Assembly (NCBI RefSeq): GCF_900090275.1
Contig: NZ_LT607755.1
Span: 4,526,001 to 4,590,000 of the forward strand
Source of the DNA: Micromonospora zamorensis
GTDB lineage: Bacteria > Actinomycetota > Actinomycetes > Mycobacteriales > Micromonosporaceae
Direction of reading: 5' to 3'
Length of the DNA stretch: 64,000 nucleotides
Position 1 is the stretch's first letter. Each line of letters opens with the position of its first letter. This document shows, piece after piece, positions 1 to 64,000 of the stretch. The position numbers were made by a program, and so were the translations under genes. The notes below the pieces were generated by a model. That model saw only the letters and a program-made list of their open reading frames with translations, did no database searches and was not told the origin of the DNA.

Positions 1-713
1 GGCTCGGCCTGACCGGTCCCGCCCGGGTCGCGGTGAACGCCTGCTACCTCGGTGACCAGGTGGTCGCCCACGTCGGCGAGCGCGCGCACCTGTCCGTCGA
101 GCCGGGTGACCCGCTGGGCACCGCGGGCGGGGTGGCCCGTCTGCGGGACTGGATCGACGGGCGGCCGGTGCTGGTCGGCAACGCCGACGCGTACCTCGCC
201 GATCCGGCGGCTGCGCCCGGCCCGGACGTGGCGGCCATGCTCGACGGGTGGGACGGGCACACCGTACGCCTGCTGGGCCAGCCCGCAGCGGACCCGGCGG
301 CGCCGGGCACCTTCGCCGGGCACTGCTTCACCGGGTTCTCGCTGCTGCCCTGGCGGCTGGTCCGCGACCTGCCGGTCGTCGTCTCCGACCTGGTCCGAGC
401 GGTGTGGCGCCCCGCCGAGGCGGCGGGCGCCCTGGAGGTGGTGCCCTTCCCGGGCACGTTCTACGACACCGGCACCCCGGCCGACTACCTGGCGGCCAAC
501 CTGCACGCCGCGGCCGGTGGCGTCCTCGTCGACCCGTCGGCCACGGTGACCGGTCACTGCGTGGAGTCGGTGGTCGGCGCGGGCGCCCGGGTCGGCGGCG
601 ACGTCCGCCGGGCAGTGGTCTGGCCGGGCGCGACAGTGCGCGACGGCGAGCGGCTGCACGACGCGATCCGGGTCGGGGACGACCTGACCGTGCCCTGCGC
701 CGCGCACGGCTGA
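1..713 (+). CDS. NDP-sugar nucleotidyltransferase, 5' truncated
   Basis: The reading frame is open from the window edge (codons in phase with base 3), so the N-terminus with the GxGxRL nucleotide-binding loop lies outside. What remains is the centre and end of an NTP_transferase-fold enzyme of the mannose-1-phosphate guanylyltransferase / sugar-1-phosphate uridylyltransferase type. A PLGTAGG segment is followed by VGNADAY, which resembles the metal-binding Asp region. The last 60 residues (VDPSATVTG, VVWPGATV) look like left-handed beta-helix hexapeptide repeats. It would join a sugar-1-phosphate to an NTP in the cytoplasm. The sugar cannot be told from this fragment. It is followed by an Lrp-like gene on the same strand. 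Confidence 0.75.
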   Translation, partial: LGLTGPARVAVNACYLGDQVVAHVGERAHLSVEPGDPLGTAGGVARLRDWIDGRPVLVGNADAYLADPAAAPGPDVAAMLDGWDGHTVRLLGQPAADPAAPGTFAGHCFTGFSLLPWRLVRDLPVVVSDLVRAVWRPAEAAGALEVVPFPGTFYDTGTPADYLAANLHAAAGGVLVDPSATVTGHCVESVVGAGARVGGDVRRAVVWPGATVRDGERLHDAIRVGDDLTVPCAAHG

Positions 714-792
714 GGCCCGACGGCTCCCGCCTCCAGTTCCCGACCGAAACATCTAGCATGGGCGACGACGCCGACGAACGGAGAGATGTCCC

Positions 793-1080
793 GTGATCAC
801 CGCGATCGTGCTGATCGACTGCGCCACCGATGCGATTCCCGAGGTGGCGGAGACCCTGGCCAACCTCCCCGGCGTCAGCGAGGTCTACTCGGTCGCCGGG
901 CACGTCGACCTCATCGCCATCGTCCGCGTCCGCGAGTTCGACCAGATCGCCCAGGTCATCGCGGGCAGCATCTCCAAGGTGCCGGGTGTGCTCAACACCG
1001 AGTCGCACATCGCGTTCCGGGCATACTCGCAGACCGACCTGGAAGAAGCGTTCGCGATCGGGCTGGCCAGCGCCGACTGA
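793..1080 (+). CDS. Stand-alone Lrp/AsnC effector (RAM) domain protein
   Basis: A 95-residue protein that is only the alpha-beta ligand-binding RAM domain of Lrp/AsnC regulators; there is no HTH. The fold signature is visible: an ITAIVLIDC strand, the loop LPGVSEVYSVAGHVDLIAIVRV, and an HIAFRAYS strand near the end. Such stand-alone domains form oligomers that bind amino acids or other small effectors and may modulate full-length Lrp proteins. The GTG start is supported by GGAGAG at 780-785. A likely -10 (TAGCAT, 754-759) implies a short 5' UTR, so the gene probably has its own promoter. No ligand can be assigned from sequence. Confidence 0.85.
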   Translation: MITAIVLIDCATDAIPEVAETLANLPGVSEVYSVAGHVDLIAIVRVREFDQIAQVIAGSISKVPGVLNTESHIAFRAYSQTDLEEAFAIGLASAD

Positions 1081-1096
1081 CACCCGCACGCACGGC

Positions 1097-1125
1097 GGCC
1101 GGTCCACCGCGCGGGTGGACCGGCC
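1097..1125. terminator. Bidirectional hairpin terminator
   Basis: A perfect 12-bp stem (GGCCGGTCCACC / GGTGGACCGGCC) with a 5-nt loop lies between the convergent ends of the Lrp-domain gene and the DUF4142 gene. There is no long T tract, as is usual in GC-rich actinobacteria. Confidence 0.7.
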
Positions 1126-1141
1126 GTCTGCTGTCGCTACG

Positions 1142-1831
1142 TCAGCTCTCGCTGGGAGCCGGCGTTTCGGTGGTGCCGCCGCCCGGAACCGGGGACTCGG
1201 TGTTGCCACCCGGAGCCGGCGACTCGGTGCCGGTGCCGCCCGGAGCCGGCGACTCAGTGCCGGTGCCGCCCGGGCTGGGCGTACCGCTGGCGCTGGTCTG
1301 CGGAACCGGGATGCCCAACTTGTTGGCGAGCTGCACCAGCTCGTCGTAGTGCGCCTGCAACGTCGGCAGAGCCGTCTGCGCCAACTGGACCACCGACTGC
1401 TCGGAGCCCTGCGAGATCTCCGTCTGGGTGGCCTGGATGGCCTGGACGTGACCGGCCAGCTCACTGGTCACCCAGAGCCGGTCGAACTCCGCACCGCTGG
1501 CGTTGTTCAGCTTGTCGATGACCGCCTGCTGATCGGCGCTGGGCTCGTTCGGCAGTTCCACCCCGAGCTGGGACGCGGTCTGCTGCACCGTCTGGTCCAG
1601 CTGGGTGTGGTCGGTCTTCAGCATCGCACCCAGGTCCTTGACCCCCTGGTCCTGACCCTTCTGCTGAGCCAGGTCACCGGCGGTGATCTCGAACAGGTTG
1701 ACCTGGTGAACCGCCTGCAGGTACTGCGTGTCCTGCGTTGACGGCTGTGCCGCGGCCTGCGCGGCCGCAGCCGGCGCGACACCGACGAGTACAAGCGCGG
1801 CCAACAGGCCGAGGCGTTTGATACCCAACAT
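1142..1831 (-). CDS. Secreted DUF4142 protein with Pro/Gly/Ser/Thr-rich tail
   Basis: About 229 residues from an ATG preceded by a G-rich Shine-Dalgarno (GGGGGAAG). A longer GTG start at 1876 would add 15 residues ahead of a normal signal peptide and is less likely. The N-terminus is a Sec signal (LGLLAALVLVGVAPAAAAQA). The mature part is a DUF4142 helical bundle of about 140 residues (TQDTQYLQAVHQVNLFEITAG...). The tail is low complexity, built from SPAPGGTGTE-like units, and looks like a wall-spanning spacer. DUF4142 proteins are exported and of unknown function, with a ferritin-like predicted fold in some members. Confidence 0.8.
   Translation of the reverse strand: MLGIKRLGLLAALVLVGVAPAAAAQAAAQPSTQDTQYLQAVHQVNLFEITAGDLAQQKGQDQGVKDLGAMLKTDHTQLDQTVQQTASQLGVELPNEPSADQQAVIDKLNNASGAEFDRLWVTSELAGHVQAIQATQTEISQGSEQSVVQLAQTALPTLQAHYDELVQLANKLGIPVPQTSASGTPSPGGTGTESPAPGGTGTESPAPGGNTESPVPGGGTTETPAPSES
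1211..1270 (-). repeat. Two 30-bp tandem units in the DUF4142 tail
   Basis: Units 1211-1240 and 1241-1270 differ at one base (g/a) and each codes for ten residues of the Gly/Thr/Glu/Ser/Pro tail. A degenerate third unit lies just outside. This looks like recent slippage in a spacer region. Confidence 0.8.
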
Positions 1832-1971
1832 GCTTCCCCCCCTTGAGACGTTGGACCGCACGGATACCCGGCTCACCGGGGTTATTCCTGCGATCGCCCG
1901 TCGCGCGGGGTCTACCGGTCCCGTCGTGGCCGTCCGACTCCGCCTCGCCTGGGCGGCGGGTACGGATACGA

Positions 1972-2006
1972 CGTGGCGCCCGCCGGAATCCGGCGGGCGC
2001 CACGTA
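1972..2006 (-). terminator. Terminator of the ctaE-qcrCAB operon
   Basis: A perfect 16-bp stem (ACGTGGCGCCCGCCGG and its complement) with a 3-nt loop starts 18 bp after the qcrB stop codon. It can also stop transcripts arriving from the other side. Confidence 0.8.
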
Positions 2007-2023
2007 ACGGTGCGATCGGGCGA

Positions 2024-3655
2024 TCAGCGGCGGCTCTCTCCGCTGCCGATCTCCTCGCGCTCGGGCCGGGCCTCGACCGGCGGGTGCCCCGGCGAGACCG
2101 GCGCCTCGACCGGCTTCTCGATCGGGTAGAAGAAGCCCCGGATGGCCGGCCCGAGGGCGCCCAGCCGGTTCATCTTCTTCGGCACGACCCAGCCGACGTA
2201 CTCGAGCTCGCCGTGACCGTCCGCGTGCCCGTTCGACGAGCTGAGCGGCTGGTGCACCTCGACGAACCGGCCGTCCGGCATGCGCCGGATGATGCCGGTC
2301 TCCACGCCGTGCGCGAGGACCTCCCGGTCGTGCTGCTGCAGACCGAGGCAGAGCCGGTAGGTGATGTAGTACGCGATCGGCGGGACCACCAGCAGACCGA
2401 TCCGACCAGCCCAGGTCATCGCATTCAGGCTGATCTGGAACTTGTCGGCGATCACGTCGTTGGCGCCGGAGAGCGTCAGAACGATGTAGAACGCGACGGC
2501 CATGGCGCCGACGGCGGTCCGGGCCGGAACGTCACGGGGCCGCTGGAGCAGGTTGTGGCTGTTGCGGTCCTTGAGGTGCCGGGCTTCCAGGAACGGGTAC
2601 ATCGTCGACAGGCCCACCAGGATGCCGGGCAGCACGACAGTCGGCCAGAACAGCGGCGGGATGACGTAACCGTCGCCGAGCGGGATGTTGATTTCCCAGG
2701 CCGGCATGAGTCGGGTCGACCCGTCCAGGAACATGACGTACCAGTCGGGCTGGCTGGCGGCCGAGACCACCCACGCCTCGTACGGGCCGAACAGCCAGAT
2801 CGGGTTGATCTGGAACAGACCGCCCATCAGCGCGATGACGCCGAAGACGACCATGAAGAAGCCGCCCTGCTTCAGCGCGTACCGCGGGAACATCCGCTCG
2901 CCGACCACGTTGTTGTTGGTCCGGCCGGGGCCGGGCCACTGGGTGTGCTTCTGCTTGAAGACCAGGCCCAGGTGGACGCTGATCAACGCGACCAGCAGAC
3001 CCGGGATGAGCAGCACGTGGGCGATGAAGAACCGGCTGATGATGATCGTTCCCGGGAACTCACCGCCGAAGATCGACGAGGTGAGCCAGGAGCCGATCAC
3101 CGGGATGGACAGCATGATCGCCGAGGCGATCCGCAGGCCGGTGCCGGACAGGCCGTCGTCCGGCAGCGAGTAGCCGGTGAAGCCGGCCAGGAAGCCGACC
3201 CAGAACAGCAGCGAACCGATGATCCAGTTGGTCTCGCGCGGCTTGCGGAAGGCGCCGGTGAAGAACACCCGCAGCATGTGCACGACGATCGCGGCCATGA
3301 ACAGCAGCGCCGCCCAGTGGTGCATCTGCCGCATCACCAGGCCACCGCGGACGTCGAACGAGATGTCCAGGCTGGAGGCGTACGCGGCGGACATCGGCGT
3401 GCCCTGCAACGGCGCGTAGCTGCCGTCGTAGACCACCTCGGTCATCGCCGGCTCGAAGAAGAAGGTGAGGAACACACCGGTCAGCAGCAGCACGACGAAC
3501 GAGAACAGCGCGATCTCGCCGAGCAGGAAGGACCAGTGGTCCGGGAAGACCTTGTTCAGCAGCTTGCGCAGCGGGGTGGCCACCGCGAAGCGGTCGTCAA
3601 CTCCCACCGCGGCCTTACCCGGCGTCGCCGCTAGGTCAATCTTTCGACGCTTCAT
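2024..3655 (-). CDS. qcrB: Cytochrome bc1 complex cytochrome b subunit
   Basis: A 543-residue integral membrane subunit that oxidises menaquinol and passes electrons through two b hemes. Heme-ligand histidines are visible in two helices: His112/113 with His126, and His213 with His228. The quinol-site motif is PDWY at 303-306, the actinobacterial form of PEWY. The sequence is longer than mitochondrial-type cytochrome b, with a C-terminal extension of roughly 130 residues that ends hydrophilic, as in other actinobacterial QcrB. The ATG overlaps the qcrA stop by 4 bp (ATGA), so the two are translationally coupled. It is last in the ctaE-qcrC-qcrA-qcrB operon. Confidence 0.97.
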
Positions 3656-4740
3656 GGCCGCTCCCAGAAGTCAGGCCCGACGGTCTCGGTGTAGTCGGAC
3701 TTCGCCACGAAGAAGCCCTCGGAGTCCACCTCGATCGGCAACTGCGGCAGCCGCCGGCTGGCAGGGCCGAAGATGGGCTTGGCGTTGTCGGTGATCAGGA
3801 ACTGGGACTGGTGGCACGGGCAGAGCAGCCGGTTGGTCTGCTGCTCGTAGAGGCTGGCCGGGCAGCCGGCGTGCGTGCAGATCTTGGAGAACGCCGCGTA
3901 GTTGCCCCACATGTAGTCGCCGTGGCCGATCTTCTCGTTGGCCCGACGCGACTCCTGCGCGTCGGAGTCGCGGAGGTGGATCAGCAGCGTCGGCGAGTCG
4001 GCGTGTCGGTTGCTCACGCCGTGGTCGATGCCGGGGAAGACGGTCAGCTGGCCACCGGCGCTGATGTCCGCCGGGCGGACCGGACGGCCGTCCTCGCGGA
4101 CCAGGCGGATCCGCTCGCCGCCCTCGGCGGCGGCGAACCCGGTGGTGAACATCTGGTTGTTCTTGTGCGGCTGTGAGATCAGGCCACCGACCAGCGGCGC
4201 GGCGATGACCGCACCGACCGGCGCGAGACCGGCCAGCAGCGAGATGCCGAGCAGGGGGCGACGCTTCACGCCCAGCTCGTCCGCCATGTAGAGCATGGTC
4301 TGGCCGGTGATGGTGCGACCTTCGGAGTCCACCTGGCCCTCGTGCCGGTCCTGGATCGAGACCTCCTTGGGCAGCAACTTCTTGCCCCAGGTCAGGATGC
4401 CGAAGCCGACGGCGAGCAGCGCGATGCCGAGGGTGAAGCCGAGCAGCGGGGTGTAGAACTTGTCGCCGCCCCGGCCCGGCTCGTACTGCCACGGCCACGC
4501 GATGTAGATGACCATGAAGGCGGTCGCGGCCAGACCGGTGAGCAGGAAGAAGCCGGCGACCACCCGGGTCAGCCGACGCTCCGCCTTGGTGCCGGGCAGC
4601 ACCTGCGGCTCGTAGTGGACGATCTCGATGTCGTCCCGACGCGCGCCCTCACGAACGATGTCGAACCGGGTCAGCTTGGGGTCGTTGACGTCGAGCGGCT
4701 CCCGGCCCTGGGGGGTCGAGTGCTCGGTGGGGGTGCTCAT
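3652..4740 (-). CDS. qcrA: Cytochrome bc1 complex Rieske iron-sulfur subunit
   Basis: A 362-residue Rieske protein. Three N-terminal membrane segments (about 61-82, 97-117, 163-188) replace the single anchor of mitochondrial proteins, which is the actinobacterial pattern. The 2Fe-2S ligands sit in CTHAGC (288-293) and CPCH (307-310), with the disulfide cysteines conserved. It moves electrons from quinol to the QcrC hemes on the outer side of the membrane. It overlaps qcrB by 4 bp and follows qcrC after 64 bp. Confidence 0.97.
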
Positions 4741-4804
4741 GCCGTCACCTCGCTACGGGTGGCGCCGAGCGGCACCACAGCGCTGATGGGGAGTATCCGC
4801 TCGG

Positions 4805-5641
4805 TCACGACTTGCCCGCAATCCACAGGCTGGCGAAGACGAGCGCCACGATGCCGACCAGGAAGATCGCCAGGCCCTCGGTCGAGGGGCCGTACCGCCC
4901 GAGGTTGAAGCCGCCCGGGTCCTGGTCGTGCTTCAGCGTCTCCTGGATGTAGGCGATGATGTCGGCCTTCTGCTCCGGCCGAAGCTGGTTGTCGCCGAAC
5001 ACCGGCATGTTCTGCGGACCGCTCAGCATCGCCGCGTAGATCTGGCGGTCGGTCGCGGGGTGCAGGCTCGGGGCGAACTTGCCCGACGAGAGCGCACCGC
5101 CGCCACCACCGAACGCGTGGCACTGCGAGCAGTTGATCCGGAACAGCTCACCGCCGGACGCGATGTTGCCGTCCTCGCCGAGGTCGTCGCCCTCGGGCAC
5201 GACCGGGCCGCCGCCCAACTCCTGGATGTACTGGGCCAGCTGACGGGTCTGCTCGTCGGTGAAGACCGGGGGCTTGCGGTGAGCCTGGGCCTCCTGGCGG
5301 GCCATCGGCATCCGCCCGGAGCTGACCTGGAACTCGACCGAGGCCTCGCCGACGCCGATCAGGCTCGGCCCGCGGCCCTCGACACCCTGGGCGTTGCGAC
5401 CGTGGCAGGTTACACAGCTCACGTCGAACAGCGCCTTGCCCTCGGCGGCTGCGCCGGTCAGCTGCGGGTTGTCCTGCGCCTGGGCACCCGGGGCGAAGAC
5501 GGTGTAGGCGCCGCCGGCGAGCATCAGCGCGGCGATCAGCCGGACCGCGGCGCCCAGCCGGCGGCGGCCCCTGCTGCGCGCGGCGGGCCGCTCGCGCAAC
5601 CGCGCGAGCAGACCGCGTCGGCGGTCGTTGTCAGAAGTCAT
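4805..5641 (-). CDS. qcrC: Cytochrome bc1 complex diheme cytochrome c subunit
   Basis: A 278-residue membrane-anchored cytochrome with two heme-c sites, CVTCH (76-80) and CSQCH (171-175). It has an N-terminal hydrophobic segment (about 31-55) and a C-terminal transmembrane anchor (about 257-275). In actinobacteria this diheme subunit replaces soluble cytochrome c and feeds electrons directly to the CuA centre of the aa3 oxidase within a supercomplex. It lies between ctaE (70 bp upstream) and qcrA (64 bp downstream) in one operon. Confidence 0.97.
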   Translation of the reverse strand: MTSDNDRRRGLLARLRERPAARSRGRRRLGAAVRLIAALMLAGGAYTVFAPGAQAQDNPQLTGAAAEGKALFDVSCVTCHGRNAQGVEGRGPSLIGVGEASVEFQVSSGRMPMARQEAQAHRKPPVFTDEQTRQLAQYIQELGGGPVVPEGDDLGEDGNIASGGELFRINCSQCHAFGGGGGALSSGKFAPSLHPATDRQIYAAMLSGPQNMPVFGDNQLRPEQKADIIAYIQETLKHDQDPGGFNLGRYGPSTEGLAIFLVGIVALVFASLWIAGKS

Positions 5642-5711
5642 GAGCGGTGTCCTTAACCGGTTGGACCTGTCTCAGGGGACGGAGCAGCAGCGCGGAATGT
5701 GACGCGCAAGA

Positions 5712-6311
5712 TCACTGAAGCCAGTAGATCATGGCGTACAGCCCGATCCACACGACGTCGACGAAGTGCCAGTAGTACGACACGACGATCGCCGAGGTCG
5801 CCTGCGCCGGGGTGAACCGGCCCATGGTCGTACGGACCATGAAGATGATGAAGGCGATCAGACCGCCGGTCACGTGCAGGCCGTGGAAGCCGGTGGTCAG
5901 GTAGAACACCGACCCGTAACCGTCTCCGTTGATCTTGATGCCGTCGGCGACCAGGTGCCGGTACTCGTTCAGCTGGCCGAGCACGAAGATCAGGCCCATC
6001 ACGAAGGTGATGGTGAACCAGCGCCGAAGCGCGTGCACGTCACCCTTCTCCGCCGCGAAGACGCCGAGCTGGCACGTCACGGAGGACAGCACCAGGATCA
6101 CCGTGAAGGTGGTCGCGTACGGGATGTTCAGCGCTTCGGTGTGCTTCTCCCACTGCTCCGGCGCAGCTGCGCGGATGGAGAAGTACATCGCGAACAACGC
6201 CGCGAAGAACATGAGTTCGCTGGAGAGCCACACGATCGTCCCGACGCTGACCATGTTCGGTCGAGTCAGAGAGTGGATCCGGCTCTTGTCAATGGCTGGG
6301 GCCGCAGTCAC
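5712..6311 (-). CDS. ctaE: Cytochrome c oxidase subunit III
   Basis: A 199-residue membrane protein with five predicted helices, typical of the short actinobacterial COX3. Conserved features include [18 protein letters not shown] near the N-terminus, the helix [12 protein letters not shown] and the terminal segment [18 protein letters not shown]. It stabilises the catalytic core of the aa3 oxidase. It is first gene of the ctaE-qcrCAB operon. The promoter must lie in the 108-bp gap shared with the divergent CtaG-like gene. Confidence 0.95.
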
Positions 6312-6406
6312 GCCGTCATTATTGCCCCTGACCGGGGGCGGCGATCAGCGGGGTGGCAAACCTGCGCCTTCCGTGGCCCCACCGTCAGGGTCCGGTTCGC
6401 CTGGCC

Positions 6407-6412
6407 TAGCCT
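6407..6412 (+). promoter_or_regulatory. -10 element TAGCCT of a probable leaderless promoter
   Basis: TAGCCT ends 7 nt before the GTG at 6420, which puts the transcription start at or next to the start codon. No Shine-Dalgarno is present. Confidence 0.5.
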
Positions 6413-6419
6413 GAAAAGC

Positions 6420-7340
6420 GTGCTGCACGTCGATCCGATCCTCGCCGCCACCTCGGCCCCGCCGCCGTTCACCGTCGGCACGGTGCTGACCGAGACCCGG
6501 CTGGACAGCTGGCTGGCCCTCGGCCTGGTGCTCGCCGCCGGCCTGTACCTCTACGGGGTGTACCGGCTGCGCCTGCGGGGCGACCGCTGGCCGATCGCCC
6601 GTACCGTGTTCTTCATCGGCCCCGGCCTGGGCGGCATCGCGCTGGTCACGGTCAGCGGACTGCACGCCTACGACACCGCGCTGCTGTCCGTGCACATGAT
6701 CCAGCACATGGTGCTGTCCATGGTGGCGCCGATCTTCCTGGCGCTGGGCGCGCCGATGACCCTGGCCCTGCGCACCCTGCCGGTCGGGCCGCGCAAGCGC
6801 CTGCTGGCGATCGTGCACAGCCGTGTCGCCCGGGTCTACAGCTTCCCGCTGGTGGCGTTCGCCATCTTCGTGGTCAACCCGTTCGTGCTGTACTTCAGTG
6901 ATCTGTACCGCTTCACCCTCGAACACGCCTGGGCGCACGAGCTGGTGCACGCGCACTTCATCATGACCGGCTGCGTGTTCTTCTGGCCGCTGCTCGGGCT
7001 CGACCCGCTGCCCGGCCGCTGGCCGTACCCGGCGCGCGCGCTGCTGATGCTGCTCTCCGTGCCGTTCCACACCGTGCTCGGCCTCACCATCATGCAGAGC
7101 ACCACGCTCTTCGGCGGCGACTGGTACCCGTCGCTCAACCTCGCCTGGTCGGACCCCTGGGACGACCAGGTGGTCGCCGGCGGCATCCTCTGGGCGGGTG
7201 GTGAGTTCGTCAGTGTGACCATGCTCGCGGTGCTCGTCGTCCAGTGGGTCAAGCAGTCCGAACGCGAGGCCCGCCGGGTCGACCGCGAGCTGGACCGCCA
7301 GGAGGCCCGCGAGCGCGCCGCCGACGCCGCGGCCACCTGA
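6420..7340 (+). CDS. Cytochrome c oxidase assembly protein, CtaG (caa3) family
   Basis: A 306-residue polytopic membrane protein. The GTG at 6420 is chosen because upstream sequence in the same frame lacks membrane character and overlaps ctaE, and because a -10 element sits right before it. Features of the caa3-type CtaG family are visible: HMIQHMVLSMVAPIFLALGAP, a His pair in HELVHAHFIMTG, and DPLPGRWPYPAR. The charged tail after about residue 277 is cytoplasmic. Family members help insert copper into the oxidase CuB site. Its divergent placement next to ctaE fits that role. Confidence 0.85.
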   Translation: MLHVDPILAATSAPPPFTVGTVLTETRLDSWLALGLVLAAGLYLYGVYRLRLRGDRWPIARTVFFIGPGLGGIALVTVSGLHAYDTALLSVHMIQHMVLSMVAPIFLALGAPMTLALRTLPVGPRKRLLAIVHSRVARVYSFPLVAFAIFVVNPFVLYFSDLYRFTLEHAWAHELVHAHFIMTGCVFFWPLLGLDPLPGRWPYPARALLMLLSVPFHTVLGLTIMQSTTLFGGDWYPSLNLAWSDPWDDQVVAGGILWAGGEFVSVTMLAVLVVQWVKQSEREARRVDRELDRQEARERAADAAAT

Positions 7341-7447
7341 GCTGCCCGGACGGTACGCCCCGACGATCGGTGGCGGGCGGGATGTCGGCTACGTCACCCC
7401 GACCGGTACGATCGGCGGGCAGCTACGAGGTGGGAGTCAGTGCCGCA

Positions 7448-7480
7448 ATGAGTGAGCGCAGCGAACGAATCATCAAGCGC
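7448..7480. repeat. GTGAGCG-type leader repeat, degenerate
   Basis: The stretch beginning ATGAGTGAGCGCAGCGAACG resembles the short GTGAGCGNAGCGAGC elements that I recall being scattered in Micromonospora leaders; a related sequence occurs at 11302-11433 and a shorter one at 20377. A reading frame beginning MSERSER runs from here to 7606 and overlaps the next ATG as ATGA. I regard it as a repeat rather than a proven gene. The rest of 7341-7602 holds no convincing gene. Confidence 0.4.
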
Positions 7481-7602
7481 AGTGCGATGGTGCCTCATGA
7501 CGGCACTGCTCACAGTCCGGCTCCCGGCCGAGGCCGTATCGAGGCTATGGGATATCACGAAACGGCCGGTACCCGGACCGTTCGGCGAAGCGGAGTGCCG
7601 GC

Positions 7603-7998
7603 ATGAGCGATCGTCTTTGCACCGTCCTGCTCTACAGCGACGACCCGAAGGTCCGTGATCGGATGCGGATGGCCGTCGGCACCCGGCCCGCGCCCGGTCT
7701 GCAGATCGAGTTCGTCGACGCGTCGACCTACGCGGAGACCATCCGACTGGTCGACGACTACGAGATCGACCTTCTGGTGCTCGACGGTGAGGCGAGCCCG
7801 GGTGGCGGCATCGGCATCGCCCGGCAGATCAAGGACGACCGGGACGACGCCCCCCCGACCTGCCTGGTGATCGCCCGCGCCGCCGACCGATGGCTGGCCG
7901 CGTACGCCGAGGTCGACGCGACGCTGGTGCACCCGCTCGACCCGGTGACCACCGGCGGCACGGTGGCCGAGCTGCTGCGGACGCACGCACCCGCCTGA
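7603..7998 (+). CDS. Receiver-like (CheY-fold) single-domain protein
   Basis: A 131-residue protein with response-regulator receiver architecture and no output domain. VLLYSDD forms the acidic pocket, LLVLDGE carries the presumed phospho-acceptor Asp near residue 52, and a later strand reads TLVHPLDP where a canonical receiver has a Lys, so the switch residue may be missing. No histidine kinase is nearby. GGAG ahead of the ATG supports the start. The 89-bp spacing to trpD suggests co-transcription, but nothing indicates a tryptophan role. Confidence 0.7.
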
Positions 7999-8087
7999 CG
8001 TCCCACGCTCCTCCGGCACCGCCACGGCGCCGGACACTCGGCGCTGGCTCCAGCCCACCCGCACTTCGCACGCTCGGGAGGCCCGTC

Positions 8088-9146
8088 ATGGGCGATCGGA
8101 CCTGGCCGCACCTGCTCAACTCGCTGCTGCGCGGCGACGAGCTGTCCACCGCCGACACCGCTTGGGCGATGGGCGAGATCATGGCCGGCTCGGCGGGTGC
8201 CGCGCAGGTCGCCGGCTTCGCTGTGGCGTTGCGGGCCAAGGGTGAGACGTCCGCCGAGTTGGCCGGGCTGGTGGAGACGATGCTGAGCCGGGCGGTCCCG
8301 GTGGACCTCCCCGACGAGCTGCGTTCCACCGCGCTGGACGTGGTGGGCACCGGCGGTGACCTCGCCCACACGGTCAACATCTCCACGATGGCCGCCCTCG
8401 TGGTGGCGGGTGCCGGCGTCCGGGTGGTCAAGCACGGCAACCGGGCCGCGTCGTCCTCCTGCGGCACCGCCGACCTGTTGGAGTTCATGGGTGTCCCACT
8501 CGACCTCGACCCGGACGCGATCGTCCGCTGCGTCACCGAGGCCGGCATCGGGTTCTGCTTCGCGGCCCGGTTCCACCCGGGGATGCGGCACACCGGCCCG
8601 GTTCGACGGGAGCTGGGCGTGCCGACCGTCTTCAACTTCCTCGGCCCGCTTACCAACCCGGCCCGGCCCCGCGCGGGCGCCGTGGGCTGCTTCGACCTGC
8701 GGATGGCCCCGGTGATGGCCGGTGTGTTCGCCGACCGTGGTGACTCCGTCCTGGTGATGCGCGGCGAGGACGGGCTGGACGAGTTCACCACCGCCGCGCC
8801 GACCCGCGTCTGGGCGGCCCAGGGAGGCACCGTACGCGAGGCCTTGCTGGACGCGACGGACCTGGGTGTACCCAGGTCCACCCTCGCGGACCTGCGGGGC
8901 GGTGACGCCGCGTACAACGCGGATGTGGCCCGTCGCCTGCTGGCTGGCGAGACGGGCCCGGTCCGGGACGCGGTGCTGGTCAACGCCGCGGCGGCGCTGG
9001 CCACCCAGGGCCCGCTCGACGGCGACCTGACCGAGGCGCTGCGCGCGGGCCTGGACCGCGCGGCCGAGTCGATCGACTCCGGTGCGGCCGCCGTGACCCT
9101 CGACCGCTGGATCGCCACCGCGACCGCCACTGCCACAGTGGCCTGA
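8088..9146 (+). CDS. trpD: Anthranilate phosphoribosyltransferase
   Basis: A 352-residue enzyme joining anthranilate to PRPP, the second step of tryptophan synthesis. PRPP- and metal-binding motifs are intact: GTGGD (87-91), NIST (97-100), KHGN (115-118), and a later [14 protein letters not shown]. The ATG at 8088 has GGGAGG 6 bp upstream; an in-frame extension to 7890 would run into the receiver gene. It stands apart from other trp genes. M. tuberculosis also keeps trpD beside ctaE. Confidence 0.95.
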
Positions 9147-9405
9147 CCTCGGCGTCGCCGCTCGGCGGCGAGGGCCTTGATCGACTGGGTCCCTTGAAAC
9201 TGCGGCGTCCGAGCCGTCCGGACACCCCGATGCCAATGATGTCGAGTGGATCACCCTGGCGGCACCAGCGGCCGGGGGTCCCAGCGACGGGCCACGGGAG
9301 ATTTGTCGGACCCGCGTGGGAAACTACAGGCGAGTAGTTATCGATTCCGTCCGTGCGCCGCTGTCGCGTTCGGGGGCGGGTCGCCTGGTTCGAGAGGAGA
9401 CGCCC

Positions 9406-9615
9406 GTGTCGCACCGCGAGCTGTACTGCGACGTCTGTGAGGGCGTGGCACCGTTCGAGGTGCCGCCCTGCGTCGACGGTCACGGCGCCGACTGTCCTGA
9501 GCTCATCTGCACCGGCTGCGGTGCCGCCGTGGTGCTGGTCACCGCGATCGCCGTTCCGGTCACCCAGCTGGCCGGCAGTCGACGCCGCCAGCCCACCCGC
9601 CGCCACGCCGCCTGA
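9406..9615 (+). CDS. Small zinc-ribbon-like protein
   Basis: A 69-residue protein starting at a GTG that follows GAGAGGAGA (9392-9400). It has six cysteines, C8/C11 in CDVC, C22, C30, and C35/C38 in CTGC, consistent with a zinc ribbon or treble-clef knuckle. A short hydrophobic stretch follows (VVLVTAIAVPVTQLAG), then a basic tail. I do not recognise a named family. It ends just before a hairpin shared with ctaF. Confidence 0.65.
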   Translation: MSHRELYCDVCEGVAPFEVPPCVDGHGADCPELICTGCGAAVVLVTAIAVPVTQLAGSRRRQPTRRHAA

Positions 9616-9658
9616 CCCACAGCGCCGCCTGACACGCAGCGCCATCCGGCTCCCGCGC

Positions 9659-9698
9659 GACGAAAGGCCCGCTCCCACTCGGGGAACGGGCCTTCGTC
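9659..9698. terminator. Bidirectional terminator between the zinc-ribbon gene and ctaF
   Basis: GACGAA pairs with TTCGTC and GGCCCG with CGGGCC around a one-base bulge; the loop region is TCCC-ACTC-GGGGA. It sits between convergent genes. Confidence 0.7.
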
Positions 9699-9728
9699 AC
9701 GCAGGTCGGTCGCGAGCGACCGGGTGGA

Positions 9729-10154
9729 TCAGTGCTCGGCGGTGCGCCGGGTGCCGCTGTAGTACTCGAACAGCAGCCCGCAGGCGGAGAAGACGACAGC
9801 CACCAGACCGGCGCCGATCAGCCAGTACTGCCAGAACACCATGCCGAGCGCGGCGATCGCGGCGGCCAGTGCCAGGCCGAACGGCCAGTAGCTGCCCGGG
9901 CTGAAGAAGCCGACCTCGCCGGCGCCGTCAGCGATCTCGGCGTCCGGGCGGTCCTCCGGGCGCAGGTCGATGCGCCGGGAGACGAACCAGAAGAAGCCAC
10001 CGCACATCGTGCAGAGCAGGAACGACAGCAGCAGGGCCACGGTGCCGACCCACTCGATGCCACCGGACGCGCCGTTGGTCCAGGCGCCGTAGAGGATGGT
10101 GGCGCCGAGCAGGAACGCGGCAATGATCAGGAAGATACGCCACTCGGTCTTCAT
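9729..10154 (-). CDS. ctaF: Cytochrome c oxidase subunit IV (actinobacterial type)
   Basis: A 141-residue protein with four predicted membrane helices: two near the N-terminus (IFLIIAAFLLGATILYGAW, then VGTVALLLSFLLCTMCGGFF), a charged loop of about 35 residues with an FFSPGSYWPFGLALA turn, and two more helices. This is the actinobacterium-specific subunit IV of aa3 oxidase. It follows ctaC after only 9 bp, so the pair is one transcript. Confidence 0.92.
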   Translation of the reverse strand: MKTEWRIFLIIAAFLLGATILYGAWTNGASGGIEWVGTVALLLSFLLCTMCGGFFWFVSRRIDLRPEDRPDAEIADGAGEVGFFSPGSYWPFGLALAAAIAALGMVFWQYWLIGAGLVAVVFSACGLLFEYYSGTRRTAEH

Positions 10155-10163
10155 ATGGCTGCC

Positions 10164-11135
10164 TCAGCTTCCCGTGCGGGCCGGAACGTCGTCCGGGTTG
10201 AAGTTGCCCTGCGTCCGGCGGGTGTCGAACGGCCGCGTGGTCTCCGCGTACGGGTCCTCACCGATCTCGGTCAGCGCGTCCTGCGTGGACTTGCCGCCCT
10301 GCTTGGCCGCCAGGAACTGGTCGTACTTCTCCGGCGACACCACCCGCAGCTCGAAGTTCATGAACGCGTGGTAGCTGCCGCACAGCTCGGCGCAGCGCCC
10401 GACGTAGGCACCCTCGGCGTCCAGGCTCGAGACCTCGAACACATTGCGGATCTTGCCCGGCATGACGTCCCGCTTGAACAGCAGCTCCGGCACCCAGAAC
10501 GAGTGGATGACGTCGCGGCTGGTCTCCTCGAACCGGATGGACCGGTTGGTCGGCAGCACCAGCACCGGGATGACCTCACTGGTGCCGAGCGTCGACGCGG
10601 TGGTGCGGGCCTCCGGGCCCTGGCCGTCGCGGTAGTTGAACTGCCAGTTCCACTTGAAGGCGACAACCTCGACCGTGACGTCCGGGTTCTTCGACAACTT
10701 GTCGACGTCGGTCTGCACGATCGCCGTGTAGTAGAAGAGCACGGAGACGATCAGGATCGGCGCGATGGTGTAGAGGAACTCCATCGGCAGGTTGTAGCGG
10801 GTCTGCACCGGCAGCGTGTTGCCACGCTTGCGGTAGCGCACGACGCACCAGAAGATCAAACCCCACACGAAGACACCGACCGCGAGCGCGGCGATGCAGG
10901 AGGCGATCCACAGGTCGTACATCCGCTTCGACTCCGGCGAGATGCCGCCCTGCGGCCAGCCGAAGCCGTCAAACGCCTGCCCTACGTCACAGCCCGTGAG
11001 CAGGACCAGCAGCGCCACGCCACCGAGACCGAGCCCGGCCAACCGACCAGCACCACGCCCCCGGCGGCCACCGACCCCTGGGGAAGCGCTGTGCCGTACG
11101 GCCGACGGCCGTACCTCCGAACTCCTTGCGACCAC
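10164..11135 (-). CDS. ctaC: Cytochrome c oxidase subunit II
   Basis: A 323-residue lipoprotein-type COX2. The lipobox LLTGC puts the lipidated Cys at 49. Two helices (about 76-98 and 118-141) anchor a periplasmic cupredoxin domain. CuA ligands are present: His211, then Cys248, Glu250, Cys252, His256 and Met259 in CAELCGSYHAFM; the aromatic electron-entry motif is KWNWQF (161-166). The GTG start at 11135 is the only plausible start in frame. Subunit I (ctaD), often the next gene, is absent; ctaF follows directly. Confidence 0.95.
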   Translation of the reverse strand: MVARSSEVRPSAVRHSASPGVGGRRGRGAGRLAGLGLGGVALLVLLTGCDVGQAFDGFGWPQGGISPESKRMYDLWIASCIAALAVGVFVWGLIFWCVVRYRKRGNTLPVQTRYNLPMEFLYTIAPILIVSVLFYYTAIVQTDVDKLSKNPDVTVEVVAFKWNWQFNYRDGQGPEARTTASTLGTSEVIPVLVLPTNRSIRFEETSRDVIHSFWVPELLFKRDVMPGKIRNVFEVSSLDAEGAYVGRCAELCGSYHAFMNFELRVVSPEKYDQFLAAKQGGKSTQDALTEIGEDPYAETTRPFDTRRTQGNFNPDDVPARTGS

Positions 11136-11301
11136 CTGGTCCTGCCTCCCTAGCGCGCCGCGGTGGGTCTTTCCTCAGCACCGACGGCAAAGGCGTCACC
11201 GACGGTCGCAGATTACTCGACCATGACGGAGTCGGCCGTGGTGGGGTCACTGTCCACCCCCCATTGGGGGGATGATGGGCATACCACCGCGATAGCGTGT
11301 C

Positions 11302-11433
11302 GATCTGTGAGCGCGAGGAGTGAGCCGGGTTTGCGAGCCCCGCAATCGCGAACAAAGGCGGATCTGTGAGCGCGAGGAGTGAGCCGGGGTTGCGAGCCCC
11401 GCAATCGCGAACAAAAGGCGGATCTGTGAGCGC
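11302..11433 (+). repeat. 59/60-bp tandem leader repeat with a partial third copy
   Basis: Copy 1 is 11302-11360 (59 bp) and copy 2 is 11361-11420 (60 bp). They differ at one substitution and one added A. A 13-bp start of a third copy (11421-11433) contains the GTG start of the next gene. Each copy carries the same ribosome-site context (AAAGGCGGATCT then GTGAGCGC). Copy 1 opens a 20-codon ORF that stops inside copy 2. The unit resembles repeats I recall from Micromonosporaceae leaders. The rest of 11136-11301 holds a CCCCCC-ATT-GGGGGG hairpin (11257-11271) and the ctaC promoter. Confidence 0.85.
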
Positions 11434-12577
11434 ATCCCCGGTCTACCTGGACGCGGCGACCGCCGCGCCGATGCATCCGGTCGCGCGGCAGGCGCTGCTG
11501 GCCGCCTTCGACGACGGCTGGGCCGACCCGGGCAAGCTCTACAGCCAGGCCCGCCGGGCACGGCAACTGCTCGACGCCGCCCGCGAGGCAACCGCGCTGA
11601 CGCTCGGCGTCCGCGCGGACGAGGTGTCCTTCACCCCCAGCGGTACGACCGCAGCTCACGGCGCGGTGCTCGGTGGCCTGGCGGGGCGTCGCCGGGTCGG
11701 GTCGACGCTGGTGCACTCGGCGATCGAGCACTCGGCGGTGCTGCACGCGGCGGAGCGGCACGTGGCGGCGGGTGGGACCGCGACCGTTGTGCCGGTCGAC
11801 CGGGTGGGTCGGCTGGACGTGACCTCGTGGTCGGCCGCCGTTCGCGCACCCGGTGCCGCGCTGGCCGCTCTGATCACGGCCAGTCACGAGGTGGGGACCG
11901 TGCAACCGGTCGCCGAGGCGGCCGCGATCTGCGCCGAGGCGGGGGTGCCGCTGTACGTCGACGCCGCCCAGTCGGTCGGCCGGGTGCCCCTGCCGGCCGG
12001 CTGGTCGGTGCTCAGCGCGAGCGCCCACAAGTGGGGCGGTCCGCCCGGGGTGGGGGTGCTGGCGGTCCGTAAGGGCACCCGCTGGGAGTCACCCTGGCCG
12101 GCCGACGAGCGGGAGGGTGGTCGTACCCCCGGGGTGGTGAACCTGCCCGCGGTGGTGGCGGCGGCGGCGAGCCTGCGGGCCGCGGCGGCCGACGCGGCGG
12201 CGGAGGCGGCCCGGCTGGATCCGCTGGTGGACCGGATCCGGACGCGGGTCGCGGCGGACGTGCCCGACGTGGAGGTGGTCGGCGACCCGGTGCTCCGGCT
12301 CCCCCACCTGGTCACCTTCTCGTGCCTGTACGTCGACGGTGAGGCGCTGCTGCACGCACTGGACCGGCGGGGCTTTGCCGTGTCGTCCGGCTCGTCGTGC
12401 ACCTCGTCCACGTTGCGTCCCTCGCACGTGCTGGAGGCGATGGGGGTGCTCTCGCACGGCAACGTGCGGGTCAGCCTGCACCGGGAGACGACCGAGGCGG
12501 ACGTCGAGCGGTTCCTCGACGAGCTGCCCGGGATCGTCGCCGAGCTGCGCGCCGACGCTGGGGTGGTGGGGCTGTGA
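11426..12577 (+). CDS. Cysteine desulfurase (class V aminotransferase, IscS/NifS-like)
   Basis: A 383-residue PLP enzyme that takes sulfur from cysteine. Motifs: PSGTTAAH (71-78, cofactor phosphate), DAAQ (179-182), SAHKW with the Schiff-base Lys202, and SSGSSC with the persulfide Cys325. The GTG at 11426 lies in the partial third copy of the leader repeat; a start 20 codons upstream would translate repeat sequence and is rejected. Its last base pairs overlap the TusA-like gene, which is the likely sulfur acceptor. Confidence 0.9.
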   Translation: MSASPVYLDAATAAPMHPVARQALLAAFDDGWADPGKLYSQARRARQLLDAAREATALTLGVRADEVSFTPSGTTAAHGAVLGGLAGRRRVGSTLVHSAIEHSAVLHAAERHVAAGGTATVVPVDRVGRLDVTSWSAAVRAPGAALAALITASHEVGTVQPVAEAAAICAEAGVPLYVDAAQSVGRVPLPAGWSVLSASAHKWGGPPGVGVLAVRKGTRWESPWPADEREGGRTPGVVNLPAVVAAAASLRAAAADAAAEAARLDPLVDRIRTRVAADVPDVEVVGDPVLRLPHLVTFSCLYVDGEALLHALDRRGFAVSSGSSCTSSTLRPSHVLEAMGVLSHGNVRVSLHRETTEADVERFLDELPGIVAELRADAGVVGL

Positions 12578-12807
12578 CGATGCCGGACGAGGTCATCGAC
12601 TGCCGGGGGCAGCGCTGCCCGCTGCCCGTGATTGCGGCGGCCCGGCGGTTGCCACAGCTGCCGGTGGGCACTGTGGTCCGGGTGCTCGCCGACGACCCGG
12701 CGGCGGCGGTCGACCTCCCCGCCTGGTGCCGGATGCGCGGCCAGGAGTTCCTCGGGTCGGTCAAGGGCCCGGACGGCCCGGCCTACGACATCCGCCGCCG
12801 CCACTGA
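12574..12807 (+). CDS. TusA/SirA-family sulfur carrier
   Basis: A 75-77 residue protein with the TusA motif CPLP; Cys15 (counted from the GTG) would carry the persulfide. The GTG at 12574 overlaps the desulfurase stop as GTGA, giving tight coupling; an ATG six bases on is the alternative. Overlap with a desulfurase gene argues that it receives sulfur from that enzyme. The end use (tRNA thiolation, molybdopterin or another cofactor) is not shown by the neighbourhood. Confidence 0.88.
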   Translation: MTMPDEVIDCRGQRCPLPVIAAARRLPQLPVGTVVRVLADDPAAAVDLPAWCRMRGQEFLGSVKGPDGPAYDIRRRH

Positions 12808-12875
12808 GCCCGCTTCATTCGTCGATCCAGATCAGCCTCAGTCGACGGCCCGGCCGGGCAACGGGCCGCCCCGTT

Positions 12876-12942
12876 CGTGATCGTTGGCTGCTGAGCAGCA
12901 GTTCGCTCGGCCTGTCGTGCTGCCCAGCTGCCAACGATCACG
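12876..12942. repeat. Intergenic palindromic element, CGTGATCGTTGGC type
   Basis: Perfect 13-bp inverted arms CGTGATCGTTGGC (12876-12888) and GCCAACGATCACG (12930-12942) enclose a 41-nt centre that contains a smaller GCTGCTGAGCAGCAG palindrome. It lies between the convergent tusA and adoK genes and may act as a terminator for both. Confidence 0.75.
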
Positions 12943-12954
12943 GGAGGCAACCAG

Positions 12955-13968
<1,014 letters not shown>

Positions 13969-14073
13969 CTACCGGCCCGACAACCCGGCGGTGACCGGTC
14001 GGTCGGACAACGGCAACCGGCCCGTCACGAAAGCGTCGGGACCGCTCCCAGGCGGCATCACGCCCGGGCCGGT

Positions 14074-14113
14074 ACGACGACGGGGCCGTCCCGAAGGACG
14101 GCCCCGTCGTCGT
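14074..14113 (-). terminator. Terminator of the erpA-like gene
   Basis: A perfect 18-bp stem (ACGACGACGGGGCCGTCC and its complement) with a CGAA tetraloop begins 18 bp after the erpA stop codon. Confidence 0.85.
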
Positions 14114-14131
14114 TGGTGCGTGGTGCGTGAC

Positions 14132-14524
14132 TCAGTTGAACGAGTCACCGCAGGCGCAGGAGCTGCCCGCGTTGGGGTTGTCGATGGTGAAGCCCTGGGC
14201 GTCGATCCGGTCGGCGAAGTCGATCGTCGCGCCGGAGAGGTACGGGGCGCTCATCCGGTCGACGACGACCTCGACACCACCGAAGTCGGTGACGACATCA
14301 CCGTCGAGCGAGCGCTCGTCGAAGAAGAGCTGGTACCGCAGGCCCGAGCAGCCGCCCGGCTGCACGGCGACGCGGAGCCGTAGGTCGTCGCGGCCCTCCT
14401 GCTCGATCAGGGCCTTGACCTTCTGCGCCGCAACGTCGGTGAGGACGACGGAAGTAGGGGCCTGGGCCTCGACGGAAGTAGGGGCCTGGGCCTCGGTCGA
14501 CTCGGTCTGCGCTGGCGTGGTCAC
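14132..14524 (-). CDS. erpA: A-type iron-sulfur carrier / cluster insertion protein
   Basis: A 130-residue HesB/IscA-fold protein carrying the three cluster cysteines, Cys59 in GGCSG and Cys123/Cys125 in SSCACG near the C-terminus. It receives and delivers Fe-S clusters; possible clients here include NadA, LipA and QcrA. The GTG at 14524 has AGGGAG upstream. The first 26 residues are an added Thr/Gln/Ala-rich leader with an internal duplication (EAQAPTSV twice) coded by two identical 24-bp units at 14447-14470 and 14471-14494. The same gene is adjacent in mycobacteria. Confidence 0.9.
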   Translation of the reverse strand: MTTPAQTESTEAQAPTSVEAQAPTSVVLTDVAAQKVKALIEQEGRDDLRLRVAVQPGGCSGLRYQLFFDERSLDGDVVTDFGGVEVVVDRMSAPYLSGATIDFADRIDAQGFTIDNPNAGSSCACGDSFN

Positions 14525-14693
14525 GTGGAAGTCTCCCTGCGCGGTTTGGGTCCGGACGCACTGGCCAACGCCGCGCGCCGTCCAGTGATTCCCGGTTGTG
14601 GTCCTCCGCCGATCGTACGCCGCCTCGGCCGGGTGCACCCGCGTGGCGTGACGCCCGCCCCAGGTGGACCCGGTCGTCAGGCGGCCGGAACGC

Positions 14694-15833
14694 TCAGCGG
14701 CTCCACTGCCGGGCCAGTCGGGCGCCCAACTCGCGCAGCCCCTCGGCGGGCCTGCTCAGCGCGGCGTCGAGCCCGCCGCCCGCTTCCCCACCGAAGTGCT
14801 CGACCAGGCTGTACGCGTCGGTGACCCCGGCCGAGGCGGCCTCTCGCCGGCCGGTGCTCACCTGCCCGGCCACCACCACGCAGGGCACACCCCGGTCGCG
14901 GGCGGCACCGGCCACCCCGGCGACCACCTTGCCGCGCAGCGACTGGTGGTCGAACGACCCCTCGCCGGTGATCACCAGGTCCGCGGTGTCCAGCGCCGCG
15001 TCCAGCCGGGTGGCCCGGGTGACCAGGCCGATCCCCGACTCGCAGCCGCCGCCGAGGGCGAGGAGCGCCGCGCCGATGCCGCCGGCGGCGCCGCCCCCGG
15101 GCATCGTGCCGAGCCCCGCCGGGCAGCCGGCCAGATCGCGTTCCAGCACCGCCGCGAAGCGCTCCAACGCGGCGTCGAGCAGCAGCACGTCGGCGCGGTC
15201 GGCGCCCTTCTGCGGGCCGAACACGTTGCTCGCGCCGTGCAGACCGAGCAGCGGGTTGTCCACGTCGGTGGCCGCGACGAGCCGGACGCCACGCAGCCGG
15301 GGCACGCCGTCCACCGCGTCGACAGCGGCGAGCGCAGCCCCGCCGTACGGCAGCGCGGCACCACCGGCGTCGAGCGGTGTGACACCCAGCGCGGCGAGCA
15401 TCCCCGCCCCGGCGTCGTTGGTGCCCGAACCACCCAGCCCGATCACCACCGTCCGGGCGCCGCTCTCCACAGCGGCGGCCACCAGCACCCCCAGCCCGTA
15501 CGAGGTGGTGGTCTTCGGGTCGCGCTCGGCCGGAGAGAGCAGGTGCAGACCGCACGCCTGGGCGCTCTCCAGGTAGGCGGTCGCGCCGTCGGTGGTGAGC
15601 AGGATCTCACCGGCGGCGGGACGGCCCAGCGGGTCGACCGTCGGCACCGGCACCCGCCGGCCGCCGAGCGCTTCGGCGAGCACCTCCACGAAGCCCGGAC
15701 CACCGTCGGCGAGCGGTCGGATCAGCAGGTCGTCACCGTCGCTGACGGTGCGCCAGCCGGCGGCCACCGCGGCGGCCACCTCCGGTGCGGGCAGAGTGCC
15801 AGCGAACTTGTCCGGGCAGAGCAGCACGCGCAT
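14694..15833 (-). CDS. Glycerate kinase
   Basis: A 379-residue GlxK/GarK-family glycerate 2-kinase. Visible family segments are CPDKFAGTLPAPEVAAA at the N-terminus, RPLADGGPGFVEVL, GLGGSGTNDAGAGMLAALG, and ITGEGSFDHQSLRGKV near the C-terminus. It converts glycerate to 2-phosphoglycerate, feeding glycolysis. The ATG at 15833 fits the family N-terminus (MRVLLCPDK); an upstream GTG would add eight non-conserved residues. It starts 67 bp from, and divergent to, nadA. M. tuberculosis has a glycerate-kinase gene at the same place. Confidence 0.92.
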   Translation of the reverse strand: MRVLLCPDKFAGTLPAPEVAAAVAAGWRTVSDGDDLLIRPLADGGPGFVEVLAEALGGRRVPVPTVDPLGRPAAGEILLTTDGATAYLESAQACGLHLLSPAERDPKTTTSYGLGVLVAAAVESGARTVVIGLGGSGTNDAGAGMLAALGVTPLDAGGAALPYGGAALAAVDAVDGVPRLRGVRLVAATDVDNPLLGLHGASNVFGPQKGADRADVLLLDAALERFAAVLERDLAGCPAGLGTMPGGGAAGGIGAALLALGGGCESGIGLVTRATRLDAALDTADLVITGEGSFDHQSLRGKVVAGVAGAARDRGVPCVVVAGQVSTGRREAASAGVTDAYSLVEHFGGEAGGGLDAALSRPAEGLRELGARLARQWSR

Positions 15834-15900
15834 GCCGAGCAGTGTGGCAGCCCACACCGACGGGAGCTGCGTCGCGCTCGCGCTGTGGGACCATGGCTAC

Positions 15901-17100
15901 GTGACTGCGACCTGGGTGGAACCCTCCAACACGGCGACGGCTCTGCTGCTGCTCGGCCGGGGCAGCGACCCCGACACCGAGCGCGGCGTCGAGTGTCCGG
16001 GCGACCTTCCGGCGCCCAGCGACCCGGATCTGGTGGCCCGCGCCACGGCCGCGAAGGCGAAGCTGGGCAGCAAGGTCTTCGTGCTGGGGCACCACTACCA
16101 GCGCGACGAGGTGATCCAGTTCGCCGACGTGACCGGTGACTCGTTCAAGCTGGCCCGGGAGGCCGCGGCCCGTCCGGACGCGGAATACATCCTCTTCTGC
16201 GGCGTGCACTTCATGGCCGAGAGCGCCGACATCCTCACCACCGACGCGCAGCGGGTGATCCTGCCCGACCTGGCGGCGGGCTGCTCGATGGCGGACATGG
16301 CGGTTCTGGGCCAGGTCGAGGCCGCGTGGGACACGCTGACCGAGCTGGGCATCGCAGGCGAGACCGTCCCGGTGACGTACATGAACTCCTCGGCCGACAT
16401 CAAGGGCTTCGTCGGTCGCAACGGCGGCGTGGTCTGCACCTCCTCCAACGCCAAGCGCGCCCTGGACTGGGCGTTCGAGCAGGGGTCGAAGGTGTTCTTC
16501 CTGCCCGACCAGCACCTGGGCCGCAACACGGCGGTGCTGGAGATGGGCCTGTCGTTGGACGACTGCGTGCTCTACGACCCGCACAAGCCCGGCGGCGGGC
16601 TCACCCCGGAGCAGCTGCGCGACGCCAAGATGATCCTCTGGCGGGGGCACTGCTCGGTGCACGGCCGGTTCACGCTGGAGAGCGTCAACGACGTCCGGGA
16701 GCGGGTGCCCGGGGTCAACGTCCTGGTCCACCCGGAGTGCCGGCACGAGGTGGTCACCGCCTCCGACCACGTGGGCTCGACCGAATACATCATCAAGACC
16801 ATCGAGGCGGCTCCGGCCGGCTCGGCCTGGGCGCTCGGCACCGAGCTGAACCTGGTCCGCCGGCTCGCGCTGGCGCACCCGGACAAGCAGATCATGTTCC
16901 TGGACAAGGCCGTCTGCTACTGCTCGACGATGAACCGGATCGACCTGCCGCACCTGGTCTGGGCCCTTGAGGAGCTGGTCGCGGGCCGGGTCGTCAACCA
17001 GATCACGGTCGACCCCGACACCGCGCACCATGCCCGGGTCGCGCTGGACCAGATGCTCGCGCTGCCCGGCGCTGACACCCCGCCACCGACGGCGTCCTGA
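15901..17100 (+). CDS. nadA: Quinolinate synthase
   Basis: A 399-residue 4Fe-4S enzyme that condenses iminoaspartate with dihydroxyacetone phosphate to quinolinate for NAD synthesis. Recognisable stretches include VLGHHYQRDEVIQFADVTGD, LFCGVHFMAESADIL with Cys100, the LPDLAAGCSMADM block and AVCYCSTMN near 337-345; these contain candidate cluster cysteines. The GTG at 15901 is taken as start because GACCAT (a weak -10) is 6 nt ahead and the longer frame overlaps the glycerate kinase gene. No nadB or nadC is next to it. Confidence 0.93.
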   Translation: MTATWVEPSNTATALLLLGRGSDPDTERGVECPGDLPAPSDPDLVARATAAKAKLGSKVFVLGHHYQRDEVIQFADVTGDSFKLAREAAARPDAEYILFCGVHFMAESADILTTDAQRVILPDLAAGCSMADMAVLGQVEAAWDTLTELGIAGETVPVTYMNSSADIKGFVGRNGGVVCTSSNAKRALDWAFEQGSKVFFLPDQHLGRNTAVLEMGLSLDDCVLYDPHKPGGGLTPEQLRDAKMILWRGHCSVHGRFTLESVNDVRERVPGVNVLVHPECRHEVVTASDHVGSTEYIIKTIEAAPAGSAWALGTELNLVRRLALAHPDKQIMFLDKAVCYCSTMNRIDLPHLVWALEELVAGRVVNQITVDPDTAHHARVALDQMLALPGADTPPPTAS

Positions 17101-17313
17101 TCACGATCTGTAGCGCTCTTGGTACGCAAAAGTGCCGGATCACCGATTAATGCCACACACGCCGATGTGACCGAGTCCTTTTTCGTCACGGAGGGCTATG
17201 CTGCCCGGAGCGAAGAGACAGGCGGGCCGTTTCGACATGGCCGCATCCGGGGTAGCGAGAAGGCTCAGGCGCCCCACCAATAACACTGCAGCACCGACGC
17301 GCTGGAGGTTGCG

Positions 17314-18669
17314 TTGACCGACGACGTCCTGGTCGTTCACGGAGGCACTCCGCTCGAAGGGCGGATCCGCGTGCGCGGCGCGAAGAACCTGGTTTCGAAG
17401 GCGATGGTCGCCGCGCTCCTCGGCGACAGCCCGAGCCGACTGTTCGACGTGCCGAAGATCCGCGACGTCGAGGTGGTCCGGGGTCTGCTCGGTCTGCACG
17501 GCGTCAAGGTCACCGACGGCGCCGAGGACGGCGAGCTCGTCTTCGACCCGGCGAACGTGGAGAGCGCCAGCACCGACCAGATCAACGTGCACGCCGGTTC
17601 CAGCCGGATCCCGATCCTGTTCTGCGGCCCGCTGCTGCACCGGCTCGGGCACGCGTTCATCCCGGACCTGGGCGGCTGCCACATCGGCCCGCGCCCGATC
17701 GACTTCCACCTCCAGGCGCTGCGCGAGTTCGGCGCCACTGTCGAGAAGCGGCCCGAGGGTCTGCACCTGTCCGCGCCGAACGGGCTGCACGGCACCAAGT
17801 TCGCCCTGCCGTACCCGAGCGTCGGCGCCACCGAGCAGGTGCTGTTGACCGCGGTGATGGCCGAGGGCGTCACGGAGCTGCGTAACGCCGCGGTGGAGCC
17901 GGAGATCATCGACCTGATCTGCATCCTGCAGAAGATGGGCGCGATCATCAAGGTCCACACCGACCGGGTGATCGAGATCCAGGGTGTGCCGAAGCTGCAC
18001 GGCTACACCCACCGGCCGATCCCGGACCGGATCGAGGCGGCGAGCTGGGCGGCCGCCGCCCTGGCCACCCGTGGCCACGTCGAGGTGCTCGGCGCTCAGC
18101 AGGCCGACATGATGACCTTCCTGAACATCTTCCGGTCGGTCGGCGGCGAGTACGAGGTCACCGACGCGCGCGCGCCGAAGCTGGGCGACCTCGGCCAGGA
18201 GGGCGGCATCCGCTTCTGGCACCCGGGCGGTGAGCTGAACGCGGTGGCGCTGGAGACCGACGTGCACCCCGGCTTCATGACCGACTGGCAGCAGCCACTG
18301 GTCGTGGCGCTCACCCAGGCCCGCGGCCTGTCGATCGTGCACGAGACGGTCTACGAGCAGCGGCTGGGCTACACCGAGGCGCTCAACTCGATGGGCGCCA
18401 ACATCCAGGTCTACCGCGACTGCCTCGGCGGCACCCCGTGCCGCTTCGGCCGGCGCAACTTCAAGCACTCCGCGGTGATCGCCGGGCCGAGCAAGCTGCA
18501 CGCCGCCGACCTGGTCATCCCGGACCTGCGCGCCGGGTTCAGCCACCTGATCGCGGCGCTCGCCGCCGAGGGCACCTCCCGGGTGTACGGCGTCGACCTG
18601 ATCAACCGGGGCTACGAGGACTTCGAGGCGAAGCTCGCCGACCTGGGCGCGCACACCGAACGTCCGTAA
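17314..18669 (+). CDS. murA: UDP-N-acetylglucosamine 1-carboxyvinyltransferase family enzyme
   Basis: A 451-residue EPSP-synthase-fold enzyme that transfers enolpyruvate from PEP to UDP-GlcNAc, the first committed step of peptidoglycan synthesis. GAKN (22-25) carries the conserved Lys/Asn. The catalytic loop reads GGCHIGPRP with Cys122, so the fosfomycin-reactive Cys is present, unlike the Asp found in mycobacterial MurA. The start is a TTG with GGAGG (17304-17308) at good spacing. A likely -10 is TATGCT (17197-17202), giving a leader of about 105 nt. It is somewhat divergent from the commonest MurA, so it may be one of two paralogues. Confidence 0.85.
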   Translation: MTDDVLVVHGGTPLEGRIRVRGAKNLVSKAMVAALLGDSPSRLFDVPKIRDVEVVRGLLGLHGVKVTDGAEDGELVFDPANVESASTDQINVHAGSSRIPILFCGPLLHRLGHAFIPDLGGCHIGPRPIDFHLQALREFGATVEKRPEGLHLSAPNGLHGTKFALPYPSVGATEQVLLTAVMAEGVTELRNAAVEPEIIDLICILQKMGAIIKVHTDRVIEIQGVPKLHGYTHRPIPDRIEAASWAAAALATRGHVEVLGAQQADMMTFLNIFRSVGGEYEVTDARAPKLGDLGQEGGIRFWHPGGELNAVALETDVHPGFMTDWQQPLVVALTQARGLSIVHETVYEQRLGYTEALNSMGANIQVYRDCLGGTPCRFGRRNFKHSAVIAGPSKLHAADLVIPDLRAGFSHLIAALAAEGTSRVYGVDLINRGYEDFEAKLADLGAHTERP

Positions 18670-18693
18670 CCCCGCTCACCCATCGTTCGACCA

Positions 18694-18730
18694 CGACGGC
18701 TCCAGGTTGCGCTGCGACCTGGAGCCGTCG
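18694..18730 (+). terminator. murA terminator
   Basis: A perfect 14-bp stem CGACGGCTCCAGGT / ACCTGGAGCCGTCG with a 9-nt loop, 24 bp after the murA stop codon. Confidence 0.85.
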
Positions 18731-18782
18731 GCCGCTGTACCGCGATGTGCACCGGGCGCGGACCGTTGGCTACCCTTGCCGC

Positions 18783-19376
18783 GTGCCGTCGCTCTTTCGC
18801 CGCAAGTCCACCGACCTCGTCGACGAGGCCGTCACCTCGGTGACCCCCGAGGAGACCGCCGAGCGGTCCCGGGGTTACACCCCTGCCAAGGGTCGGGAGA
18901 CGCCCAAGCGGCCGACCGTCGGTCGCCGTCCGGCCGGCCCCAGCCGCCCCCTCACCAAGGAGGAGGAGCGGGAGCGTCGCCGCCAACTGCGCGCCGAGGC
19001 CGCCTCGGAGTTCCGCCGTGAGGGCGGCCCCCGCGACCGCGGCCCGGAGCGGCTGTTGGCCCGCAACGTGGTCGACTCCCGGCGTACGGTCGGCACCTGG
19101 TTCTTCGGCGGCGCGCTGATCGTGCTGATCGGGTCGAACGCGGCCATGCCGCCCCTGGTCCGGTTGATCTCGAACGTGCTCTGGGGCGCGCTGGCGCTGG
19201 GCGTGGTCATCGACTCGATCCTGATCTGCCGCAAGATCAGCAAGCTGGTCCGCGAACGCTTCCCGAAGACCGACCAGCGCATGGGCTCGCTCTACCTCTA
19301 CGCGGTCATGCGGTCGATCACCTTCCGGCGCATGCGCGCCCCGGCTCCCCAGGTCAAGCTCGGCGACAAGGTCTGA
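18783..19376 (+). CDS. DUF3043 membrane protein
   Basis: A 197-residue actinobacterial protein with a highly charged N-terminal half (RRKSTDLVDE..., KEEERERRRQLRAE). Two membrane helices follow (about 103-125 and 127-147), with a basic C-terminal part (ICRKISKLVRERFP). This matches DUF3043, a conserved family of unknown function. GTG at 18783 is 6 nt after TACCCT (18771-18776), a probable leaderless start. No partner is apparent. Confidence 0.8.
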   Translation: MPSLFRRKSTDLVDEAVTSVTPEETAERSRGYTPAKGRETPKRPTVGRRPAGPSRPLTKEEERERRRQLRAEAASEFRREGGPRDRGPERLLARNVVDSRRTVGTWFFGGALIVLIGSNAAMPPLVRLISNVLWGALALGVVIDSILICRKISKLVRERFPKTDQRMGSLYLYAVMRSITFRRMRAPAPQVKLGDKV

Positions 19377-19409
19377 CCGGGTCGGCCCGAGGGTCACCCA
19401 CGCACTGGA

Positions 19410-19489
19410 CAAGATCCGCACAACATCAGGGATGACGCTGCCTCCGGCACACCGGAGGGAGCACTTTCCCCGAAGTTGTGCGGTTCTTG
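19410..19489. repeat. Intergenic palindromic element, copy A
   Basis: An imperfect palindrome of about 80 bp: arms CAAGATCCGCACAAC and GTTGTGCGGTTCTTG, with inner arms CTGCCTCCGG / CCGGAGGGAG. It shares its core (TCAGGGATG..GCTGCCTCC ... AGCACTTTCCC.GAAGTTG) with 63139-63210, so the two are copies of one element. It lies between DUF3043 and the XRE-cupin gene. Confidence 0.8.
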
Positions 19490-19505
19490 CTTGAGGACGG
19501 GTCTG

Positions 19506-19535
19506 GTTCAGCATGCTGAACAGCTGATGCTGTTC
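19506..19535. promoter_or_regulatory. Overlapping palindromes, candidate operator of the XRE-cupin regulator
   Basis: A perfect 16-bp palindrome GTTCAGCATGCTGAAC (19506-19521) overlaps a second one, GAACAGC-TGAT-GCTGTTC (19518-19535). Both use the same GTTCAGC/GAACAGC-type half-site. They end 34 bp before the ATG of the regulator gene, a normal place for an autoregulatory site. Confidence 0.5.
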
Positions 19536-19569
19536 GCCGAACCGAACGTTGATCCAGTGGAGCGACCGT

Positions 19570-20130
19570 ATGCCTCCGGAACCCGCGGCCCCGCTGGCCA
19601 CCATCGCCGCCGCCCTCCGCCGGGAGCGCGAACGCGTCGGCATCTCGCTCACCGAGCTGGCCCGGCGGGCGGGGGTCGCCGAGTCCACGCTCTCCCAACT
19701 GGAATCGGGCACCGGCAACCCGAGCGTGGAGACGCTCTGGGCTCTGGGCGTGGCACTCGGCGTGCCGTTCAGCCGGCTGGTGGAGCCGACCAACGACGGC
19801 GTACGGGTGGTCCGGGCAGGGGACGGGCCTCGGGTCCGCTCCGAGCGGGCCGACTTCACCGGCACACTGCTCAGCGCGGGCGCGGCACACCTGCGCAGGG
19901 ACGTCTACCTGATCGAGCTGGAACCGGGCGCGATCCGCGCCGGTGAGGGGCACGCTCCCCGCAGTGTCGAGCACGTGGTGCTCGCCGCCGGCCGCCTGCG
20001 GGTGGGCCCCGAGACGGCTCCGGTAGAACTCAACCCCGGCGACTACGCCACCTTCCCCGGTGATGCACCGCACCGCTACGAGGCGCTCACGCCCGGCACG
20101 TTCGCCGTCCTCATCATGGAGCACCCCTGA
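19570..20130 (+). CDS. XRE-family transcriptional regulator with cupin domain
   Basis: A 186-residue two-domain regulator. An N-terminal helix-turn-helix of the XRE class covers about 8-65 (LTELARRAGVAESTLSQLESG). A C-terminal cupin barrel covers about 105-185, with the conserved HVVLAAGRLRVG and LNPGDYATFPGDAPH strands. Such regulators sense a small ligand in the cupin and often control adjacent transport or amino-acid genes. Here no obvious target follows. The ATG at 19570 has GGAG upstream; a TTG seven codons earlier is the alternative. Overlapping palindromes upstream suggest autoregulation. Confidence 0.9.
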   Translation: MPPEPAAPLATIAAALRRERERVGISLTELARRAGVAESTLSQLESGTGNPSVETLWALGVALGVPFSRLVEPTNDGVRVVRAGDGPRVRSERADFTGTLLSAGAAHLRRDVYLIELEPGAIRAGEGHAPRSVEHVVLAAGRLRVGPETAPVELNPGDYATFPGDAPHRYEALTPGTFAVLIMEHP

Positions 20131-20145
20131 CCGAAGCCGGTGATC

Positions 20146-20162
20146 CCGCCCGATACGGGCGG
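20146..20162 (+). terminator. Short terminator after the XRE-cupin gene
   Basis: CCGCCCG-ATA-CGGGCGG, 7-bp stem, 15 bp past the stop codon. The rest of 20163-20376 holds no gene; ATAACGTTTG near 20228 is an AT-richer patch that may contain the promoter of the downstream unit. Confidence 0.5.
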
Positions 20163-20376
20163 TCGGCCAGTGCGGTAAGGTCGGAGACCAGATTCTGTTA
20201 TAGGACCAAATGTCCGAAACCATTGGGATAACGTTTGCGCCCGTGGGCGGCGCCACAGTGGCGGTGAGCGAGCCCACGCCGTTACCCTCCATCGGCAGCC
20301 ACGGGCTGCCGGAGCGGGCGATCTGACCGGCACGCGAGGCACCAGCGCGACAATTTGCAACGAGGTGACAAACGCC

Positions 20377-20520
20377 GTGAGCGAGCGGACGCGAGCTGGC
20401 CACCGGGGCGTGGCAGGCGGCGACCGGACGCCCGGAGGTCACCCCGCTGCGGCTGCGGACAGCTCGCTTCTGTCGAGGATCGGCCGAGTGGCCGGGTGTG
20501 GCGACGGGCTCGGCGGATGA
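20377..20520 (+). CDS. Possible 46-aa upstream ORF coupled to the WG-repeat gene
   Basis: GTG at 20377 follows GAGGTG by 9 bp. The frame (VSERTRAGHRGVAGG...) runs 47 codons including the stop, and its TGA overlaps the ATG of the giant gene as ATGA. The opening GTGAGCGAGCGGACGCGAGC resembles the leader-repeat family seen at 7448 and 11302. It may be a leader peptide that brings ribosomes to the big gene, or repeat-derived sequence without a peptide role. No family is recognised. Confidence 0.35.
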   Translation: MSERTRAGHRGVAGGDRTPGGHPAAAADSSLLSRIGRVAGCGDGLGG

Positions 20521-23500
20521 ACGGCCGTTACGACGACCGGTGGCCAGACCCGAACGAGCCGTCCTGGGTGGTCGAACCGACCACCGAGTGGCACCCCCAG
20601 TTCCCCGGCCAGCGCTACCCCGGCGACATCGGCGCCATCCACCAGCCGTCACCGCGTGGCCGCGCCACTGTGAGCGGCCGAGCCGAGGTGCCGCCGCTGG
20701 CACCGACCCGCCCGGACGGCACCTACCTCGGCCGTTCCTGGGCCGACGAACCGCCGGCGGAACAGGCGCCCCCCAACCGCTCCTGGGTGGACGAGGGGCC
20801 GGACGAGACACCGACCTACGGCCGGCCCCGCAGCGAGGTCGACGCGTCCGCCTACGGGCGGTCCGACAGCGCCGACTCCCGTCACTACGACCACGAGCCG
20901 TACCGCAGGCCCCTGCCCGAGCCACCTCGGCGCGACGAGCGCCGCACCTCCGAGTCGGACCGCCGTACCGCCTGGTCCGACCGACGCCCCGCCGACGAGC
21001 GGGGGCCGGCGCGGGAGGCCGCCTGGCACCGCGACCAGCCCGCCTCCGAGCGGTACGACGGCCGCCGCCCGCAGCAGGACCCCAGCGAGCGGGATCGGGG
21101 GTACCCGGGCGGAACCCCGGTCTCCCCCGCGCCCCGGTCCGACTCCGGCTGGATGCCCGAGCCGGACGACTCACCGCGTCGACGCGGCACGCAGGAGCGA
21201 CCGGCCGCCGGTTACGAACGGCACCCCGGCGACGGGTACGGCGAACGACCCACCCGTGACCACAACGGGCGCACTGCCGACGACCGCCTCCCCGACGCCG
21301 CCGACCCGTGGGCGTCCGCGGACGCCCACCAGCGGTACCGCTCGGATGGATACCCGGACCGGACGGCCGACGACGTTCGACGCCCGGAGCGGCGCTACCG
21401 CGCGGACGAGGGCGTCGAGGCGGCACAGGCACCCAACGGTGGACGACGGCGACGACCCGAGCCGGAGATGCCCGAGCAGCCCCGCCGCGACGACGACCGG
21501 CGTCGGCCCGACACCGAGCCGCAACGGCAGCAGCCTCGTGAGGCGGCAGCCCGCGCCGAGTCGTACCCGGATCGGCGCCCCCGCGAGGAGGCCCGACCGG
21601 ACGCCTACCGCGAGGACGGGTATCGAGAGCACGGGCCACGCGAGCACGGGCCGCGGGACCACGCGCCACGCGAGAACGGGTACCGCGAGCATGCGCCGCG
21701 CGAGCACGGGCCGCGCGAGCACGCGCCACGCGAGGACGGGCACCGCGAGGACGGGCCACGCGAGAACGGGTACCGCCAGCCTCGGCCGCAGCCCAGCCAA
21801 CCGCCGGACGGCAGCCTGCCCTGGCCGCCGCCGGGTCCGCTGCGTCCGGACCGCACCCGCGAGCAGAGCCACCGCACCGAGCCGCGCCGCGCCGCGGAGC
21901 CGCATCGTGCCCCCGACCCACACCGCGCCCCCGACCCACACCGCAGCCCCGACCCGTATCGCGGCGCCGACCCGGGCGTCCCGTCGCGGCCAGCCGCGCG
22001 GCCGGAGCGGCCGCCGGTGCCGCCGTCGCGCCCGGACGAGCGCCCGGAAACCATCCCCTCCCGGTACGACGAGCGCCCGGTACGTCCCGCCGCGACGGCT
22101 CCACCGGTCACGTCGGGTCGCGCCACGCCGGTCTCCCCGGAACGAGGGGTGTCGCCAGCGCCCGTCTCTCCGGCTGCGCCCGGTCGGGACCGCCCGGTGT
22201 CGCCAGCGCCCGTCTCCCCCGCCGCGCCCGGTCGGGACCGCCCGGTGTCGGCAGCCCCGGTCTCCCCCGCCGCCGACCTGCCCGTCTCGGGTCCACCTGC
22301 CGCACGCCTGCGGCTGGAGTACCTGCCCGCGCCGGTGGACCCGCCTGTCTCCGACGAACGGTCGGACACCCCGCTGTCACCTGAGCGCCGAACGCCGGCC
22401 GACCCGACGCCGGCTGCCGGGCCGCACCCCGCCCCGCCGCCGCGTTACCCCGGTCCGGACGTCGGAGACCGCCCGGTGGACCAACGGCGCGGCGAGGACC
22501 TGGACCGTCGACGGGTCGACGACCCGGTGGACACCGGCGCGCCGACCGACCGCCGGCCGGTCCCGCCGGAGCGCCCGCTCCCATCGGACCACCCGCACTC
22601 GCCGGCCCAGACGGGCTCGCGGGAGCACCCGCACTCGCCGGAGCACCCGCACTCGCCGCAGTGGCCTTCCTCGTCCGAGCGGCAGGCCCCCACGGCGGAC
22701 GCCCGCCCGCCGGTCGCGCCGCCGCCCGCCTGGCAGATGCAGGCACCGCCGGCCACCCGGCCGGCCCCGACACCACCCACCCCTGCCACGCCGAGCCCAG
22801 CCACCCCGCCCCCTGCGGCCCCGGCGCCCTCCGTGGAGGACGTCGACCTGGCGCTCCCGCTGGCCCCCGGCACACCGCGCCGCTACGTGCCCCCGCCGCC
22901 CTCGGAAGAGCCGGTGGCGCCCGTTCGGCAGTCCGACGAGGTCTCGGCCGCCCGTGGGCCGGACGCGTGGTTCAGCCCCGCTCAGCAGGCCGAGCCCGAG
23001 CACAGCGAGGCGCCACCGTCGTCCGCCTCGGTCGACGAGGAGTCGGCCGACAACCTCGACCTCTCGGCGTCGGCCACGACAGACCGGGACCCGTCGACAC
23101 CCACATCCCTCGCTCACGACGCTCCGTCCCGCGAGCCCGCAGTCGGGTCGACCTCGGCCGACCTCCCGGAGCCGATCTCCGCGCCACCCGCGGACCCGAC
23201 CACCGGTGCCACCCACACCTGGGCGGACGACCCAGACGACACACCGTCGGCCGCCGAGCCGGGTTCGCTGGAGGGCGACCGGCCGGTCTCCGGCACCCCT
23301 GCCACGACGCTGCCGCACCACCAGCACGAGGACGTCGCCACTCGTCCCACCGAGGACACCGCCCCGATAGAGCACGACCCGACGGACGAGGCCACGACAC
23401 ACGACCATTCGGGGTACGCGCCGGACGGTCAAAGCAGCACAGGACCGACGGACGTGTCGCCGGCCGACGACTGGTCGTTCCCCGTTGTGCCGCCGTCCCG

Positions 23501-25490
23501 ACCCGAGACAGCTGACGACGGCGTGCACGAACCCGTCTCGGCACCGCCGGTCTCCGCACCGCCCGCAACCCCGGTCTCCGCGCCACCGGCCTTCGCGCCA
23601 CCTGTGTCCGGGCCACCTGTGTCCGCACCGCCGGTCGCCACGACACCCGTATCCGCACCACCCGCACCCTCGACCTTCGCGCCACCTGTGTCCGCGCCAC
23701 CGGTCGCCTCAGCACCCGTATCCGCACCGCCAGCGCCGGTCTCCGCACCGCCCGCGCCCCCGGTCTCCGCGCCCCCGGTCTCGGCACCGCCCGCGTCACC
23801 GTTCGCTGCGGCGCCCGTGTCCGCGCCGCCCGTGCCGGCAGAACCGACCTTCCTGGCGCCGGTGTCCGCACCGCCCGCGTCGATGCCACCGCCCGACGCG
23901 GCGCCCGTCTCCGAAGGGCCGACCTCCCCCGCGCCCATGCCGGCAGCGCCCGTCTCCGCGCCACCCGCTTCGACAATGCCGACGTCCGCGCCACCTGCCT
24001 TCGCGCCACCCGTCTCCGCGCCGCCCGTCTCCGCGCCACCTGCATTCGCGCCGCCCGTCTCCGCGCCACCCATGCCGATGTCCGCGCCACCCGCCTCGGC
24101 CGTCCCCGGCCCGAGGAACGGCTTCAGCGGGGACAGCGCGCCGGTGTCCGCACCACCCGTCGACACCGCGCCGGCGGTGGCCCGCCCGTCGCTGGCCGAC
24201 CCGGGCGACCCGGAGCAGGTCCTGGCCGCGTACCGCTGGCGGTTGGACCCGGTGACGCTGCGCGAGGAGCTGACCGAACCGGACGACCTGCGGGCCATTC
24301 GGCGGCGACTGACCGAGAAGCTGGGCTCGGCGAACGACAACCGCGCCCGGGCCCGGTTGCTGAGCCTCCGGGCGGTGGCCTCGCGGATCCTCGGCGACCT
24401 GGACGACGCGCTGGCCGATGGTCGGCTCGCCCTCACCTATGCCGAGGCCACCGGCGAGCTGCGCCGGACCGCGCTGGCCCAGGCCCGGTTGGCGCACGTC
24501 CTGCGCTGGCGCGGCAACTTCGCCGAGGCCGACCAGCTCTTCGCCCAGGCCAACTCGGTCGAGCTTCCCGACCGGTTGCGGGCCGCGCTGCACGAGCACG
24601 CCGGGCGGTCGTGTTACGACCAGGGACGGCTCATGGAGGCCTGCGAGCACTTCGAGCAGGCGCTCAACCTGCGCGGTGCCGGCGACGCCGAACTGCTGCA
24701 CCGGGTCCGGGTGGCCCTCGACGCGGTCAGCGTCCGGGCCACGGCGGACGGCTTCGGGCCGTACCCCCGGAGTCGGGACGAGGTGCTCGACCGTGACCGA
24801 CCCCCGGTGCCGGACCGCGACGGGCCGCTGTGGGGTTACACCGGCCAGGACGGCGAAATGGTCATCCCCGCCCGGTACGCCGAGGCGCAGCCGTTCCACG
24901 ACGGGTTGGCCTGGGTCCGCCGGCCCGACACCGACCGGTGGTCGTTGATCAACCTGCTCGGTACGACGGTGATCCCGCCGTCCTACCGGGCGGCGCACCC
25001 GTTCAGCGACGGCCTGGCCTGGGTGGTCGGTGAGGGCGGGTGGACGGCGATCGACGCGACCGGCACCGTGCAGGTGCCGCCCAACTTCGCCGAGGTACGA
25101 CCGTTCCGCCGCGGGTTGGCCGCGGTACGTCGCGAGGGTTGGGGAGCGGTGGACCGGACCGGCCGGATCGTCGTGCCGACCCGCTACCACGGGTTCGTCA
25201 CCGAGTTGGCCGACGGCCAGCAGGTCCACGGTTTCACCGACGAGGGGCTCGCCGTGGTCGACGTGGCGGGCCGGCGCGGTGTGGTGGACCGCACCAATGC
25301 GGTGCTGGTCCCCCCGACGCACCCGATGCTGGTCATTCACCCGGTGGCGTTCCTGTTCGGCAACGAGACCGGGCGGTGGGGTGCGCTGGACCGGCGCGGC
25401 CTGCCTCTGATCGACCCGGTGCACCGCGATCGCGACGAGGTGCTGGAGGAGATCGACCGGCTACTGACCGACGCCAATCCGGTGCTCTGA
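20517..25490 (+). CDS. Giant disordered TPR / WG-repeat protein
   Basis: 1657 residues from the ATG at 20517. Roughly the first 1215 residues are low complexity and charged or Pro-rich, with two repeat blocks: HGPRE/HAPRE/NGYRE pentads at about 369-421, and about nineteen SAPP motifs (mostly PVSAPP) at about 1007-1217. Then comes a helical region of about 190 residues with TPR-like units (ALADGRLALTYAEATGELRR, LMEACEHFEQALNLRGA). The last 220 residues contain WG beta repeats (GYTGQDGEMVIPARYAEAQPF, DGLAWV, GWGAVDRTGRIVVP). There is no signal peptide or membrane segment, so it is probably cytoplasmic. WG repeats are likely binding scaffolds; no function is known here. Confidence 0.8.
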   Translation: MNGRYDDRWPDPNEPSWVVEPTTEWHPQFPGQRYPGDIGAIHQPSPRGRATVSGRAEVPPLAPTRPDGTYLGRSWADEPPAEQAPPNRSWVDEGPDETPTYGRPRSEVDASAYGRSDSADSRHYDHEPYRRPLPEPPRRDERRTSESDRRTAWSDRRPADERGPAREAAWHRDQPASERYDGRRPQQDPSERDRGYPGGTPVSPAPRSDSGWMPEPDDSPRRRGTQERPAAGYERHPGDGYGERPTRDHNGRTADDRLPDAADPWASADAHQRYRSDGYPDRTADDVRRPERRYRADEGVEAAQAPNGGRRRRPEPEMPEQPRRDDDRRRPDTEPQRQQPREAAARAESYPDRRPREEARPDAYREDGYREHGPREHGPRDHAPRENGYREHAPREHGPREHAPREDGHREDGPRENGYRQPRPQPSQPPDGSLPWPPPGPLRPDRTREQSHRTEPRRAAEPHRAPDPHRAPDPHRSPDPYRGADPGVPSRPAARPERPPVPPSRPDERPETIPSRYDERPVRPAATAPPVTSGRATPVSPERGVSPAPVSPAAPGRDRPVSPAPVSPAAPGRDRPVSAAPVSPAADLPVSGPPAARLRLEYLPAPVDPPVSDERSDTPLSPERRTPADPTPAAGPHPAPPPRYPGPDVGDRPVDQRRGEDLDRRRVDDPVDTGAPTDRRPVPPERPLPSDHPHSPAQTGSREHPHSPEHPHSPQWPSSSERQAPTADARPPVAPPPAWQMQAPPATRPAPTPPTPATPSPATPPPAAPAPSVEDVDLALPLAPGTPRRYVPPPPSEEPVAPVRQSDEVSAARGPDAWFSPAQQAEPEHSEAPPSSASVDEESADNLDLSASATTDRDPSTPTSLAHDAPSREPAVGSTSADLPEPISAPPADPTTGATHTWADDPDDTPSAAEPGSLEGDRPVSGTPATTLPHHQHEDVATRPTEDTAPIEHDPTDEATTHDHSGYAPDGQSSTGPTDVSPADDWSFPVVPPSRPETADDGVHEPVSAPPVSAPPATPVSAPPAFAPPVSGPPVSAPPVATTPVSAPPAPSTFAPPVSAPPVASAPVSAPPAPVSAPPAPPVSAPPVSAPPASPFAAAPVSAPPVPAEPTFLAPVSAPPASMPPPDAAPVSEGPTSPAPMPAAPVSAPPASTMPTSAPPAFAPPVSAPPVSAPPAFAPPVSAPPMPMSAPPASAVPGPRNGFSGDSAPVSAPPVDTAPAVARPSLADPGDPEQVLAAYRWRLDPVTLREELTEPDDLRAIRRRLTEKLGSANDNRARARLLSLRAVASRILGDLDDALADGRLALTYAEATGELRRTALAQARLAHVLRWRGNFAEADQLFAQANSVELPDRLRAALHEHAGRSCYDQGRLMEACEHFEQALNLRGAGDAELLHRVRVALDAVSVRATADGFGPYPRSRDEVLDRDRPPVPDRDGPLWGYTGQDGEMVIPARYAEAQPFHDGLAWVRRPDTDRWSLINLLGTTVIPPSYRAAHPFSDGLAWVVGEGGWTAIDATGTVQVPPNFAEVRPFRRGLAAVRREGWGAVDRTGRIVVPTRYHGFVTELADGQQVHGFTDEGLAVVDVAGRRGVVDRTNAVLVPPTHPMLVIHPVAFLFGNETGRWGALDRRGLPLIDPVHRDRDEVLEEIDRLLTDANPVL

Positions 25491-25534
25491 GTGGCCGGTC
25501 GACGGTCGTGATCCACCGGAGTTAGGGTCGGTAC

Positions 25535-26533
25535 ATGGAATTCCGACACCTGGGCCGTTCCGGCCTGATGGTCAGCGAGATCTCGTACGGCAACTGGATC
25601 ACCCACGGTTCACAGGTCGAGGAGGACGCGGCCTTCGCCTGCGTCCAGGCCGCACTCGACGCGGGAATCACCACCTTCGACACGGCCGACGTGTACGCCG
25701 GCACCCGGGCCGAGGACGTGCTCGGTCGGGCGTTGCAGAACGAGCGCCGCGAAGGGCTGGAGATCTTCACCAAGGTCTACTGGCCGACCGGGCCGGGCCG
25801 TAACGACCGTGGCCTCTCCCGCAAGCACATCATGGAGTCGATCAACGGCTCGCTGCGGCGGCTGCGCACCGACTACGTCGATCTCTACCAGGCCCACCGG
25901 TACGACAGCAGCACGCCGCTGGAAGAGACGATGGAGGCGTTCGCCGACGTCGTGCACTCCGGCAAGGCGCACTACATCGGCGTCTCCGAGTGGAGCGCCG
26001 CGCAACTGCGCGCCGCGCACCCGCTCGCCCGGGAGCTGCACATCCCGCTGGTCTCCAACCAGCCGCAATATTCGATGCTCTGGCGGGTCATCGAGGCCGA
26101 GGTCTTGCCGGCCAGCGAGGAGCTGGGCATCGGGCAGATCGTCTGGTCGCCGATGGCGCAGGGCGTGCTCTCCGGCAAGTACCTGCCGGGGCAGCCGCCG
26201 CCGGCCGGTTCGCGCGCGACCGACGAGAAGTCCGGCGCGGGCTTCATCTCCCGGTTCATGAACGACGACGTGCTGACCCGGGTGCAGCAGCTCAAGCCGA
26301 TCGCCGAGCAGGCCGGGCTGAGCATGGCCCAGCTCGCGGTGGCGTGGGTCCTGCAGAACCCGAACGTCTCGTCGGCGATCATCGGCGCGTCGCGTCCCGA
26401 GCAGGTGTACGACAACGTGAAGGCGGCCGGGGTCAAGCTCGACTCCGCGCTGCTCAAGGCGATCGACGAGATCGTCGAGCCGGTCACCGAGCGGGACCCG
26501 TCGAAGACCGAGTCCCCCGCGCAGCGTCCCTGA
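25535..26533 (+). CDS. Aldo/keto reductase (K+-channel beta-subunit type)
   Basis: A 332-residue NADPH-dependent TIM-barrel oxidoreductase. The catalytic tetrad can be placed: Asp and Tyr in FDTADVYAGTRAED, Lys in EIFTKVYW and His in YQAHRYD. The C-terminal cofactor site is SAIIGASRPEQVYDNVKAAG. Closest in type to the Kv-beta/YghZ-like branch, which reduces small aldehydes and ketones. ATG follows TAGGGT (25523-25528) by 6 nt with no Shine-Dalgarno, suggesting a leaderless mRNA. The natural substrate is unknown. Confidence 0.9.
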   Translation: MEFRHLGRSGLMVSEISYGNWITHGSQVEEDAAFACVQAALDAGITTFDTADVYAGTRAEDVLGRALQNERREGLEIFTKVYWPTGPGRNDRGLSRKHIMESINGSLRRLRTDYVDLYQAHRYDSSTPLEETMEAFADVVHSGKAHYIGVSEWSAAQLRAAHPLARELHIPLVSNQPQYSMLWRVIEAEVLPASEELGIGQIVWSPMAQGVLSGKYLPGQPPPAGSRATDEKSGAGFISRFMNDDVLTRVQQLKPIAEQAGLSMAQLAVAWVLQNPNVSSAIIGASRPEQVYDNVKAAGVKLDSALLKAIDEIVEPVTERDPSKTESPAQRP

Positions 26534-26546
26534 CGCCGCTCCGGGT

Positions 26547-26575
26547 CGGCCGACGCGAGAGGTTCGCGCCGGCCG
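26547..26575 (+). terminator. Candidate terminator after the aldo/keto reductase
   Basis: CGGCCG-a-CGCGA pairs with TCGCG-c-CGGCCG, an 11-bp stem with one mismatch, between convergent genes. Confidence 0.5.
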
Positions 26576-26579
26576 GCCC

Positions 26580-26629
26580 GGTCAGCTCAGCCGGTTGCGG
26601 TCAGCTCAGCCCTGCCGGTCAGCTCAGCC
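26580..26629. repeat. Three copies of GGTCAGCTCAGCC
   Basis: Copies begin at 26580, 26599 and 26617 (period 18-19 bp). The third copy contains the stop codon of the M50 protease gene (26624-26626). Confidence 0.75.
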
Positions 26630-27424
26630 CTGCCAGAAGCGGATCAGGTCCAGGCCGGTGGCATAGAGCCAGGACGGCAGGCCCAGGGCGTCGCCGACCG
26701 CGAAGACCCCGTCGAAGAACCAGCCGCCGATGCGCGGGTTCCACAGCAGCGCGAAGAGCAGGATGAAGCCGTACGGGGCGAACAGGTCGTACATCTTGCG
26801 CCACTGCGGGTTGAGCCACGGCTGGATCATGTTGCCGCCGTCCAGACCAGGCACCGGCAGCAGGTTGAGCACGCTCGCGGTGATCTGCAGGAAGGCGAGC
26901 AGCGCCACCCCGGCCCAGAACTCTACCGGGCCACCCGCCGACTGGGTGCCGATCCGCACCGCCGCCACCAGCACCAGCGCGAACAACACGTTGGTCGCCG
27001 GGCCGGCGAGGCTGACCAGGGTGTGCCGCAGTCGACCCGGGATGGCGTGCCGGTCCACCCAGACCGCGCCGCCGGGCAGGCCGATGCCGCCGAGCAGCAC
27101 CACCACCACCGGCAACACGATCGACAGCAGCGGGTGCGTGTATTTCAGCGGGTTGAGCGTCAGATAGCCCCGGTGGGCGATGTCCCGGTCGCCGGCCCGG
27201 TAGGCGACCACCGCGTGGGCGTACTCGTGCAGGCAGAGCGACACCAGCCAGCCGGACACCACGAAGAGGAACACGTTGAACCGGGCATTGCCGTACCCGT
27301 TCCAGGCCAGCACCCCGCCGGCCACGAAGAGAGCGACCAGGCCGAGGAAGACCGGGCTGGGCCGGAAAGCCGCCTTGGGCACGCCGAGGACCAGCCCGTC
27401 GGCACCCGGCCGGTCGTAGGCCAT
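26624..27424 (-). CDS. M50-family (site-2-protease-like) membrane metalloprotease
   Basis: A 266-residue polytopic protein with the zinc motif HEYAH (His66, Glu67, His70) inside a membrane helix, and the second metal-site motif NLLPVPGLDGG about 140 residues later. Both are hallmarks of intramembrane site-2 proteases; there is no PDZ domain, so it belongs to the compact rhomboid-like 'site-2 protease family protein' group. It would cleave membrane-bound substrates, which are unknown. Its ATG overlaps the stop of the 66-residue gene upstream (TGATG), so the two are coupled. Confidence 0.88.
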   Translation of the reverse strand: MAYDRPGADGLVLGVPKAAFRPSPVFLGLVALFVAGGVLAWNGYGNARFNVFLFVVSGWLVSLCLHEYAHAVVAYRAGDRDIAHRGYLTLNPLKYTHPLLSIVLPVVVVLLGGIGLPGGAVWVDRHAIPGRLRHTLVSLAGPATNVLFALVLVAAVRIGTQSAGGPVEFWAGVALLAFLQITASVLNLLPVPGLDGGNMIQPWLNPQWRKMYDLFAPYGFILLFALLWNPRIGGWFFDGVFAVGDALGLPSWLYATGLDLIRFWQG

Positions 27425-27624
27425 CACTCGGCCGTGGGCAGCAGGCTCATCCGGTAGTCCACCCGGTCGTCCTCCATCAGTGCGACCGAGGTGACGCCGG
27501 ACGCCGCGAGCTCCCGCCAGGTCTGACCGATCCAGGATTCGGCGTCGGCCTGGCTGCCGAACGATTCCGCCGGCCCCTCGACCGTCTGACCGTCCGTGCC
27601 CTCGTACCGCCAGCTCCACGCCAT
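27424..27624 (-). CDS. Small conserved protein coupled to the M50 protease
   Basis: 66 residues, acidic and Trp-rich (MAWSWRYEGTDGQTVEGPAE...), with no signal or membrane segment. The ATG follows GGGGAGA at good spacing, and the stop codon shares a base with the protease start. I do not recognise a domain. Tight coupling suggests a role with, or regulation of, the protease. Confidence 0.7.
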   Translation of the reverse strand: MAWSWRYEGTDGQTVEGPAESFGSQADAESWIGQTWRELAASGVTSVALMEDDRVDYRMSLLPTAE

Positions 27625-27768
27625 GCCGCGTCTCCCCTCGCCGCTGAAGTCCCCGTGGGACGAACCCCCGCCAGCGTAGTCGGCCCGGCGCGCAACGGCC
27701 GCTCGCTAGCCCCCGGCGGGACCCGCAGGTGGATCAATCCGGTTGGCGGCGGCCGGTACGGTGGCTCG

Positions 27769-29544
27769 GTGTTGACTCGGGGAGTGCTGCTCGGCGACCG
27801 TTACCGGCTGGGCGAGCGGGTGGCGACGGGCGGGATGGGCGCGGTCTGGCGAGGCACGGACGTGCTGCTGGAACGCGAGGTGGCGGTGAAGGTGCTGCTG
27901 CCGTCGCTGGTCTCCGATCCCGAGTTCACCGCCCGGTTCCGGGCCGAGGCGCGGATGCTGGCGGCGCTGCGGCATCCCGGTGTGGTCCCGGTGCACGACG
28001 TGGGGCAGGCCGCGCTCGCCGACGGCAGCCGGGTCGACTACCTGGTCATGGAGTACGTCGAGGGCGAGCCGTTGTCCGCCCGGGTACGCGCTGCGGGCCG
28101 GTTGGACGCGGCCACCACCATGTCGGTGCTGTCACAGGCCGCGGAGGCGCTGCACACCGCCCACCTCGCCGGCATCGTCCACCGGGACGTGAAGCCGGGC
28201 AACCTGCTGGTTAAGGCTGACGGCACGGTGGTGCTGGTCGACTTCGGCATCGCCCGGTCCCGCGCCATGGCGGGGCTCACCGCCGCGAACATGGTGCTCG
28301 GCACCGCCTCGTACATGTCTCCCGAGCAGGCCACCGGGCAGCCGGTCTCGGCCGCCACCGACATCTACGCGCTCGGCGCGGTGGCGTACTTCTGCCTTGC
28401 CGGGCAGCCGCCCTTCCACGGCGACAATCCCCTCGCGGTGGCGCTGCGGCACGCCCAGGAGGAGCCGGCGCCGCTGCCGCCGGAGACCCCACCGGCGGTC
28501 ACCGCCGTGGTGGCCCGCGCGCTGGGGAAGCGCCCCGCGGATCGGTTCGGCAGCGCCGCCGAGCTGTCCGCTGCCGCCGCCGACGCCCGCGACTCGACCC
28601 TGGCCAGCATCCCGGTCGCCGCCCGCCCACCGTGGGCGGTCGGCGTCCCGCTCGCCCCGAACGCCACCCCGGCCGTCCCGGCCGCCACCCCGCCCGCCGT
28701 GCCGGTCCCCGCGTCGCCGGTGGCGGCGACCCCACCGGCCGGGCCGGTGCCGGCTGCCCTGCGCCCACCGGCGAACCTCGCGGTCGAACCGACGACCGAA
28801 CCGGGGCCGACCCGGGAGGACGTGCTCGAGACCGGGCCGACCGCCCGACGCCGGCCACTGCTGCTCGGGGCCGGGGCGGTCGTCCTGCTCGCGCTGGTCG
28901 TCGCGGTGGCCGTGACGGCACTGCGGCCCGGCACCGAAGGCGGCGCGGCGGACCCGCCGCCCGCGCTGGCCGGCGAGTCGGCGGCGGTCACCGACGCCGC
29001 GCTGCCGGGCGGGGACCCGATCGCCACCGGTCCCCGACCCAGCGGGACACCGGTCGACGCCCGCACCACGTCCGCCGACCCGACCGATACCCCCACCACC
29101 GCGACGACCAGCGGCGAACCGGTCCGGACCGCCGCGCCGGGGAGCACCCCCACCGGTACGGCCAGCAGCCGACCGACGCCCAGTCGCACCCCGTCGAGCC
29201 GACCCAACCCGTACACGGCGGCGCAGGCGTGCGGCAGCGGCTACCAGGTGGTCGACTCGGCGACCCTGACCGGCGGTGACGGGCAGCGCAAGGGCCGGGT
29301 CTTCCTGATGTACCACTCCGGCACCGGCACCAACTGCGTGGTCACCCTCAAGGACACCGCGGTCGGGACGAAGTCGGCGGCGTCGGCGTACCTGGAGGTG
29401 CAGGGGCGGGCACGCAGCACCGACAGCGGGTCCTTCGACTACTACGCCGGGCCGGTGCGGGCCAGCGCCGCAGGAACGTGCGTGAAGTGGGGCGGTGCCA
29501 CCGGCGGGGTCAGCTACGGCAGCGGGTTCGAACACTGCGACTGA
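27769..29544 (+). CDS. Membrane Ser/Thr protein kinase (PknB-like) with extracellular domain
   Basis: 591 residues. The Hanks-type kinase domain (about 9-270) has GxGxxG at 18-25, Lys41 in AVKVLL, HRDVKPGN (about 138-145) and the DFG at about 159-161, all intact. An Ala/Pro-rich juxtamembrane stretch leads to one helix (about 365-384, LLLGAGAVVLLALVV). Outside is a Thr/Ser/Pro stalk and a 110-residue C-terminal domain with four cysteines (AQACGSG, TNCVV, GTCVKW, FEHCD). That domain is not PASTA, so the ligand is unknown. GTG lies 6 nt after TACGGT (27757-27762), a probable leaderless start. Confidence 0.9.
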   Translation: MLTRGVLLGDRYRLGERVATGGMGAVWRGTDVLLEREVAVKVLLPSLVSDPEFTARFRAEARMLAALRHPGVVPVHDVGQAALADGSRVDYLVMEYVEGEPLSARVRAAGRLDAATTMSVLSQAAEALHTAHLAGIVHRDVKPGNLLVKADGTVVLVDFGIARSRAMAGLTAANMVLGTASYMSPEQATGQPVSAATDIYALGAVAYFCLAGQPPFHGDNPLAVALRHAQEEPAPLPPETPPAVTAVVARALGKRPADRFGSAAELSAAAADARDSTLASIPVAARPPWAVGVPLAPNATPAVPAATPPAVPVPASPVAATPPAGPVPAALRPPANLAVEPTTEPGPTREDVLETGPTARRRPLLLGAGAVVLLALVVAVAVTALRPGTEGGAADPPPALAGESAAVTDAALPGGDPIATGPRPSGTPVDARTTSADPTDTPTTATTSGEPVRTAAPGSTPTGTASSRPTPSRTPSSRPNPYTAAQACGSGYQVVDSATLTGGDGQRKGRVFLMYHSGTGTNCVVTLKDTAVGTKSAASAYLEVQGRARSTDSGSFDYYAGPVRASAAGTCVKWGGATGGVSYGSGFEHCD

Positions 29545-29604
29545 TCACCGGCGAGCACCCGGGCCGGCAGGCACCGCCACCCCGGGCGGCCTTAAGGTAC
29601 GGGC

Positions 29605-31539
29605 ATGTCCGTAGACGGGTGGAACACGGTCCTGGTGCTCGGCGGTACCCGGTCTGGCAAGTCCGAGTTCGCCGAGTCCCTGGTCACCGACGCGCCGGTG
29701 GTCCGCTACGTCGCCACCGCGCCCGAGGGCGACCCGGAAGACACCGAGTGGGCCACCCGGCTGGCGGCGCACCGCGCCCGGCGGCCGGGCAGCTGGACCA
29801 CCGAGGAGACCACCGAGGACCCGCGCAGGTTGGCCGACGTGCTCGAGTCCGCCGAGCCGAACGAGACGCTGCTCGTCGACGACCTGGGCGGCTGGGTGAC
29901 GGTGCTGCTCGACCCGGACCACCAGCCCGCTGACGACGTCGCAACGATCGCCGAGCTGGCCGAGGCGCTGCGCGGCTGCGCGGCGCGGGTGGTGCTGGTG
30001 AGCCCCGAGGTGGGGCTGTCGTTGGTGCCGACCACCCCGCTGGGCCGGGCGTTCACCGACGCGTTGGGCGCGGCCAACCGTGCGGTCGCCGACGCCTGCG
30101 ACGCGGTGGCGCTGGTCGTCGCCGGTCAGCCGGTCTGGCTGAAGCCGGCCGCCACCACGATCGCCCAGTCGGCCCCTGCCGCCGCGCCGTCGGCTTCGGC
30201 CCGCGTGACCGCGCCGGTCGTCGCGAGCCTGGCCGACGCCGAGCCCACCCCCGAGGTGCAGCTGCCCGACGTGTTGACGCACGCGCCGCCGGCCGCCCCG
30301 AACCAGGAGCCCGGCAACCCCTGGGCCGCGCCGACCATGGCACTGCCGATGGTGGCCACCGGGCTGGTCATCCAGCCCGGCATGGAGCTGCCGATGCCCG
30401 ACGAGTACGCGGGCCCACAGGCGGTGGACCGGCTGGCCACGCTGGACGTACCGGGCGCCGGGCTGGGCGTGCTCGACCGGGTGGTCGGCTTCGCCGCCGG
30501 CACCCAGGGCACCTCGACCCCCCGCGCCTGGAGCTCGGTGCGGGTGTTGCTGCTGCACGGCGACCACGCTGGCGGCGGGTCGGCCGGCACCATCGCCGGT
30601 GAGTCGGCGCGACGAGCCGCGCAGGCCCGCGCGGGCAAGGGCGCGTTGGCGCGGCTGGCCGCCGAGAGTGGCGCCAGCCTCCAGGTGGTGGACGCCCCGG
30701 CCTCCGCCCCGATGGAAGACCAACCGGCGCTCTCACCCGATCAGGTGGAGTCCGCGCTGCGCTACGGCTGGCGGCTGGCCGAACAGGCGGCCGACGCCAG
30801 CGTACAGCTGCTGGTCCTGGGGGCGTGCGGAGCCGGCACCGAGGCGGCGGCCGCAGCGGTGCTCGCGGCGACGGCCGGCGCGGAGCCACCCGCCGTGCTG
30901 GGCCGGGTGATCACCGACTCCGGTGAGATCGACGACGCGGCGTGGATGATCCGCTGCGCGGCGGTACGCGACGCCCTGCACCGCACCCGCCGCTCGTCGC
31001 GCGGCGCCAAGGACATCCTGGCCGAACTGGGCGGCGGCGACATCGCGGTCGCCACCGGTGTGCTGCTCGGTGCCACCGCGCGCCGGGTGCCGGTGCTGCT
31101 CGACGGGCCGGTCGGGGTGGCCGCCGGCATGGTCAGCCGGGACCTGGCCGGGCAGGCCCGGCACTGGTGCCTGCTCGCCGACCACGGTGGGCACCCGGCG
31201 GTGCGGCTCGCCGCCGACGTGCTCGGCCTCACCCCGCTGCTCGACCTGCGGATGGATCTCGGTGAGGGCGCGAACGCGCTGGTCGCGCTCCCGCTGCTGC
31301 GCTCGGTGCTGGCGCTGTCGGCCGCGCTGCCGGTCCACCCGTCGCTCGGCGGCGACGACGAAACGGACCCGGCCGCCGACGAGCCGCAGCCCAGCTACCC
31401 CGCCGTGAACGACCCGTACGTGAACGACAGCGACCCGGACCTCGCCGAGCCCGACTTCGCCGAACCGGAACCGGCCGGGCCGGGCCCGGCCAGCACCGGT
31501 GCGGACGAGCAGCCGGCGTCGGGCTGGCGTGCCGGCTGA
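29605..31539 (+). CDS. cobU-cobT: Fused adenosylcobinamide kinase/guanylyltransferase - DMB phosphoribosyltransferase
   Basis: 644 residues with two enzymes in one chain. Residues 1-185 are CobU: P-loop GGTRSGKS (13-20), the HRARRPGSWTTEE segment with the His that accepts GMP, and LLVDDLGGWVT. After an Ala/Pro-rich linker (about 186-265) comes a CobT domain (about 266-590): LLLHGDHAGGG, VLLGATARRVPVLLDG and a LGEG box near 552 with the catalytic Glu. CobU activates cobinamide and CobT makes alpha-ribazole phosphate. An acidic tail of about 55 residues follows. The ATG is 6 nt after TAAGGT (29593-29598). cobS overlaps its end. Confidence 0.88.
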   Translation: MSVDGWNTVLVLGGTRSGKSEFAESLVTDAPVVRYVATAPEGDPEDTEWATRLAAHRARRPGSWTTEETTEDPRRLADVLESAEPNETLLVDDLGGWVTVLLDPDHQPADDVATIAELAEALRGCAARVVLVSPEVGLSLVPTTPLGRAFTDALGAANRAVADACDAVALVVAGQPVWLKPAATTIAQSAPAAAPSASARVTAPVVASLADAEPTPEVQLPDVLTHAPPAAPNQEPGNPWAAPTMALPMVATGLVIQPGMELPMPDEYAGPQAVDRLATLDVPGAGLGVLDRVVGFAAGTQGTSTPRAWSSVRVLLLHGDHAGGGSAGTIAGESARRAAQARAGKGALARLAAESGASLQVVDAPASAPMEDQPALSPDQVESALRYGWRLAEQAADASVQLLVLGACGAGTEAAAAAVLAATAGAEPPAVLGRVITDSGEIDDAAWMIRCAAVRDALHRTRRSSRGAKDILAELGGGDIAVATGVLLGATARRVPVLLDGPVGVAAGMVSRDLAGQARHWCLLADHGGHPAVRLAADVLGLTPLLDLRMDLGEGANALVALPLLRSVLALSAALPVHPSLGGDDETDPAADEPQPSYPAVNDPYVNDSDPDLAEPDFAEPEPAGPGPASTGADEQPASGWRAG

Positions 31540-32302
31540 GTCGCGGTTCCTCGCGGGCACCCGGCTCGCGCTCACCACGTTCACCACGCTGCCGGTGCGC
31601 GCCGGACGGATCGACCGCCCGGTGGCCGGCACCGCGATGGCGCTCGCCCCGACGGTCGGCGCGCTGCTCGGCGCCCTGCTGGCCGGTGTCCTGCTGCTGA
31701 CCGGCGCTGTCGCTCCCCCACTGGTGGCCGCCGGTGTGACGGTCGGCGCCGGCGCGCTGCTCACCCGAGGGCTGCACCTGGACGGGCTCGCCGACACCGT
31801 GGACGCGCTCGGCTCGTACCGGCGGGGCGCGGCCGCGCTGGAGATCATGAAGAAGCCGGACGTCGGCCCGTTCGGGGTGGTCGCCCTGGTGGTCGTACTC
31901 CTGGTGCAGGCGGCGGCGCTGGCCGACCTGGCGGGGCGGTCCTGGCCGGCGTGCGTCGCGGCGGTGGTCACGGCGACCGCCGCCGGGCGGCTCGGCGTCA
32001 CGGTGGCCTGCCGGCGGGGAGTGCCGGCGGCCCGGCCGGACGGGCTCGGCGCGCTCGTGGCCGGCACCGTCGGTCCGCTGGCCCTGACCGCCGGCGCGGT
32101 CGCCGTCGCGCTGCTGGCGGTCGGCGCGGTGCCGGGCCGCCCGTGGCAGGGGCCGCTGGCCGTGGCCGTCGCGCTCGCCGTCGCGTTACTGCTGCTCAAC
32201 CACGTGGTACGCCGGCTCGGCGGGATAACCGGGGACGTTCTCGGCGCGACAGTCGAGGTGGTCACCACGCTGGTCTACCTGGGTCTGGTGCTGTCCGGCT
32301 GA
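31529..32302 (+). CDS. cobS: Adenosylcobinamide-GDP ribazoletransferase
   Basis: About 257 residues, strongly hydrophobic with six or more helices. The CobS signature GLHLDGLADTVDALGS lies near residue 72-88, and MKKPDVGPFGVV follows as in the family. It joins GDP-cobinamide with alpha-ribazole to close the nucleotide loop, using both products of the preceding fused gene. The GTG at 31529 overlaps the cobUT stop by 11 bp; a GTG at 31499 would add ten basic residues. The order cobT-cobS also occurs in M. tuberculosis. Confidence 0.9.
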   Translation: MPAESRFLAGTRLALTTFTTLPVRAGRIDRPVAGTAMALAPTVGALLGALLAGVLLLTGAVAPPLVAAGVTVGAGALLTRGLHLDGLADTVDALGSYRRGAAALEIMKKPDVGPFGVVALVVVLLVQAAALADLAGRSWPACVAAVVTATAAGRLGVTVACRRGVPAARPDGLGALVAGTVGPLALTAGAVAVALLAVGAVPGRPWQGPLAVAVALAVALLLLNHVVRRLGGITGDVLGATVEVVTTLVYLGLVLSG

Positions 32303-32369
32303 ACCGGGCGCGGCAGGCCGGGTAGCGTTCGGCTCGACAGCACCGGCACGGCCACCGGGGGAACCAGAA

Positions 32370-33665
32370 ATGCTCATCACGGACGACTTCCTGCCCGTAC
32401 CGGTGCCGGAGTCGCTCAGCGCGACCTACCTGGTGCCGATGGCGGGGCTGCCGAAGGTCAGCGCGAAGACCGCTGTGGCGGCGCTGACCGGCCGGCTGGC
32501 CGAGCCGGTCCACGGGCTGGCCAGGCAGATGCTGGACAGCCCGCTGATGAGCGTCGACACCCGGCCGATCACCGAGTTCCCCGAGCTGCCACCGGACCTG
32601 CTCACCGCGTTCGGCGCCACCGAGGAGCAGCTGGCCCGGCTGGCCGCGGCGACCCACCTGGTGGTCGTACAGGCCGAGTACCGGCCGGGTTGGCCGCCCG
32701 CGCACGAGTGGGCGGCCCGGGCGGTCGCGGCTGCCGTGGCGGAGTCCGTCGACGGCGACGTGGTGGACGTGTTCGGCCTGCAGTTCCTCGACCCGGCGAC
32801 CGCGTTGCGCTCACTCCCCGACGAGCAGGGCCGCATCCGGCTGGTCGACTGGGTCCTGGTGCCGTACTCGTCGGACACCGAGGGGCTCTGGTTCACCACC
32901 AAGGGGCTGCGCCGCTTCGGGCTGCTGGAGTTGCAGACCCAGGGGGTGCCCGACCACCTCACCCGCGCCTGGGGTGCGGTGATGACCGGGGCGGCACGCC
33001 GGCTGCTGCGGGACTGGACCGACGGGCTCACCGGCGAGGAGGTGCCGGCGTTCGTGCAGCTCCCGGTGCTCGCCACCGTCACCGGTCACGACATCGCGGT
33101 CGCGTACGGCAACCCGGAGCAGCACGGCGCGACCGCCCCGGTGCTGCTGCGCCTGGAGCTGGACCCGGCGACCGACCCGGAGGCCGACTCGTTCCTCAGC
33201 CTGCGCCCACCGGCCGGGCACCCGGGTCCGGACGGGCGCTACTACGCCGCCGCCTGCGCGACCCTGTTCTCCGGGATCCAGCCGGACGTGCGCTACGCCC
33301 GCTCGGGTGACGCGATGAGCCGGGCGGTCGCCACCGCGCGGGCCGCGCTGGGTGACGCGCGCGCCCGTTTCGTCGCCGGCCACCTTCCCGCCGAGTCGCA
33401 GCTCGTGGTCAAGTACGGCCTGCCCGGCGACGACGGCCCGGAGTACGTCTGGGCGGGCGTCACCTCGTGGGAGGCCCCGGAGCGGATCGTCGGCGTGAGC
33501 GCCAGCGACGCCAACACCGACCCGTCGGTTCGCATCGGCGCACCGGTCGTCGTGGAGGCGACCGACGTGGTCGACTGGGCGGTCCTGGACGCGACCGGCG
33601 TCATCGAAGGCGGCTGGACCCAGGCCGTCCTGGATTCCGGCGAACCCCCAACCCCCACGCGCTGA
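32370..33665 (+). CDS. Protein with C-terminal DUF2314-like domain
   Basis: 431 residues, soluble, no signal peptide. The last 85 residues match the DUF2314 pattern (LVVKYGLPGDDGPEYVWAGV..., IVGVSASDAN, VVDWAVLDATGVIEGGW). The first 330 residues are of unknown type and also seem regular alpha-beta (THLVVVQAEYRPGWPPAHEW, DVVDVFGLQFLDP). GGGGGAA ahead of the ATG supports the start. TAGCGT at 32322-32327 may be its own -10. There is no functional clue from neighbours (cobS before, gcvT convergent after). Confidence 0.75.
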   Translation: MLITDDFLPVPVPESLSATYLVPMAGLPKVSAKTAVAALTGRLAEPVHGLARQMLDSPLMSVDTRPITEFPELPPDLLTAFGATEEQLARLAAATHLVVVQAEYRPGWPPAHEWAARAVAAAVAESVDGDVVDVFGLQFLDPATALRSLPDEQGRIRLVDWVLVPYSSDTEGLWFTTKGLRRFGLLELQTQGVPDHLTRAWGAVMTGAARRLLRDWTDGLTGEEVPAFVQLPVLATVTGHDIAVAYGNPEQHGATAPVLLRLELDPATDPEADSFLSLRPPAGHPGPDGRYYAAACATLFSGIQPDVRYARSGDAMSRAVATARAALGDARARFVAGHLPAESQLVVKYGLPGDDGPEYVWAGVTSWEAPERIVGVSASDANTDPSVRIGAPVVVEATDVVDWAVLDATGVIEGGWTQAVLDSGEPPTPTR

Positions 33666-33685
33666 CCAGCCCTCACTTTTCCAGT

Positions 33686-33741
33686 TGATCAAGAGGTTTG
33701 CGTCAGAATCTCGTCCGGACGTGACGCAAACCTCTTGATCA
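33686..33741. repeat. Intergenic perfect palindrome, TGATCAAGAGG family, copy 1
   Basis: Two perfect 20-bp arms, TGATCAAGAGGTTTGCGTCA and its complement, flank a 16-nt centre. It sits between the convergent DUF2314 and gcvT genes. A second copy with identical arms and spacer length is at 46231-46290. It could serve as a bidirectional terminator. Confidence 0.9.
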
Positions 33742-33761
33742 CCGAGGCGGGGCGGGGCGGG

Positions 33762-34892
33762 TTACTTCACTGAGGGGGTTACGAAGGGGGGCTTCGTCAG
33801 CTTCAGGGGGGCTCGGCGGCCTCGGATGTCGATCTCCACCTCGTCGCCCTCGGCCAGGTTGGCCTCGGTGTTCAACAGGGCCAGCGCAATGCCCTGCTTG
33901 CGGGTCGGCGAGAAGGTGCCGCTGGTCACCTCGCCGACCTGGGTGTCTCCCACGTGCAGGGTCATCCCGGGCCGCGGGATCGCGCGGTCGACGGACACCA
34001 GGCCGCGCAGTGTACGCCGGGGGCCGGCGGCCTTCTCGGCGAGCAGCGCGTCGCGGCCCCAGAAGGCCGGCTTGTCCCAACCGACCGCCCAGCCGGAACG
34101 GGCCTGCACCGGGCTGATGTCCAGGGACAGGTCCTGCCCGTGCAGCGGATAGCCCATCTCGGTACGCAGCGTGTCCCGGGCGGCCAGGCCGCAGGCCCGC
34201 AGCTCGAACGCCGCACCCGCGGCGAAGAGCGCGTCCCAGACGGCCACGGCGTGCTCCGCCGGCACCACCAGCTCGTAGCCCAACTCGCCGGTGTAGCCGG
34301 TACGGCAGACGGTCAACTCCATCCCGGCCAGGCTCGCGGCGGAGAAGCTCATGTAGCCGTGCTCGATGGGCAGGTCGAGGGCGGCCAGCAGCCCGGCCGA
34401 GCGGGGGCCCTGGACGGCCAGTACGGCGTACGCCTCGTGCTCGTCGGTGACGGTGACCTGCGCGGGCGCGGCGGCGCGCAACCGGCGCACGACCTCGGCG
34501 GTGTTCGCGGCGTTCGGGATGAGGAAGACGTGGTCGTCGGCGTACAGGTAGGCGATGATGTCGTCCACCACACCACCGGTGGCGTCGTCGCAGCAGAGCG
34601 TGTACTGCGCCCGGCCGGGGCCGATCCGACCCAGGTCGTTGCTGAGGCAGGCGTTGACGAAGTCGGCCGCGCCGGGGCCGCTCACCCGGGCCTTGCCCAG
34701 GTGCGACACGTCGAAGACCCCCACCGCGGTCCGCACCGCGGCGTGCTCCTTGAGCACACCGCCGCCGGCGTACTCCAGCGGCATCTCCCAACCCCCGAAG
34801 GGGGCGAACTTGGCGCCGGCGGCGGTGTGCCGCTCGTGCAGCGGGGAACGGCGCAGCCGGGTCGCGGCGGCGTCGGAGGTCACGTCGGTCAT
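33762..34892 (-). CDS. gcvT: Glycine cleavage system T protein (aminomethyltransferase)
   Basis: A 376-residue folate-binding enzyme. It takes the aminomethyl group from the H-protein and gives methylene-THF plus ammonia. The N-terminus has the family pattern [26 protein letters not shown] with [29 protein letters not shown] and [20 protein letters not shown] are conserved segments. The ATG at 34892 is preferred: TAAGTT (complement of 34900-34905) is 7 nt upstream, suggesting a leaderless start. gcvH and gcvP are not nearby, as in mycobacteria. Confidence 0.95.
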
Positions 34893-35054
34893 GGGTGGCA
34901 ACTTACCGGGGGCAACGTGGCTGGTTAGCATCGGCGGGAGCCCGCTGGCGCTGTCGGCGGGACAGCCATGACGTCCGGCGGGTAGGTTCCGCCGGAGACC
35001 TTCACCGCCGGTACGCGACGCCGCGACCGGCCCGGCCCGCCCGGAGTAGCTTCA

Positions 35055-36629
35055 GTGACATCACCCCGCACCACCAACCTGAGCCTGGTCGACACCGACC
35101 CGGCCGAGCTCGCCGTCGACGCGATCGTGATCGGCGTGCACAGCCAGACCGGAGAGCAGGACGCCACCAGCGGCCTCGCCGGCACCCTGCTGCTCGCCAG
35201 CGGCGCGGAGAGCATCGCCGTCGCCTTCGACGGCAAGCTGACCGAGACCCTCGCGCTGCTCGGTGCGACAGGTGGGCCGGGTGAGGTCGTCAAGCTGGCC
35301 ACGCTGGGCACCGTGACCGCGCCGCTGGTCGTCGCGGTCGGGCTCGGCCCGGAGCCGTCGGGTGCCGCCCCGGCCCCGGAGACGCTGCGCCGGGCCGCCG
35401 GTACGGCGATCCGGGCCTTGGCCGGCGCTCCGAAGGTCGCCCTGTCCCTGCCGCTGCCGGACGACGCGGACGCGTCGGCGGAGCTGCGCGCGGTCGCCGA
35501 GGGTGCGCTGCTCGGCGGGTACCGGTTCGCCGGCTACAAGACCCGCCCGCAGCCGACCCGGCGGGAGCCGGTCGCCGAGGTGCTCATCGCGGTGCCGGAC
35601 GCCGGTGACGCGGGCGCCCAGGCGGAGGTCACCCGGGCGCTGGCGGTGGCGGGCGCGGTCCGGACCAGCCGGGACTGGGTGAACACCGCGCCGAACGAGC
35701 TGCGTCCGCCGTCGTTCGCCGACGCGGTCGCCGAGGCCGCCCGTGCCGCGGGCCTCGGTGTCGAGGTGCTGGACGAGGCGGCGCTGGCCGCCGGCGGGTA
35801 CGGCGGCATCGTCGCGGTCGGGCAGGGTTCGGAAGCCCCGCCGCGGCTGGTGAAGCTCACCTACACCCCGCAGAGCGGTGGCAACGGCAAGCGGGTCGCG
35901 TTGGTCGGCAAGGGGATCACCTTCGACACCGGCGGCATCTCGATCAAGCCGGCGCAGGGCATGTGGGAGATGAAGTCCGACATGGCGGGCGCTGCCGCGG
36001 TCGGCGCGGCCATGCTGGCGATCGCCGCGCTGAAGCCGGCGGTGGCGGTCAGCGCGTACCTGCCGATGGCGGAGAACATGCCGTCGGGCACCAGCTACCG
36101 GCCGGGCGACGTGATCACCATGTTCAATGGCAAGCGCGTCGAGGTGCTCAACACCGACGCCGAGGGCCGGATGGTCCTGGGTGACGCCATGGCCCGCGCC
36201 TGCGCGGACGGCACCGACTACCTGTTCGAGACCTCCACCCTGACCGGCGGCCAGGTGATCGCGCTGGGCAAGCGGATGGCCGGCGTGATGGGCACCCCGG
36301 AGCTGTGCGACCGGGTCCAGGCGGTCGGCGACGCGGTCGGCGAGCCGGCGTGGCCGATGCCGCTGCCCGACGACGTGCGCAAGGGCATGGAGTCCGACGT
36401 GGCGGACATCTCGCAGGTCAACGCCGGCATGGACCGGGCCGGTCACATGCTGCAGGGCGGGGTGTTCCTGCGCGAGTTCGTGACCGACGACGTGGCCTGG
36501 GCGCACATCGACATCGCCGGGCCGGGCTACCACTCGGGCGAGCCGACCGGCTACTGGACCAAGGGCGGCACCGGCGTCCCGGTCCGCACCCTGGTGCAGC
36601 TTGTCGAGGACGTCGCCGCCAACGGCTGA
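35055..36629 (+). CDS. pepA: Leucyl aminopeptidase (M17)
   Basis: A 524-residue cytosolic aminopeptidase with a C-terminal catalytic domain holding two metals. Motifs: VGKGITFDTGGISIKP (metal and Lys), and NTDAEGRMVLGDAM near residue 366, the M17 signature. The N-terminal 180 residues form the regulatory macro-like domain. The GTG at 35055 has GGAG 9 nt upstream. M. tuberculosis carries the same gene near gcvT. The enzyme trims N-terminal residues from peptides and feeds amino-acid recycling. Confidence 0.94.
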   Translation: MTSPRTTNLSLVDTDPAELAVDAIVIGVHSQTGEQDATSGLAGTLLLASGAESIAVAFDGKLTETLALLGATGGPGEVVKLATLGTVTAPLVVAVGLGPEPSGAAPAPETLRRAAGTAIRALAGAPKVALSLPLPDDADASAELRAVAEGALLGGYRFAGYKTRPQPTRREPVAEVLIAVPDAGDAGAQAEVTRALAVAGAVRTSRDWVNTAPNELRPPSFADAVAEAARAAGLGVEVLDEAALAAGGYGGIVAVGQGSEAPPRLVKLTYTPQSGGNGKRVALVGKGITFDTGGISIKPAQGMWEMKSDMAGAAAVGAAMLAIAALKPAVAVSAYLPMAENMPSGTSYRPGDVITMFNGKRVEVLNTDAEGRMVLGDAMARACADGTDYLFETSTLTGGQVIALGKRMAGVMGTPELCDRVQAVGDAVGEPAWPMPLPDDVRKGMESDVADISQVNAGMDRAGHMLQGGVFLREFVTDDVAWAHIDIAGPGYHSGEPTGYWTKGGTGVPVRTLVQLVEDVAANG

Positions 36630-36637
36630 CGGATTTC

Positions 36638-36673
36638 CGGAAGGGCCACCTGCGTTGGCAGGTGGCCCTTCCG
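36638..36673. terminator. Bidirectional terminator between pepA and a convergent small gene
   Basis: A perfect 16-bp stem (CGGAAGGGCCACCTGC and its complement) with a GTTG loop, 8 bp after the pepA stop codon and 5 bp before the stop of the opposing gene. Confidence 0.9.
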
Positions 36674-36678
36674 CACGT

Positions 36679-37008
36679 TCAGTACTGCTCGGGGCGACGT
36701 TTGCGGCGCTCGTTGAAGTCGCGCATCCGCTGCGGGTAGCCCATCAGCCGGACGTCGTACACGGGGATGCCCATCCGGTACGCGAAGCGCCGGGCGCCGT
36801 CCGGGCCGTCGATGCGCCGGCGGGTCCACTCCCCGTCGTCGGCGATCAGGATGACAGTGGTCTCCGTCACCGTCGTGCGGGGTTCGATGTACGCCTCGAC
36901 GCCGCGCCGACTGCGGATGAAGTTCTCCAAATGGTCCAGATCGCCGCGACTGGCAGCGCGGTCATGGCTCGGCACAGCCGTCTGTTTGCGGCGCCGGAAC
37001 AAGCCCAC
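36679..37008 (-). CDS. Conserved actinobacterial protein of unknown function
   Basis: 109 residues. GTG at 37008 has GGGGGAGA just upstream; a longer frame to 37224 runs through the lpdA promoter region and is not supported. The sequence is basic at both ends (VGLFRRRK..., FNERRKRRPEQY) around a small alpha-beta core (AYIEPRTTVTETTVILIADDGEWTRRR, GIPVYDVRLMGYP). Homologues in related genomes are often labelled oxidoreductase, but no cofactor motif is visible. It is divergent from lpdA, 178 bp away. Confidence 0.7.
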   Translation of the reverse strand: MGLFRRRKQTAVPSHDRAASRGDLDHLENFIRSRRGVEAYIEPRTTVTETTVILIADDGEWTRRRIDGPDGARRFAYRMGIPVYDVRLMGYPQRMRDFNERRKRRPEQY

Positions 37009-37186
37009 CGGATCTCTCCCCCATGTTGCGTCATCGACGACGGTGCCAAGGGTACGTGTCGATGACGTGTCGTTGGGCACCTCGGTACGCACCCTGTGCC
37101 CAGTGGTGACAAGATGACCGAGGTGGGGTGTGTCCGTGTTACACCTCTGTGACCCCCGATGCAGCGACGCGACCTGGGAGTTGGAC

Positions 37187-38578
37187 GTGAGCGAGCCGAA
37201 CGAAGCGACCTTCGACATTGTCATTCTCGGAGGTGGCAGCGGCGGCTACGCGACCGCGCTGCGCGCCGTCCAGCTGGGCCTGAAGGTCGCGCTGGTCGAG
37301 AAGGGCAAACTCGGCGGCACCTGCCTGCACAACGGTTGCATCCCGACGAAGGCCCTGCTGCACGCCGCCGAGATCGCCGACCAGGCCCGCGAGTCGGAGC
37401 AGTTCGGCGTCAAGGCCGAGCTGATCGGCATCGACATGGCCGGGGTCAACTCGTACAAGGACGGCGTGATCGCCCGCCTTTACAAGGGCCTGCAGGGCAT
37501 GTTGAAGGGCAACAAGGGCATCACGATCGTCGAGGGCCACGGCAAGCTGGTCGGCAAGAACGTGGTCGAGGTGGACGGCAAGCGTTACACCGGCCGCAAC
37601 ATCGTCCTGGCCTCCGGCTCGTACGCGAAGAGCCTGCCCGGCCTGGAGGTCGACGGCGAGCGGATCATCACCAGCGACCACGCCCTCACGATGGACCGGG
37701 TGCCGTCGTCGGTGATCGTGCTCGGTGGCGGCGTGATCGGCGTCGAGTTCGCCAGCGTGTGGAAGTCCTTCGGTGTGGACGTGACGATCGTCGAGGCGCT
37801 GCCCCGGCTGGTCGCTGCCGAGGACGAGGAGTCGTCCAAGGCGCTGGAGCGGGCATTCCGCAAGCGGAAGATCAACTTCAAGGTCGGCAAGCCGTTCGAG
37901 AAGGTCGAGAAGACCGAGAGCGGCGTCAAGCTGACGATCTCCGGCGGCGAGACCGTCGAGGCGGAGCTGCTGCTGGTCGCCGTGGGTCGCGGCCCGAACA
38001 CCGCCAACCTCGGGTACGAGGAGCAGGGCGTCAAGATGGACCGCGGCTACGTGCTGACCGACGAGCGGCTGCGCACCAGCGTGCCGAACGTCTACGCGGT
38101 CGGCGACATCGTGCCCGGCCTCCAGCTCGCGCACCGCGGCTTCCAGCAGGGCATCTTCGTCGCCGAGGAGATCGCCGGGCAGACTCCGGCCGTGATCGAC
38201 GAGGTCGGCATCCCGCGCGTCACCTACTGCGACCCGGAGCTGGCGTCGGTGGGCCTCACCGAGGCCAAGGCCAAGGAGCAGTACGGCGCCGACAAGGTCA
38301 AGACGTACAACTACAACCTGGGTGGCAACGGCAAGAGCCAGATCCTCAAGACCACCGGCTTCGTGAAGCTGGTCCGGGTCGAGGACGGCCCGGTGGTCGG
38401 CGTGCACATGATCGGCGCCCGGGTGGGTGAGCTGATCGGTGAGGCGCAGCTCATCTACAACTGGGAGGCCTACCCGGCGGAGGTCGCCCAGCTCGTGCAC
38501 GCCCACCCGACCCAGAACGAGGCCCTGGGCGAGGCGCACCTGGCCCTCGCCGGCAAGCCGCTGCACGCGCACGCCTGA
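37187..38578 (+). CDS. lpdA: Dihydrolipoyl dehydrogenase
   Basis: A 463-residue FAD disulfide oxidoreductase (E3). FAD motif GGGSGG (15-20), redox pair Cys46/Cys51 in [13 protein letters not shown], second dinucleotide fold [18 protein letters not shown] motif YAVGDIVPG, and the C-terminal His-Glu pair in [10 protein letters not shown]. It reoxidises the lipoyl groups of SucB and other E2 and GcvH proteins. GTG at 37187 has GGGAG 6 nt upstream. sucB follows after 67 bp, so the two are probably one operon. Confidence 0.95.
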
Positions 38579-38645
38579 TCATCCACAACCGCGGCGTCCG
38601 GCGACGGGCGAAGATCCCACCAGGGGAATGAAGGAGTCTCAGAAA

Positions 38646-40499
38646 ATGCCGGTATCGGTCACCATGCCCCGGCTCGGCGAGAGCGTCACCGAGGGCACCG
38701 TCACTCGCTGGCTCAAGCAGGAGGGCGACACGGTCGAGGTCGACGAGCCCCTGCTCGAGGTCTCCACCGACAAGGTCGACACCGAGATCCCGTCGCCCGC
38801 TGCCGGCGTGCTGAGCCGGATCGTGGTCGGTGAGGACGAGACCGCCGAGGTGGGCAGCGAGCTGGCTGTCATCTCCGGTGAGGGCGAGTCGACCGGCGGT
38901 GGCGAGGCCGCCCCGCAGGAGCAGGCCCCGGCCGAGGAGGTCGAGCCGGCCGCCGAGCCGACGGCCGCCGCCGAGGGCACCGCCGACGAGGTGGCCCAGG
39001 ACGAGGTGCCGGCCGAGGCCCCGACCGAGGCGCCGGCTCCGGCCGCCGCTTCCTCGGGCGAGGGCACCGCGGTGAAGATGCCGGCCCTGGGTGAGAGCGT
39101 CACCGAGGGCACTGTCACCCGCTGGCTGAAGCAGGTCGGCGAGACCATCGAGGTCGACGAGCCGCTGCTGGAGGTCTCCACCGACAAGGTGGACACCGAG
39201 ATCCCGTCGCCGGTCGCCGGCACTGTGCTGGAGATCAAGGTCGCCGAGGACGAGACCGCCGACGTCGGCGCCGACCTGGCGATCATCGGCGTTGCCGGTG
39301 CGGCCCCCGCCGAGGCCAAGCCCGAGCCGAAGCCCGAGCCGAAGCCCGAGCCGAAGGCGGAGGCCAAGCCGGCGCCGAAGGCCGAGCCGAAGGTCGAGGA
39401 GCCGACCCCCGGCATGTCGTACAACGAGCCGGCCGCGGAGACCGAGAGCTCGGCGCAGCCGGCGAAGACCGAGCAGGCCTCGCAGCCTGCCGCGCCGGCC
39501 TCGACGCCGCCGCGTCCGTCCGCCCCGGCGCAGGGTGGCGGCGAGGAGGCCGCCGGGTACGTGACCCCGCTGGTGCGCAAGCTGGCCGGTGAGCACGGCG
39601 TCGACCTGTCCTCGCTCAACGGCACCGGTGTGGGTGGCCGGATCCGCAAGCAGGACGTGCTGGAGGCCGCCGAGAAGGCGAAGGCCGCCAAGGCCGCCCC
39701 CGCTGCCGCACAGCCGGCCGCCGCACCGTCGGCGGCCCCGGCCAAGCCGGCCGAGAAGCCGCAGCCGAGCAGCAAGCGGGGCACCACCGAGAAGCTGCCG
39801 CGCATCCGGGCGACCATCGCCAAGCGGATGCAGCAGTCGCTGCACGAGACGGCCCAGCTCACCACCGTGGTCGAGGTGGACGTCACCCGGGTCGCCAGGT
39901 TGCGGACGCGGGCGAAGGAGTCGTTCCAGGCCAAGCACGGCGTGAAGCTGTCCTTCCTGCCGTTCTTCGCGCTCGCCGCCATCGAGGCGCTCCAGACGTA
40001 CCCGATCGTCCAGGCCAGCATGGACCTGGAAGGTGGCACGATCACCTACCCGGCGGCCGAGCACCTGGGCGTCGCCGTGGACACCGAGCGCGGGCTGCTC
40101 GTGCCGGTCATCCACAACGCCGGTGAGCTCAACATGGGCGGCATCGCCAAGCGGATCGCCGACCTGGCCGAGCGCACCCGGGCCAACAAGATCACCCCGG
40201 ACGAGATGGCCGGGGCGACCTTCACGGTGACCAACACGGGCAGCCGGGGCGCGCTCTTCGACACCCCGATCGTGCCGTCGCCGCAGTCGGCGATGCTCGG
40301 CACGGGCGCCGTGGTCAAGCGGCCGGTCGTGGTCAACGACCCGGAGCTGGGCGAGGTCGTCGCGATCCGGTCGATGGTCTACCTGGCCATGTCCTACGAC
40401 CACCGGCTGATCGACGGCGCCGACGCCGCTCGCTTCCTGACCGCGGTCAAGGAGCGGCTGGAGGCCGGCAACTTCGAGTCGGAGCTGGGCCTGGCCTGA
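38646..40499 (+). CDS. sucB: 2-oxo acid dehydrogenase E2 (dihydrolipoyl acyltransferase)
   Basis: 617 residues with two lipoyl domains (DKVDT with Lys43, and Lys181), Ala/Pro/Glu-rich linkers, a peripheral-subunit-binding domain ([21 protein letters not shown]...) and the catalytic domain ending in [14 protein letters not shown] with the active His near 586. It corresponds to mycobacterial DlaT (Rv2215), which serves the pyruvate dehydrogenase complex; the name sucB follows common annotation. AAGGAG at 38631-38636 fits the ATG at 38646. An ATG at 38628 is the alternative. Its lipoyl groups are made by LipB/LipA further on. Confidence 0.93.
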
Positions 40500-40513
40500 T
40501 CAGCCCGCAACGC

Positions 40514-40552
40514 CGAGAGGGCGCCCCGGTCGTCGACCGGGGCGCCCTCTCG
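40514..40552. terminator. Terminator between sucB and the convergent SDR gene
   Basis: A perfect 18-bp stem (CGAGAGGGCGCCCCGGTC and its complement) with a 3-nt loop, 14 bp after the sucB stop codon and 9 bp before the opposing stop. Confidence 0.9.
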
Positions 40553-40561
40553 TGTGCGTCC

Positions 40562-41497
40562 TCAGGCCTTGAGCAGCGCGGTCGACACCTTCCAGAGCCG
40601 CTCGGCGGCATCCGGGTCCAGCGCGTACGCGGCGACTCCCGTCCGCCCGCCGGGCTGGGCGGGGGCGGCCTCCTGACAGTCCTCGAAGTAGCGCCCGCCC
40701 ACACCGTCGAGCAGTGGCGACGTGGCGACCAGCACCGAGGTGGCGGCGCCCTGTTCGACGGTCTTCCAGGCCGCCGCGTTGCCCGCGCGCAGCCGGTCCA
40801 GTTCCTCCTCGCTGACGTAGCGCTGGAGGTTGGTCCGGATCGCGCCGGGCATCAGCGAGTTGGCCGTGATGCCGTCGTCGGCCCAGAGCCGGGACGCCTC
40901 GACGGCGAACAGCACGTTGGCCGTCTTGGACTGCCCGTACGCCTGCCACGGCTCGTACTCCCGCTGGTCGTACTGGATGTCCTCGAAGACCACCGGTGAG
41001 CGCAGGTGGGCGGCGGAGCTGACCGAGACGATCCTGGCCCCGTCGCCGGACGCGAGTGCCGGGCGCAGCCCGGTGGCGAGCGCGAAGTGGCCCAGGTGGT
41101 TCGTGGCGAACTGCATCTCCCAGCCCTGCGGGGTGCGGGACAGGGGCGCGGCCATGATGCCGGCGTTGTTGACCAGGATGTGCAGCGGTCCGTCCCAGTT
41201 GGCGACGAAGTCGGCGATCGAACCCTGGTCGGCGAGGTCGAGCGGGGCGACCAGGACGCGGTCGTTGCCGGTGGTGCCGGTGATGTCGTCGGCGGCCTTG
41301 TGGCCGGCGTCGGGGTTGCGGACGGCCAGGGTGACCTCCGCGCCGGCGCTGGCCAGGGCGCGGGCGGTTTCCACGCCGATGCCGGACGACCCGCCGGTGA
41401 CGATCGCCCGCCGCCGGACGAGGTCCACACCCCGGATCACGTCCATGGCCGTGGAGGTATGGGCGAACGAGGTGGTGATCGGGTTGTTCGTCGTCAT
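40562..41497 (-). CDS. Short-chain dehydrogenase/reductase
   Basis: A 311-residue NAD(P)-dependent oxidoreductase of the retinol-dehydrogenase/WWOX-like SDR branch. Cofactor motif TGGSSGIG (34-41), NNAG in ILVNNAGIM, the catalytic Ser in SVSSAAHL, and Tyr/Lys in YGQSKTAN are all intact. AAGGATGG ahead of the ATG at 41497 supports the start; upstream frame would overlap the divergent LtrA promoter. The substrate is unknown. Confidence 0.88.
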   Translation of the reverse strand: MTTNNPITTSFAHTSTAMDVIRGVDLVRRRAIVTGGSSGIGVETARALASAGAEVTLAVRNPDAGHKAADDITGTTGNDRVLVAPLDLADQGSIADFVANWDGPLHILVNNAGIMAAPLSRTPQGWEMQFATNHLGHFALATGLRPALASGDGARIVSVSSAAHLRSPVVFEDIQYDQREYEPWQAYGQSKTANVLFAVEASRLWADDGITANSLMPGAIRTNLQRYVSEEELDRLRAGNAAAWKTVEQGAATSVLVATSPLLDGVGGRYFEDCQEAAPAQPGGRTGVAAYALDPDAAERLWKVSTALLKA

Positions 41498-41651
41498 GAT
41501 CCATCCTTGTCCAGGGTGGGTCGGACCGACCGGCCCGCTGCCGGAGGCGGTAGTCCCGGTGTTTTCCCGAGCCGGACCGGAGGTAACGCCGGACACCGTC
41601 GCCATCGCCGTTCAGACCTCCGAGCAGGCCGGACGCTGCCAGAGTGGGATC

Positions 41652-42989
41652 GTGGGCGGCTACCGGCGGGGTGGACAGCTGGGACCGGCCGTCCCGATTG
41701 CTCCCGGTGCCCGCGTGGACAAGTTCGAGGTCTTCTTCGACCTGGTCTTCGTCTTCTCGTTCTTCATCATCACGCGGGCGACCGCCGCCAACATCTCCGG
41801 CCGGCAGCTGTTGCACGCCGCTCTGGTGCTCGCCGTGCTCTGGTGGATCTGGGTGGTGCACAGCCTGGTGGCCACCCGGGTCCGGCTCGGCGAGGGCTAC
41901 GTCCCGGTGCTCATGGTGATCGCAATGGTCGCCCTGTTCGCGTTCGCGCTGGCGCTGCCGCAGGCCTTCAACGACCCGAAGGGGAGCGCCGCCGGCCCGA
42001 TGCTGGTGGCCACCAGCTACGTCGTGGTTCGCGGCATCCACTGGATCCTCTACCAGCATGTGGTGCGGGACAGCCCGCAGGAGCGGCGGCAACTGCGGCG
42101 CTTCGCCCCGGAGCTGGCGGTGAGCATCGTGCTGCTGCTGGCCGCCGCGCTGATTCCGCCGCAGATCACCAACCCCGACCAGGCCGCCATGGTGCGCGAC
42201 GGACTGTGGATCACCGTGGTGGTGGTGCAGTACGCCACCGGCTTCATCGTCGGCACCTGGGGCTGGGGGGTGACCAGCGCCGAGCACTGGACGGAGCGCT
42301 ACGACCTCATCCTGATCATCGCGCTGGGCGAGTCCATCATCTCCACCGGGGTGGGCGGCAATCTGCTCGGCAAGCCGGTGACCTGGCCGGCGGTGGCTGC
42401 CGCGGCGCTCGGCATCGTGGTCACCGCCGCCCTGTGGTGGGCGCACTTCGACTTCATCGGGCCGGCCGCCCGGATCGCCCTGCACGCGGCGGAGGGCGCC
42501 CCCCGGGTGGCCATGGCCCGCGACGCGTACGCGTACCTCTACCTGCCGATGATCGCCGGGGTGATCCTCTTTTCCATCGGCAACGAGGAGGTTCTGCACG
42601 AGATCACTGATCCGGCCGGCGGGATCGCCGAGAAGGTCGAGGGACCGGCCGTGCCGATGCTCTTCGGCGGGTTGATCTGCTACTTCGCCGTCAACCTGTT
42701 GTTCCAGCTGCGCACCCTGCACACCGTCAGCTGGACCCGCGTCGGCGTCATCGTGGTGCTCACCGCGGCCCTCCCGGTCGGTCAGCACCTGCCGGCGCTG
42801 GGCGCGCTCACCCTCGCGACAGTGATCTGCGTGGCGCTGGTGGCCGTGGAGGTGATGGTGATGTCGGATTCCCGGCACGCGTTGCGCTCCGCCGTCTTCC
42901 AGGAGCGGACCAGCCACGAGGCCCACGAGGCCGCCTGGCGGGCGCGCTGGCACGACGTCCGGGAGACCGACGAGCCAACCACGCCGTGA
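41652..42989 (+). CDS. Low-temperature-requirement A (LtrA) family membrane protein
   Basis: A 445-residue protein with about twelve predicted helices. The LtrA family start motif is present: KFEVFFDLVFVFSFFIITR; later ALGESIIS and AALWWAHFDF are also typical. Function is unknown; the name comes from a Listeria mutant with poor growth in cold. GTG at 41652 is the first start consistent with the family N-terminus and stands 6 nt after CAGAGT, a weak -10. It diverges from the SDR gene. Confidence 0.82.
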   Translation: MGGYRRGGQLGPAVPIAPGARVDKFEVFFDLVFVFSFFIITRATAANISGRQLLHAALVLAVLWWIWVVHSLVATRVRLGEGYVPVLMVIAMVALFAFALALPQAFNDPKGSAAGPMLVATSYVVVRGIHWILYQHVVRDSPQERRQLRRFAPELAVSIVLLLAAALIPPQITNPDQAAMVRDGLWITVVVVQYATGFIVGTWGWGVTSAEHWTERYDLILIIALGESIISTGVGGNLLGKPVTWPAVAAAALGIVVTAALWWAHFDFIGPAARIALHAAEGAPRVAMARDAYAYLYLPMIAGVILFSIGNEEVLHEITDPAGGIAEKVEGPAVPMLFGGLICYFAVNLLFQLRTLHTVSWTRVGVIVVLTAALPVGQHLPALGALTLATVICVALVAVEVMVMSDSRHALRSAVFQERTSHEAHEAAWRARWHDVRETDEPTTP

Positions 42990-43045
42990 TCGGTTCGGGA
43001 TAGACTCCGGCGCAGCGTCGCGGTGTACCCGGCACGAAGGCCGCC

Positions 43046-43570
43046 GTGGGCATGGAGGCGCGGGGACAGCATGGGACAAACGTGCACCCGACCGGTTCAC
43101 CGGCCGACCGGCTCGCCGCCGTCGGCAATCAAATGATCGAGATCCACCTCTGGCTCAGGGCGGAACTGACCCGTCTCCGGGCAAACCTCGACGCCCCGTC
43201 CCGGGACCTGCGGGCGCACTGCCTGACCTTCTGCGCCGCACTGGGCCGACACCACACCGGCGAGGACGCGGGCGCGTTCCGGCTGCTGGCCGAGCAGGTC
43301 CCCGAACTACGCCCGGTCATCGCGAACCTGATCACCGATCACGAGGTGGTGGCGGGGATCCTGGAGCGGGTCGAGGCGCTGCTCGCCGGCGACACGGCGG
43401 TGCCCCTCGCCCAGGTGCGCGGCGAGCTGGACGGGTTGGCCGCCCTGCTGGAGTCGCACTTCCGTTACGAGGAGAAGCGGTTGGTCTCCGCGCTGAACGC
43501 GCTCACCGGCCGGCCCGGGACGGCCGAGGAACTCCTCGGTCTGACCGTGCCTCCGCAGGTCACCGACTGA
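43046..43570 (+). CDS. Hemerythrin-like HHE domain protein
   Basis: About 174 residues with a four-helix bundle carrying likely di-iron ligands: His in EIHLWLRAEL, His-His and Glu in RHHTGEDAGAF, His in TDHEVV, and His plus Glu in SHFRYEEKRL. Such proteins bind O2 or NO, or sense redox state. The start is uncertain among GTG 43046, ATG 43052 and GTG 43082. TAGACT at 43001-43006 may be the -10. Its end overlaps the convergent MerR gene by 11 bp. Confidence 0.8.
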   Translation: MGMEARGQHGTNVHPTGSPADRLAAVGNQMIEIHLWLRAELTRLRANLDAPSRDLRAHCLTFCAALGRHHTGEDAGAFRLLAEQVPELRPVIANLITDHEVVAGILERVEALLAGDTAVPLAQVRGELDGLAALLESHFRYEEKRLVSALNALTGRPGTAEELLGLTVPPQVTD

Positions 43571-43979
43571 CGGCCGGGTCGGTCCGGTTGGCGGTGGGCC
43601 GCTCGGCCTCCGGCGCCGGCCCGGGCAGCCGCTCGTAGAAGCGGATCTTCTCCCGCAGGTGCTCGTACTGGCGGCTCAGCAGGAGCATCTGCTCCTCGAC
43701 CCGAGCCGCGTGCTGTTTCAGCAGCTCCCGCCGCTCGTCGACGGTGTGGTCGCCTTCGCGGGCCAGCTCCGCGTAGCGGCACATCTGGGCGATCGGCATC
43801 CCGGTGTCGCGCAGACAGCGAAACAGAACCAGCCAGCCGAGGTCGTCGTCGGTGAAGACCCGCTGACCGCCCGTCGTCCGGCCCACGTCTGCGAGCAGGC
43901 CGATCTTCTCGTAGTAGCGCAGGGTGTCGAGGCTGAAGCCGCTGCGGCGGGCAGCCTCCGCGGGGGCGTAACCGCTCAT
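43560..43979 (-). CDS. MerR-family transcriptional regulator
   Basis: 139 residues: an N-terminal winged HTH (YAPAEAARRSGFSLDTLRYYEKIGLL), the second wing (TGGQRVFTDDDLGWLVLFRCLRDTGMPI) and a long coiled-coil (about 85-125). There are no metal-binding cysteines, so it belongs to the AdhR/NmlR-like group that responds to electrophiles or organic compounds rather than metals. It is divergent from an aldo/keto reductase whose promoter has the stretched spacing typical of MerR control. Confidence 0.9.
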   Translation of the reverse strand: MSGYAPAEAARRSGFSLDTLRYYEKIGLLADVGRTTGGQRVFTDDDLGWLVLFRCLRDTGMPIAQMCRYAELAREGDHTVDERRELLKQHAARVEEQMLLLSRQYEHLREKIRFYERLPGPAPEAERPTANRTDPAVSR

Positions 43980-43995
43980 GTCGAGATCGTAGTGC

Positions 43996-44026
43996 TTGAC
44001 CTGGAGCGCACTCCAGGTTGGAGGCT
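43996..44026 (+). promoter_or_regulatory. MerR-type promoter/operator of the aldo/keto reductase gene
   Basis: -35 TTGACC (43996-44001) and -10 GAGGCT (44021-44026) are 19 bp apart. Between them is a perfect inverted repeat ACCTGGAG-CGCA-CTCCAGGT (43999-44018). The ATG begins 7 nt after the -10, so the transcript would be leaderless. Confidence 0.75.
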
Positions 44027-44033
44027 GGTGACC

Positions 44034-45032
44034 ATGACGACGACACGAACGCTGGGGCGCAGCGGCATCGAGGTGAGCGCGATCGGGATGGGGTGCTGGG
44101 CGATCGGTGGCCCGCTCTGGGGTGATGGCGGGCAGCCGTTCGGCTGGGGCGAGGTCGACGACGACGAGTCGATCCGCACCATCCACCGGGCAATCGAGCT
44201 TGGGGTGACCCTGTTCGACACGGCCAGCAACTACGGCGCCGGGCACAGCGAGCGGATCCTCGGCCGGGCCCTGGCCGGCCGGCGCGACAGCGCGGTGATC
44301 GCCACCAAGTTCGGCAACGTCAGCGAGGAGGCCACCCGGCGGGCGCTCGGCACCGACGCCAGCCCGGCCTTCGCGGTACGCAGCCTGGAGGACTCGCTGC
44401 GCCGCCTCGGCACCGACCACGTCGACCTCTACCAACTGCACCTCAACGACCTGCCGGTGCCCGCCGCACTCGATCTGGTCGACACCCTGGAGGCCCTGGT
44501 CGACCAGGGCAAGATCCGGGCGTACGGGTGGAGCACCGACAACCCCGCCTCGGCGGAGGCGTTCGCGGCGGCCGGCCCGCACTGCGCCGCCATCCAGCAC
44601 GACGAGTCGGTGCTGCGCGACAACGCGGCGGTGCTGGCGGTCTGCGACAGCCACGACCTGGCCAGCCTCAACCGCGGGCCGCTGGCGATGGGGCTGCTCA
44701 CCGGGTCGACCCGGGCCGTCGGGGCGGACGACGTGCGCGGGCGGGCGCCGGAGTGGCTGGAGTGGTTCACCGACGGCCGGCCGACACCGCGCTGGGCGGC
44801 CCGGGTGGAGCAGGTCCGCGCGGCGCTCACCGCCGACGGACGGACCCTCGCACAGGGCGCGCTGGGCTGGCTGCTGGCGCGCAGCCCGCGTACCGTGCCG
44901 ATCCCCGGCCTGCGCACGGTGGCCCAGGCCGAGGAGAACCTGGCGACCCTGACGCTCGGCCCGCTGAGCGCCGAGACGTACGCCGAGGTGGAGCGACTGC
45001 TCGCCGACCTGCGCCCGGCCCACGCGGCCTGA
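44034..45032 (+). CDS. Aldo/keto reductase under MerR control
   Basis: 332 residues. Catalytic Asp/Tyr in FDTASNYGAGHSE, Lys in IATKFGN and His in YQLHLND are present; the C-terminal cofactor site reads VPIPGLRTVAQAEENL. It reduces aldehydes or ketones with NADPH. The divergent MerR gene and the operator between them suggest induction by a reactive compound that the enzyme detoxifies. It is only distantly similar to the aldo/keto reductase at 25535, so this is not a recent duplication. Confidence 0.9.
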   Translation: MTTTRTLGRSGIEVSAIGMGCWAIGGPLWGDGGQPFGWGEVDDDESIRTIHRAIELGVTLFDTASNYGAGHSERILGRALAGRRDSAVIATKFGNVSEEATRRALGTDASPAFAVRSLEDSLRRLGTDHVDLYQLHLNDLPVPAALDLVDTLEALVDQGKIRAYGWSTDNPASAEAFAAAGPHCAAIQHDESVLRDNAAVLAVCDSHDLASLNRGPLAMGLLTGSTRAVGADDVRGRAPEWLEWFTDGRPTPRWAARVEQVRAALTADGRTLAQGALGWLLARSPRTVPIPGLRTVAQAEENLATLTLGPLSAETYAEVERLLADLRPAHAA

Positions 45033-45058
45033 CCGCCGCGGCCCACGCCCGGGCGCCG

Positions 45059-45232
45059 TCACCGGAAGTCGTCCGCGTGCTCGGCGGCCCACTGCCGGAA
45101 CGTGCGCCCGGGGCGTCCGGTCACCTGCTCGACGTCCGGGGCGACCCAGCCGTTGCCGTCGGGACAGCGCCCCATCTCCAGGAACCACTCGATCACCTCG
45201 GTCGGGTAGAGGGTTCCGTCGCGAATTCGCTC
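45059..45232 (-). pseudogene. C-terminal remnant of an NAD(P)-binding (NmrA-like) protein
   Basis: About 55 codons on the minus strand (YPTEVIEWFLEMG..., VEQVTGRPGRTFRQWAAEHADDF) look like the conserved end of NmrA-like NAD(P)-binding proteins. No start codon, Shine-Dalgarno or Rossmann motif precedes it. Upstream the frame enters non-protein-like sequence next to the SDR39U1 gene. It is best read as the remains of a gene whose 5' part was deleted. Confidence 0.55.
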
Positions 45233-45299
45233 ACCGGAACGCCCCCGCCACCGGCGGCCCCGCGCATCTCCCGGTGGCGTTCTGGACGAAGATGGGGGT

Positions 45300-46199
45300 A
45301 TGCGCATCCTTCTGGCCGGCGCGTCCGGCTTCCTCGGCACGCGGCTGGCCGACCGGCTCACGGCGGACGGGCACCAGATCACCCGGCTGGTCCGTCGGCC
45401 GCCGCGCGACCCGCAGGAGCGGCGGTGGGATCCCGCCGCCGGGCAGCTCGACCCGGCCGTGGTCGCCGAGGCGGACGCGGTGATCAACCTCGCCGGCGCG
45501 GGCGTCGGCGACAAGCGCTGGAACGACGACTACCGGCGGTTGATCCGGACCAGCCGGGTGGACAGCACCACCACACTGGCGACCACCATCGCCGGGCTTC
45601 CCGCCGCCGACCGACCACGGGTGTTGCTCAACTCCTCGGCGGTTGGGTGGTACGGCAACACCGGTGACCGGGCCGTCGAGGAGGACGCGCCGGCCGGCGA
45701 GGGCTTCCTGGCCGACGTCTGCCGGGTGTGGGAGGCCGCGACCCGGCCAGCCGAGGACGCCGGGGTACGCGTCATCCGGATGCGCACCGGCCTGCCACTG
45801 GACCGCGACGGCGGGCTGCTCAAGCCGCAGCTCTTGCCATTCAAGCTGGGCATCGCCGGCCGGCTGGGCAGCGGCCGGCAGTGGCTGCCGTGGATCTCGT
45901 TGGCCGACTGGCTGGGCGCGACCCTCTTCCTGCTGGACCACGACGAGGTCGCCGGCCCGGTCAACGTGGTGGGGCCGAACCCGGTGACGAACGCCGAGTT
46001 CACCCGCGAGCTGGCCCGACAGCTGCACCGCCCGGCGATCATCCCGATCCCCGCGCTGGCGCTCAAGGTGGCCCTCGGCGGCTTCTCCCACGAGGCCCTG
46101 ACCAGCACCCGCGTCCTCCCCGGCGTCCTGACGAGAGCCGCCTACCGCTACCAGCACCCCACCCTGCCCGAAGCCCTCCAGGCGGCCCTGACCCCCTGA
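45300..46199 (+). CDS. TIGR01777/SDR39U1-family epimerase-like protein
   Basis: 299 residues. N-terminal Rossmann motif GASGFLGTRL, then DAVINLAGAGVGDKRW, SSAVGWYGNTGDRAVEED, and PWISLADWLGATLFLLDH, which together define the SDR39U1 (YfcH-like) family. A C-terminal DUF1731-type segment (PIPALALKVALGGFSHEAL) completes it. The molecular role is unknown; some relatives affect cell division or heme metabolism. The gene lies between sucB and lipB, as does Rv2216 in M. tuberculosis. Confidence 0.88.
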   Translation: MRILLAGASGFLGTRLADRLTADGHQITRLVRRPPRDPQERRWDPAAGQLDPAVVAEADAVINLAGAGVGDKRWNDDYRRLIRTSRVDSTTTLATTIAGLPAADRPRVLLNSSAVGWYGNTGDRAVEEDAPAGEGFLADVCRVWEAATRPAEDAGVRVIRMRTGLPLDRDGGLLKPQLLPFKLGIAGRLGSGRQWLPWISLADWLGATLFLLDHDEVAGPVNVVGPNPVTNAEFTRELARQLHRPAIIPIPALALKVALGGFSHEALTSTRVLPGVLTRAAYRYQHPTLPEALQAALTP

Positions 46200-46230
46200 C
46201 CCGAGCCCCGCCGACGCCGACGCCGACGCG

Positions 46231-46290
46231 GTTGATCAAGAGGTTTGCGTCATCCGGGAGCCGGAATCTGACGCAAACCTCTTGATCAAC
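46231..46290. repeat. Intergenic perfect palindrome, TGATCAAGAGG family, copy 2
   Basis: Arms are perfect over 22 bp and contain the same TGATCAAGAGGTTTGCGTCA as the copy at 33686; the centre is again 16 nt but differs in sequence. It lies between the convergent SDR39U1 and esterase genes. Confidence 0.9.
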
Positions 46291-46308
46291 AGGGCCTGGG
46301 GCGCGGGG

Positions 46309-47556
46309 TCAGCAGCCGATCACCCAGTAGTTGGGGGCGGTCTGCTTGAGGGCGCTGGTGTAGAAGGTGTTGTAGAGGCCCATCCGCTGGTTGGAGCCGT
46401 TCGCGTAGGCGTAGCCACCGGACTGGTACGCCCGACCGGCCACCACGTGCGCGTAGTTGCTGGCGGTCACGCAGGTCGCCGGCGTGGTCGGGGTCGGCGT
46501 CGGAGTCGGGGTCGGGGTCGGCGTGGCCGTGGGGGTGGGGGTCGGCGTGGCCGTCGGGGTGGGGGTCGGGTTGGTGCCGCCGCCGTTCAGGCCGAAGAAG
46601 AGCGCGTCACGGTACGTCGAGCAGATGGTGTCCAGGAAGTACGCGCCGGCGGTGCCACACTGCTCCGCTGCGGAACCCGGGTCGACCGGAGTGCCGTGGC
46701 CCATCCCGGAGACCCGGTAGAGGCGTACGTCATCGTTGCCGTACACCTCCAGGCTGGTGTTGCCGGGCAGCGACGAGGTGCTGCTCGGGGTCTGCGAGAC
46801 CCCCCGCACGTTGGTCCACTGGTCGCGGGACTCGGTGCCGTTGAGCGGGGTGACAGTGGTGTCCGAGGTGCCGTGCCAGATGGCCACCCGGGGTCGCGGG
46901 CCGGTGTAGCCGGAGTACGCCCCACGGACCAGGTCGCCCCAGACTGCCGGGGTCTTGTCCGCGCCCGGGTTCATGCAGCTGAACGCGTTGACCATGCTGG
47001 TGGCGCAGCGGTAGGGAATTCCCGCGATGATCGATCCGGCGGCGAAGACGTCCGGGTAGGTGGCAAGCATGACCGCGCTCATCGCCCCGCCCGCGGAGAG
47101 CCCGCTGACGAAGACCCGGGAGCCGTTCACCCCGAAGTTCGCCTTGGCGTGGTCGACCATCTGCTTGATCGACAGCGCCTCACCCTGACCGCGGGTGGTG
47201 TCGCCCGACTCGAAGAAGTTGAAGCAGGAGTTGGCGTTGTTGCCGGACGGCTGCTGGGCGACGATCAGCGAGAACTTCCACTGGTCGGCGTACTTCTGCC
47301 AACCGGAGTTGGCGAAGTAGCCGGACGCGTTCTGGGTGCACCCGTGCAGGAGGACGACCGCCGGGGAGTTGGCCGGCAGGTTGTCCGGCCGGTAGGCGTA
47401 CATGGCGAGGTTGCCCGGGTTGGAGCCGAACCCGGTGACCTGGGTGAGGGTGGCTGCCTGGGCGGGGGCGGCGATGGCGACCGCTCCGGCCAGGGCGAGG
47501 GCGAGCCCGGCGAGCCCGCCGATCAGGCGGGTGATGGTGGACGAGGAGCGGCGCAC
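46309..47556 (-). CDS. Secreted PHB-depolymerase-family esterase
   Basis: About 415 residues from a GTG with GGAGG 5 nt upstream. Signal peptide (LIGGLAGLALALAGAVAIAAPAQA), then an alpha/beta hydrolase of the Esterase_phd family: VVLLHGCTQNASGYF, nucleophile box GLSAGG, WHGTSDTTV (Asp region), GMGHGTPVD (His). A long (PT)n linker at about 46480-46575 leads to a 55-residue C-terminal module with two cysteines (TCVTASNYAHV..., YWVIGC), probably substrate binding. It hydrolyses extracellular polyesters, acetyl-xylan or feruloyl esters; which one is open. GTCACGG-n8-CCGTGAC near 47591 may be a regulatory site. Confidence 0.88.
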   Translation of the reverse strand: MRRSSSTITRLIGGLAGLALALAGAVAIAAPAQAATLTQVTGFGSNPGNLAMYAYRPDNLPANSPAVVLLHGCTQNASGYFANSGWQKYADQWKFSLIVAQQPSGNNANSCFNFFESGDTTRGQGEALSIKQMVDHAKANFGVNGSRVFVSGLSAGGAMSAVMLATYPDVFAAGSIIAGIPYRCATSMVNAFSCMNPGADKTPAVWGDLVRGAYSGYTGPRPRVAIWHGTSDTTVTPLNGTESRDQWTNVRGVSQTPSSTSSLPGNTSLEVYGNDDVRLYRVSGMGHGTPVDPGSAAEQCGTAGAYFLDTICSTYRDALFFGLNGGGTNPTPTPTATPTPTPTATPTPTPTPTPTPTTPATCVTASNYAHVVAGRAYQSGGYAYANGSNQRMGLYNTFYTSALKQTAPNYWVIGC

Positions 47557-47774
47557 GGCGGCCTCCAGAGGGGGCGGACTGTGAACTGGGTCACGGTCGA
47601 ATTGCCGTGACGTTACGACGATGTGTCGCCGCGATGACATAGGGCACGCTCACACATTCACGACGGACACTGTGTACGCCAGACCGTCGACGTGGCGGGC
47701 CGAATCCGTCCCCAACGGTCCTGTCCTTGCAGGTCTGACCGGCCCGTCCAGGTCCGGTTGGTAACGTCCGCTGC

Positions 47775-49607
47775 GTGCCGTCCTCCCCGTCGCTGGCCAC
47801 CGGGCCCGCACCAGCGTCACCGCCGCGCGTCGTCCGGGACCGCCGGGCCGACCTGATCGTCGTGCTGGTGGCGCTCGCGCTCGCCGTCTGGGTGACCAGT
47901 GGGCTGTGGCGGGACCCGAACACCCGGACCATCACCGTCAACTCCAGCGACCAGGCGCTCTTCGAGTGGCTGCTGGCCTTCGGCGGGCACGCGGTCACCC
48001 ACGGGGACAACCCGCTCTTCACGTACCTGATCAACGTCCCGGACGGCGTGAACCTCGCGGTCAACACCTCGATCACGGTGTACGCGGTGGTCTTCGCCCC
48101 CCTCACGTACCTGATCGGGCCACCGGCGACGTTCCTGGTGATCCTCACCCTGAACCTGCTCGCCACCGCGCTGGTCTGGTACTGGTTGCTCTCCCGGCAC
48201 CTGGTCCGCAGCCAGCTGGCCGCCGGGATCGGCGCCCTGTTCATCGCCTACTCCCCCGGCATGGTCTCGCACGCCAACGCGCACCTGAACTGGACCGCCG
48301 GCTGGCTGGTGCCGTTGCTGATCTGGCGGCTGTTCGCGCTGCGCCGAGCCGGGCACTGGCTCCGCGACGGGGTGATCCTCGGCGTGCTGGTCGCGGTGGC
48401 CTTCTCGATCGCCGCCGAGGGGCTGTTCTTCACGGCGCTGGCGCTCGGGGTGTTCGTGGCCGTGTGGGCGCTGCACCCGGCCAACCGGGCCGAGGCGCGC
48501 GCCGCGCTGCCCAATTTCCTGCGAGGGCTCGGGGTGACCGCCGTGGTCGCCGGCGTGCTCCTGTCGTACCCGCTGTGGCTGCACTTCGCCGGGCCGCAAC
48601 GGTTCCACGGCACCGGCTTCGACCCGGTGATCCACTCCGAGGACATCGCGGCGTTCGCCGCCTTCCCGCGCCGCTCGCTGGCCGGTGAGGCAGGGCTGGG
48701 CACCTCGCTGGCACCGAACCCGACCGAGGAGAACTCGTTCTTCGGCATCCCGCTGCTGGTGCTCACCGTGGTCTGCTTCGTCGCGCTCTGGCGGCGGGCC
48801 GACCCGAGCCGCCGGGCCACCCTCTGGGCACTGGGCGTCCTCGCGCTGATCTTCTCGGTGCTCTCCTTCGGCCCGATCGCCAAGGTCGACGGCCGACGCA
48901 CCGACCTTCCCATGCCGTTCGACCTGCTCGGACAACTGCCGGTGGTGAACGCCGCTCTGCCCGCCCGGCTGGCGCTGGTGGTGGCACCGGTGATCGGGCT
49001 GTTGCTGGCGTACGCCGTCGACCAGTTGCGCGCCGCGCCACCCCGGTACCGCCCCACGGAGCTGGCCTGGGTGCTCGGGTTCGCGGCGGCCCTGGTGCCG
49101 CTGCTGCCCACCCCGCTGCTGACCGACGAGCGGGAACCGATCCCGCGGTTCATCACCTCCGGCACGTGGCGCCAGTACGTCTCACCGGACGGCGTGCTCA
49201 CCCCGGTGCCGCTGACCGTGGACATCTACCCCGACGGCCAGCGCTGGCAGGCGTACGCGTTGTCGCACCGGCAGGGCGAGTTCGAGATCCCGGGCGGGTT
49301 CTTCCTCGGCCCGGGCGGGCCGGACGGGCGCGGCCGGATCGGCCCGGTGCCGCGCACCCTGAGCGCGTTGATGGACCAGGCCGGCCGTACCGGGCTGGTG
49401 CCGATCGTGACCGACGGGACCATCCGGGAGGTCCAGTCGGACCTGCGGCACTGGCGGATCGAGACGGTGGTGCTCGCCGACCAGGTGCACGGCGCGAAGT
49501 TCGAGGTCGACGAGGAGGCGCTGCTGCGTACCGGCACCGCCCTGTTCGGCGAGCCGCAGCGGGTCGACGACGTCTGGCTCTGGCGCATCCCGCCCGCCGA
49601 CCGGTAG
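47775..49607 (+). CDS. GT-C-like polytopic membrane protein
   Basis: 610 residues with about ten membrane helices, followed by a soluble C-terminal domain of about 150 residues (VSPDGVLTPVPLTVDIYPDG..., RVDDVWLWRIP). An acidic pair lies in the first outer loop (NSSDQALFEWLLAF), as in GT-C glycosyltransferases. No named family can be assigned. GTG at 47775 is 7 nt after TAACGT (47762-47767), consistent with a leaderless mRNA. The next gene follows after 57 bp. Confidence 0.75.
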   Translation: MPSSPSLATGPAPASPPRVVRDRRADLIVVLVALALAVWVTSGLWRDPNTRTITVNSSDQALFEWLLAFGGHAVTHGDNPLFTYLINVPDGVNLAVNTSITVYAVVFAPLTYLIGPPATFLVILTLNLLATALVWYWLLSRHLVRSQLAAGIGALFIAYSPGMVSHANAHLNWTAGWLVPLLIWRLFALRRAGHWLRDGVILGVLVAVAFSIAAEGLFFTALALGVFVAVWALHPANRAEARAALPNFLRGLGVTAVVAGVLLSYPLWLHFAGPQRFHGTGFDPVIHSEDIAAFAAFPRRSLAGEAGLGTSLAPNPTEENSFFGIPLLVLTVVCFVALWRRADPSRRATLWALGVLALIFSVLSFGPIAKVDGRRTDLPMPFDLLGQLPVVNAALPARLALVVAPVIGLLLAYAVDQLRAAPPRYRPTELAWVLGFAAALVPLLPTPLLTDEREPIPRFITSGTWRQYVSPDGVLTPVPLTVDIYPDGQRWQAYALSHRQGEFEIPGGFFLGPGGPDGRGRIGPVPRTLSALMDQAGRTGLVPIVTDGTIREVQSDLRHWRIETVVLADQVHGAKFEVDEEALLRTGTALFGEPQRVDDVWLWRIPPADR

Positions 49608-49664
49608 ACCACGACGCGGCCAGCCGGGCCATCACGACCGGCCGCCATCGCGTCTAATGGGCCG

Positions 49665-50906
49665 ATGAGATTGACCGGCGGGCGAATGCGGCGTGCTGCC
49701 GTGGTCGCGCTCGTGCTGGGGCTCGTCGCGCTCAACACACCAGCCGCAACGGCCGCCGGGAGCGCGGCCGGGGTGGTGCCGACCCGGGTGCACGATCCCT
49801 GGCTGTGGCAGGCCACCGTGGGGCAACGCCCGGCCGGTCCGGCCGCGCTGCTGTTCTTCACCGACCGCACCCGCTATTTCGAGTCGACAGGTGTGCTGGT
49901 CGACCGGGACGGCGCGTACCGGCTGATCCCGATCCGCATCGGCGAGGGGCACGGACTGCTCTCCCCGGATGGACGGCACTACCTGCGGCCGGACTCCGGC
50001 GAGCTGCTGGACCTCACCACCGGACGGCAACGCCGCACGATGAGCACCGGCGTCTACCCGATGGCCTGGTCTTCGGACGGGCAGCAGGTGCTGGGCACCC
50101 GCAGCAACGATGACAGTGTGATCAGTTACGGACCGGACAACCAGCAGCTCAACGATCCGGAGAAGCCCGACGACCTGCTCGTCGTCGACCCGTTCCGGGG
50201 CACCGAGCGGACGCTCGACGTGGGCACTTTCGCCGCGCACGCCGCGGCGGCCTGGTCACGCGGTGGCGACCTGGTGGCGGTCACCGGCTCGCCGGACGTG
50301 CCAGCCCAGCTCGCCGAGCGCCAGCGACTGGTGGTCGTGGACCCGGCCGGCGGCGGCACTCGTTGGCAGGTCGACCTCGGCGACCGGCGGATACTGGCCG
50401 GCCCCGCCGCATGGCATCCCGACGGCCGGCGGCTCGCGCTGCTCGCCTTCGACGGCTGCGCCGGGCCCCGGTGCACGTCCGAGCAGGCGGCGGCGCGCAC
50501 CTGGCGGATCGAGTTCCTGGACACTGCCACCGGCCAAGCCGTCGGCCAGGCCCTGCCGGCCGGCACCTCGGTCAGCGGGATCATCGGCTGGCGCGGAGAC
50601 GACCCGATCCTGCGGTATGTCAGCGAAACGGAGGCGGACACAGACCGGCAAGCCTTTCTCGCCGCGCTGTCGCCCGACGGCGGTCGCGAGGTGCTGGTGA
50701 CCACGCCGGTCGGGTCGACCGACCTGATGGTGCCGGGCGACCTGCTGACCCGGGCCGCGTTCGGTGGGCCAGAGCCCCGGCCGTCACCGTTCGCCGCCCC
50801 GCGCTGGCTCTACCTGGCGCTGGCCGTCCCACTGCTGCTCGCCGTCGCCCTCCTCACCCGCCGTCTGCGGCGCCGCCGTTCGGCCGCCCCGACACCCAGC
50901 GCCTGA
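49665..50906 (+). CDS. Exported beta-propeller-like protein with C-terminal anchor
   Basis: 413 residues: signal peptide (RAAVVALVLGLVALNTPAATAA), a TolB/WD40-like propeller with repeated WSSDGQQVLGT, WSRGGDLVAVTGS and WHPDGRRLALLAFDG blades, and a C-terminal helix (WLYLALAVPLLLAVALL) followed by an arginine-rich cytoplasmic end. It is probably displayed on the outer membrane face. No catalytic motif is visible. It may act with the preceding membrane protein. Confidence 0.75.
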   Translation: MRLTGGRMRRAAVVALVLGLVALNTPAATAAGSAAGVVPTRVHDPWLWQATVGQRPAGPAALLFFTDRTRYFESTGVLVDRDGAYRLIPIRIGEGHGLLSPDGRHYLRPDSGELLDLTTGRQRRTMSTGVYPMAWSSDGQQVLGTRSNDDSVISYGPDNQQLNDPEKPDDLLVVDPFRGTERTLDVGTFAAHAAAAWSRGGDLVAVTGSPDVPAQLAERQRLVVVDPAGGGTRWQVDLGDRRILAGPAAWHPDGRRLALLAFDGCAGPRCTSEQAAARTWRIEFLDTATGQAVGQALPAGTSVSGIIGWRGDDPILRYVSETEADTDRQAFLAALSPDGGREVLVTTPVGSTDLMVPGDLLTRAAFGGPEPRPSPFAAPRWLYLALAVPLLLAVALLTRRLRRRRSAAPTPSA

Positions 50907-50987
50907 GCCCGGCCGAGTCGCGGCAGGGTTGCCCGGTGAGGCGGCTCACCAGGGAAGATCGCCCATTGCGGGACTAGGCTGGACGCC

Positions 50988-51629
50988 GTGACGACGACGA
51001 CCCCCGGCCTGACGGCCGTCCGCGGCGGCCTGCTCGACTACCAGGCCGCCTGGGACGAGCAGCGACGCCTGCACGAGTCGGTGGTGGCTGGCGAGCGCGG
51101 CGACACCGTGCTGCTGCTGGAGCACCCGAGCGTCTACACCGCGGGCAAGCGCACCGAGCCGTGGGACCGGCCCATGGACGGCACTCCGGTCGTCGACGTG
51201 GACCGCGGTGGCAAGATCACCTGGCATGGGCCGGGGCAGCTCGTCGGTTACCCGATCCTGCGCCTGCCCGACCCGGTGGACGTGGTCGCCTACGTGCGGC
51301 GGACCGAAGAGCTGCTCATCGACGTGTGCGCCGAGTTCGGGTTGACCGCCGGCCGGGTCGAGGGGCGCAGCGGGGTCTGGGTGCCCGAGGACGACAGGGG
51401 GCCGGCCCGCAAGGTGGCGGCCATCGGCATCCGGGTGGCCCGGGGCGTCACCCTGCACGGCTTCTCGATCAACTGTGACTGCGACCTGACGTACTTCGAC
51501 CGGATCGTGCCGTGCGGCATCCGCGACGCCGGCGTCACCTCGCTCACCGCCGAGCTGGGCCGCCCGATCAGCGTCGCCGACGTGCTGCCGGTGGTCGAGC
51601 GCCGACTGTCCACCCTGACCGAGGTCTGA
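50988..51629 (+). CDS. lipB: Octanoyl-[ACP]:protein N-octanoyltransferase
   Basis: 213 residues. [18 protein letters not shown] (74-91) is the LipB signature; the catalytic pair is Lys142 in ARKVAAIG and Cys176 in [10 protein letters not shown]. It moves octanoate from acyl carrier protein to lipoyl domains such as those of SucB, and LipA then adds sulfur. GTG at 50988 is 7 nt after TAGGCT (50975-50980), a probable leaderless start. It converges on aspS, which separates it from lipA. Confidence 0.95.
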
Positions 51630-51650
51630 GCAGACAGCCAGCGCACGGCC

Positions 51651-52937
51651 CTACGGGGTCAGGCGGTGCAGGTCACGCGGGAACGCGGTGACCTCCCGGA
51701 TGTTTGCCGCACCGACCAGCCGGGCCACGAACCGTTCCAGGCCGATGGCGAAACCACCGTGTGGCGGCATGCCGTGCCGGAACGCGTCCAGATAGCCGGC
51801 GTACGGCTCGACCGGCTCACCCCGGGCTGCCAACGCCGCCAGGTAGTCGGCGTGCCGGTGCAGCCGCTGCCCGCCCGTGACCAGCTCCAGACCACGGAAG
51901 AGCAGGTCAAAACCGTTCGAGTACGCGGGCCGCTCCGGGTCGGGGTGGGTGTAGAACGGTCGCTTCGCCATCGGGTAGCCGGTGACGAAGAGGAAGTCGG
52001 AGCCGTGTTCACGGCGGGCCCACTCGCCCAGCGCCCGTTCGTGGGCCGGCGCGAGGTCCGGCTCGTCGGCGGGCGCGCCGGCGATCGTCAGCGCCTCGGT
52101 GAAGTGCACCTCCGGGATCTCCGTGGGCACCTCCGGCGGCGTGACGCCGAGCGTCGCCAGGGCGCCACCGGCCCGCTCCCCCACAGTGCCCAGCATCCCG
52201 GCCACCGTGTCGCGCAGCACCCGCATCACGTCGTGGTGGTCGGCGACGAAGCCCAGCTCCGCGTCGAGCGACGTGTACTGCGCGAGGTGCCGGACGGTGT
52301 CGTGCGGCTCGGCCCGGAAGACCGGCCCCACCTCGTAGACCCGTTCGAAGACGCCGACCATCAACTGCTTGTAGAACTGCGGCGACTGGGCCAGGTACGC
52401 GGGCCCACCGAACCAGTCCAGCGCGAACACGTTCGCCCCGCTCTCGGTGGAGGAGTTGACCACCTTCGGGGTGTGGATCTCCACGAAGTCCCGGGTGTCC
52501 AGGGCGGCCCGGAAGCCGGCCACCGCCGCCGCCGAGATCCGCAGCGCCGCCGACCGGGTGGGGTGCCGCAGCGCGGTGGGCGCGTTGTCGAGCTGGGTGG
52601 GCAGGCTCGCGGTCAGCGCCGGCCGGTACAGGTCGAACGGTGGCGGCACGGCGGGCGGCCCCAGTGGACGTACCGTCGGGTCGGTCAGCTCGACCCCGGC
52701 GGGCGCCGTTTCGTTCGCGGTGACCGTCGCGGTGACCTCGACGACCGTCTCCTCGGGGAGTTTCTCCAGCTCGGCGCGGACGGTCGGGTCGGTGACGACC
52801 ACCTGGGCGAGGCCGGTGGCGTCGCGCACGATCAGGAAGGCCACCGACTTGAGCAGGCGGCGGCGGTGCACCCAGCCGGCGATCCGCACTGTCGTGCCGA
52901 TCCGGGTGGGCAGGTGGTGGGACAGGGTTCGTTGCAT
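51651..52937 (-). CDS. aspS: Aspartyl-tRNA synthetase, archaeal/eukaryotic type
   Basis: 428 residues, far shorter than the roughly 590-residue bacterial AspRS because the GAD insertion is absent. N-terminal OB-fold (GTTVRIAGWVHRRRLLKSVAF), then the class II core: IHTPKVV (motif 1), FRAEPHDTVRHLAQYTSLDAE (motif 2) and GFAIGLERFVARL (motif 3). His in GWVHR and Pro in NETAPAG fall where non-discriminating archaeal AspRS have His26/Pro84, so it may also charge tRNA-Asn for GatCAB. ATG has GAGGAG upstream. A T-box leader precedes it. Confidence 0.9.
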   Translation of the reverse strand: MQRTLSHHLPTRIGTTVRIAGWVHRRRLLKSVAFLIVRDATGLAQVVVTDPTVRAELEKLPEETVVEVTATVTANETAPAGVELTDPTVRPLGPPAVPPPFDLYRPALTASLPTQLDNAPTALRHPTRSAALRISAAAVAGFRAALDTRDFVEIHTPKVVNSSTESGANVFALDWFGGPAYLAQSPQFYKQLMVGVFERVYEVGPVFRAEPHDTVRHLAQYTSLDAELGFVADHHDVMRVLRDTVAGMLGTVGERAGGALATLGVTPPEVPTEIPEVHFTEALTIAGAPADEPDLAPAHERALGEWARREHGSDFLFVTGYPMAKRPFYTHPDPERPAYSNGFDLLFRGLELVTGGQRLHRHADYLAALAARGEPVEPYAGYLDAFRHGMPPHGGFAIGLERFVARLVGAANIREVTAFPRDLHRLTP

Positions 52938-52975
52938 GGCGGGCTGCTCCTCGGTCGATCGCCACGCCTTCGCCG

Positions 52976-53010
52976 CCCTGGGGTGGCGAAGCGTCGCATC
53001 AGCCCCAGGG
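52976..53010 (-). promoter_or_regulatory. Hairpin downstream of the aspS T-box
   Basis: CCCTGGGG and CCCCAGGG form an 8-bp stem directly after the antiterminator. A further CTTCGCC/GGCGAAG pairing is possible. There is no T tract, so it could be a GC-rich attenuator or part of a ribosome-site sequestering fold. Confidence 0.45.
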
Positions 53011-53011
53011 A

Positions 53012-53252
53012 GGTGTGGGCGAGCGGGAACCTCGCGGTGCCACCACACCTTCACCCCCGCCGAAGCGGGGGCCTCGTTCGTCGCCTGATGACCGGGGCCA
53101 GCCGGGCGGGCTCTACTGGGCACGGGTGACCCGCAACCGTTCTTCCCGCAGCTCGGGAGGGTCTTCGCACACCGGCGCCAGACCGCCTCTCAGCACCGGC
53201 GGCTCTCTGCGCTGGCGGGTCGGCGCGCTACTCGGCTCCGTCGTCGCTGTTG
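53012..53252 (-). ncRNA. T-box riboswitch of aspS (tRNA-Asp specific)
   Basis: Read on the minus strand: AGTA (53229-53232), an 8-bp helix GCGCGCCG/CGGTGTGC, CGCCAG/CTGGCG, the apical AGAGAGCCGCCGG (53196-53208) with GAGAGGCGG, then GAAGACC with specifier GAC (53161-53163) opposite AGTA. Stem III is CCCCCGC-TTCG-GCGGGGG (53054-53071). The antiterminator is GGTGTGG, bulge TGGCACC, GCG/CGC, CCACACC (53012-53018 end). The variable bulge base C pairs with G73, the tRNA-Asp discriminator. The leader is about 315 nt up to the aspS ATG. Uncharged tRNA-Asp should raise aspS expression. Confidence 0.9.
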
Positions 53253-53258
53253 GCGGTG

Positions 53259-53288
53259 ACCGTAGCACCCGAATCCCGCTCGTGTGAC
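53259..53288 (-). promoter_or_regulatory. Candidate promoter of the aspS leader
   Basis: -35 GTCACA (complement of 53283-53288) and -10 TACGGT (complement of 53259-53264) with an 18-bp spacer place the start near 53252, just ahead of the T-box. The opposite strand of 53289-53390 carries the lipA promoter. Confidence 0.5.
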
Positions 53289-53390
53289 GCACATTTTCGA
53301 CACTCCGGTGTCCGGCGTCACAACGTTCGGGGCGTGACGCCGGTCGCCCGACGCACATAGACACCCGCCGTCCGGCGTAGGCTCGTTTTC

Positions 53391-54386
53391 GTGACGATCG
53401 AGCACTCCGCGCCGACGACCGGCCAGGCAGCGCGCACCGCAACGGCGGCCCCCGAAGGGCGGCGTCTGCTGCGGATCGAGGCGCGCAACGCCGAGACGCC
53501 GATCGAGCGCAAACCGCCATGGATCAAGGTCAAGGCCAAGATGGGTCCGGAGTACACCCAGCTGCGTGGGCTCGTCTCGCGCGAAGGGCTGCACACCGTC
53601 TGCCAGGAGGCCGGCTGCCCCAACATCTACGAGTGTTGGGAAGACCGGGAGGCCACCTTCCTCATCGGTGGCGACCAGTGCACCCGGCGCTGCGACTTCT
53701 GCCAGATCGACACCGGTAAGCCGGCCGAATTCGACGCCGACGAGCCGCGTCGTGTCGCCGAGTCGGTGGTCTCGATGGGGCTGCGGTACGCCACCATCAC
53801 CGGCGTCGCCCGTGACGACCTGCCCGACGGCGGTGCCTGGCTGTACGCCGAGACCGTCCGACAGATCCACGCCCTTCAGCCGGGTTGCGGCGTCGAGCTG
53901 CTGATCCCCGACTTCAACGCCGTTCCCGAGCAGCTCGCCGAGGTCTTCGGCTCCCGTCCCGAGGTGCTGGCCCACAACGTGGAGACCGTGCCGCGCATCT
54001 TCAAGCGCATCCGGCCGGCGTTCCGCTACGACCGCTCGCTGGACGTGATCCGCCAGGCCCGCGCCGACGGCCTGGTCACCAAGAGCAACCTCATCCTGGG
54101 CATGGGCGAGGAGCGGGCCGAGGTTTCGCAGGCGCTGCGCGACCTGCACGAGGCCGGCTGCGAGCTGATCACCATCACCCAGTACCTGCGCCCCTCGCCC
54201 CGGCACCACCCGGTGACCCGCTGGGTCAAGCCGGAGGAGTTCGTGGAGCTGCGCGAGGAGGCCGAGGAGATCGGCTTCGCCGGGGTGATGAGCGGGCCGC
54301 TGGTGCGTTCGTCGTACCGGGCCGGCCGGCTCTACAAGCAGGCGCTCGACGCCCGCGCCGGAGTGGCCGTCACCACCGCCGGCTGA
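53391..54386 (+). CDS. lipA: Lipoyl synthase
   Basis: 331 residues. Auxiliary cluster cysteines in [12 protein letters not shown] (71, 76, 82) and radical-SAM cysteines in CTRRCDFC (97, 101, 104) are all present; the RSSY-type end ([10 protein letters not shown]) is conserved too. It inserts two sulfurs into octanoyl groups made by LipB. GTG at 53391 is 7 nt after TAGGCT (53378-53383), with no Shine-Dalgarno. lipB and lipA are neighbours in mycobacteria; here aspS is inserted between them on the other strand. Confidence 0.96.
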
Positions 54387-54439
54387 TCCGCCAGCAGCGC
54401 CGCACGGGCCGTGCGGCGTCCGAATGCCATGATCGTGCG

Positions 54440-56188
54440 ATGACCGCCGGCGTACGCGAACAGCCGCGCGGCGCGGACTCCCCGCGCCCGCGGCCCGGTA
54501 CGCGCTTGCGCCTGGTCGGCTGGCTCACCGCGGTGGCCGTGGTCGCCGGGGTGGGTTACCGGCTCTGGCTGCTGGTCAACGCGGCGCCGCCGACGAACAG
54601 CGACGAGGCCACCATGGGGTTGGCCGCGCTGCACATCGCCCGAGGCGAGGGTTTCCCGGTCTGGTTCTACGGCCAGCAGTACATGGGCACGCTGGAGGCG
54701 TACCTGGCCGCGCCGGTGTTCGCCCTGGCTGGCGGGCCGTCACTGCTCGGCCTGCGGCTGCCCACCCTGGCGCTGTACCTGCTGTTCCTTGTGCTGTCCT
54801 GGCGGCTGACGCTGCGGCTGACCGGGGACCGGTGGTTCGGGCTCCTGGTGGTGGCGTTGCTGGCGCTCGGCTCGGACCGGGTGGTCAAGAACCAGCTGAT
54901 CGCCGGTGGCGGCTACCCCGAGATGAACGCCGCCGGGGTGGCGCTGGCCATCCTCGCCGTGGATCTGGCCGCCGGCCGAGCGGGATGGCGGCTGGCGCGG
55001 TGGGCCTCGTGGGGGTTCCTGGCCGGCCTGATGCTCTGGGTCGACCCGCTCGTGCTGCCGTACGTGGTGACGACCGGGGCGGTGCTCGTCGGGTTCTGCC
55101 GCCGGGAGCTGTGGGGTGCCGCCGGGGCGCTGCTCGGGGCGGCCGCCGTGCTGGGGGCGGCCCCGCTGCTGCTGCACAGCCTGCTGAACGGGCGGAACCC
55201 GCTGCACGCGGTGCTCGCCGCCAGCGGTGCGAACGCCACCGCCAGCTGGGCGGACCGGCTGCACGGTGGCCTGCTGCTCGGCCCGTCGCTGGGCATGGGC
55301 TTCTGCGCCCCGGGGCAGTGCGACACCTGGCAACTCTGGTGGGCGCTCGCCCTGCCGCTGCTGCTGGCCCTCGGTGCCGCCACCGCCTGGCGGGCACTAC
55401 GCCGACCGACCACCGAAGCCGGCCCCACCTCGCCAGCCGATGCCGCCTCGCCGGCGGACCTTGCGTCGCCAGCCGGCCCTGCCTTGCCAGCCGGCCCTGC
55501 CTCGCTGGTCGATCCCGCTGATGCTGGTCACCCGGTGCTCGTTGTACCCCGGGTGGCGGCGGCGATCCGGCTGGCGCTCGTGCTGGCCGCCGTGGTCACC
55601 CTCGGGGCGTACACCGTGAGCAGTTCCGCCGGCCTCACCCCGGTGGAGAGTTCCCGCTACCTGTCCTGCCTGCTCATCTCCCTGCCGGCGCTGCTCTGGC
55701 CGGTGTGGACGGTGGCCCGGCGCGGCCCGCGCCCGTCGGCGACCGGCCGGCGCGGCCTCGGGCGGACGCTGGCCCGGCCGGTCGCCCTGGCGCTGCTCGC
55801 GGCCACGCTGGGCACCGCAGCCCAGGCCACCTGGCGGTCAGCGCAGACCGCGCCGGCCACCCGGGCCGCCGAGGCCCAGCACACCGAGTTGGTCAGCACC
55901 CTGCGGCAGCTCGGCGTACGGCAGGTGCGCGCCGGCTACTGGACCTGCAACCGGCTCACCTTCGCCACTGCCGAGCAGGTGGTCTGCGCGGTCGTCGACG
56001 ACGCGCTGCGACCCGGTTTCGACCGCTACCCCGCGTACCGGCGGGAGGTGGACGGCGCGTCGGCGCCAGCCTGGGTCGCTCCGGCCGGCTCACCGCTGGC
56101 GAACGCGCTCGACGAGCGGCAGCGCGCCAACCCGGGCGCCCTCGATCTGGTCACGATCGACGGCTGGCGGATCTACCTGCCGCAGTGA
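54440..56188 (+). CDS. GT-C-like membrane glycosyltransferase homologue
   Basis: 582 residues with about ten helices. The first outer loop has NSDEATMGLAALHIARGEG, an Asp-Glu pair as in PMT/ArnT-type (GT39-like) transferases using polyprenyl-phosphate sugars, followed by FPVWFYGQQYMGTLEAYL. A cytoplasmic loop near 330-360 is a low-complexity Ala/Ser/Pro/Gly run made of five-residue units (55425-55510). The C-terminal 120 residues are soluble. ATG stands 6 nt after CATGAT, a weak -10. Sugar and acceptor are unknown. Confidence 0.75.
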   Translation: MTAGVREQPRGADSPRPRPGTRLRLVGWLTAVAVVAGVGYRLWLLVNAAPPTNSDEATMGLAALHIARGEGFPVWFYGQQYMGTLEAYLAAPVFALAGGPSLLGLRLPTLALYLLFLVLSWRLTLRLTGDRWFGLLVVALLALGSDRVVKNQLIAGGGYPEMNAAGVALAILAVDLAAGRAGWRLARWASWGFLAGLMLWVDPLVLPYVVTTGAVLVGFCRRELWGAAGALLGAAAVLGAAPLLLHSLLNGRNPLHAVLAASGANATASWADRLHGGLLLGPSLGMGFCAPGQCDTWQLWWALALPLLLALGAATAWRALRRPTTEAGPTSPADAASPADLASPAGPALPAGPASLVDPADAGHPVLVVPRVAAAIRLALVLAAVVTLGAYTVSSSAGLTPVESSRYLSCLLISLPALLWPVWTVARRGPRPSATGRRGLGRTLARPVALALLAATLGTAAQATWRSAQTAPATRAAEAQHTELVSTLRQLGVRQVRAGYWTCNRLTFATAEQVVCAVVDDALRPGFDRYPAYRREVDGASAPAWVAPAGSPLANALDERQRANPGALDLVTIDGWRIYLPQ

Positions 56189-56287
56189 CCTCGCCGGGTG
56201 AGCGTCAGTGCGATGCCGCAGGCCCCTCCGGCTGAGACCGCGACCGCCGGAGCGGTTCGCGACTGGTCAACTCGGAGCGGGCTTGTC

Positions 56288-56494
56288 CTACTGAGGGCCG
56301 CCCGGGGCACGCTTCCTGGTCGCGAGGTATGTCAACCACGGAAGAAGGGCAGTCGAGCCGATGAAGAGGCTGGCGTCCAGAGGAAGCGTCCCCATCACCC
56401 AAAAGAGCGGAGAGAGCACCCAGAGCACGGAGCCCACCCCGGCAAGAATCCAGCCCGTCCTGGTCACCAATACCGGCTCTTCGCGAAATGGCAT
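56288..56494 (-). CDS. Small two-helix membrane protein
   Basis: 68 residues: a short start (MPFREEPVLVTR), two hydrophobic helices (TGWILAGVGSVLWVLSPLFWVMG and ASLFIGSTALLPWLTYLA) and a basic end (TRKRAPGGPQ). ATG at 56494 has GGAGG upstream. No family is recognised. The 171-bp gap to the LuxR gene holds nothing clear. Confidence 0.6.
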   Translation of the reverse strand: MPFREEPVLVTRTGWILAGVGSVLWVLSPLFWVMGTLPLDASLFIGSTALLPWLTYLATRKRAPGGPQ

Positions 56495-56665
56495 CCACCC
56501 TCCACCCTCAGCCAGTCCAACCCGCCCTGCCTACGAAGCGTGCGTGCCGGCAGGTATGTGCACCGGAACCGTCCGGAACGGCGCAGGCTGACGCCCACGC
56601 AGCACGCCCACGCACAGGCCCTTCTGCTGATCACGCGAACCTATCGAGAGTGGACGGAAGAAGGG

Positions 56666-59575
56666 TCACGGCGCAATCGCCGGCTCGGTGAGCAGGCCGA
56701 GGCGGTGCGCCAGGGCGGCGGCCTCCACCCGGTTGGTCACGTCCAGCTTCGCGATGATCCGGGAAACGTGCACGCTGGCCGTCTTCGGGGAGATGAACAG
56801 CTGCTCGGCGATCCGGCTGTTGCTGTGCCCCTCGGCGACCAGTCGCAGCACCTCCCGCTCCCGCGCGGTGAGCAGGTCAGCGCCGGCACCGCCCTGGCCC
56901 GTGGTGCGCAGGCCGACCCGCCGCGCCAGGGTGGCAGCCGCCTCGACCAGCGGCACCGCACCCAGCCGTCGGCCGATCTCGGCGGCCTCGGTGACCGCCG
57001 CCGCCGTCTCGTCGCGCTCCCCGGCAGCGGCAGCCGACTCGGCGAGCGCCAGCAACGCGCGACCCAGCGGGTACGGCTGCCCGTCGACCCGCCACGCGTC
57101 GACCGCCTTTCGCCAGGCCGGCAGCGCCTGGTCGCCGACCGCGAGCAGGGCGGCGACCTGAGCGGCGTGTGCCCGCGCCGCCGGGTGCCGGACGGGCAGG
57201 TCGGCGGCGAGCGCCGCCACCGCGACCGACAGGTCCCGGTCGCCCACCCGGGCGGCGGTACGCGCGACGGCGCTGAGCACCGGCCAACCCTCGCGGGGCA
57301 GTTGCGGCAGGCTCTCGTCGACCGCCGCGACCCGCGCCGCCCGGACCGCCTCCACCTTGTCGTCGGCGGCCAACGCCGCCTCGATCGCCAACTCGTGCAG
57401 GGGCAGCCGGTGGCTCGGCCACAGGTAGGGCCGGCCGAGGAAGGTGAGCGCCCGGTCGACCACTTCGTCGGCGGCAGGGTGGGCGCGGGCCAGCCGTAGC
57501 CCGGCACTCAGTTGGAGCCAGTGCAGGCCGGTGACGCCGGACAGGTCGATCCGCGCGGCCTCCGCGCACACCGCCTCGGCCTCGTCCCAGCGACCCAGCG
57601 CGATCAACGCCTCGGCCCGGTTGGACAACAGGTACGCCCCGGTGGAGCGACTGATCCCCACCCGACGCGCCTCGGCGACGCCGGCCTCGGCGGCCTGCGC
57701 GGACTCGGCGTAGCGGCCCAGCTCGCACAGCACGTCGGACTGGTACACCCGGGCGAGCACCAGCCCCGACGCGTCCCCGGACGCACGGACGACGGCCTCG
57801 GCCTGGCTCAGCTCGGCCAGCCCTCGCTCCGGGTCCCGCTCGCCGTGGCAGAGCAGGGCGATCCGCGCGTGCAGCAGGGCGACGTCCTCGCCGAACGCCT
57901 CGGCGTCAACGGCGGCCTCGGCGGCCACCCGGGCCGCCTGCTTGGGGTCGATCTTGACCAGGTGCGCGGCGATGTCGGCGAGCAGCCGGACCCGCTCCGC
58001 TCCCCGGGGGCCGCCAGCGGCCAGCCGGTACGCCTCATCCAGCTCCCGGCGACCGTCACTCTTGCCGAGCAGGGCCATCAGCCGACCCCGCTGGTTGAGC
58101 AGGCGGGCGGCGCGCAGCGGTGCGGCGTCGGCGTCCACCTCGGCCAGGCCGGCCCGGGTCAGCGTGATGGCCCGGCTGAAGTCGCCGGCCGTGACCGCCG
58201 CGGCCAGCGTCTGCTCCAGCAACGCCAGGTGGTCCATGCCGAGCAGGTCGGCGGCGTCGGGCACCAGCTCCCACAGCTCCAGCGCCCGCTCCAGCAGTCG
58301 GCGCTGCTCGGCGTACGCGTACCGGTCGCCGGCGGCGACCGCTGCGGCCCGTGCCGCGACGAGGGCACGCGGGTGGTCGTGCGCGGCGTACCAGTGGTGG
58401 GCGATCTCCGCCGGGGCCCGGCCGGCGGCGACCAGGTGCGGCTGGGCCTCGATGGCGGCGGCGAAGCGGGCGTGCAGCCGGGCGTGCTCGCCGGGCAGCA
58501 ACTCGTCGTGCACGGCCTCGCGGACCAGCGCGTGCCGGAACTCGTAGTCACCGTCGCGGTCGGCCACCACCAGCTGGGCGGCGACGGCGACGCGTAGCGC
58601 GTCCTCCAGCTCGGCCTCGGGCAGCCCGGCGACCTCGGCGAGCAGGTCGTGGGCGAAGCGGGTGCCGCCGGCAGCCGCGATGCGCAGCACCCGCTGGGTC
58701 GGCTCGGGGAGTCGGTCCACCCGGGCCAGCAGCAGGTCGCGCAGTGTCTCGGGGAGCGCGGCGCAGCCGAGCGGGGAGCCGGCGACGGCCAACTCCTCGA
58801 TGAAGAAGGGGTTGCCCTGGGTGCGGCCGTGGACATCGTCGACGGCCCGGGCGGGTGGCTCGGCGCCGAGCAGGTCGGCGAGGATCGCGCCAGTGCCGTC
58901 GCGATCCAGTCGGCCCAACTCGACCCGCTCCACACCGCGGGCGCGGTCCAGTTCGGCGAGGAACGGGCGCAGCGGGTGCCCGCGCTGCAACTCGTCGGTG
59001 CGGTAGGTGCAGACCAGCAGCAGGCGACCCGGCCGGGCCGCCCGGACCAGGAAGCCGATCAGGTCCCGGGTGGAGCGGTCGGCCCAGTGCAGGTCCTCGA
59101 TGAGCAGCACCAGCGGGCGGGCGTCGGCGAGTCGTTGGAACAGCTCGGCGACCAGGTCGAACAGGTAACCGCGCGGGGCGTCACTGAGCGGGACGGGACG
59201 AGGGCCGGCCAGCGCCGCGGACGCTCGTCCCAGCTCCGGCAGCAGCGGGGCGAACTCCGCCTCGTAGCCGGCGAAGACCTCGGGGCCGTCGGCCCGCAGC
59301 ACGGCGCGCAGCGCGGCGGCGAACGGAGCGAACGGCAGGCCCGCCTCGCCCAGCTCCAGGCACTGGCCGACCAGCACCCGCGCCCCGCCGCCGGTGGCCC
59401 AGCCTCCGAACTCCTCCAGCAGCCGGGTCTTGCCCACGCCGGCCTCGCCACCGACCAGCACGGTGGTCGGCTCCCCCACCCGGGCGCGACCCAGGGCGTC
59501 GCGCAGCGCCGCGATCTCACGATGGCGGCCGACGAGGACGGAACTGGCGGCGCGTACGGTCACAGGTTCGAGCAT
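56666..59575 (-). CDS. LuxR-family regulator with AAA ATPase domain (LAL type)
   Basis: 969 residues. An N-terminal STAND/AAA ATPase starts with [14 protein letters not shown] and has Walker [10 protein letters not shown] (42-50) and Walker [14 protein letters not shown] long TPR-like helical middle covers about 350-890. The C-terminal LuxR HTH is [36 protein letters not shown] (about 900-960). LAL proteins are large activators, often of secondary metabolism or carbon use; no target cluster is in the window. ATG has GGGAG 9 nt upstream. Confidence 0.93.
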
Positions 59576-59694
59576 GCCATGACGGCTCCCGCCGACAGCC
59601 CCGCCGATCGGCCGGTGGCCGGGCGGCGGGGCGGCGTCGAGTCGGCCGGCCGGCACGGCGGGCGCCGTGGGGGTGGCCGCCGAGGCTGGCGCGG

Positions 59695-59865
59695 TCACCG
59701 GCGGGCGTCGCCGGTGCGGCTGGCGTGCCTGCGCCGACCCAGCCAATCGCGGCCGGCCGGACGCGGCAGCGACCGGGCGAGCCGTTCCGCGGCCGCCTCG
59801 GCGCGCAGCTCGGCGGTGTGCGTACGGTGCAGGGAGAGCAGGAAGTCTGCGTCGTTGCCGAACAT
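59695..59865 (-). CDS. Small basic protein of unknown function
   Basis: 56 residues from an ATG that follows GAAGGAG by 6 nt ([21 protein letters not shown]...). A short acidic start is followed by an Ala/Glu helix and a very basic end ([13 protein letters not shown]). The strong ribosome site and regular amphipathic helix favour a real gene. It lies 119 bp upstream of the LAL regulator on the same strand. Confidence 0.55.
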
Positions 59866-60072
59866 GTCGGGCTCCTTCGTGGCGTCGTCGTCTTCTGCTG
59901 ACGACTCTTCGCGCGAAGGCCCCACCCGGGCATGGGCACACCGCCTCATCTTCCCGGCCGGCACCCTCCTTACCCGTCCGTTCCCGGGCGGTGAGGAGAC
60001 GTAAGGTACTCAGCTGCCCCGGCACCCGGACGCGGATCAACGGGGCAGGCGGCGACCACTAGACTCTGCGGC

Positions 60073-60759
60073 ATGGCAAAGCCCCAGGAGAAGGTCTCGT
60101 TCGGCCAGCGGCTGAAGCAGATCGGGATGGTGTTCAAGTTCACCGCCAAGCAGGACCGGTGGTTCGCGCCGTTGGTCGCCGCCGCGGTGCTCATCCCGCT
60201 CGCCCTCACCGTGGTCGCGGTCATCCTCTGGAGCTGGATCTGGCTGCCGATCGGCATCCTGTTCGTCCTGCTCGCGGTGCTGATCGTGCTCAACCTCCGG
60301 TCCAACAAGGCGATGATGAACGCCGCCGAGGGCCAACCCGGCGCGGCGGCGCAGATCATGGAGAACATGCGCGGCGACTGGCGGGTGACCCCGGCGGTCA
60401 GCTCGACCACCCAGATGGACATGGTCCACCTGGTGATCGGCCGCCCGGGCGTGATCCTGCTGGCCGAGGGCAACCCGCAGCGGGTGCGCGGCCTGCTCGG
60501 GCAGGAGAAGCGGCGGCTGTCCAAGGTGATCGGCTCCGCTCCCCTGCACGACTACGTGATCGGGCAGGAGGAGGGCGAGCTGCCGATCCGCAAGCTGCGG
60601 ACGACGCTGCTGCGCCTGCCCCGCGCGCTCTCCGGCAAGGACGTCAACTCGCTGGACAAGCGACTCAAGGCGCTGACCGCCCGGCCGCAGATGCCCAAGG
60701 GCGCGATCCCGAAGAACATGCGACCGCCGGGCGCCTTCCGCCAGTCGCGGGGCCGCTGA
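60073..60759 (+). CDS. DUF4191 membrane protein
   Basis: 228 residues. A basic start (QRLKQIGMVFKFTAKQDRWF) is followed by two close helices (about 36-76) and a soluble domain with MDMVHLVIGRPGVILLAEGNPQRVRGLLGQEK, which defines DUF4191. This actinobacterial family of unknown function sits between lipA and glnA also in mycobacteria (Rv2219). ATG at 60073 is 7 nt after TAGACT (60060-60065) and has no Shine-Dalgarno. A terminator follows. Confidence 0.88.
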   Translation: MAKPQEKVSFGQRLKQIGMVFKFTAKQDRWFAPLVAAAVLIPLALTVVAVILWSWIWLPIGILFVLLAVLIVLNLRSNKAMMNAAEGQPGAAAQIMENMRGDWRVTPAVSSTTQMDMVHLVIGRPGVILLAEGNPQRVRGLLGQEKRRLSKVIGSAPLHDYVIGQEEGELPIRKLRTTLLRLPRALSGKDVNSLDKRLKALTARPQMPKGAIPKNMRPPGAFRQSRGR

Positions 60760-60779
60760 CCCCTCTGGCGTACGCCTGA

Positions 60780-60811
60780 AAAGAGCCGGACCCGTGTGGG
60801 TCCGGCTCTTT
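60780..60811. terminator. Bidirectional terminator between DUF4191 and RDD genes
   Basis: A perfect 14-bp stem AAAGAGCCGGACCC / GGGTCCGGCTCTTT with a GTGT loop, followed on the plus strand by a T-rich stretch. It is the most classical terminator in the window. Confidence 0.9.
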
Positions 60812-60828
60812 CTCGTTGTTCGGCGGGC

Positions 60829-61227
60829 TCAGCCGCGCGGCGCGTCGACGATGACCGAGTCGGCGAGCCTGTCGTGCAGGCCGCGACGGTGCCCATCCAT
60901 GATCAGCGCGGGGACGACGAGGGCCAGCAACAGGCCCCGGATCAGTCCTCGGAGCACCCCGATCCGACCGCCGTCGTGCCAGTTCACGCAGCGGATCTTC
61001 GTGACGTACATGCCCGGCGTCTGGGCGAACAGGCCGAGGAAGATGCCGTACACCAGGACCAGCACCAGCACCGGCGCCCAGCCGTCGCGTACCGGGTCGG
61101 CGAAGATGTTGGACACCAGCAGGCAGAGCACCCAGTCGATGATCAGCGCCCCGAAGCGGCGTCCGAGGGTCGGCGGGGTGAAGGTGGGGTCGGTGGCCGG
61201 CGCTGCCGGGACGTGCGGATTGGTCAC
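60829..61227 (-). CDS. RDD-family membrane protein
   Basis: About 132 residues. The RDD signature is present (LGRRFGALIIDWVLC...), with three to four helices and the late segment GRIGVLRGLIRGLL. RDD proteins are thought to be transporters or membrane partners; function here is unknown. A GTG at 61227 is chosen because TACCCT (complement of 61236-61241) lies 8 nt upstream; a TTG at 61236 is the alternative. It diverges from glnA and corresponds in position to Rv2219A. Confidence 0.85.
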   Translation of the reverse strand: MTNPHVPAAPATDPTFTPPTLGRRFGALIIDWVLCLLVSNIFADPVRDGWAPVLVLVLVYGIFLGLFAQTPGMYVTKIRCVNWHDGGRIGVLRGLIRGLLLALVVPALIMDGHRRGLHDRLADSVIVDAPRG

Positions 61228-61394
61228 AGCGATCAAGGGTATCCGCGTCGCGACGAGGGCTCGCCGGGTGCCGCCACCGCTGTGTGCCGATTCAGGCCAA
61301 AGGCATCAGATGTCACTACACTGGCACAGTCGGTACGACGTTCGCGGCGGGCCGAAGGCGTGAACAGGGGCGCCGCTGACGCTCCGCGAGGGAC

Positions 61395-61432
61395 GTAACA
61401 CGGCAGAAACAACGGAGACACGGCCGGGCAAC
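61395..61432 (+). promoter_or_regulatory. GlnR box of glnA
   Basis: GTAAC-n6-GAAAC-n6-GACAC-n6-GCAAC (61395-61399, 61406-61410, 61417-61421, 61428-61432) matches the actinobacterial a1-b1-a2-b2 GlnR consensus with exact 6-nt spacers. TAGCGT (61443-61448) could be the -10 just downstream, TACACT (61317-61322) a distal one. Confidence 0.75.
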
Positions 61433-61490
61433 CCCCCGGCCATAGCGTCGCCAGAAGCCTAGCCACCCCGTGGACGTGCCAGGAGGATGT

Positions 61491-62915
61491 GTGTTCGCCA
61501 ACCCCGAGGAACTGCTGCGATACCTCAAGAACGAGGACGTGAAGTTCGTCGACGTTCGTTTCTGTGACCTGCCCGGCGTGATGCAGCACTTCAACCTGCC
61601 GGTCGAGTCCGTCAACGACGATCTCTTCACCGACGGCCTCGCGTTCGACGGTTCGTCGATCCGCGGTTTCCAGGCGATCCACGAGTCGGACATGCTCCTG
61701 CTCCCGGATGTCGCCACCGCGTTCATCGACCCGTTCCGCGCGCAGAAGACTCTCGCGCTGAACTTCTTCATCCACGACCCGTTCACCCGCGAGGCCTACA
61801 GCCGCGACCCGCGCAACGTGGCGAAGAAGGCCGAGGCGTACCTGGCGGCCAGCGGCATCGCCGACACCGCCTACTTCGGCGCCGAGGCGGAGTTCTACAT
61901 CTTCGACTCGATCCGCCACGAGACCTCGGCGCACCAGTCGTTCTACTACATCGACTCGATCGAGGGCGCCTGGAACACCGGCCGCGAAGAGCCGGGCGGC
62001 AACCGTGGTTACAAGACCGCCTACAAGGGCGGCTACTTCCCGGTGCCGCCGGTCGACCACTACGCCGACCTGCGCGACTCCATCGTGCGCCGCCTCGTCG
62101 ACACCGGCTTCAACGTGGAGCGCTCGCACCACGAGGTGGGCACGGCCGGCCAGTCCGAGATCAACTACCGGTTCTCCACCCTGCTGCACGCCGGTGACCA
62201 GCTCCAACTCTTCAAGTACATCGTGAAGAACGAGGCCTGGGCCAACGGCAAGACCGCGACGTTCATGCCCAAGCCGCTCTTCGGCGACAACGGCTCCGGC
62301 ATGCACACCCACCAGAGCCTCTGGCTCAACGGTGAGCCGCTGTTCTACGACGAGACCGGCTACGCCGGCCTGTCCGACATGGCCCGCTGGTACATCGGTG
62401 GTCTGCTGCACCACGCGCCGTCGCTGCTGGCCTTCACCAACCCGACGATCAACTCGTACCGTCGTCTGGTGCCGGGCTTCGAGGCGCCGGTCAACCTGGT
62501 CTACTCGCAGCGCAACCGCTCGGCCTGCACCCGCATCCCGGTGACCGGCAGCAACCCGAAGGCCAAGCGCGTCGAGTTCCGCGTCCCGGACCCGTCGGCC
62601 AACGTCTACCTGGCCTTCTCGGCCATGATGATGGCCGGCCTCGACGGCATCAAGAGCAAGATCGAGCCGCCGACGCCGATCGACAAGGACCTCTACGACC
62701 TTCCGCCGGAGGAGTGGGGCGACGTCAAGCAGGTGCCGGGCTCGCTGTCGGCCGTGCTCGACTCGCTCGAGGCCGATCACGACTACCTGCTCGACGGCGG
62801 CGTCTTCACGCCCGACCTGATCTCCACCTGGGTCGACTGGAAGCGCGCCAACGAGGTCGACCCGGTGCGCCTGCGCCCGACCCCGCACGAGTTCGCCATG
62901 TACTACGACTGCTGA
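61491..62915 (+). CDS. glnA: Glutamine synthetase type I
   Basis: 474 residues. Conserved regions: [26 protein letters not shown] (latch region), [11 protein letters not shown] with metal-binding Glu, [16 protein letters not shown], the ATP-binding [18 protein letters not shown], and NRSACTRIP. The adenylylation Tyr lies in [11 protein letters not shown], so activity control by GlnE is expected. The GTG at 61491 has AGGAGG 4 nt upstream. A GlnR box upstream indicates nitrogen control. Synteny with Rv2220 (glnA1) marks it as the main housekeeping enzyme. Confidence 0.97.
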
Positions 62916-62957
62916 GCAGTCTGGGCACGACGACTGCTGAGTAGTCACCGCACCACC

Positions 62958-62995
62958 GGCCGGGCCGGCTCCGCGATCGCGGAGCCGGCCCGGCC
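62958..62995 (+). terminator. glnA terminator
   Basis: A perfect stem of 17 bp (GGCCGGGCCGGCTCCGC and its complement) with a GATC loop, 42 bp after the stop codon. Confidence 0.9.
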
Positions 62996-63018
62996 CCGTT
63001 ACGCGCCCACCCCCGCAC

Positions 63019-63210
<192 letters not shown>

Positions 63211-63232
63211 ACTGGGCCGGGACGGGGATCGC

Positions 63233-63293
63233 GCTCGATCATGGTTGTAGTGGCCACCAGGGCGGCTCGAAGCCCCTATATCCATGATCGAGC
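63233..63293. repeat. GATCATG-type palindrome 1
   Basis: Perfect 12-bp arms GCTCGATCATGG and CCATGATCGAGC around a 37-nt centre (TTGTAGTGGCCACC...). Confidence 0.85.
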
Positions 63294-63314
63294 ACGATCT
63301 TGGCCGCCCAGACA

Positions 63315-63377
63315 CGTCGATCATGATCTTGGCCGGGCGTTCCGTCCGAATTGTCCCCGCCAACCTCATGATCGACG
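63315..63377. repeat. GATCATG-type palindrome 2, overlapping a stop codon
   Basis: Perfect 12-bp arms CGTCGATCATGA and TCATGATCGACG around a 39-nt centre. The right arm contains the stop codon (63366-63368) of the mannosyltransferase. Together with the preceding features this accounts for the whole 62916-63365 gap. Confidence 0.8.
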
Positions 63378-64000
63378 GGTTGGACCCGGGCGGTGGGTGG
63401 TGCGCGGGAGGACGATCACGGTCAGGGTCAGGAGCAGGGCGGTCATCGCCAGGGCGCCGGGTGCCTTGGTGAAGCGGGCCAGGTTCGTGCCGTCGGGCAG
63501 GGCCAGGAAGGCCGCCACCGCCACTGGCAGCACAAACCACGTCGTTCGGGCGGCGGTGAGTGCGAGCAGCGCCAACGGCCAGGTCGCGTACCAGGGGTGG
63601 AAGACCGGGGACAGGACGACGGTGGCGACCAGCGCCAACGCGGCGCCGTGCAGCACCACCCGAGGGCGCGCAACCTCGACCCGCGCCACATCGACCCGTG
63701 CGCCCTCGACCCGCGCCCCATCCACCCGCGCGCCCTCGACCCGCGCCCCATCGACCCGCGCCCCATCCATCCGCGCGCCCTCGACCCGTGCCACCCGCCG
63801 GGCATCGCTGAAGCCGCGCAGTGCCCGCCAGGCCCGCCACCAGAGCACCACCAGCACCCCGGCCAGCAGCAGCAGGGCGACTGCCCGGACCACCGGCACC
63901 GCCTGCGGGTCCCGGCCGACCAGCGCACCGGCGTAGTCCACCACGAACCCGACGGCGGTGGGTGGTGACGTCCACTGTTCCGAGTCGCCGCTGTGGGTCA
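63366..64000 (-). CDS. Alpha-mannosyltransferase-like GT-C protein, 5' part outside the window
   Basis: The frame is open to the window end, so only the last 211 residues are seen. WTSPPTAVGFVVDYA followed by a helix, and SPVFHPWYATWPL further on, resemble actinobacterial polyprenol-phosphomannose-dependent alpha-(1-6)-mannosyltransferases (MptA/MptB type), which build lipomannan cores on the outer membrane face. A loop between two helices holds about eight five-residue repeats (GARVD/GARVE, 63670-63800), coded by near-identical 15-bp units. There are about four helices in the visible part. The stop codon lies in a palindromic repeat. Confidence 0.75.
   Translation of the reverse strand, partial: THSGDSEQWTSPPTAVGFVVDYAGALVGRDPQAVPVVRAVALLLLAGVLVVLWWRAWRALRGFSDARRVARVEGARMDGARVDGARVEGARVDGARVEGARVDVARVEVARPRVVLHGAALALVATVVLSPVFHPWYATWPLALLALTAARTTWFVLPVAVAAFLALPDGTNLARFTKAPGALAMTALLLTLTVIVLPRTTHRPGPTRRS

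Follow-up and report, generated by a model that had tools for sequence, protein, structure and literature searches.

The leader of aspS2, a second, archaeal-type aspartyl-tRNA synthetase (AspRS) gene of Micromonospora zamorensis, was confirmed to contain genuine T-box parts on the minus strand. This Asp-specifier T-box is predicted to bind uncharged tRNA-Asp, to free the ribosome-binding site and to raise synthesis of the enzyme (rough probability 0.85). An initial annotation had read the aspS leader as a T-box, and the Rfam match, the anatomy, the Asp specifier and a matching tRNA-Asp support that reading. Three points are added here: aspS2 is a second AspRS gene beside a bacterial-type one, its T-box leader is spread through much of the Micromonosporaceae, and its output is probably translational. 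The parts in the window (the whole stretch of DNA analysed, 64,000 nt) are as follows:

53012..53253, minus strand: extent of the RF00230 match, which covers the T-box aptamer and antisequestrator (whole model at 49.6 bits, E 5.7e-10)
53149..53249, minus strand: Stem I, long form (covariation in 55 leaders)
53229..53232, minus strand: AGUA, 5' side of the specifier loop (sequence; alignment A2 of the leaders)
53161..53166, minus strand: GAA and GAC opposite AGUA in the specifier loop (sequence)
53161..53163, minus strand: specifier GAC (Asp) (GAC in all 78 long-form leaders of a search that did not fix the triplet)
53188..53208, minus strand: AGAGAG bulge, apical stem and distal loop of Stem I (RF00230 consensus alignment; conserved in alignment A2)
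53203..53208, minus strand: AGAGAG bulge alone (sequence)
53107..53148, minus strand: Stem II with AGUAGA internal loop at 53117-53112 (sequence; AGUAGA in 41 of the 48 leaders with long Stem I and Stem II)
53072..53105, minus strand: region of a probable Stem IIA/B pseudoknot (judged by eye on 35 leaders)
53054..53071, minus strand: Stem III with UUCG loop (sequence)
53012..53049, minus strand: antisequestrator with UGGCACC bulge at 53042-53036 (98.8 % of cells paired, 29 double changes, 57 rows)
53039, minus strand: bulge C, predicted to lie opposite tRNA G73 (sequence)
53009..53014, minus strand: ACCUCC, a putative anti-Shine-Dalgarno that overlaps the 3' arm of the antisequestrator (4 pairs with the Shine-Dalgarno in the window)
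52947..52951, minus strand: Shine-Dalgarno AGGAG (sequence)
51651..52937, minus strand: aspS2, archaeal-type AspRS, 428 aa (NF003483, 528 bits, cut-off 353)

Read 5' to 3', the base of Stem I is followed by a GGAG/CUCC helix, the specifier loop, two upper helices, the AGAGAG bulge and the distal loop, and Stem I in turn by Stem II, the probable pseudoknot, the UUCG-capped Stem III, the sequence GAAG and the antisequestrator (GGUGUGG-UGGCACC-GCGAG...CUCGC-CCACACC; 53049-53012, minus strand). The aspS start codon is ATG (52937-52935, minus strand). All T-box parts that had been named beforehand were located in the minus-strand sequence. By analogy, the region of AGAGAG and distal loop in Stem I may represent the elbow-binding motif.

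A search with RF00230, suggested in the initial annotation as a check, yielded in E-value mode a significant match (model positions 1-219; 53253-53012, minus strand), though one below the curated gathering score of 93, and a standard Rfam scan at that score therefore found no T-box in the leader. Throughout the genome, RF00230 detected two T-boxes only, the second of which (27.8 bits) precedes an IleRS-like frame named by eye from its N-terminus. Among 150 sampled Micromonosporaceae genomes, 121 have a T-box match at E 0.01 or better and none has one above the Rfam cut-off, ileS T-boxes included; this cut-off is therefore unusable as a criterion in the family and hides its T-boxes. An E-value-mode scan of 12 relatives matched four leaders, one of them labelled ultrashort (L107), and matched neither of the two minimal-form leaders described below. 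A search of a phage collection gave no match. Other T-boxes of the family (L002, L035, L036, L038, L039) have UGGU bulges and, judged by eye, an IleRS-like frame downstream; their Stem I is long in some and short in others.

Archaeal-type aspS2 (E 1e-80) is present in 112 of the 150 sampled Micromonosporaceae genomes. A count across the phylum, in which four candidates per genome were scored and distant copies may be missed, gave at least two of 396 sampled genomes, both of the window's genus. The gene is located between lipB and lipA. Of 80 named loci, 76 have a divergent lipA start upstream (the remaining four are short pieces) and 68 have lipB downstream. All genera looked up among the named relatives belong to the Micromonosporaceae, the nearest named relative being Micromonospora cabrerizensis (98 %), which agrees with the actinobacterial host proposed earlier.

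Leaders were read from 110 of the 112 genomes (G005 and G094 were left out, their genes being cut), and 109 of the 110 keep the bulge motif, L051 being the exception. In L066 (G111), the aptamer is replaced by GC-rich short repeats and the antisequestrator is kept. In an alignment of 55 leaders, comprising one per 93 % similarity group and omitting L092 with its insertion, 91.7 % of the Stem I cells are paired and 19 of 27 pairs have changed on both sides; covariation amounts to 0.376 versus 0.152, with none of 500 shuffles as high. For the antisequestrator (57 distinct rows, five leaders skipped), 29 double changes compare with 7.5 (0/500 shuffles) and a covariation of 0.172 with 0.093 (0/500); two of the five measures were reached by shuffles, namely varying pairs (40/500) and pair types (135/500). 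Both the compensatory changes and the conserved specifier and helices that the initial annotation had proposed to look for among Micromonosporaceae leaders are present. With the Stem I model, 70 of the 80 named loci are recovered, a result that is not independent because many loci are from the same species as the training rows; the ten others are six Catellatospora loci with ultrashort forms and four Micromonospora loci that have no match to Stem I. Chance resemblance in a GC-rich leader would accord with the ordinary, uninformative fold energy of the entire leader (z -1.07), but its probability is close to nil in view of the Rfam E-value, the covariation of Stem I and antisequestrator, the constant GAC and the recovery by the Stem I model.

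As a separate observation, a palindromic repeat (GGAAGGGCCCCC...GGTAGAG...GGGGCCCC) lies within the Stem II hairpin of L014 and L015, and the same repeat replaces Stem I upstream of aspS2 in the Micromonospora loci L182, L196, L219 and L233. In L182 (M. sonchi), the entire T-box upstream of aspS2 is gone.

The specifier had been named as GAC (Asp) and was indeed seen at 53163-53161; a pattern search that left the triplet free retrieved GAC in every one of the 78 leaders with a long specifier loop, and the loop pattern itself occurs in 8 of 2180 shuffled leaders. Of 31 other leaders with the bulge, 30 carry GAC followed by a purine within a hairpin loop 6-10 nt long, as do 273 of 3000 shuffles (9.1 %) in this search, which required UGAC plus purine; the hairpin assigned to L097 is probably the wrong one. 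The base after GAC is C in the window (45 C and 33 A among the 78 long forms), and described T-boxes have a purine at this place (PMC7583486). The specifier matches the controlled gene, GAC standing before aspS. In the window's genome, where 30 of 72 tRNA matches were examined as loci, there are two tRNA-Asp genes among these loci, each with a GUC anticodon and a G (G73) after the acceptor stem, and the variable position of the UGGC bulge is able to pair with this discriminator, as had been proposed for the window. The further expectation of a constant GAC/C combination held for GAC and failed for C: across the family, 90 of 109 leaders have C at the bulge position and the other 19 have U. Since 16 of the 19 genomes with a UGGU bulge encode the identical tRNA-Asp, with G73, such bulges could form only a G-U pair with it. 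T-box anatomy and Asp specificity are well supported, and direct support for the Asp T-box comes from anatomy, conservation, covariation, specifier and matching tRNA. Outside the window, over 20 tRNA genes lie densely clustered at G000:C1:3923592-3926370 (L131, L142, L147); one of them is for a second tRNA-Asp, which differs from the conserved one.

The downstream gene had been taken to encode an archaeal-type AspRS, and the protein models concur: besides NF003483, TIGR00458 scores 338 bits, just under its cut-off of 368, and the bacterial model TIGR00459 scores 153, under its cut-off of 374. Judged by these scores, the product is an archaeal-type and not a bacterial-type AspRS. Its best solved chain is 1n9w, named as non-discriminating archaeal-type AspRS-2 and presumably from Thermus. 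The second AspRS of the genome is bacterial-type (NF001750, 842 bits), and its gene lacks a T-box, since only two T-boxes were found genome-wide. The leader might instead sense tRNA-Asn, or both tRNAs, and so serve a tRNA-dependent route to asparagine like that of Clostridium acetobutylicum; for that species, PMC4206432 cites a second AspRS under T-box control linked to Asn. In line with this, no AsnRS above the family cut-off was found in the window's genome, tRNA-Asn likewise has G after the acceptor stem, and 1n9w, the best structural match, is of the non-discriminating kind; a search of AspRS2 for diagnostic residues of tRNA-Asn charging gave nothing useful. The specifier, however, is GAC and not AAC in all 78 long forms, and sensing of tRNA-Asn appears very improbable.

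For the Asp T-box we infer tRNA binding, amino-acid sensing and a translational output. The GAC specifier would pair with the GUC anticodon of tRNA-Asp, the tip of Stem I would hold the tRNA elbow, and pairing of the UGGC bulge with the 3' end of uncharged tRNA would stabilise the antisequestrator. Once tRNA-Asp is charged, opening of the antisequestrator would release its 3' arm (ACCUCC) for pairing with the Shine-Dalgarno (SD) sequence, and many relatives have a T-box strand that could mask the start codon as well.

Control is probably translational, because the antisequestrator arm of most relatives carries an anti-SD and because no terminator-like site is present in 52900-53420 (the window's leader only). 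The ileS T-boxes have been described with their anti-SD in this position (PMC1262725). In the relatives, the 3' arm of the antisequestrator continues into ACCUCC, complementary to the SD, and the longest Watson-Crick run with the SD averages 5.4 for the arm versus 3.3 for other leader segments. Six or more arm-SD pairs are possible in 59 of 106 leaders (four in the window), and 831 of 3498 control segments pair with the SD as well as the observed arm. In predicted folds of 94 leaders, mean SD exposure increases from 0.19 in the free state to 0.46 with the antisequestrator forced, rising by more than 0.2 in 47 leaders and falling by more than 0.2 in four. All nine T-box-strand bases able to pair with the start region are found in 38 of 95 leaders (mean 7.1, shuffled 5.5), which is a hint; the values for L003 and L006 are void, the automatic start finder having taken the wrong ATG.

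For the window's own copy, the case for a translational output step is weak. Its predicted SD exposure falls from 0.50 to 0.26 when the antisequestrator is forced, and its T-box strand pairs with the start-codon region in the free fold. An insertion precedes the SD and forms the hairpin CCCUGGGG...CCCCAGGG between antisequestrator and SD in both forced and free folds. This strong hairpin, together with the long Stem I that is typical of transcriptional T-boxes (PMC7583486), would suit an Asp T-box acting on transcription, in which charged tRNA lets a hairpin after the antiterminator stop RNA polymerase. Most relatives lack the insertion, the anti-SD is conserved among them and the window's leader has no terminator-like site, all of which renders transcriptional control improbable. 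The insertion, the weak SD pairing and the lacking gain in SD exposure could also be signs that the switch has decayed in this strain and that aspS2 is made constantly, the T-box being lost or cut in some Micromonospora; such decay is unlikely, given that the aptamer parts and bulge of the window are intact and that its sister leader L006 has the same T-box parts. Counted against the Asp T-box as a whole are the sub-cut-off Rfam score, the weak output step of the window, the U bulges, the C after GAC, and three exceptional loci, namely L051 without the bulge, L066 without the aptamer and M. sonchi L182 without the T-box.

Sorted by spacing and form, the 110 leaders comprise 48 with long Stem I and Stem II, 30 long without Stem II, 30 ultrashort, one unclear and one with none. 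On a quick tree of the 110 proteins, made without bootstraps, Stem I switched between long and ultrashort seven times, or at least four times if only well supported (starred) branches are counted. A review states that T-boxes with a truncated Stem I cannot do without Stem II (PMC7583486). Two leaders from the genus that holds Actinoplanes aureus, L075 (G143) and L093 (G140), have lost the upper Stem I in one clean deletion, as evident from alignment with sister leaders; GAC is thereby placed in the loop of GGG-AGUGACGC-CCC, the codon is kept, Stem II is absent and the form spans 103 nt. In light of the Stem II rule, these two leaders represent either a new minimal form or decaying ones. Their antisequestrators differ by one paired change, which speaks for upkeep but may be inherited. 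Among 67 genomes of the genus, the pattern of the minimal form matched eight times in seven genomes, and the two known matches alone stand before a T-box. We tentatively propose, as a possibility somewhat short of even odds, that the Asp T-box of Micromonosporaceae has been shrinking: the upper Stem I, which reads the tRNA elbow, would have been lost several times independently, GAC moving intact from an internal to a hairpin loop, and the two Actinoplanes leaders, also devoid of Stem II, would be T-boxes of about 105 nt that read tRNA-Asp by anticodon and acceptor end alone, against the Stem II rule. We know of no smaller T-box. Four forms (long, Stem II-less, ultrashort and minimal) precede one orthologous gene while tRNA-Asp hardly changes, so that the T-box parts needed for tRNA reading become directly testable.

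To our knowledge, T-box control in Actinobacteria has been described mainly for isoleucine. If the present reading is true, actinobacterial translational T-boxes extend beyond this amino acid, and the spare archaeal-type AspRS found in 112 of the 150 sampled family genomes gains a regulatory role. Three elements are already known separately: T-boxes for Asp, T-boxes acting on translation and T-boxes on spare synthetases. Among the papers listed in a literature search, no report of the three combined was seen; TBDB, for which a class II model was run over Actinobacteria reference genomes (PMC7778990), may list such leaders. A 2014 survey described extra AspRS genes in Actinomycetales, its main text naming T-boxes only in Clostridium references (PMC4206432). 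The extra AspRS under T-box control cited there for Clostridium acetobutylicum, together with GatCAB, resembles aspS2, but that control is linked to Asn, whereas the aspS2 leader carries an Asp codon. Bacillus cereus has a T-box on a spare class I LysRS, likewise a second synthetase of archaeal kind beside a bacterial one; it concerns Lys in a Firmicute and was shown to work (PMC2916919). The transcriptional Asp T-boxes in the TBDB specifier table (PMC7778990) share GAC, which accounts for 94 % of the Asp entries there, and differ in that no terminator was found here; the table gives no phyla for these entries. The actinobacterial ileS class II T-boxes (PMC1262725, PMC7583486) share the 5' leader position, the lack of a terminator (none in the window's leader), the existence of both long and ultrashort Stem I and, as far as most relatives of the window are concerned, a probable anti-SD in the antisequestrator arm. 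The aspS2 leaders differ from them in specifier, in enzyme and in the duplicated archaeal-type synthetase that they precede, and here long, ultrashort and Stem II-less leaders all occur before one and the same orthologous gene.
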